A stretch of DNA of 25,546 nucleotides from IMG/VR virus record IMGVR_UViG_3300032323_001758, positions 1-25,546 of that record, one strand, 5' to 3'. The number at the start of each line of letters is the position of its first letter. The stretch's first letter is position 1. A program made the position numbers and the translations under genes. Below are positions 1-25,546 of the stretch, in pieces. Under the pieces are notes generated by a model. The model was not told the DNA's origin. It did no database searches and saw only the letters and a list, made by a program, of their open reading frames with translations. Source of the DNA: a virus.

Positions 1-1263
1 AATTTCTCCTGCTGTTGCAACATTTGATGCCATGCCTTGTCTTTCAAGCAATAATTTAGTGGCATATGCTGTTGCATAATTTGGGCAAGTTCTATCATAT
101 AGTCCATCTAAACTACACTGTTGTGCTTTATATGCTTCTGCATATCCAGAACATGTATTAGAATATAATGGGTTGAGAGAACACTGTTGATTCAAATATG
201 CCGCAGCATAACCCGGACAACTTGTTGAGTATAATGGGTTAATAGAACACTGTTGGTTGTGATATGCTTCTTGATAACCTGAGCATGTAGTAGAATACAA
301 TGGGTTAATAGAACATTGTTGATTCAGAAATGCCACAGCATAACCTGGACATGTTGAGTTATACAATGGGTTAATAGAGCATTGTTGATTGTAATATGCT
401 GTTGCATATCCTGGACAAGAAGGATCATACAATGCACTGATTGTACACTGTTGAGTTGTATATGCGACTTGATAACCAGGACAAGATGGTGAAGACAAAG
501 GATTGATTACACATGCATCGACAGCACCTGTTCCATTCAGTGCTTGCCAGCTAAATACACTCGCACTTCCTGCGGTTCCTCCAGGTATACTTAAACCAGA
601 TCCGTGATAATGTTGATAATATTCACCTTTAGACAAATCACCAGCCATACCAGAAGTTACTCTATTACCAGATACCATTGCGCCAGCAATACGAGTATCA
701 ACCAATCCACTAGAATTGATTTTAATTTCAAAACTATTTCCGCCTTGTGAACTGCAACATTGACTAACACCATACCATCCATATGTCATTTCGTTGTTGC
801 CACGAAGATAATATTGATTTTGTCCATTCCAAGAATACAAGTCGGTGTGTAATGCGTATATTGTATAATTGTAACGAGGATCACGTGTGGTAATTAAGTT
901 AACACCCTCACAACATGCACCACCTAAACCGGATTGATTTGGATCTTGAAATGTAACCAAACCATTTGTCATTGCCCAAGAATTGTTGAATACTCTACCA
1001 TAAAAAGGAAAATCAAAACCAAGTGGAACATTATTGTATGAATCGTCATGCGTTGTAATGTTCACCGCATTTGGATCGTTTTTGATCTCTTGTAATGGTA
1101 ATGCAGCTGATCCTGTACCTACTGTAACAGAAAGACCAGAGCCACCTGGAATTGGAATCGACACTAATCCACCAGTGCCGCCGTTGACTGGTACAACGTT
1201 AATTTGTGCTTGTGCTACCGAAATATTCAGTACACATGCAACCAATAAACTCCACAGTTTCAT
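1..1263 (-). CDS. Exported repeat protein with NIDO-like region and tandem Cys repeats (3' end outside window)
   Basis: This frame stays open from an ATG at 1263 to the left edge (421 codons, no stop reached), so the C-terminus is missing. Residues 1-19 form a signal peptide (MKLWSLLVACVLNISVAQA, then Q). Residues about 79-196 contain LGFDFPFYGRVFNNSWAMTN and resemble the NIDO (nidogen-like) extracellular domain. From Cys251 there are seven tandem 22-residue repeats of the form C-x-x-N-P-L-Y-x-x-x-C-P-G-Y-x-x-A-Y-x-x-Q-Q, two cysteines each, ending near residue 404. The ATG overlaps the stop of the upstream gene by one base (TAATG), so translation is probably coupled. An exported or virion-surface, disulfide-rich adhesion role is inferred; no catalytic motif is visible. 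Confidence 0.85.
   Translation of the reverse strand, partial: MKLWSLLVACVLNISVAQAQINVVPVNGGTGGLVSIPIPGGSGLSVTVGTGSAALPLQEIKNDPNAVNITTHDDSYNNVPLGFDFPFYGRVFNNSWAMTNGLVTFQDPNQSGLGGACCEGVNLITTRDPRYNYTIYALHTDLYSWNGQNQYYLRGNNEMTYGWYGVSQCCSSQGGNSFEIKINSSGLVDTRIAGAMVSGNRVTSGMAGDLSKGEYYQHYHGSGLSIPGGTAGSASVFSWQALNGTGAVDACVINPLSSPSCPGYQVAYTTQQCTISALYDPSCPGYATAYYNQQCSINPLYNSTCPGYAVAFLNQQCSINPLYSTTCSGYQEAYHNQQCSINPLYSTSCPGYAAAYLNQQCSLNPLYSNTCSGYAEAYKAQQCSLDGLYDRTCPNYATAYATKLLLERQGMASNVATAGEI
52..513 (-). repeat. Seven tandem 66-bp coding repeats (22-aa Cys units)
   Basis: Units read on the minus strand at 513-448, 447-382, 381-316, 315-250, 249-184, 183-118 and 117-52. Each begins with a TGT cysteine codon and encodes C-x-I-N-P-L-Y-x-x-x-C-(P/S)-G-Y-x-x-A-Y-x-x-Q-Q. 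The middle units are most alike in DNA (for example CAACAATGTTCTATTAACCC recurs with few changes). The first and last units are the most diverged, as expected for a repeat array that grows and homogenises in its centre. Confidence 0.9.
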
Positions 1264-1733
1264 TAGTCTTTGCTCTTAACTTTTTTAGGAATTCTATCTG
1301 GATTTGCTTCCCAAAGTGCTTTGGCTTGTTCACCAATTTTACCGTCTATTGGGCAAGGAGTTCCAGCATTCATCATTGCTGTAAATACTCTTTCATCTTG
1401 ACACATAATAGCAACTGCTGCAACTTTCATACCCATATCATATGTTGAACGGGCTAATTTTAATCTTTCGCAATTCTTATCAGTCATTGTTGCACCAAAA
1501 GAAATGCCAAGAATTTGAGTTTGGGTTGCACCAGATACAGCAACTGCACAAACATCAGAATTGATGACTGTGACGGCAGGAGCCACGGCTGTTGGTGGTG
1601 GAGATTTTACGGTTGTTGTACTTTCGGAAATTGATTGTGTAGTGCTTCTACTAGTCGAATCAGTCACAATGGGATCTGCCATTGCGGGAAATATAGCCAT
1701 GACAAAAAGCATTGTGGTAAGCTTTTTGATCAT
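1263..1733 (-). CDS. Conserved phage exported protein, function unknown
   Basis: A 156-residue protein with a clear signal peptide (MIKKLTTMLFVMAIFPAMA, then DP). A Ser/Thr/Pro-rich linker (about residues 25-55) follows, then a compact conserved-looking domain containing GATQTQILGISFGAT, NCERLKLAR, YDMGMKVAAVAIMCQD and MMNAGTPCP, with four cysteines. From memory, similar proteins occur in many marine T4-like phages without a known function. The start has a GAGG Shine-Dalgarno sequence. The stop overlaps the ATG of the repeat-protein gene (TAATG), so the two products are probably made together and may interact outside the cell or in the virion. That partnership is inferred. Confidence 0.85.
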   Translation of the reverse strand: MIKKLTTMLFVMAIFPAMADPIVTDSTSRSTTQSISESTTTVKSPPPTAVAPAVTVINSDVCAVAVSGATQTQILGISFGATMTDKNCERLKLARSTYDMGMKVAAVAIMCQDERVFTAMMNAGTPCPIDGKIGEQAKALWEANPDRIPKKVKSKD

Positions 1734-1756
1734 TTTTGCCTCTTTTTTGGAGTATA

Positions 1757-1785
1757 TTGACAGTGATTGAAGTTTGTGTTAAAAT
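1757..1785 (+). promoter_or_regulatory. Sigma70 promoter for the replication operon
   Basis: A perfect -35 TTGACA (1757-1762) is followed by a 17-bp spacer and -10 TAAAAT (1780-1785) preceded by TGT, an extended -10. It points right at the Sm-like protein and DNA polymerase genes, giving a leader of about 35 nt. Such a promoter would be read by unmodified host RNA polymerase, fitting early expression of replication genes. Confidence 0.85.
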
Positions 1786-1796
1786 GAACTTCATAA

Positions 1797-1805
1797 GTAT
1801 TTATG
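1797..1805 (-). promoter_or_regulatory. Candidate T4-type late promoter (CATAAATAC)
   Basis: On the minus strand the sequence CATAAATAC differs from the T4 late consensus TATAAATA only at the first base. It faces the two exported-protein genes and lies about 65 bp upstream of the ATG at 1733. Because it interleaves with the rightward sigma70 promoter region, early and late transcription would diverge from this one gap. Confidence 0.55.
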
Positions 1806-1826
1806 TAAATCACGAAAGGACGATCT

Positions 1827-2138
1827 ATGAAAATTATGTTATTTAAACTTGTAACTCACGAAGAGGTCTTGGCTGAAGTCAGTCAAGAAACCGATACCAC
1901 TGTATTACTGACAAATCCTGTTGGTATTGCGGTAGTAAGAGGTAAAGATGGTGCACCAAATGTTGGATTCGCACCTTTTCCACTCCATGCAGAACAAAAA
2001 TCTGGAACACAGGTTGCCATTCAGAAGCAACATGTAGTATACTCGTATATTCCTGCTGAAGATTTTGTCAATAATTATAATCAAATATTTGGCACCGGCA
2101 TCATTCTACCCAAACAACAAAGCATCATTACCGGTTAA
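1827..2138 (+). CDS. Sm-like (LSm) domain protein
   Basis: A 103-residue protein. The N-terminal half (LFKLVTHEEVLAEVSQ, LLTNPVGIAVVR, VGFAPFPLHAEQ) has the short beta-strand pattern of Sm/LSm-like barrels seen in phage proteins, including the x-x-E-E-V-x-A-E-V strand and N-P-V turn. It starts after an AAAGGA Shine-Dalgarno sequence (1815-1820) and is the first gene behind the early promoter. Its stop overlaps the DNA polymerase start (TAATG). RNA binding or oligomerisation, perhaps a regulatory role, is inferred from the fold only; the C-terminal 30 residues are unassigned. Confidence 0.7.
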   Translation: MKIMLFKLVTHEEVLAEVSQETDTTVLLTNPVGIAVVRGKDGAPNVGFAPFPLHAEQKSGTQVAIQKQHVVYSYIPAEDFVNNYNQIFGTGIILPKQQSIITG

Positions 2139-4681
2139 TGTCTAATTTCTATACCAATGTTCAAGCCCTAGGCGGCAAGATCCTGTATCGCGGGATCATG
2201 GACGGAAAACGTATCAAACAAAAGGTTGACTACGAACCATCACTATATCTTCCTGCCAAGAAAGATAAGGGCACTCACAAATCCCTTGATGGTCTTGACT
2301 TGTCCGAAAAACGTTTCGACAGTATCTACGAAGCGCGAGAATTCTTCAAGAAGTATGATGGCATTCCTGGTGCACCTAAAATTTATGGCAACACCAGGTA
2401 CGAATATGCATTCATTGCAGACCAACATCCTACGATGGTTGATTGGGATCAGGATAAAGTTTCTATCGCTATCGTAGATATTGAGGTCGGTTCAGAAAAC
2501 GGATTCCCTGATCCATATCTGGCCAATGAACCTATCACCGCAATTGCAATCACCTACATCAACGGCAAAACCTATGTGTTTGGTTGTGGTGACTATGAAG
2601 TGCAAGGCGATGAAGTTTATGTCAAGTGCAAAGACGAATGGACTATTTGTAAAAAGTTTTTGACATTGTGGTCTGAAAATTGTCCTGACGTTATCACTGG
2701 TTGGAATACAAAGTTCTTTGATATTCCATATCTCGTCAATCGTTTTCGCAAAATCTTGGGTGAAGATGATACCAAGAAACTTTCTCCTTGGAATTATATT
2801 TCCGAACGCAAGACAAATATCAATGGCAGAATGATGATTGCCTACAGTTTTGTTGGTGTTGAATCTCTCGACTATATCGAACTCTACAAATGGTATGCGC
2901 CAGGTGGTAAATCACAAGAATCTTATCGCCTTGATAATATCGCAAACGTTGAACTTGGTGAAGGTAAAATTTCATACGATGAATATGAAAACCTGCATCA
3001 GTTGTATCGATTGAATTTCCAGAAGTTTATTGAGTATAACATCAAAGACGTTAAACTGATTCTTAAACTAGAAGATAAGTTGAAACTTATTGAACTGGCA
3101 CTGACTCTTGCATATGATACCAAGTGTAACTATGAAGATGTGTTTGCACAGACACGTATGTGGGATTCACTAACATATTCCTATCTGTTGCAACAGAAGA
3201 TCATTGTTCCTCCACGCGAAGTGCAGGACAAAGATTCCGCATTCGAAGGTGCATATGTGAAAGAACCACAAGTTGGTCTACACAACTGGGTTGCCAGTTT
3301 CGACTTGAATAGTCTGTATCCTCACTTGATGATGCAGTATAACATTTCACCAGAGACTCTAATTGAACCGGCAGACTATACACAAGAAATGCGTGATGTT
3401 CTGTCGCAAGGTGTTTCTGTTGACAAACTTTTGAAATGTCAAATCGACACATCAAGTTTATCTGGTGTTACAATCACACCGAACGGTCAATACTTCCGAA
3501 CAGACGTTCAAGGTTTCTTGCCTAAGATGATGGAAGAAATGTATGTTGATCGTAGCAAATTCAAAAAGATGATGTTGGCTGCGAAACAGGAATATGAAAA
3601 TGAAACCGATGAATCCAAAAAATACGAAATCGAAAAGCGTATCGCAAGATACAACAACCTTCAACTTGCAAAGAAAGTATCTCTTAACTCTGCTTATGGT
3701 GCTCTTGGTAGCCAGTATTTCCGCTTTTATGATCTTCGGATGGCTCTTGGGGTTACTACTGCTGGTCAGTTGTCTATTCGTTGGATTGAAAATAAGATAA
3801 ACCAGTACATGAACAATGTACTCAAAACAGAAAGTGTTGATTATGTCATTGCATCAGATACTGACTCAATCTATCTCAATCTTGGACCTTTGGTGCAATC
3901 TGCGATGGGGGACAGAAGTAAAGATATTAACAGGACGATATCCTTCATGGATAAAGTTTGTCAGGATAAAATTCAACCGTTTATTGACAAGTCTTATGGA
4001 GAACTTGCTAACTATGTTAAGGCATATTCACAAAAGATGCAAATGAAACGTGAAGGTCTGTCCAACAAAGGTGTTTGGACTGCCAAGAAGCGTTATATCT
4101 TAAACGTGTATAATAACGAAGGTGTTCAATATAAAGAACCTGACATGAAAGTCATGGGTCTTGAAATGATTAAATCGTCCACACCATCGGCAATTCGTGA
4201 GAAGATGAAAGCGGTAATCAAGTTGATGATGACTGGCACCGAAAATGATGTACAAAACTTCATTGCCAACTTCCGAGAAGAATTCAAAAGATTGCCACCA
4301 GAAGAGATATCTTTCCCACGTGGTCTTAATGGTTTGAGCACATATTCTGATTCCGTTACACTATATAAAAAAGGTACACCAATTCATGTTAAAGGTGCAA
4401 TTCTTTATAACCATAACCTAAAGTTGATGGGTCTGGAAAAGAAATATCAAAAGATTCAAGAAGGTGAGAAAATCAAATTCACATATTTGAAAATGCCAAA
4501 TCACTTCAAAGATTCGGTTATTTCTTTCCCTTCCAGAATACCAAAAGAGTTTGAACTTGACAGGTATATCGATTACGATGTACAATTCGACAAAGCATTT
4601 TTGGAACCAATTCGTGTGATATTGGATTGTATGCAGTGGAAAGTTGAGAAGACTAATTCTCTAGATGACTTCTTCAATTGA
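2138..4681 (+). CDS. 43: DNA polymerase, family B, with 3'-5' exonuclease (gp43-like)
   Basis: An 847-residue replicative polymerase, slightly shorter than T4 gp43 (898). Exonuclease motifs are intact: Exo I D114/E116 in IVDIEVGSENG, Exo II D195 in TGWNTKFFDIPYL, Exo III D304 in YNIKDVKLI. Polymerase motifs are intact: motif A D389 in SFDLNSLYP, motif B KKVSLNSAYGALGS (from 512), motif C D574/D576 in ASDTDSIYL, and KKRY at 650-653. The C-terminus ends in SLDDFFN, resembling the sliding-clamp-binding tail of T4-like polymerases. No intein or split is present. It starts through a TAATG overlap with the Sm-like gene and leads the replication block. Confidence 0.98.
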   Translation: MSNFYTNVQALGGKILYRGIMDGKRIKQKVDYEPSLYLPAKKDKGTHKSLDGLDLSEKRFDSIYEAREFFKKYDGIPGAPKIYGNTRYEYAFIADQHPTMVDWDQDKVSIAIVDIEVGSENGFPDPYLANEPITAIAITYINGKTYVFGCGDYEVQGDEVYVKCKDEWTICKKFLTLWSENCPDVITGWNTKFFDIPYLVNRFRKILGEDDTKKLSPWNYISERKTNINGRMMIAYSFVGVESLDYIELYKWYAPGGKSQESYRLDNIANVELGEGKISYDEYENLHQLYRLNFQKFIEYNIKDVKLILKLEDKLKLIELALTLAYDTKCNYEDVFAQTRMWDSLTYSYLLQQKIIVPPREVQDKDSAFEGAYVKEPQVGLHNWVASFDLNSLYPHLMMQYNISPETLIEPADYTQEMRDVLSQGVSVDKLLKCQIDTSSLSGVTITPNGQYFRTDVQGFLPKMMEEMYVDRSKFKKMMLAAKQEYENETDESKKYEIEKRIARYNNLQLAKKVSLNSAYGALGSQYFRFYDLRMALGVTTAGQLSIRWIENKINQYMNNVLKTESVDYVIASDTDSIYLNLGPLVQSAMGDRSKDINRTISFMDKVCQDKIQPFIDKSYGELANYVKAYSQKMQMKREGLSNKGVWTAKKRYILNVYNNEGVQYKEPDMKVMGLEMIKSSTPSAIREKMKAVIKLMMTGTENDVQNFIANFREEFKRLPPEEISFPRGLNGLSTYSDSVTLYKKGTPIHVKGAILYNHNLKLMGLEKKYQKIQEGEKIKFTYLKMPNHFKDSVISFPSRIPKEFELDRYIDYDVQFDKAFLEPIRVILDCMQWKVEKTNSLDDFFN

Positions 4682-4699
4682 AATGTAAAAGGAAATTAA

Positions 4700-5755
4700 A
4701 TGAGCATTCTTGATAAAATTAAAAAGAACAGCAGCATCAAAGATTCTGCTATTCTGGCGAAATCAAAATTCTTTACTGATAAAGATATGATTCCTACGGC
4801 AGTGCCAGCAATCAATATTGCATTGTCTGGTAAACTAGATGGTGGTCTAACACCAGGTCTTACAATGTGGGCAGGTCCTTCTAAACATTTTAAGACAGCA
4901 TTCTCTCTGTTGATGGCCAAGTCTTACTTGGATAAATATCCTGATGCAGCACTACTATTCTACGATTCTGAGTTTGGTACTCCGCAGTCTTATTTCGATA
5001 GCTTTGGTATCGACACTGAGCGGGTGCTCCATACTCCTCTTACAGATATTGAGGAACTCAAGTTCGACATAATGCAGCAGCTCACCAAAATTGAACGTGG
5101 TGAACATCTAATTATTGTTATCGATTCGATTGGCAACTTAGCTTCAAAGAAAGAAGTTGAAGATGCACTTGATGGTAAATCTGTTGCCGATATGAGTCGA
5201 GCAAAACAAGTCAAATCTCTGTTCAGGATGGTGACACCACATTTGTCACTCAAAGATATTCCAATGGTTGTTGTCAATCACACATACAAAGAAATTGGTA
5301 TGTTCCCGAAAGACATTGTTGGTGGTGGTACAGGTTCTTACTATTCTGCCGACAACATCTTCATCATTGGTCGCCAACAAGAAAAAGAAGGAACTGAAAT
5401 TGTTGGTTACAACTTTATTATTAACGTAGAAAAGAGTAGATATGTTAAAGAAAAATCTAAAATCCCTGTGTCTGTATCTTTTGATGGTGGTATTAGCCGT
5501 TGGTCAGGCTTACTTGATATTGCATTGGAATCCGGACATGTCATCAAACCCTCAAATGGGTGGTATAGCAAAGTGGATGTTTCCTCCGGTGAAGTAGAAG
5601 ATAAAAAATATCGGGAAAAGGATACCCACTCAAAAGAGTTCTGGTTACCTGTTCTGAAACAAAAATCTTTTCAAGAATTTGTCGAAAATAAGTATCGTGT
5701 TGCCGCAAGTGAAATTATGCAAAGCGAAGACGATGAAGGTGATTTAAATGATTGA
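4700..5755 (+). CDS. uvsX: UvsX-like RecA-family recombinase
   Basis: A 351-residue strand-exchange protein (T4 UvsX is about 390). Walker A is GPSKHFKT (59-66), the UvsX form rather than the GPESSGKT of bacterial RecA. The catalytic Glu is in YDSEFG (E91), Walker B is LIIVIDSIGN (D142), and an L1/L2-type region includes VVVNHTYKEIG. The C-terminus is acidic (EDDEGDLND), as in recombinases that bind mediator proteins. It follows the polymerase by 18 bp with an AAAAGGA Shine-Dalgarno sequence. Known role of the family: filament formation on ssDNA for recombination-dependent replication and repair. Confidence 0.95.
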   Translation: MSILDKIKKNSSIKDSAILAKSKFFTDKDMIPTAVPAINIALSGKLDGGLTPGLTMWAGPSKHFKTAFSLLMAKSYLDKYPDAALLFYDSEFGTPQSYFDSFGIDTERVLHTPLTDIEELKFDIMQQLTKIERGEHLIIVIDSIGNLASKKEVEDALDGKSVADMSRAKQVKSLFRMVTPHLSLKDIPMVVVNHTYKEIGMFPKDIVGGGTGSYYSADNIFIIGRQQEKEGTEIVGYNFIINVEKSRYVKEKSKIPVSVSFDGGISRWSGLLDIALESGHVIKPSNGWYSKVDVSSGEVEDKKYREKDTHSKEFWLPVLKQKSFQEFVENKYRVAASEIMQSEDDEGDLND

Positions 5756-6071
5756 GGGTATCGATTTTTGTTACATTTATCCTAAGAATGATGCAACAAC
5801 AGTTCACATCAGACTTCTGCAAGGACCTTATAAAGATACCGTATTCAAATATGGTAAGGTTAAAATAAAAGAAGAAAGTGATGGAGTTCATTTACTTTTT
5901 GCTTATGATGTGTTAGAATCTGAAATCAAGAAACCAGCAAAGCTGGAAAAAGACGAAGATTTCAAAAATTATATTGGTGACTTATTGGTAGAAATAATGT
6001 CATCCAATATGGATGAGGATATTATTGATGAAACTGGAACAGACAATACTGAAAAATCTAATTTACAATGA
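5748..6071 (+). CDS. Small conserved protein between uvsX and helicase, unknown
   Basis: A 107-residue protein overlapping the 3' end of uvsX by 8 nt and the helicase start by 44 nt, so it lies inside the replication transcript. The N-terminal 60 residues look like a small beta-barrel (VHIRLLQGPYKDTVFKYGKVKIKEE, with a KOW-like G-x-Y-x-x-x...G-K-V spacing). The C-terminal 40 are acidic and probably disordered. I do not recognise an enzyme motif. Position suggests an accessory role in recombination or helicase loading, but this is inference from context only. Confidence 0.75.
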   Translation: MIEGIDFCYIYPKNDATTVHIRLLQGPYKDTVFKYGKVKIKEESDGVHLLFAYDVLESEIKKPAKLEKDEDFKNYIGDLLVEIMSSNMDEDIIDETGTDNTEKSNLQ

Positions 6072-7419
6072 TGAGTATCTACGCAAAGTTTTACCTTTCA
6101 TAAAGCCGGATTATTTCACTGAGAAAAATGATAGAACGATCTTCAATCAGATTGTATCTTTCGTTGATTCCTATAATTCTACACCTACAATCGAATCTCT
6201 CGTTCTCGCTGTTAAGGAATGCAAAAACTTAACTGGTGAAGAAGTTGAGAATTGTGAAGAATATCTGAAAGAAATTGAAAATAGTAAGAAAGAAGATACT
6301 AAAATTGAATGGTTGACCGACAAGACGGAAAAGTTTTGTCAAGAAAAGGCCATCTACAATGCTGTTCTTGATTCTATTTCGATCTTGGATGGCAAAGATA
6401 AAACTCACGACAAAGGCCAAATTCCAAAGATTCTTTCCGATGCATTGGCAATCAGTTTTGACAATTCTGTTGGTCACGATTATCTGGAAAATTCTGATGA
6501 TCGTTACGAATTCTATCACCGAAAAGAAGAAAAGATTCCTTTCGATCTAGAGTATTTCAATAAGATTACTAAAGGTGGTCTTCCAGCCAAGACATTGAAT
6601 ATTGCTTTGGCTGGCACAGGTGTTGGTAAGTCTTTATTCATGTGTCACGTTGGTGCATCTTGTATGGTACAGGGTAAAAATGTACTTTACATCACCATGG
6701 AAATGGCCGAAGAAAAGATTGCGGAACGTATTGATGCAAACCTGTTAAATGTAACTGTAGATGACCTAATTAACCTACCTAAGGACATATACGATAAAAA
6801 GATTTTGAAACTTAGGGAAAAGACAGTAGGTAAATTAATTATCAAAGAATATCCTACTGCGGCCGCATCAGTAACACATTTCAGGACATTGCTAAATGAA
6901 CTCAATCTTAAAAAAGGCTTCGTACCTGATATTATCTTTGTTGATTATCTTAACATTTGTTGTAGTGCTCGCGTTAAGGCGGGAGCAAATGTTAATAGTT
7001 ACACCTATGTTAAAGCAATTGCCGAGGAACTGCGAGGTCTTGCTGTTGAGTTCGGAGTACCAATTGTATCTGCTACACAAACAACTAGATCCGGTTTTAC
7101 TTCATCCGACCCAGGACTTGAAGACACAAGTGAATCTTTTGGTCTGCCAGCAACCGCAGATTTGATGTTTGCATTGATTTCTTCTGAAGAATTGGAAGAA
7201 CTTGGTCAGATCATGGTCAAACAGTTGAAGAATCGTTATTCTGATCCAACACAATACAAACGATTCAGTCTTGGTATTGACAGAGCGAAGATGCGCCTCT
7301 ATGATGTGGAACAATCCGCACAAAACGACATTATCGATTCTGGTAATGACAAACCATTGAATACTTTTGGTAACAGAGAAATGAAAGCGAAAAAATCTTT
7401 CGAAGGCTTTAAAGTATGA
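6028..7419 (+). CDS. 41: Replicative DNA helicase, DnaB/gp41 family
   Basis: A 463-residue hexameric-helicase subunit. The N-terminal domain (KLEQTILKNLIYNDEYLRKV) matches the start of gp41-like proteins. The RecA-type core has Walker A GTGVGKS (196-202), a conserved METxxMxxEK-like segment (TMEMAEEKIAERID), and Walker B DIIFVDYLN (301-309). I chose ATG 6028 because GAGGA at 6015-6019 is ideally spaced; an in-frame ATG at 6013 (five more residues) has no ribosome site. The start lies inside the preceding gene, and the stop overlaps the next ATG (ATGA). Family role: unwinding ahead of the polymerase and supporting primase. Confidence 0.94.
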   Translation: MKLEQTILKNLIYNDEYLRKVLPFIKPDYFTEKNDRTIFNQIVSFVDSYNSTPTIESLVLAVKECKNLTGEEVENCEEYLKEIENSKKEDTKIEWLTDKTEKFCQEKAIYNAVLDSISILDGKDKTHDKGQIPKILSDALAISFDNSVGHDYLENSDDRYEFYHRKEEKIPFDLEYFNKITKGGLPAKTLNIALAGTGVGKSLFMCHVGASCMVQGKNVLYITMEMAEEKIAERIDANLLNVTVDDLINLPKDIYDKKILKLREKTVGKLIIKEYPTAAASVTHFRTLLNELNLKKGFVPDIIFVDYLNICCSARVKAGANVNSYTYVKAIAEELRGLAVEFGVPIVSATQTTRSGFTSSDPGLEDTSESFGLPATADLMFALISSEELEELGQIMVKQLKNRYSDPTQYKRFSLGIDRAKMRLYDVEQSAQNDIIDSGNDKPLNTFGNREMKAKKSFEGFKV

Positions 7420-8525
7420 TCTTGAATACAGACGATGCAATTCACTGTGCAAAAGTATTCAAAGATTATTTTGGTGAATTCAATCGTATCGATGAATATA
7501 TGCGAAACCAGAAGCTGGCATCTCTTTCTGAAATGCCAAGCAATCCTCTTTTTCCACTAGAAGATGATCTGTTTTCGGATTTCGATGTGAATCCGGCCGA
7601 TATGGATTTTGAAGTCTGTGAGATTCCAATTGATCAATGGGAAAATCTACTGAATATCACCAGTTCTCACATCAACATTTCTCCTGTTGGTCGACAGGTT
7701 CGCCTGGCTGTCATCGAAAAGAATACGAAGAAGATTGTTGGTTTCATTCGCCTTGGTTCACCAGTAATCAATATGAAACCGAGAAATGAAATGTTGGCGC
7801 AGGTGTTCACTCAACAACCGGAGTGGGCAAAACGATTCAATGATTCTGCAATGATGGGATTCGTAATCGTTCCTGCACAACCATTTGGTTACAATTATCT
7901 TGGTGGTAAACTTCTTGCAAGTATTTGCACATCACATGAAGTTCGTGAAATTGTTAACAAGAAATATAATATGAACCTGTGTCTGTTTGAGACAACCAGT
8001 TTGTATGGCAGCACAAAGACAGTTTCTCAATATGATGGCATGAAACCTTTCATTCGTTTCAAAGGTTTAACTGACAGTGATTTTGTACCACTTATGCATG
8101 GTAAACCTTACGAAGACCTGAAAAGTTTTGTTGAAAGTAGAGTTGGTGATATCGTTGATCCGGAATCATCAAGCAAGAAACTTAAAACAACAATGACAAT
8201 CATTGCTATGACTAAAAGTGCATTAAAGGCTGATAAAAACGCTTTAAGTGACTTTAATGATACAATAAGTAAAGCGAAGAATCTGACAGAACAGAAGAGA
8301 TACTATATCAGTGATTATGGTTTCAAGAACATGATTGATTATGTAAATTGTAAAACAGACAAATTAATTCCTGGTGAGAACTATGAAAAACATCATCTTG
8401 AAAATCTGATCAGATGGTGGAAAAACAAGGCATCAAGTCGATATATCACACTGCAACAAGAAAACAAATTGAAAACCGATTTAGAAGTCTGGACTTCAGG
8501 TAAAGAGATACAAATTATAAGATAA
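7416..8525 (+). CDS. Conserved phage protein, possible DruA/DUF4338-like domain
   Basis: A 369-residue protein. The segment from about 94 to 215 (RLAVIEKNTKKIVGFIRLGSP, then FVIVPAQPFGYNYLGGKLLA, VREIVNKKYNMN, FETTSLYGSTK) has the order of elements of DUF4338/DruA proteins: a substrate-facing strand pair, a conserved 'FLILPWVRVPN-LASxLL'-like helix, then 'RYG--LLETFVD'. The match is by eye and weak. The remainder is helical and Lys-rich. Its ATG overlaps the helicase stop (ATGA), so it is co-translated with replication proteins. A late-type promoter overlaps its stop codon. A nucleic-acid role is plausible; the function is unknown. Confidence 0.8.
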   Translation: MILNTDDAIHCAKVFKDYFGEFNRIDEYMRNQKLASLSEMPSNPLFPLEDDLFSDFDVNPADMDFEVCEIPIDQWENLLNITSSHINISPVGRQVRLAVIEKNTKKIVGFIRLGSPVINMKPRNEMLAQVFTQQPEWAKRFNDSAMMGFVIVPAQPFGYNYLGGKLLASICTSHEVREIVNKKYNMNLCLFETTSLYGSTKTVSQYDGMKPFIRFKGLTDSDFVPLMHGKPYEDLKSFVESRVGDIVDPESSSKKLKTTMTIIAMTKSALKADKNALSDFNDTISKAKNLTEQKRYYISDYGFKNMIDYVNCKTDKLIPGENYEKHHLENLIRWWKNKASSRYITLQQENKLKTDLEVWTSGKEIQIIR

Positions 8526-8528
8526 ATA
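8521..8528 (+). promoter_or_regulatory. Candidate T4-type late promoter (GATAAATA)
   Basis: GATAAATACT matches the T4 late consensus at 7 of 8 positions and contains the TAA stop of the preceding gene. It sits 20-27 bp upstream of the ATG at 8548, with the Shine-Dalgarno GGAG between them. It would drive the 8548 gene and, by read-through, the glycan island. Confidence 0.6.
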
Positions 8529-8547
8529 CTTTCATTTGGAGATAACA

Positions 8548-9285
8548 ATGGCAGGTGCATCAGCGGAACGACAAGAGACAGGTGTAATTAACGAAATAAA
8601 AAAAGCCGTCAAGAAAAATAAAAACAATCCAATAACGGTTGTTGCTGGTAAAACAAAAATTGTTGGTGTGATTGATGCAGAGAAATATCCTGGGAGACAG
8701 CTGGGTGGTTCGGAACCATACACTGATGTAACTTTTACTATCGTTAAAGGCAAGAAAGAAGAAAAGATTAATTTATCATTGAAAGGTGAAGCTGCTCCAT
8801 CTTTGGCTGGCGGCGGATTGAAGGGACTAGAACTTGCTGTACCAGGAATTGCTAAAAGGTTTTTAAATGCAGCGCACGACCACCTTGTCAACAAAGAAAA
8901 GTTGGTTGTTGGTGATAAGGTGCCCGATGTTTATGGAAAAATAGGTAATACTGACAAAGTGAAAATTGTTGTTGGTAACAAAAAGATGGGTGGACCAATC
9001 GATTACATGTATATTGGTCCAATGGATGTTACTGGTAGATATGATGACAAAAAGAATATTCTCGTTCTGAACGGAGAAATGACTGAAGCTGTAGAATATG
9101 CAAAAACACACGATTTATATTTTAGATTGAGAGCTAGAAGAGAAGATCAGCGTTTTGACCCAGCAGCAAAAGATAATCAGAATATACCAAAAATATACGG
9201 TAAATCACCATCAAAAGGTGATTCTGCTGGTCGCATTGTGGTTACAGATAAAACTCCATCTGGAGCTGTAATTGTAAGAATGTAA
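8548..9285 (+). CDS. Conserved phage protein, possible PD-(D/E)xK-like core
   Basis: A 245-residue protein starting MAGASAERQE. I chose ATG 8548, which has GGAG at 8538-8541; the upstream in-frame TTG at 8536 overlaps that Shine-Dalgarno and is rejected. GSEPYTDVTFTI (D60), then NLSLKG (S77-L78-K79) followed by APSLAGGGLKGL resembles the D...(E/S)-x-K signature of restriction-endonuclease-fold proteins, with the usual acidic residue replaced by Ser. The C-terminal half has GPIDYMYIGPMDV and KIYGKSPSKGD, which seem conserved in T4-like marine phages from memory. Nuclease activity is speculative; a structural role is equally possible given the late promoter. Confidence 0.8.
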   Translation: MAGASAERQETGVINEIKKAVKKNKNNPITVVAGKTKIVGVIDAEKYPGRQLGGSEPYTDVTFTIVKGKKEEKINLSLKGEAAPSLAGGGLKGLELAVPGIAKRFLNAAHDHLVNKEKLVVGDKVPDVYGKIGNTDKVKIVVGNKKMGGPIDYMYIGPMDVTGRYDDKKNILVLNGEMTEAVEYAKTHDLYFRLRARREDQRFDPAAKDNQNIPKIYGKSPSKGDSAGRIVVTDKTPSGAVIVRM

Positions 9286-9300
9286 AGAAGGGGTTAAATT

Positions 9301-10011
9301 ATGAGTGTGACAGTGATTATGCCAACTACGGGTGCTCCGGAGTTGAAAACTGCTATTGCAAGTGTATTGAATCAGAGTTATGAATCAAAATGTTATGTTG
9401 TTGCAGATGGACCAAAAGCACACTCCAGCACAAGAATCATCACGGATGATTTTTTGTCAAGAAAGAATCTGGAAAGGTGTTTTCTACCACTTAATGTCGG
9501 TGCAAACGGATTCTATGGTCATAGAGTTTACGCAGCTTTCACCCACCTAATTGATACCAAATATGTGGTTTACCTGGATCAAGACTGTTGGTTTGAACCA
9601 GATCATATCGAGAACTGTATCAATACAATAGAAAAAAACAACCTGGACTGGTCCTATTCACTCCGAAAGGTGTGTACAAAAGAGGGCCAATACATATGTA
9701 ATGATGATTGCGAATCTCTTGGTAAGTGGAAAACATATCATGGAGTTAATCACATAGATACTAATTGCTATTGCATTAAAACTGAAGTTGCGATAAAATT
9801 AGCACAAGTATGGCATGGCGGTTGGGGTCAAGATCGTGTTTGGTTGAATGTATTGTCACAACATTTTCCTAAATTCGACTGCACAGGAAAGTATACTGTC
9901 AACTATCGTGTTGATGGTAATGCTGGTTCTGTTAATGCAGACTTCTTTTTGAATGGTAATAAAGTGATGAATGAAAAATATAATGGAGAATTTCCGTGGA
10001 GAAAAATTTAA
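9301..10011 (+). CDS. Glycosyltransferase, GT-A fold, family 2-like
   Basis: A 236-residue protein with the GT2-type N-terminus VTVIMPTTGAPELKTAIASV, a nucleotide-sugar-binding region, and the metal-binding DxD as YLDQDCW (D93, D95). A later GGWGQDRVW segment fits the acceptor-side catalytic region. It has a good Shine-Dalgarno sequence (AAGAAGGGG) and is the first of eight genes making up a glycan island. No membrane segment is present, so it is cytoplasmic. Sugar donor and acceptor cannot be read from sequence. Confidence 0.85.
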   Translation: MSVTVIMPTTGAPELKTAIASVLNQSYESKCYVVADGPKAHSSTRIITDDFLSRKNLERCFLPLNVGANGFYGHRVYAAFTHLIDTKYVVYLDQDCWFEPDHIENCINTIEKNNLDWSYSLRKVCTKEGQYICNDDCESLGKWKTYHGVNHIDTNCYCIKTEVAIKLAQVWHGGWGQDRVWLNVLSQHFPKFDCTGKYTVNYRVDGNAGSVNADFFLNGNKVMNEKYNGEFPWRKI

Positions 10012-10853
10012 TTATTGGTGGTTTCACCAACTATGAAATCAATCAGTTAAAACCTTGGGTAATCTCGGCAAAAGAAGTTGCTGGTGATAATGATGTTGTT
10101 TTGGTCACAGGAAGAACATCACAGGATACAATCAACTGGTTAAATGAACAAGGTGTCATTGTTGTTCCAATGGCTCATGTTGATGGTGTACCAATTCATG
10201 TTTTAAGATTTTTATCAATCTATGAATATCTCAGAACAAACTGGGCAAAATATAGATTCGTTGTGACAACCGATGTGAAAGACGTTTACTTTCAAAAAGA
10301 TCCGTTCGAACACATTGAAAAAGAAATCACACCCGGTTCGGCGGTGAAATTAATTGTTGCATCTGAAGGTCTTCGTTATAAAGATGAACCTTGGGGTGAT
10401 GACAATCTGAAACAATCCTATGGTCCATATGTTTATGAACAATTCAAAAACAATGTTATCTACAACGTAGGAACTTTTGGTGGTGTTTCAGAGTACGTTA
10501 AAGATATGGTTTTCAATATCTTTACAAACGCAATCAACAGGCCAATTCCTATTTGTGACCAAGCAGTCTTCAATGTTTTGATTGGTACACAACCTTTCAA
10601 AAATGTGACAAGAGTTACAGTTAGTTGGGCATGTGAAGCTGGTACTGTTGCAGATCCAACAAAGATTGATTATTTCAGACCAAATCTTCTATGTTATGAA
10701 CCAGTGTTTGAAAATGGTGTTGTAATGACACATGATAGATATGTTTTCCCCATCGTACATCAGTATGATCGCGTTCCCGAATGGAAGAAATTCGTTGAAC
10801 AAAAATATGGTCAGGAAGATGAATCTCAATTTTTTAAGTATAGGACTTTATAA
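9996..10853 (+). CDS. Glycosyltransferase-like protein (GTG start)
   Basis: A 285-residue protein beginning at GTG 9996, with GGAGA at 9985-9989 inside the preceding gene, which it overlaps by 16 nt. The segment RFVVTTDVKDVYFQKDPFEHI (from about 88) is the D-x-x-D 'DVRDVxFQxDPF' motif of a nucleotide-diphospho-sugar transferase family. YNVGTFGG and CDQAVFNVL are further conserved-type segments of that fold. Soluble; substrate unknown. The TAATG junction with the next gene implies coupled translation. Confidence 0.8.
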   Translation: MEKNLIIGGFTNYEINQLKPWVISAKEVAGDNDVVLVTGRTSQDTINWLNEQGVIVVPMAHVDGVPIHVLRFLSIYEYLRTNWAKYRFVVTTDVKDVYFQKDPFEHIEKEITPGSAVKLIVASEGLRYKDEPWGDDNLKQSYGPYVYEQFKNNVIYNVGTFGGVSEYVKDMVFNIFTNAINRPIPICDQAVFNVLIGTQPFKNVTRVTVSWACEAGTVADPTKIDYFRPNLLCYEPVFENGVVMTHDRYVFPIVHQYDRVPEWKKFVEQKYGQEDESQFFKYRTL

Positions 10854-11422
10854 TGGATGACGTTATTACATTTAATACAGAAACACAGGCTTTCACACCT
10901 CCTTCTTCCGCATTCAAGTGTTCTGGTTACGGGCTTGGAGAGATGATCAAAAAAATGCATCATCCAAGAGTGTTGGAAATTGGTTGTGATATTGGTGATA
11001 CCACACAATTTTTGTTAGACAGTAATCCAGACTGTGTATTGACTGGTGTTGATCCATATTCAAACTATGTTGATTGGAATGGAAACAATTTGAATGAACG
11101 TGAAGTGGTCTATCAAAGATTTATGAATCGTTTGTTGGGTTATAGCAATCGTTTTGAACACCTGCGGGACTATTCAGACAATGTTGTTGATAAAGTACCC
11201 GATAATTATTATCATCTTATCTTTATTGATGGTCTACACACCTACGAACAACTCACAAAAGATTGTGCCAACTTCTATTCTAAAGTGAAGACTGGTGGAG
11301 TTTTTGCTGGGCATGATTACAATGCTATTCCTGGTGTCAAAAAAGCAGCCGATGAATTTGCAGCAAAAGTTGGCAAAAAGATTCTTTTTACAGAATGTGA
11401 TGTGTGGTACTGGATCAAATGA
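10853..11422 (+). CDS. Class I SAM-dependent methyltransferase
   Basis: A 189-residue protein with Rossmann motif I as VLEIGCDIGDTT (40-51), the acidic end of strand 2 in TGVDPYS, and the later FIDGLHTYEQLTKDCANFY and GGVFAGHDY segments typical of the Methyltransf_24-type small-molecule methyltransferases. No target-recognition domain for DNA methylation is present, and the neighbours are glycosyltransferases. Sugar O-methylation is therefore the likeliest role. This is inference; the acceptor is unknown. ATGA overlap joins it to the next gene. Confidence 0.85.
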   Translation: MDDVITFNTETQAFTPPSSAFKCSGYGLGEMIKKMHHPRVLEIGCDIGDTTQFLLDSNPDCVLTGVDPYSNYVDWNGNNLNEREVVYQRFMNRLLGYSNRFEHLRDYSDNVVDKVPDNYYHLIFIDGLHTYEQLTKDCANFYSKVKTGGVFAGHDYNAIPGVKKAADEFAAKVGKKILFTECDVWYWIK

Positions 11423-12108
11423 AAAATTGTATAGTCTTATCTGGTCAATATAGAACATTTGACCAAACATGGGAAAACATCAAAAAATTTATTGATTTAA
11501 ATCAACTGGATGTTTACTGTCACCTCTGGTCCGACAGTCAAGAAGAATTCAACAATGTGGTTGAAAGACTGAAACCAGTAAGGATCAAACTTGAGAACTA
11601 TGAAACACATAGAGAAGAATTCGAAATGATGGAAAGAAGGATTCGTGCTATGAATCCCAAAAATCCAAATCAAGATCGAATTGCTGGCAACGCTTCAATG
11701 AACTATAGCCGAAAAAAGGCCTTTGAATTAGTTAACAAAGAATATGATACACTGGTGTATTGTAGATATGACATTAAGTTTGAGCAATTGTTCGATTTCA
11801 GAGATGTTGATATGTTAATTACTCCTTTCGAGGAGTCTTACAATTTAATATCGGATATCTTTGCAATCATGCCGTTCTCTTACGCAAAACATTATTTTCT
11901 ATATGATGTATATGAAAGATTGCATTTAACAACTTTCGAAAAAGAGTTTGAAGATTATCTAAGATATGAACGCAAATATGGTGAAGAGAATATCAGAATT
12001 CACAAAGAAGATAGATATTGCCCACACATGATGTTGTTGCGTAATATATACATGAACAAACTACGTGGTGTAACAACAGATCAACTCAAAGTATCGATAC
12101 AAAGATGA
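11419..12108 (+). CDS. Glycosyltransferase-like protein, paralog A
   Basis: A 229-residue protein. I chose ATG 11419 (ATGA overlap with the methyltransferase stop) over an in-frame GTG at 11404, because the ATG start lines up residue for residue with the next gene's product. SGQYRTF (8-14), DVYCHLW (31-37), LKPVRI and the R-x-D in YCRYDIKF are shared with the downstream gene. The R-x-D may be the metal/nucleotide site. Such 'SGQxRxF...HxW' proteins occur in surface polysaccharide loci, but the specific activity is not known. Confidence 0.75.
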   Translation: MKNCIVLSGQYRTFDQTWENIKKFIDLNQLDVYCHLWSDSQEEFNNVVERLKPVRIKLENYETHREEFEMMERRIRAMNPKNPNQDRIAGNASMNYSRKKAFELVNKEYDTLVYCRYDIKFEQLFDFRDVDMLITPFEESYNLISDIFAIMPFSYAKHYFLYDVYERLHLTTFEKEFEDYLRYERKYGEENIRIHKEDRYCPHMMLLRNIYMNKLRGVTTDQLKVSIQR

Positions 12109-12782
12109 AAATTGCATTATGTTTTTCTGGGCAATCCAGATCATTTGAAAAGGGTTATGAATATTACAAACGTAATCTACTAGATCATTACGATGTGGAT
12201 GTATACATTCATAGTTGGAAATTCGATGATGAAAGAAAACTTTTGGAACTTTATAGACCAACAAGTTATCAATTCGAAACACCGCCATTGATCGATTACG
12301 ACAGCAAGTATACAAATACTCCAAACGCACAGAAGTATCCTCCAAGGTTTACATATCGAATGTTTTATTCGATGAATGAATGTAAGAAACTGATCTTTGG
12401 TGATTATGATTGGATTATTCGTTCTCGTACTGACTATGCATTGAACGTGAAGATTCCTTTCGAACAGTTGGACAATTCCAAGTTGTACATACCAAATTGC
12501 AGAATGGTACCGACAAGAGATTTCGGCAATGATCAGTTTGCTTTTTCATCAAAAGACAATATGATGGAATATATGTCAACATATGAAAACATTGATGAAT
12601 ACTACAATGGTGGTAATCAATTCATTGGTGAAGACTTGATGAGAGCGAACTTACACAAACACGGTTTGATTGGTGAGAAACTTGTCTATGTGAACATGAA
12701 CAATCCATTTCCACCCGGTATACACAATGGAACATGGCATTCTTTAATTCGGGATGATTACGAGCAATGGACAAAATCATAA
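12105..12782 (+). CDS. Glycosyltransferase-like protein, paralog B
   Basis: A 225-residue protein starting at an ATGA overlap with its paralog. Shared landmarks are SGQSRSF (8-14), DVYIHSW (32-38), LYRPTS and R-x-D in IIRSRTDYAL. It differs from paralog A in its C-terminal half (NDQFAFSSKDNM, NGGNQFIGEDLM), which in this fold would set acceptor choice. Tandem paralogs with diverged C-termini suggest two sequential linkages in one glycan. That step order is inferred. Confidence 0.75.
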   Translation: MKIALCFSGQSRSFEKGYEYYKRNLLDHYDVDVYIHSWKFDDERKLLELYRPTSYQFETPPLIDYDSKYTNTPNAQKYPPRFTYRMFYSMNECKKLIFGDYDWIIRSRTDYALNVKIPFEQLDNSKLYIPNCRMVPTRDFGNDQFAFSSKDNMMEYMSTYENIDEYYNGGNQFIGEDLMRANLHKHGLIGEKLVYVNMNNPFPPGIHNGTWHSLIRDDYEQWTKS

Positions 12783-13510
12783 AGGAACTCAGTGGTCATT
12801 CCGGTTGTAAAATATTCTTAAAAGAAAATGAAACTGGATTGTACGTTGAAAAGACTGGTAACATAGAAAGAAATTTCAAACAAATGAAGTTTCTATATGA
12901 TGCATGTTATCCTGTTCCCAAAATTTTTTCTGTTGGTGATCAAATTCTGACCATGGAATACATTCATGGTTTGGATATGAAGAATTATCTAATACACAAC
13001 AATACACACCAGCTGTTTAATTTTTTGTGTGATTTACTTGATAGTTTTTCTGAAAATTCAGAATTAAAAGACTATACCGAAACTTACTATAATAAGTTGA
13101 AATGGCTGGATGATTGTGATGAAATGCCATTCACAAAAGAAGAATTTATTGGCAAGTTGCCTAAAATGTTGGTAAAATCCACATATCATGGTGACTTGAC
13201 ACTAGAAAACATTATGTACACCGATCCAGGATTTCACCTGATCGATCCTGTCACGATAGAATACGATTCATACATATTTGACATTGCAAAACTCAGACAA
13301 GACCTGGAGTGCAAGTGGTTCTTAAGGAACACCAATATCAAGTTGGAAGTCAAATTACAGAATCTACAAAACAAACTAAGACACCATTATGAATGGGCTT
13401 TCGATGACAATCTGTTAATATTGATGTTGTTGAGAGTCTATCTACATACTAAACAAGGTGATGATAATCATAAATTCATTATGAAAGAAATAAACAGACT
13501 ATGGAAATAA
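12767..13510 (+). CDS. APH/choline-kinase-fold small-molecule kinase
   Basis: A 247-residue protein. The catalytic loop HGDLTLENI (141-149, Brenner-type H-x-D-x-x-x-x-N) and the following metal-binding LIDP (D160), then a YDSYIFDIAKLRQDL tail, are diagnostic of the aminoglycoside phosphotransferase/choline kinase fold. The N-lobe hinge TMEYIHG is recognisable. It overlaps the previous gene by 16 nt and the next by 10 nt. Placed beside a nucleotidyltransferase, it probably phosphorylates a sugar or small alcohol that is then activated as an NDP derivative. Antibiotic resistance is not suggested. Confidence 0.85.
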   Translation: MDKIIKELSGHSGCKIFLKENETGLYVEKTGNIERNFKQMKFLYDACYPVPKIFSVGDQILTMEYIHGLDMKNYLIHNNTHQLFNFLCDLLDSFSENSELKDYTETYYNKLKWLDDCDEMPFTKEEFIGKLPKMLVKSTYHGDLTLENIMYTDPGFHLIDPVTIEYDSYIFDIAKLRQDLECKWFLRNTNIKLEVKLQNLQNKLRHHYEWAFDDNLLILMLLRVYLHTKQGDDNHKFIMKEINRLWK

Positions 13511-14526
13511 TTGTACCAGCAGCAGGACTATCCACAAGATTTCCTGACATGAAACCGAAATATCTCTTGTATGATTACAGGGGTGAAATGATGTTGATGA
13601 ATGCATTGAGGAAATATAGAGAACTCGGCATGAAAATAACTATTGGCATTCTAAAGGAACACCAAGACAAATATGCTGTCATAGAACAGATACAACATGA
13701 GTGTCCGGATAATGTTAATTTTGTTGTGATTGATAAACCAACCAGAGGACCTGCCGACACTGTATATCGCATATTGGCTGAATCTGGTGTCGAAGGAGAA
13801 TTTATGGTTAAAGACTGTGACAGTTTCTTTGACCACGAAAACACATCAGGCAACTATATCTGTGTTTCCAATATCTCAGAACATGAAATACTGAAGAAGT
13901 TGGCATCAAAAAGTTTTGTTATTGTCAACGAGCAAGACATTGTAACCAACATCATAGAAAAACAGGTTGTTTCTGATACCTTCTGTGTTGGCGGTTACAA
14001 GTTTGAAAGTGCAGAACAATACAAGTCTGCATTTGAGTATGTTTCGCAAATGGATGGTGAAATCTTTGTTTCTGATATTATTGGTCGCATGTTAGACCAA
14101 GGACACATTTTCACCAAGAGAAGTGTCACCAACTATGTTGACGTTGGAACCGCAAATGATTGGTTTGAATACAATGACAAACCAGTAATCTTTTGTGACA
14201 TTGACGGAACAATTGTCAAGGCACAATCTAGACTGGATCTCGAAAGTAAATGTCCGGAAGTACCCTTACAGAATAATGTAAAGAGATTGTTGCAACTACA
14301 AGAAAGTGGAGCACAATTCATCTTCACTTCTGCCAGAGAAAATGAATATACATCACTGACAAGAGAAATGTTATATCGGTTAGGTTTCAAAAGTTTTACC
14401 TTAATTTGTGGTCTACAGAACTCACGTAGAGTTTTAATCAATGACTATAACAAGGCAAATCCATATCCTAGAGCTGAAGCAATTAATCTTTATCGTGATT
14501 CCGACAATCTGAGTGATTTTCTATGA
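13501..14526 (+). CDS. Bifunctional sugar-phosphate nucleotidyltransferase and HAD phosphatase
   Basis: A 341-residue fusion. Residues 1-222 are a GT-A nucleotidyltransferase: IVPAAGLSTRF (glycine-rich NTP loop), KPKYLL, KPTRGPADTVYR, and metal ligand in VKDCDSFF (D105/D107). Residues 228-341 are a HAD-superfamily hydrolase: VIFCDIDGTIV (D233, D235), FTSAREN (motif II Ser/Thr-like) and a late Lys/Asp segment (LINDYNKANPYPR). The pair would activate and dephosphorylate related intermediates of an NDP-sugar or NDP-alitol path, working with the upstream kinase. Which nucleotide and which substrate are not readable. Confidence 0.88.
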   Translation: MEIIVPAAGLSTRFPDMKPKYLLYDYRGEMMLMNALRKYRELGMKITIGILKEHQDKYAVIEQIQHECPDNVNFVVIDKPTRGPADTVYRILAESGVEGEFMVKDCDSFFDHENTSGNYICVSNISEHEILKKLASKSFVIVNEQDIVTNIIEKQVVSDTFCVGGYKFESAEQYKSAFEYVSQMDGEIFVSDIIGRMLDQGHIFTKRSVTNYVDVGTANDWFEYNDKPVIFCDIDGTIVKAQSRLDLESKCPEVPLQNNVKRLLQLQESGAQFIFTSARENEYTSLTREMLYRLGFKSFTLICGLQNSRRVLINDYNKANPYPRAEAINLYRDSDNLSDFL

Positions 14527-15224
14527 TACCTGATAAGAATTTGTTTATTGTCACCTCATCACTTAAACCAGTCATTGGTGCATTTAATGATAATGAGAGG
14601 TTTTCACAAACGGTTGCATCATTGAAATCTATACGCAGAGTTTTACCTGATGCGATTATATTATTTGCAGACGTTTCAGTTAGACCAGTCACAAGGATGG
14701 AAAAAGAAACTTTGGCTGGTTTATCAAATTATTATTTGGATTTAAGTGAAGAACCAAATACCAAATATTGTGCAATTAATGGTTTGAAGAGCCACGGCGA
14801 AAACTGTTTATTGTTTGCAACACTTGCAACAATTAAAAATGATTTAAATTTAAGCAAGATGTTGAGTTCTGTCAAAAGAATATTTAAGTTTTCTGGAAGG
14901 TCTGAACTTGAAGATTCTTTTGATATTAAAGATTATGATAATACTTTTGGTAAGTTTGTATTCAAGAAAAGAATACCGACTTGGACTGGTGATATCAAAT
15001 TTGGTGCCGATCACCTACTAATTACTAGAATGTATTCGATGTGTCCATCTTTAATGGACACCTATTTATCGGTTATTCAAAAGAATTTGGAAATGTTATC
15101 CAATGGTCTTGCCGACACCGAACATGCACACTTTGTAAATATACCAAAAGAGTATTTGGTTGAGTTTGATAAAATACATTGCTGGGGCTGGCTGGCGGGA
15201 AATAGACAAATCGAATATTATTGA
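14523..15224 (+). CDS. Conserved protein of the glycan island, unknown activity
   Basis: A 233-residue protein starting at an ATGA overlap. Conserved-looking segments are LFIVTSSLKPVIGAFN, RFSQTVASLKSIRRVLPDA, IFKFSGRSELED, GKFVFKKRIPTW, RMYSMCPSLMD and DTEHAHFVN. I recall similar proteins in phage and bacterial polysaccharide loci and suspect a GT-A-like glycosyltransferase, with the Asp-rich DYDNTFGK and FGADHLL regions as active-site candidates, but no textbook DxD is visible. It is the last gene of the island and is followed by the promoter gap. Confidence 0.7.
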   Translation: MIPDKNLFIVTSSLKPVIGAFNDNERFSQTVASLKSIRRVLPDAIILFADVSVRPVTRMEKETLAGLSNYYLDLSEEPNTKYCAINGLKSHGENCLLFATLATIKNDLNLSKMLSSVKRIFKFSGRSELEDSFDIKDYDNTFGKFVFKKRIPTWTGDIKFGADHLLITRMYSMCPSLMDTYLSVIQKNLEMLSNGLADTEHAHFVNIPKEYLVEFDKIHCWGWLAGNRQIEYY

Positions 15225-15247
15225 GTTCTATATATCGAATCCAATAT

Positions 15248-15276
15248 TTGACAAATTTGTTAAGGTGTGATACAAT
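15248..15276 (+). promoter_or_regulatory. Sigma70 promoter with extended -10
   Basis: TTGACA (15248-15253), a 17-bp spacer, and TACAAT (15271-15276) preceded by TGA (extended -10). It lies in one of the few real intergenic gaps (15225-15331) and points at the internal-protein operon. I see no hairpin terminator in this gap. Confidence 0.8.
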
Positions 15277-15280
15277 CCAT

Positions 15281-15288
15281 TATAAATA
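15281..15288 (+). promoter_or_regulatory. T4-type late promoter, perfect TATAAATA
   Basis: An exact match to the T4 late consensus, placed 5 bp after the sigma70 -10 element and about 44 bp before the ATG at 15332. The sigma70 start point would fall within it, so early and late polymerases would use nearly the same start. The gene after it has AAGG at 15321-15324 as ribosome site. Confidence 0.8.
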
Positions 15289-15331
15289 AGTCCACGGGCA
15301 ACCAAAGTGTGTTGCATTCAAAGGCAAATTA

Positions 15332-16531
15332 ATGAAATCTTTCAAGTCTTTTATCAGAGAACAGGTTGAGCCTGAAGAAGAAGGTGCGAGCCGTCAGATC
15401 AAGCATTTGACGCACGTTGAAGATCGCCCACTCCAGAAAGGAGAAAAGGGCACAAAGCATGCTATGAAATCTCTGATGGCTGCAGCTGAACACATCAAAC
15501 AAGGTAAAAAGACTTCTGAACTAACAACAAAATATGATGGATCTCCTGCCATCGTTTATGGGCATCATCCAGAAAATGGTAAATTTTTTGTTGCATCAAA
15601 GTCAGCCTTTAACAAAACACCTAAAGTCAACTACACTCCAGCTGACATTCTAAAGAACCACGGTCATGCACCAGGTCTTGTTTCCAAATTAAAAGAAGCT
15701 CTCAAACACTTACCCAAAGTTGCACCAAAAGAAGGCGTATATCAAGGTGACATGATGTTTTCTGCGGAAGACAAAAAGAAAAGTGGTGATGGTGGAACAT
15801 CTTTCAATCCAAATCCTTCTGGTTTGACATACACCGCTCATGGTGTTCATAAGAAAGCCGTAGATAAGGCAAAAATTGGTGTTGTCACTCACCTGAAATA
15901 CGAAGGCAAAGATGCAAAGAATTTAAATGCATCACATGAAGTTGATCACGAAAATTTTACAGGTCACTCGGATGTATTCTCGGTCGACCCAAGAATGGAT
16001 ACTGCAAAGGTTCATTTCAGTAAAGATCAACAAAAAGAATTCGATAAACACATTAGGATGGCTCAGTCAGTTCACGATACACACGGTGATGACATGTATG
16101 CTGGCACCAGTGCTCACCACGGTGTCGGTGGTCACCTAGAAACATATATGAACCACACAGTTCGCACTGGCGAAGAACCTAATCACCAAAACTTCAAAAA
16201 CTGGTTAGAAACTAGTAAAAACAAAGCTATTGATAAGTTAAAGACAGAGAAAAACAAACAAACTAAGCAATCAGAACTAAAAGATGAATTGAATAAGATT
16301 GATAGAAACAGAAAGCACTATAACAACCTGTTTAAGATGCATGGACACCTACAGGCTGCAAAAAATACACTAATTAATGTTTTAAATCAACACCAAGAAT
16401 TTCAACATGAGCATGGTGGTGAGACTGCTAATCCAGAAGGATATGTGTTTCATCACGGAAATGAATCCGATAAACTAGTCAATAGAGCAGAATTTTCCCG
16501 CAGAAACTTTGCTGGAATTAGAAACATATGA
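15332..16531 (+). CDS. Ligase-like nucleotidyltransferase with capsid-targeting N-terminus
   Basis: A 399-residue protein. Residues 1-10, MKSFKSFIRE, match the T4 internal-protein targeting peptide (MKTYQEFIAE) with Glu10 at the expected cleavage point. TTKYDGSPAIV (K67) resembles motif I of DNA/RNA ligases (K-x-DG), and GVYQGDMMF (about 136-143) is placed like motif IV; FFVASKSAF could supply motif III-like residues and VVTHLKYEGK motif V. The C-terminal third is a Lys-rich coiled coil. From memory, homologs are common in T4-like phages as uncharacterised proteins. Ligase or AMP-transfer activity is inferred and unproven. Confidence 0.8.
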   Translation: MKSFKSFIREQVEPEEEGASRQIKHLTHVEDRPLQKGEKGTKHAMKSLMAAAEHIKQGKKTSELTTKYDGSPAIVYGHHPENGKFFVASKSAFNKTPKVNYTPADILKNHGHAPGLVSKLKEALKHLPKVAPKEGVYQGDMMFSAEDKKKSGDGGTSFNPNPSGLTYTAHGVHKKAVDKAKIGVVTHLKYEGKDAKNLNASHEVDHENFTGHSDVFSVDPRMDTAKVHFSKDQQKEFDKHIRMAQSVHDTHGDDMYAGTSAHHGVGGHLETYMNHTVRTGEEPNHQNFKNWLETSKNKAIDKLKTEKNKQTKQSELKDELNKIDRNRKHYNNLFKMHGHLQAAKNTLINVLNQHQEFQHEHGGETANPEGYVFHHGNESDKLVNRAEFSRRNFAGIRNI

Positions 16532-18387
16532 AAAAGTTTTTAGAAAAAATTAAAGAAGACGAACAGACGCATAGTCCTGTGGTGATGGCTTTTGGCCGTA
16601 TGAATCCACCGACAATTGGCCATGAGAAACTGGTTCAAAGAGTTAAAGATATTGCAAAAGACTATAATGCACCACATCATGTGATCATTTCACACACAGT
16701 TGATGCAAAGAAGAATCCTTTAGAAGTTGCAAAAAAACTCAAACACGCAAAAAGATTCTTTCCAGATACAAACATATCCGCGTCTAGTAAAGAAAAGCCA
16801 ACCTTCTTACAACATGCAGCTGCATTACATGCTGCAGGCCACGACCATTTAGTCATGGTTGCTGGTTCTGACCGCATTCCCGAATACGAAAGCAAACTGC
16901 AACAGTATAATGGAGAAGGTCCAGGAAAGTTGTTTAATTTCAAGAAAATAGAAGTTAAATCTGCTGGCCACCGTGATCCAGATTCAGAAGGTGCAGAAGG
17001 AATGTCTGCATCCAAAATGAGAGATCATGCTGTGAATAACCGTTTCAATGATTACATTGATAAAGACGGCAAAAAGAAACCAGGTTTCAAAAGTGGTATT
17101 CCTTCTCATGTACCAGAAAATCACGCCAAAGAATTGTTCCGCGATGTTCGAAAAGGTCTTGGAATCAATGAAGATTTCAACAGAGGTCTATTTAAAGCAA
17201 TTTTCGTGACAGGTGGTCCAGGTTCTGGTAAAGATATCATTATTCGTGAAGCTATTGCTGAAAGTAAAGCTATTGAACTGAATTCGGTTCAGGCTTTCGA
17301 TATTCTGATGGACAAACAAAAACTATCAGAGAAGTCAAACGATGTTCGTAGAGAATCAATTAGAAATCGTGGTCCATTGATCATTAATGGACCTGCTGAC
17401 GATAATAAACTGTTGACAATCAAAGAAGAACTAGAAGAACTGGGTTATGAAACATCTATGGTGTTCGTTGACACCACAAATGAAGCCAGTAAGAATAGAA
17501 ACGAAAAACTGGCAAAAATGATTGCAGAATCTGTGAGATATGATAAGTGGAAACAAGCTCAGTCTTGCAAGTTATCATATTCTAAAGAGTTTGAGAATTT
17601 CATCAACTTCAATAACAGTTCCACATTAGAAGAAATTGAAGAAGATATTACTGACACCTACGAAAAAATAAATAGGTTCATTGAGAACAAAAATTACAAT
17701 GAAATTGCGTTCTCTTGGTTAGAAAGCCGCGGTAAAATCAATATCGCAGAATCTTATGGTTTATTATTTAAGGAAGATGAAAATGTTAAGAAAAATTCTA
17801 GATTTTTTGAGAATTACAAGTCCAAGCGCAACGCCGGAAAAGCATCCACTGGATATCCAAAAATATCAGCCGGTGCAGGTTCCAGAGCCGCAGGTCCAGG
17901 AGACATCCCAGCCGACAATCGTGCAGGAGACCCCAACGCCGACAATATCAAGTGGGACGCCAACAAGCGAACCGGCAGTTACATCTTCCGAACCTACACC
18001 GAAGAAAACTCGCAGCAAAGCCGCAAAGACTACCCAGAACCACAAGAGACAAACTTCAGCAAAGACAAAGAAAAAATAAAGAAGAAGGGTCTAAGAGACT
18101 CTCCTACGGTTAGTCAGAGATTGAGAAACGTTACATCAATTGGACCAGAATTCGATACCCGTCAACAGGGAACAGTCTATCCAATGTCTGGTTTAGGTGA
18201 TGTGACGTATAGAGAAGAAACAAATTTTCATTCTTTCAGAAACAAAATGAAAGAATCTTTTATGGATCCAGGTGACAATGAGATGGGTGTTGCTGGCGTT
18301 TTGAACGGTGCAACAAACAAGGAACCAATTCAAAGTCCTAAAGACAATGTTGGTATAACAACAGAAAAGAAAAAGAAAAAGAAATGA
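16528..18387 (+). CDS. NadR-like adenylyltransferase plus P-loop kinase, with disordered tail
   Basis: A 619-residue protein starting at an ATGA overlap. It begins MKKFLEKIKE, a weaker match to the targeting peptide. Residues about 17-170 are a nucleotidylyltransferase: FGRMNPPTIGHEKL (T-x-GH), VAGSDR, and GMSASKMRDHA in place of I-S-S-T-x-x-R. Residues about 222-370 are a P-loop kinase: FVTGGPGSGKD (Walker A 229-236), RNRGPLIINGPADD, MVFVDTTNEASKNRN. That order mimics NadR (NMN adenylyltransferase then ribosyl-nicotinamide kinase), although the kinase also resembles zeta-toxin-like kinases. Residues from 419 on are low-complexity; 419-517 overlap a second reading frame. The C-terminus is Lys-rich. 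Confidence 0.88.
   Translation: MKKFLEKIKEDEQTHSPVVMAFGRMNPPTIGHEKLVQRVKDIAKDYNAPHHVIISHTVDAKKNPLEVAKKLKHAKRFFPDTNISASSKEKPTFLQHAAALHAAGHDHLVMVAGSDRIPEYESKLQQYNGEGPGKLFNFKKIEVKSAGHRDPDSEGAEGMSASKMRDHAVNNRFNDYIDKDGKKKPGFKSGIPSHVPENHAKELFRDVRKGLGINEDFNRGLFKAIFVTGGPGSGKDIIIREAIAESKAIELNSVQAFDILMDKQKLSEKSNDVRRESIRNRGPLIINGPADDNKLLTIKEELEELGYETSMVFVDTTNEASKNRNEKLAKMIAESVRYDKWKQAQSCKLSYSKEFENFINFNNSSTLEEIEEDITDTYEKINRFIENKNYNEIAFSWLESRGKINIAESYGLLFKEDENVKKNSRFFENYKSKRNAGKASTGYPKISAGAGSRAAGPGDIPADNRAGDPNADNIKWDANKRTGSYIFRTYTEENSQQSRKDYPEPQETNFSKDKEKIKKKGLRDSPTVSQRLRNVTSIGPEFDTRQQGTVYPMSGLGDVTYREETNFHSFRNKMKESFMDPGDNEMGVAGVLNGATNKEPIQSPKDNVGITTEKKKKKK
17783..18079 (+). CDS. Overprinted small gene, Pro/Thr/Ser-rich with Lys-rich tail
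   Basis: A 98-residue frame, +1 relative to and wholly inside the NadR-like gene. ATG 17783 has an AAGGA Shine-Dalgarno (17770-17774) at 8-nt spacing; a further in-frame ATG at 17756 lacks one. The product begins MLRKILDFLRITSPS, continues as a P/T/S/E/Q linker (VPEPQVQETSQPTIVQE) and ends PKKTRSKAAKTT...KTKKK. By my hand count, pyrimidine-ending codons of the host frame in this stretch are about 39 C to 10 T, versus about 6 to 22 in the first 60 codons of the same gene. The host third base is this frame's second base, where C gives S/P/T/A. Function unknown. Confidence 0.6.
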   Translation: MLRKILDFLRITSPSATPEKHPLDIQKYQPVQVPEPQVQETSQPTIVQETPTPTISSGTPTSEPAVTSSEPTPKKTRSKAAKTTQNHKRQTSAKTKKK

Positions 18388-19127
18388 AATCATTCCTAGA
18401 CTTTGCCAAAGAAAAAGAAAATGACGAACTGAAGAGACAGGTCGATCATTTTAAACAACTTTCGGATAAAAATAAAGAAAGTGCCGAGAATGCTTTAATG
18501 AAAGGTGATAGAGATGGTCATGCTCTATTCATGGCAAAAGTAAATCACTTTGACACTCAACACGAATTTTTAAAATCTAAAATGAATGAGAGTGTTGAAC
18601 AGGTTGATGAAAATCATGTTGCTATTGCCATGGGTAAAGAAATGGACGATGAAGGTAGTATGATTATGAACCAACTGGATCAAATCGAGCGTTCAATTAA
18701 AATGCTGCGTGATACAGTAAAAGATCCAGAAATGCAGATTCCTGCTTGGGTTCAATCTAAAGTTACTTTGGCTGCAGACTACATGGAAACTGTTGCTGGT
18801 TACATGTCAAGTAAAAACGAAAAGGTTAGTGAAGAAGTCGATCTTGATGAGGCATCACCCGCTTGGCAACGCAAAGAAGGCAAATCTGCATCTGGCGGTT
18901 TGAACCGTAAAGGTATTGCTTCTTATCGTAAACAAAATCCAGGATCAAAGTTATCGATGGCTGTCACAACAAAACCATCGAAGTTAAAACCAGGTTCAAA
19001 AGCAGCAAATAGACGAAAGTCTTTCTGTGCAAGAATGTCAGGAATGAAGAAGCGTTTGACTTCTGCTAAGACGGCAAAAGATCCAAACTCTAGAATAAAT
19101 AAGTCACTACGCAAATGGAATTGCTAA
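18384..19127 (+). CDS. Multi-domain internal head protein candidate with DUF6321-like C-terminus
   Basis: A 247-residue protein starting at an ATGA overlap. N-terminal MKSFLDFAKE resembles the capsid-targeting peptide (Glu10). Two linkers, ESVEQVDE (69-76) and SEEVDLDE (149-156), separate three segments: an N-terminal helical stretch, a helical middle (IAMGKEMDDEGSMIMNQLDQ) and a basic C-terminal domain (SPAWQRKEGKSASGGLNRKG, SYRKQNPGSKL, GSKAANRRKSFCARMSGM, SLRKWNC). The last domain resembles a basic domain of unknown function seen in many phages. Proteolytic release of the segments inside the prohead is my inference. Confidence 0.82.
   Translation: MKSFLDFAKEKENDELKRQVDHFKQLSDKNKESAENALMKGDRDGHALFMAKVNHFDTQHEFLKSKMNESVEQVDENHVAIAMGKEMDDEGSMIMNQLDQIERSIKMLRDTVKDPEMQIPAWVQSKVTLAADYMETVAGYMSSKNEKVSEEVDLDEASPAWQRKEGKSASGGLNRKGIASYRKQNPGSKLSMAVTTKPSKLKPGSKAANRRKSFCARMSGMKKRLTSAKTAKDPNSRINKSLRKWNC
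19094..19101 (+). promoter_or_regulatory. Weak candidate late promoter (AATAAATA)
   Basis: AATAAATAAG lies at the end of the preceding coding region, 40-47 bp upstream of the ATG at 19141. It matches TATAAATA at 7 of 8 positions. Because it is inside a Lys/Asn-rich coding stretch in an AT-rich genome, chance is a real possibility. Confidence 0.3.
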
Positions 19128-19140
19128 AAGGAAAACAAAA

Positions 19141-20286
19141 ATGATCAATTTAAAAAAACAAGATCCTGTTGCTGACGCTGTTAAAGATGTTCTACAGCAA
19201 GAAGCATTAAAAGGCAATCAACACAGAATCGACAAGAACAAGAATAATAAGATCGATGCTCACGATTTTAAGATTCTGCGTGGTGAAAAGCCAGAAGTTA
19301 AAAAAGAAGAAGTTGAACAGATTGATGAATTAAAGAAGTCAACTCTTGGTTCTTATATTTCAAAAGCGTCACGTAATGCCACCATTCAACGTAAAATTGG
19401 TGCCGACTTTGAAACATTGGCAGACAAGTCTAGAAAGCCTAGCATGAAAAAAGCGGCAACAACACTTTCTGACAAGCATAAAGCTAAAACATGGTCTCGC
19501 CTTGCTGGAGTTGACAAAGCTGTTAGTCGTTTGGCAAAAGAAGAAGTAGAAGATATCGAAGAAGGAAATAATCCTTTTGACGTTAAAAATTATAAGAGTC
19601 AGCTGCCATCCAATCCAGGTGAGAAAGCTGGTTTCGATTCTAAGAAAACTTCAACAGGAACTGTTTATACCAGAAAGCCTGTTAAAGATGAGCCAATGAA
19701 GAAAGAAGAAGTTGAACAGGTTGATGAAGCCACAATGACACACATTACATTGGGTAAAAAAGTCAAAAATTCCGATGGTGGTCACAACCAAGATGTACAT
19801 TACAAAGGTAAAAAAATAGGTTCTATTGAGTCATATAAACATAGAACAGGTTTACGTTACGGTGGCAAACATGATGCTTCCGGCGATATGGAAGCAGGTT
19901 CTAGAAGTTCAGAGGAAGCAGTTGATTTTGTCAGAACTGCACATGCGGACCATTTAAGAAGTATGAAAAAAGAAGAGGTTGATCAAGTACAAGAACGCGA
20001 AATGACTTCTGGAGAAACAGCAGAAAAAGAACGTATCGTAAAGGGCATGAAAAAAGGTTTCTCTGGTTTCAGACAACGTTACGGTGATCGTGCCAAGTCT
20101 GTCATGTATGCAACTGCAACCAAAAATGCCATGAAAGAAGAGTCACTAGAAGAAGGCAAGCGTCCAGAAGGCGACACAGTTCCTTTTGTTCAGAATGCAA
20201 ATACGTCTTCTTCACCAATGAAGAAAATCAAAGAAGTTGCTGGTGCAGCAATGAAGAAGATTTCTAAAGACTTAAAAACCAAGTAA
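19141..20286 (+). CDS. Polyprotein-like internal head protein candidate with EF-hand-like loop
   Basis: A 381-residue basic protein with an AAAAGGA ribosome site. An EF-hand-like calcium loop, DKNKNNKIDAHD (31-42), is followed by linkers KEEVEQIDE (55-63), KEEVEDIEE (133-141), KEEVEQVDE (188-196), KEEVDQVQE (277-285) and KEESLEE (332-338). Between them lie different small domains: LKKSTLGSYISKASRNA (64 on), NNPFDVKNYKSQLPS (143 on), MTHITLGKKV with HHS-like GGKHDASGDMEAGSR, and AEKERIVKGMKKGFSGF with RYGDRAKSVMYATATK. The design looks like a chain of modules joined by repeated cleavable linkers. No enzyme motif is visible. Confidence 0.8.
   Translation: MINLKKQDPVADAVKDVLQQEALKGNQHRIDKNKNNKIDAHDFKILRGEKPEVKKEEVEQIDELKKSTLGSYISKASRNATIQRKIGADFETLADKSRKPSMKKAATTLSDKHKAKTWSRLAGVDKAVSRLAKEEVEDIEEGNNPFDVKNYKSQLPSNPGEKAGFDSKKTSTGTVYTRKPVKDEPMKKEEVEQVDEATMTHITLGKKVKNSDGGHNQDVHYKGKKIGSIESYKHRTGLRYGGKHDASGDMEAGSRSSEEAVDFVRTAHADHLRSMKKEEVDQVQEREMTSGETAEKERIVKGMKKGFSGFRQRYGDRAKSVMYATATKNAMKEESLEEGKRPEGDTVPFVQNANTSSSPMKKIKEVAGAAMKKISKDLKTK
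19303..20154 (+). repeat. Dispersed EEVEQ(I/V)DE linker repeats within one gene
   Basis: Five copies at 19303-19329, 19537-19563, 19702-19728, 19969-19995 and 20134-20154 (last one short). The first and third are nearly identical in DNA (AAAGAAGAAGTTGAACAG, then A/G, then TTGATGAA). Related linkers occur in the neighbouring genes at 18588-18611, 18828-18851, 22510-22533 and 22750-22776. Each ends in a hydrophobic-x-Glu triplet, the T4 gp21 prohead-protease type of site. Confidence 0.75.
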
Positions 20287-20287
20287 A

Positions 20288-21265
20288 ATGAATAAGACTG
20301 CATCAAAAATCAAAGAAATTGTTAAGAGAACTGTTGCCGAAAAACCATCTTTCGGCACAGATCCTATGGAACCATGGTCCGCAAAATATAATGTAACAGA
20401 AGATGCAGCTCTTGATAGATATCTTTTATCTAGAGGTTTGAATCCGAAGTATGTGAATAAGGATCTGAAAGTTTCACATGCAAAGTCCAATGCATTTATG
20501 AATTGGAAAAATTCTCATGCAAATGAGATGCAAAAAGAATCAATGACAGTTGCACATACACCTACAGCGAAAAGACAGCATCAATTAAAGAAGTCTGCAC
20601 ACTTTGGCAAAGAAGTTCGAACCAACGGCATTCATGGTTCAAAATTACACTCTGAAGCCGTTGATAAAAGAGATACTGTCACATTCGATATTCCATTCCT
20701 AATCAGAGTGTTGGAATACTCGCGTGAGGATGCCAAGACTGATATGGATCTACACAATGTTGTAACCAAATTGATCCACATTCGTAACAAGGGTGTTCTG
20801 ACAATGAAGGACTACAACTTTGTTACCAGACTGAAAGAACACTTTGAAATTGATGGTGTCATCACCGAACAAGAATGTAAGTGTTCAGACGAAAAGGAAT
20901 GGGAAAAGAAAGCACAGGCTCGTTCCGAAATCTGGAGAAGAAAGCGTCTGAAGATTGACGAAGACAAATATCAAGATTCAATGGCTGCAACCCAGACTGT
21001 TGGTTCAGAAGTTGATACCGATTCTGTACCAAAAAGAAAGCGTGAAATGACAAAATCAGCCAGAATGATTAAGTCAATTTACAAAAAGAAACGTGTCAAA
21101 GAAGAATTATATGATCACGAAAAAGAAGATAAGGGCGCCAAATTTGGTGAAAAACCATTTGCTGCATCTGTCCTCAAAGGTGGAAAAACAATGACTGGTA
21201 CACAAAGAGACACCATCGAAATTGATCCAATGATGCGTGCCAAGCCAGGAAAAGTAAACAGATAA
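20288..21265 (+). CDS. Multi-domain structural protein candidate, unknown
   Basis: A 325-residue Lys-rich protein one base after the previous stop. Recognisable modules are GTDPMEPWSAKYNVTEDAALD (23 on), QHQLKKSAHFGKE, and FDIPFLIRVLEYSREDAKTD with DLHNVVTKLIHI and GVLTMKDYNFV (about 134-182). The last is a helical module I recall in many phage virion-associated proteins. A CxC pair (QECKCSDEKEW) follows and the C-terminus is basic. It lacks the MKxF targeting start, so if it is in the head it may be cleaved or recruited differently. A late promoter overlaps its stop. Confidence 0.78.
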   Translation: MNKTASKIKEIVKRTVAEKPSFGTDPMEPWSAKYNVTEDAALDRYLLSRGLNPKYVNKDLKVSHAKSNAFMNWKNSHANEMQKESMTVAHTPTAKRQHQLKKSAHFGKEVRTNGIHGSKLHSEAVDKRDTVTFDIPFLIRVLEYSREDAKTDMDLHNVVTKLIHIRNKGVLTMKDYNFVTRLKEHFEIDGVITEQECKCSDEKEWEKKAQARSEIWRRKRLKIDEDKYQDSMAATQTVGSEVDTDSVPKRKREMTKSARMIKSIYKKKRVKEELYDHEKEDKGAKFGEKPFAASVLKGGKTMTGTQRDTIEIDPMMRAKPGKVNR

Positions 21266-21268
21266 ATA
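21261..21268 (+). promoter_or_regulatory. T4-type late promoter (GATAAATA) overlapping a stop codon
   Basis: GATAAATAGT contains the TAA stop of the upstream gene and lies 34-41 bp before the ATG at 21302. The same arrangement, same octamer and stop in the same place, is seen at 8521-8528, which strengthens both calls. Confidence 0.65.
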
Positions 21269-21301
21269 GTAGATAACCCACAGGTTAAAAGGAGAATATA
21301 A

Positions 21302-21988
21302 ATGTCATCTTGGGGAAATAACGACAATGCAGCTAACGCGCCTTACTGGGCAGTTAACTCAACAATAGTAAATGCAGTTGGTGTGAAGGCATCAGCTGCA
21401 GCACCAACCGCAGCTAACGTTGCGCTTCTGTATGGCAACACAACTGCTGATGTTTACACCACTGGTGAAACAATTGGTCTTTTCGGTGTTGATGGTCAAG
21501 AAGCCGATGTTAATGGCAATGGCACAGTTCACACAGGCTGGGTTCTAAAGACTACAGGTTCTGGTGGCCGTGCTGGTAGAATTCAACAAGAAGTTCTGGT
21601 TGCACTGAGTGAAATGAAATCTGATGGCGATGGCCAACAGTATCCTAACGTTTCGATCACACTTGTTAGCCCATCTAACGCTACAGTTGCTTCAAGTTCT
21701 TCTAATGCCAACTCTGTTGCATTCACTGTTGGTACCACATTAGCTGGAAATACTTCTGCAACACTGGCTTATCAGTGGCAAGTTAACAGCAACACAGGTG
21801 CTCTGGGCTGGACAAACGTTGCGAACAGCACACCAACCAACACAAGTTATATTGGTGGCACAACAGCAACACTGCTTGTCTATCCAAAGACAGCCGCAGC
21901 AAACGCATTTGTGTTCCGCGCAATTGTTACGGCCGCAGATCAAGGCGTATCCGCAACATCTGCAAACGCAATAATTACAATCATGTAA
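21302..21988 (+). CDS. Virion surface/decoration protein with Ig-like domain
   Basis: A 228-residue protein preceded by a strong AAGGAG site. Residues about 1-110 form a Gly/Ala/Asn-rich domain (YWAVNSTIVNAVGVKA, VHTGWVLKTTGSGGRAGRIQ, EVLVALSEM) that I associate with abundant phage head proteins. Residues about 115-228 form an Ig-like beta sandwich (AYQWQVNSNTG, LLVYPKTAAANAFVFRAIVTA), typical of surface-exposed phage decorations that bind carbohydrate weakly. It lacks a signal peptide. Its own late promoter and strong terminator suggest high, independent expression late in infection. Major decoration protein is the best guess. Confidence 0.8.
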   Translation: MSSWGNNDNAANAPYWAVNSTIVNAVGVKASAAAPTAANVALLYGNTTADVYTTGETIGLFGVDGQEADVNGNGTVHTGWVLKTTGSGGRAGRIQQEVLVALSEMKSDGDGQQYPNVSITLVSPSNATVASSSSNANSVAFTVGTTLAGNTSATLAYQWQVNSNTGALGWTNVANSTPTNTSYIGGTTATLLVYPKTAAANAFVFRAIVTAADQGVSATSANAIITIM

Positions 21989-21995
21989 TTAAACT

Positions 21996-22022
21996 GGGGA
22001 TGGTGAGAGCCATCCCCTTTTT
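21996..22022 (+). terminator. Intrinsic terminator after the Ig-domain gene
   Basis: A perfect 8-bp GC-rich stem, GGGGATGG (21996-22003) with CCATCCCC (22010-22017), a 6-nt loop TGAGAG, and a run of five T (22018-22022). It is the only clear rho-independent terminator I found in the window. Confidence 0.92.
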
Positions 22023-22027
22023 ATAAG

Positions 22028-22414
22028 ATGTTTGATGATTTGAATGAAGATAATTTTATGATGTATGCGATGAAAGCATATGTTTCGCCGCACTGCATCA
22101 TGTCGGAATTTGAGGGGGATATCAAAAGAATAAAATATCTGAAAAGATTATTCAGAAGATATAAGATAACAAAATCCCTTAAAGAACGTCTGATTTTAAA
22201 TCACATCATCTTATTAAACAATGTTTTTGGTCCTAAAGTGACAGCAAGAATATTGTTTTATAAGACCGATGAACGCGATTATGATATTTTGAAAACTTTT
22301 CTAGCTTATTTGGACCTTGCACCTGATGTAGTGTACGGAATAAGAGGAAAGAATATTCTTGTTGCTGAAATACCGTTAGAAACAAATGTCGCAGAGATAT
22401 TACTCAAAATATGA
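22028..22414 (+). CDS. Small conserved phage protein, unknown
   Basis: A 128-residue, mostly helical protein with EDNFMMYAMKAYVSPHC, KYLKRLFRRYKITKSLKERL, LILNHIILLNNVFGPKVTAR and DYDILKTFLAYLDLAP. I recall proteins with this pattern as conserved, uncharacterised members of T4-like phages. The ATG lies only 5 nt after the terminator T-run and has no convincing Shine-Dalgarno sequence, so expression probably depends on read-through or an upstream start. The stop overlaps the next ATG (ATGA). Confidence 0.72.
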   Translation: MFDDLNEDNFMMYAMKAYVSPHCIMSEFEGDIKRIKYLKRLFRRYKITKSLKERLILNHIILLNNVFGPKVTARILFYKTDERDYDILKTFLAYLDLAPDVVYGIRGKNILVAEIPLETNVAEILLKI

Positions 22415-23070
22415 AAACATTCAAACAATACCTAGACGAAAAGGGAAGATGCTGGCCAGGTCATAAACCTGTTCCTGGTAAGGCACCATTTTCTCCCGGT
22501 AGCTGCACAAAAGAAGAAGTATCCATTCAAGAGGACCTGAGAAAGTGGTTCAAACAGAAGTGGGTACGTATGGACACCAAAGGTAATATTAAAGGTGACT
22601 GTGCAAGAGAACCAGGCGAAGGCAAACCAAAATGTCTGCCTCAGGCTAAAGCACATTCACTAGGAAAAGAAGGTCGCGCATCAGCTGCACAACGTAAACG
22701 TAGAGAAGATCCAAATCCAGAACGCCGTGGTGCACCAATTAATGTTAAGACTGAAGAAGTTCAACAAATACAAGAAAAGAATAAGCCAACAAGCCCAGAA
22801 AAGTGGGCTAGAGCCAAGGCTGCAGCAAAATCAAAGTTTGCAGTATATCCATCCGCATATGCAAATGCTTGGGCATCCAAGAAATACAAATCGATGGGTG
22901 GTGGTTGGAAGTCAGTTTCTGAAGACGCTGGTGCAATCAGTGCTGCACCAACAAATGCAGTCGGCACAGGAAACATTGCTGGCTCAGGTGGCGCAGGCGG
23001 TGAACCTGGTGTTTCAAAGAAAAGAAACCCAGTAATGTCATTCTTCAAGCGCAAACAACAAAAGATGTAA
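22411..23070 (+). CDS. Multi-domain basic internal head protein candidate (MKTFKQYLDE start)
   Basis: A 219-residue very basic protein. N-terminal MKTFKQYLDE is the closest match here to the T4 capsid-targeting peptide. KEEVSIQE (34-41) and TEEVQQIQE (114-122) separate three modules: GRCWPGHKPVPGKAPFSPGSC; DLRKWFKQKWVRMDTKGN with GDCAREPGEGKPKCLP and AAQRKRREDPNPERRG (a DUF5872-like basic domain); and SPEKWARAKAAAKSKF with YPSAYANAWASKKYKSMGG. A Gly/Ala-rich tail ends in basic residues. DNA binding inside the capsid is likely from composition; cleavage at the linkers is inferred. Confidence 0.8.
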   Translation: MKTFKQYLDEKGRCWPGHKPVPGKAPFSPGSCTKEEVSIQEDLRKWFKQKWVRMDTKGNIKGDCAREPGEGKPKCLPQAKAHSLGKEGRASAAQRKRREDPNPERRGAPINVKTEEVQQIQEKNKPTSPEKWARAKAAAKSKFAVYPSAYANAWASKKYKSMGGGWKSVSEDAGAISAAPTNAVGTGNIAGSGGAGGEPGVSKKRNPVMSFFKRKQQKM

Positions 23071-23071
23071 A

Positions 23072-23539
23072 ATGTGGATATTGCAGTGGTTGCCTAATTG
23101 GATATTTTACGCAATCTTTTTCATAGGATTGTTGGGCATCATTGCATCTTTTGTAATGAAGTTTATACCATTTGTCTATGTCTACAGAACTCCAATACAA
23201 ATAATCTCAGTGATTCTAGTTGCCATTGGCACATATATGTCCGGTGCAATCTCCAACGAAGAATCTTGGCAAGCTAGAGTAAAAGAATTAGAAGCGAAAA
23301 TTGCTGCAGCCGAAGTTGAATCGGCCAAAGAGAATGTAAAGATAGTTGAGAAGGTTGTTACTAAACAACAAATAATTAGAGAAAAAGGTGAAGAAGTAGT
23401 TAGGTATATTGACAGAGAAGTTGTTAAATATGATACGAAGTTCTTGCCTGGCGGTGAATGCGAAATACCAAAAGAATTCTTTAAAGTCTTAAATGATGCT
23501 GCAACTCCTCCTACATTGATAACGGAGAAGAAAAAATGA
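23072..23539 (+). CDS. i-spanin-like (Rz-type) membrane protein with two TM segments
   Basis: A 155-residue protein with two hydrophobic segments (about 9-31 and 38-60), then a long charged coiled coil (ARVKELEAKIAAAEVESAKE, residues about 68-118) and a C-terminal GECEIPKEFFKVLNDAAT, a motif I associate with phage Rz-like proteins. It overlaps the lipoprotein gene by 4 nt (ATGA), the usual i-spanin/o-spanin arrangement. Canonical i-spanins have one TM segment; the second is unusual. Family role: joins inner to outer membrane and fuses them at lysis. Confidence 0.75.
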   Translation: MWILQWLPNWIFYAIFFIGLLGIIASFVMKFIPFVYVYRTPIQIISVILVAIGTYMSGAISNEESWQARVKELEAKIAAAEVESAKENVKIVEKVVTKQQIIREKGEEVVRYIDREVVKYDTKFLPGGECEIPKEFFKVLNDAATPPTLITEKKK

Positions 23540-23802
23540 AATGCCTTGTAATTTTATCTGCGATGTTATTGACAGGTTGTGCAACTGTTTCTGTTCCTGT
23601 AAAGGCTAAATTTCCAGAAATTCCAGAAACTTTGTTGGCTAGATGCCCACAATTGGAAAAAGTATCTGAAGATGCTAAGTTAAGTGATATTAGCAAAGTC
23701 ATTGCAAAGAATTATTCAACATATTATGAGTGTGCTGTGAAACATGATGGTATCGTTGAATGGTATAAAATTCAAAAAACAATCTATGAAAGTGCAAAAT
23801 AA
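23536..23802 (+). CDS. o-spanin-like (Rz1-type) outer-membrane lipoprotein
   Basis: An 88-residue protein with a lipoprotein signal ending in the lipobox LLTGC (Cys15). The mature part is about 74 residues with two more cysteines (ARCPQL, YYECAV) and a tail of WYKIQKTIYES. It is encoded directly after the i-spanin-like gene and before the endolysin, and shares a TAATG junction with the latter. The lipobox implies a Gram-negative host with a Lol pathway. It is less Pro-rich than lambda Rz1. Confidence 0.78.
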   Translation: MKCLVILSAMLLTGCATVSVPVKAKFPEIPETLLARCPQLEKVSEDAKLSDISKVIAKNYSTYYECAVKHDGIVEWYKIQKTIYESAK

Positions 23803-24425
23803 TGGACTTAACTAAAGAACAATTAAAAGAGCTATTGCCTAAGAATCCTTATGTTGATTATTGGTATAAAGCTTTAGCGCAATTGCTGCCCGAATATCAG
23901 ATAAACACACCACAACGTATTGCTGCATTCGTTGCACAATGCGCTCACGAATCTGGTGGTTTTATGGTGTTGCAAGAAAATCTAAATTACAGACCAGCTT
24001 CTCTACGCAAGTTGTTTAGTAAATATTTCCCAACAGATGAACTTGCAAATCAATACTGTTCTCGTCCAAACAAACAAGAAGCAATCGCAAACCGCATCTA
24101 TGCATCACGCATGGGCAATGGTGACGAAGCATCTGGTGACGGATTCAGATATCGTGGCCGTGGTTTAATTCAACTTACTGGTAAAGATAACTACACATTC
24201 TTTGCTGGTTCATTGGGCATTACTGTTGAAGAATGTGCAGAATACATGGCAACATTTGAAGGTGCTGCTCAGTCTGCATGTTGGTTCTGGGAGACAAACA
24301 ATCTGAACCAGTGGGCAGATAAGGGTGATATCGTTACATTAACAAAGCGAATCAATGGTGGTACTATCGGCCTAGATGATCGCATTAAACACTATGAACA
24401 CGCTTTACACGTTTTAGGTGTATGA
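23802..24425 (+). CDS. Endolysin, glycoside hydrolase family 19 type
   Basis: A 207-residue lysozyme-like enzyme. The catalytic Glu is in AAFVAQCAHESGGF (E50), with a second Glu at E59 (LQENLNY). FRYRGRGLIQLTGKDNY (116-131) and RINGGTIGLDDR are GH19 signatures. No signal peptide is present, so release requires a holin. It is the centre of the lysis block, translated through a TAATG overlap with the o-spanin gene. Substrate is peptidoglycan. Confidence 0.93.
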   Translation: MDLTKEQLKELLPKNPYVDYWYKALAQLLPEYQINTPQRIAAFVAQCAHESGGFMVLQENLNYRPASLRKLFSKYFPTDELANQYCSRPNKQEAIANRIYASRMGNGDEASGDGFRYRGRGLIQLTGKDNYTFFAGSLGITVEECAEYMATFEGAAQSACWFWETNNLNQWADKGDIVTLTKRINGGTIGLDDRIKHYEHALHVLGV

Positions 24426-24426
24426 A

Positions 24427-24738
24427 ATGTCTAGAATGAATGATCGAAAACTATTTTTCGTGGCCGCAGGCTTAATAGCTCTGCCGTTATTTCTAGCTGC
24501 TTTTGGTGGTGATAGATTCAGATATCCATGCCAAAATCCAGATAACTGGGAAAAAGATATTTGCAAAATGCCAAAGTGTGATGTGACAAGAACTTGTCCA
24601 GAACACGTTTTTAAAGGACAGAGAGATCCGAGACTTGGACCTCCACCAACACGTGTTGATGCTATAGTTGCACCACAAGGTGCACCACAACAGTGTGCGC
24701 CAGCAAATCAAAATCAAGGAGTTAATTGTGGAAAATAA
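24427..24738 (+). CDS. Single-TM protein with cysteine-rich ectodomain
   Basis: A 103-residue protein. I chose ATG 24427 (AGGTG at about 24416-24420) rather than the in-frame GTG 24418, which lies inside the endolysin gene. Residues about 9-27 are a TM segment or uncleaved signal anchor. After it come RYPCQNPDNWEKDICKMPKC and TRTCPEH with four closely spaced cysteines (35, 46, 51, 57), then a Pro-rich tail with two more. A disulfide-bonded periplasmic domain is likely. Its place suggests a lysis or superinfection role, but none is recognised. Confidence 0.72.
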   Translation: MSRMNDRKLFFVAAGLIALPLFLAAFGGDRFRYPCQNPDNWEKDICKMPKCDVTRTCPEHVFKGQRDPRLGPPPTRVDAIVAPQGAPQQCAPANQNQGVNCGK

Positions 24739-25192
24739 TGAATTATACACAGAAGAACAGTTGATGGCTCGTTTGAAGTTCTTCATTGGCATTTGCTTAG
24801 CTTTAACGTTAACTGGCATTGTCTTTGTTGTTCTTTACTCTATCATTTTTGTAACGCAGCCATTGAACGCTATTTCACCAATCGATCAGAAGTTTTTTGA
24901 ACTGATTATTCCTATTGCAACATTCTTGACGGGAACACTGTCTGGTATAATGTTGGCAGGTAACGATAAAGAAGCACAGAGAGCTGCACTAGATGCTGCC
25001 AATAAAGGATGGGAACGTCCTCCAACACCAATATCTACACCTGCACCGGCACCATCTATGAATTTCAATCCGATGAATTCGATGCCGATGCCAAGTTCAC
25101 CATATGCACCCATGCCAATGCCTGCACCAGCAGTGACAACAGGTTTTGGTGGAAAACCAGCGCCTCCAATGGCACCACAACCAGAGCTATAA
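24728..25192 (+). CDS. Two-TM membrane protein with Pro/Met-rich tail (GTG start)
   Basis: A 154-residue protein. GTG 24728 has a strong AAGGAG site (24716-24721) at 6-nt spacing; the open frame extends upstream to 24668, but without a ribosome site. TM segments lie at about 16-40 (FFIGICLALTLTGIVFVV) and 56-78 (LIIPIATFLTGTLSGIMLA). The C-terminal 50 residues are Pro/Ala/Met-rich. It overlaps the previous gene by 11 nt. Holin or antiholin are possible from position and topology; there is no diagnostic motif. Confidence 0.72.
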   Translation: MENNELYTEEQLMARLKFFIGICLALTLTGIVFVVLYSIIFVTQPLNAISPIDQKFFELIIPIATFLTGTLSGIMLAGNDKEAQRAALDAANKGWERPPTPISTPAPAPSMNFNPMNSMPMPSSPYAPMPMPAPAVTTGFGGKPAPPMAPQPEL

Positions 25193-25420
25193 ATGAACTA
25201 TATAAGAAGCATGCTTTCCGATGGGATAAATGATTGTGTAAGCAGCAAAAGAGTTGTTACGTTTTTAGCATTTACATTATGTGGTGTTGCATTCGTTTCA
25301 GATTTGTTTTTTGGATTAAAGATAGATCCCACAACATATGAATCAATGATGTACATCGTAGTTGCAGGATTAGGTTTTACAGCAAGTGAAAAATTCGCAC
25401 CAAAACAAAAGGAAAATTAA
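25193..25420 (+). CDS. Small holin-like two-TM protein
   Basis: A 75-residue protein starting immediately after the previous stop. Two hydrophobic segments, about 20-42 (SKRVVTFLAFTLCGVAFVSD) and 52-66 (MMYIVVAGLGFTASEKF), with a charged tail (APKQKEN) give a class II holin-like topology. The SSKRVxxFLAF and YIVVAGxGF elements resemble phage holin-like proteins from memory. It is one of two or three candidates in this block for the pore that releases the endolysin. Confidence 0.7.
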   Translation: MNYIRSMLSDGINDCVSSKRVVTFLAFTLCGVAFVSDLFFGLKIDPTTYESMMYIVVAGLGFTASEKFAPKQKEN

Positions 25421-25421
25421 A

Positions 25422-25546
25422 ATGAAATCTTTACTTATTTCTTTCGCACTGTTATTCAGTATTTCATCCGCTCATGCGACAGCATCAAAGCCAGCAGAAC
25501 CTGAGAAGGTAAAAGTTTGCGTTGATGTTAAAGACAAAGAAGGCAA
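25422..25546 (+). CDS. Exported protein, N-terminus only (runs off right edge)
   Basis: The frame opens at ATG 25422 after an AAAAGGA site and stays open to the window end (41 full codons). Residues 1-19, MKSLLISFALLFSISSAHA, are a cleavable signal peptide. The mature part starts TASKPAEPEKVKVCVDVKDK. Too little remains to identify it. It is the third signal-peptide protein of the window, besides the two at the left end and the spanin lipoprotein. Confidence 0.75.
   Translation, partial: MKSLLISFALLFSISSAHATASKPAEPEKVKVCVDVKDKEG

Follow-up and report, generated by a model that had tools for sequence, protein, structure and literature searches.

The locus and its host gene

The DNA analysed here, which we call the window, is the whole stretch of 25,546 nucleotides covering positions 1 to 25,546 of the IMG/VR record IMGVR_UViG_3300032323_001758. 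It is a fragment of a T4-like phage with genes for a family B DNA polymerase, a UvsX recombinase and a DnaB-like helicase, and the named relatives of this phage are classified as Kyanoviridae. A small open reading frame (ORF), the inner ORF, lies entirely within a longer gene on the same strand, the host gene (Table 1). The phages that carry this nested ORF form a large family of uncultured T4-like viruses from water.

Table 1 Position of the host gene, the nested inner gene and promoter-like sites in the window
Feature	Position	Strand	Description
Host gene	16528–18387	+	619 aa; nucleotidyltransferase domain (GRMNPPTIGH), P-loop kinase domain, disordered C-terminal tail
Candidate T4-type late promoter	17667–17674	+	AATAAATA; within the host gene; distance to the inner ATG about 115 nt
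Host disordered tail (predicted)	17749–18384	+	host residues 408–619; pLDDT mostly below 50 from residue 408; the whole overlap lies inside
Shine-Dalgarno sequence	17770–17774	+	AAGGA, 8 nt before the inner ATG; AAGGA or GAGGA at 8 nt in 124/150 homologs
Nested inner gene	17783–18079	+	+1 frame of the host gene; 98 aa, ATG to TAA
Inner start	17783–17785	+	ATG; ATG in 150/150 homologs, in the same alignment column in 147
Inner N-terminal amphipathic helix	17786–17818	+	inner residues 2–12 (LRKILDFLRIT); AlphaFold prediction
Inner Lys-rich C-terminal tail	17987–18076	+	inner residues 69–98; median net charge +10 over the last 30 residues (150 sequences)
Inner stop	18077–18079	+	TAA; in 150 homologs TAA 138, TAG 8, TGA 4
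NATAAATA-like site	8521–8528	+	before the gene start at 8536
NATAAATA-like site	15281–15288	+	before the gene start at 15332
NATAAATA-like site	19094–19101	+	before the gene start at 19141
NATAAATA-like site	21261–21268	+	before the gene start at 21302

Residues 2–219 of the host protein match the phage cytidyltransferase families phrog_3041 and phrog_395, and a structural model based on 47 homologs is mostly well folded over residues 1–407. Structure matches of this folded part comprised NadD-type adenylyltransferases and nucleotide or polynucleotide kinases, which makes the label "NadR-like" reasonable. This name, given in an earlier sequence-only reading of the window, is a fair one for the folded part, a nucleotidyltransferase followed by a P-loop kinase. 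The host protein can reasonably be regarded, from its modelled fold, as a putative NadR-like nucleotidyltransferase-kinase. A PDB sequence search with the host profile gave no match, and a scan of MAG contigs matched the nucleotidyltransferase domain alone. The inner gene begins at host codon 419, in the region of predicted host disorder that starts at residue 408. The end of the enzyme tail varies among the homologs, as nine lineages (L085, L124, L130, L132, L168, L194, L205, L208, L213) possess an extra C-terminal segment, which ends ...DLHDDFVKKHGKVPDNWIKDKK in L085.

Two further features were seen elsewhere in the window. The adjacent genes at 11404–12108 and 12105–12782 both belong to phrog_13607 and are probable tandem paralogs. 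An unrelated gene at 12767–13510 has milder C-rich third positions in codons 120–230, with up to 18 C to 11 T per 60 codons; no overlapping plus-strand ORF of at least 60 aa is listed for these codons.

The inner reading frame in the window

The sequence-only reading had reported a 98-codon ORF with AAGGA and ATG in the +1 frame of the host gene, and both its coordinates and the spacing of 8 nt proved exact. Host codons in the overlap end in 39 C to 16 T and 33 A to 10 G, compared with 82 C to 182 T and 181 A to 75 G outside the overlap (Fisher p = 7.5e-8 for C:T inside versus outside). The 39 C-ending codons exceed the 16.7 expected for the same amino acids under the gene's own codon usage (z = 6.6). 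Hand counts given previously for this region (39 C to 10 T, 27 A to 7 G) were right for C and slightly low for T, A and G, probably because fewer codons had been covered, while the accompanying count of 6 C to 22 T early in the gene holds exactly for the first 60 codons.

In the window sequence alone, the probability that the +1 frame is open, given the host protein and its codon usage, is 0.54, and the open +1 frame is therefore no proof in this single sequence. A chance ORF is compatible with the window by itself and is excluded by the homologs. Two more in-frame ATGs lie upstream of the inner start, at 17756 and 17777. They were rejected as starts, and the inner start was placed at 17783, because conservation among homologs is limited to this codon.

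Conservation of the inner ORF among homologs

Four scans of IMG/VR provided 159 distinct host genes that were long enough for testing. The inner ORF is kept in 150 of them, with lengths of 77–128 aa. Conservation of its start, stop and Shine-Dalgarno sequence had been suggested as a check on the nested gene, and all three are conserved across the set, in which host identity falls to about 47–50%; the stop occupies the same alignment column in 114 of the 150 homologs and lies near by in the remainder. For 35 homologs that are less than 70% identical to each other and were treated as independent, the joint probability of an open +1 frame, given their own proteins and codon usage, is about 1e-50. 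Of 567 control windows of matching length from these genes, 2 were open; the +2 frame across the same stretch was open in 0 of 150.

Among the other nine homologs, the inner ORF is shortened in L134 and absent from eight (L099, L111, L138, L140, L143, L145, L147, L148). In these eight, the codons that surround the inner start are missing as well, and the C/(C+T) ratio in the corresponding region is 0.09–0.29. Homologs that keep the host frame and break the inner ORF with stops had been named as evidence against dual coding; this case is realized in part, yet without the C bias and the start region these eight are natural negative controls. The second kind of contrary evidence named, a C bias without an inner ORF, was encountered in none of these homologs. 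Absence from 8 of the 159 host homologs indicates that the inner ORF is dispensable in some lineages. All homologs with the inner ORF are uncultured metagenomic contigs. The cultured relatives HTVC008M, Melnitz and C48C1 encode the enzyme with a different C-terminus and without the inner ORF.

Selection on both frames

Rates of change were compared pairwise on disjoint pairs of homologs, an approach less exact than a phylogenetic model. Across 73 such pairs, the host frame accumulated 787 synonymous differences in the overlap versus 1462 expected (ratio 0.54, z -22), whereas the ratio was 1.02 in the upstream codons 0–417. Reduced synonymous change in the host frame, which the sequence-only reading had put forward as a test, is thus present across the inner ORF. 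The codons AAG GAA, which contain the Shine-Dalgarno sequence, showed 1 and 0 synonymous differences against 17.0 and 16.2 expected, and the host codons AAT GTT over the inner ATG showed 0 of 18.1 and 0 of 25.4 expected. By codon 521, four codons beyond the inner stop, sliding synonymous ratios have returned to about 1.

Synonymous constraint was complemented by an OLGenie-style comparison of changes in the first position of host codons. In the overlap, the rate of those that change the inner protein is 0.45 times that of the non-altering ones, compared with 1.80 outside (ratio of ratios, z = -3.5), which indicates purifying selection on the inner frame. The host frame is likewise under purifying selection in the overlap (NN/SN 0.17). 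Taken with the synonymous constraint, these two results support the earlier claim that both frames are constrained. Identity of the inner protein in divergent pairs is 0.37 versus 0.22 in codon-redrawn nulls, and it is above the null in 250 of 250 pairs.

The codon bias follows the borders of the inner ORF. A profile of 63 homologs puts C/(C+T) at about 0.3 upstream of the inner ORF; the ratio drops to 0.07 over the first ten inner codons, where T is needed in the second position of the inner frame to encode the hydrophobic residues Leu, Ile and Phe of the helix. Past the helix codons the ratio rises to 0.62–0.84, reaches 0.95 in the last ten codons before the inner stop, and falls to 0.22 in the next ten. 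Pooling all 150 homologs gives 0.70 inside the inner ORF against 0.27 outside. Both the C bias and the synonymous constraint cease at the inner stop.

These comparative patterns argue that a second functional coding frame exists within the host gene, to which we assign a probability of about 0.93. According to an alternative explanation, the host frame alone is coding, its C-rich codon choice stems from an RNA structure, from a DNA element or from a codon bias local to a low-complexity tail, and the ORF is a by-product. The roughly even chance of an open +1 frame given the window's host protein would fit this explanation, as would the low complexity and predicted disorder of the inner protein. 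We nevertheless consider it very improbable, since the inner start, Shine-Dalgarno sequence and stop are conserved as such, the position-1 test reveals constraint at the amino acid level in the inner frame, and the C bias appears and disappears at the edges of the ORF and gives way to T over the hydrophobic helix codons. In addition, ORF-less homologs do not have the bias, and the +2 frame is never open.

The same sites bear on programmed frameshifting, by which a host–inner fusion would form an alternative C-terminus of the NadR-like enzyme and no separate protein would be made. In many loci the inner frame runs upstream of its ATG without a stop, and in one sequenced fusion (L080) a deletion of about 110 bp joins host and inner frame in one ORF. 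However, synonymous conservation in the region is highest at the Shine-Dalgarno sequence and the ATG, for which frameshifting has no need, and in L204 (up = 0) and L058 (up = 4) a stop closes the inner frame at or within four codons of the ATG. A frameshift product is therefore a very unlikely substitute for a separately initiated inner gene. The truncated L080 fusion (about 4215–4416) ends at the inner stop and derives from either a real deletion or an assembly error.

A late-promoter-like motif inside the host gene

The late promoter of the cyanomyovirus S-PM2 is NATAAATA (PMC2984593). Within 200 nt upstream of the inner ATG, TAAATA is present in 130 of 150 loci versus 44 expected from synonymous redraws, and ATAAATA in 69 of 150 versus 13 expected. 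The position of (N)ATAAATA is mostly 103–118 nt upstream of the inner start. Among 151 loci with the inner ORF, 64 have the motif at the aligned place, compared with 1 of 8 loci without the ORF; the exact motif is present there in less than half of the loci. The window has five other plus-strand ATAAATA sites, four of them 14–50 nt before gene starts, and its total number of motifs is not above chance. We regard the site at 17667–17674 as a probable embedded late promoter, and it may also serve gene 18384 or genes downstream. Many related loci share another late-promoter-like site, located about 1200 nt upstream of the host gene.

Presence of this motif raises the alternative that the synonymous constraint is mainly due to a regulatory element for gene 18384, composed of a late promoter and a ribosome binding site. 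In agreement with this, constraint is already present before the inner ATG (ratio 0.52 in codons 390–419). Yet both constraint and C bias span the full inner ORF and cease at its stop, 300 nt before 18384, selection is frame-specific, and the motif is rare in the ORF-less homologs (1 of 8), which leaves a regulatory element as an extremely unlikely main cause.

Features and possible role of the inner protein

The inner gene encodes a basic, mostly disordered (predicted) protein of about 11 kDa. Its short N-terminal amphipathic helix, with a hydrophobic moment of 0.34 versus 0.21 for shuffles, is followed by a Pro/Thr/Ser/Gln linker with predicted disorder and by the Lys-rich tail, in which several S/T/K columns are nearly invariant. 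AT-hook-like KRGRKP/PRGRKP motifs were observed in the basic tail of six members (L101, L103, L205, L208, L210, L213). None of 84 inner sequences matched PHROG or Pfam, a PDB sequence search with the inner profile found no solved relative, and the inner protein is absent from the annotations and protein-family libraries searched. A profile search of 314 sequences revealed no stand-alone homolog, and three divergent BLAST queries found no stand-alone inner gene in named phages, a search in which the low-complexity filter may hide weak matches. A nested HNH homing endonuclease was rejected as a candidate, as no HNH domain was found, the 84 inner sequences are without Pfam or PHROG match, and the protein is predicted as helix and disorder alone.

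Rz1 is the best-known nested +1 gene of tailed phages. With its nested same-strand layout and Pro-rich chain the inner gene resembles lambda Rz/Rz1 (PMC5295617), and its product could accordingly be conceived as an Rz1-type lysis protein. The missing cysteine refutes this identification: there is no lipobox, and 143 of 150 inner proteins contain no cysteine at all. Moreover, the host gene encodes a nucleotidyltransferase-kinase and not an i-spanin. We see next to no chance that the inner protein is of the Rz1 type.

Proteins encoded by the genes starting at 15332, 16528, 18384 and 22411 begin with MKSFKSFIRE, MKKFLEKIKE, MKSFLDFAKE and MKTFKQYLDE, respectively. We presume that such N-termini resemble T4-type capsid-targeting N-termini, and by this analogy the enzyme, together with its neighbours, may belong to the internal head proteins. 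The N-terminus of the inner protein is a short amphipathic helix and not an MK[ST]F-type peptide as seen on the neighbouring genes. Our best guess, a speculative one with less than even odds, is that the inner protein is a late accessory protein, e.g., an internal head or DNA-packaging accessory, that docks by its helix to a membrane or another protein and binds nucleic acid through its tail.

Proposed expression and origin

We propose that two proteins are made from one stretch of DNA by the use of two frames on the same strand. The presumably older frame would encode the disordered C-terminal tail of the NadR-like enzyme, and the second frame would be a small, probably late, fully nested gene of 77–128 codons (98 here) that probably arose by overprinting. 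Ribosomes would start independently at the ATG at 17783, guided by the conserved AAGGA. The inner gene would be translated from the host-gene mRNA and probably also from a shorter late transcript that starts from the embedded AATAAATA, with the inner gene as its first cistron. The sequences themselves show that the inner ORF, its start, stop and Shine-Dalgarno sequence and the promoter-like motif are conserved and that both frames are under selection, whereas translation of the inner gene, late timing and direction of origin are what we infer.

In a tree of the folded host part, at least three changes are required for presence of the inner ORF, and the ORF-less lineages are nested. These changes are most simply read as a single gain with at least two losses; the presence/absence pattern could also stem from recombination between domain and tail. 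Overprinting of a disordered enzyme tail would be the simplest history as judged from the sequences. A younger inner frame that arose de novo would fit the lack of a stand-alone homolog in the profile search of 314 sequences and the cultured relatives, which have the enzyme without the inner ORF, but the nesting of the ORF-less lineages also fits losses. The most complete scenario, which is rather doubtful as a whole, is that of a nested late gene with its own buried promoter and a function as a virion or DNA-packaging accessory. This gene would have emerged de novo, by overprinting of the disordered enzyme tail, in a common ancestor of a large T4-like clade, and nearly all descendants would have retained it.

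Significance and comparison with known systems

Gene callers easily suppress nested genes that are out of frame, and to our knowledge few nested genes in large dsDNA phages have strong evolutionary support. Its 150 distinct homologs, sharp boundaries, natural negative controls and conserved promoter-like motif make this locus a clean T4-like example of overprinting. The homolog family offers a usable test set for overlap detection and adds a protein family that is absent from the PHROG and Pfam libraries. The locus also shows that a second conserved gene can be accommodated in a disordered enzyme tail. Should the embedded promoter prove real, a single gene would contain the coding sequence of another gene as well as its control sequence.

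Enrichment in C and disorder-prone, Pro/Ser-rich products have been reported for overlapping genes (PMC8227390, PMC6195259, PMC7017920). The C richness and the disorder-promoting residues of the inner gene agree with these biases (PMC6195259). Unlike overprinted viral genes generally (PMC8227390, PMC6195259, PMC7017920), the inner gene appears in no annotation or family library searched here.

The lambda Rz/Rz1 spanin genes (PMC5295617, PMC6139136) share with the present locus a small gene nested out of frame in a tailed dsDNA phage and a Pro-rich product. They differ in the lipobox cysteine, which the inner protein does not have, and in the host gene, which is a membrane spanin in lambda and a nucleotidyltransferase-kinase here. 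The same-strand overlapping ORFs olg1/olg2 of Pseudomonas phage Fc02 (PMC9936078) are similar in that one initiates inside the other. However, these are immunity-region genes of a temperate phage whose overlap was recognized from transcripts, whereas evidence for the inner gene is comparative and comes from a T4-like family. The HNH endonuclease carried by the ShiLan insertion in a phage methylase gene (PMC11855218) is likewise a second protein read out of frame within an enzyme gene. The ShiLan case is a mobile insertion with an HNH nuclease, while no HNH domain was found here and the inner gene has been inherited together with the host gene throughout a deep family. The cyanomyovirus late promoter motif NATAAATA (PMC2984593), finally, also precedes several genes of the window, but one copy in the window lies within a coding gene and precedes the start of the nested gene by about 115 nt.
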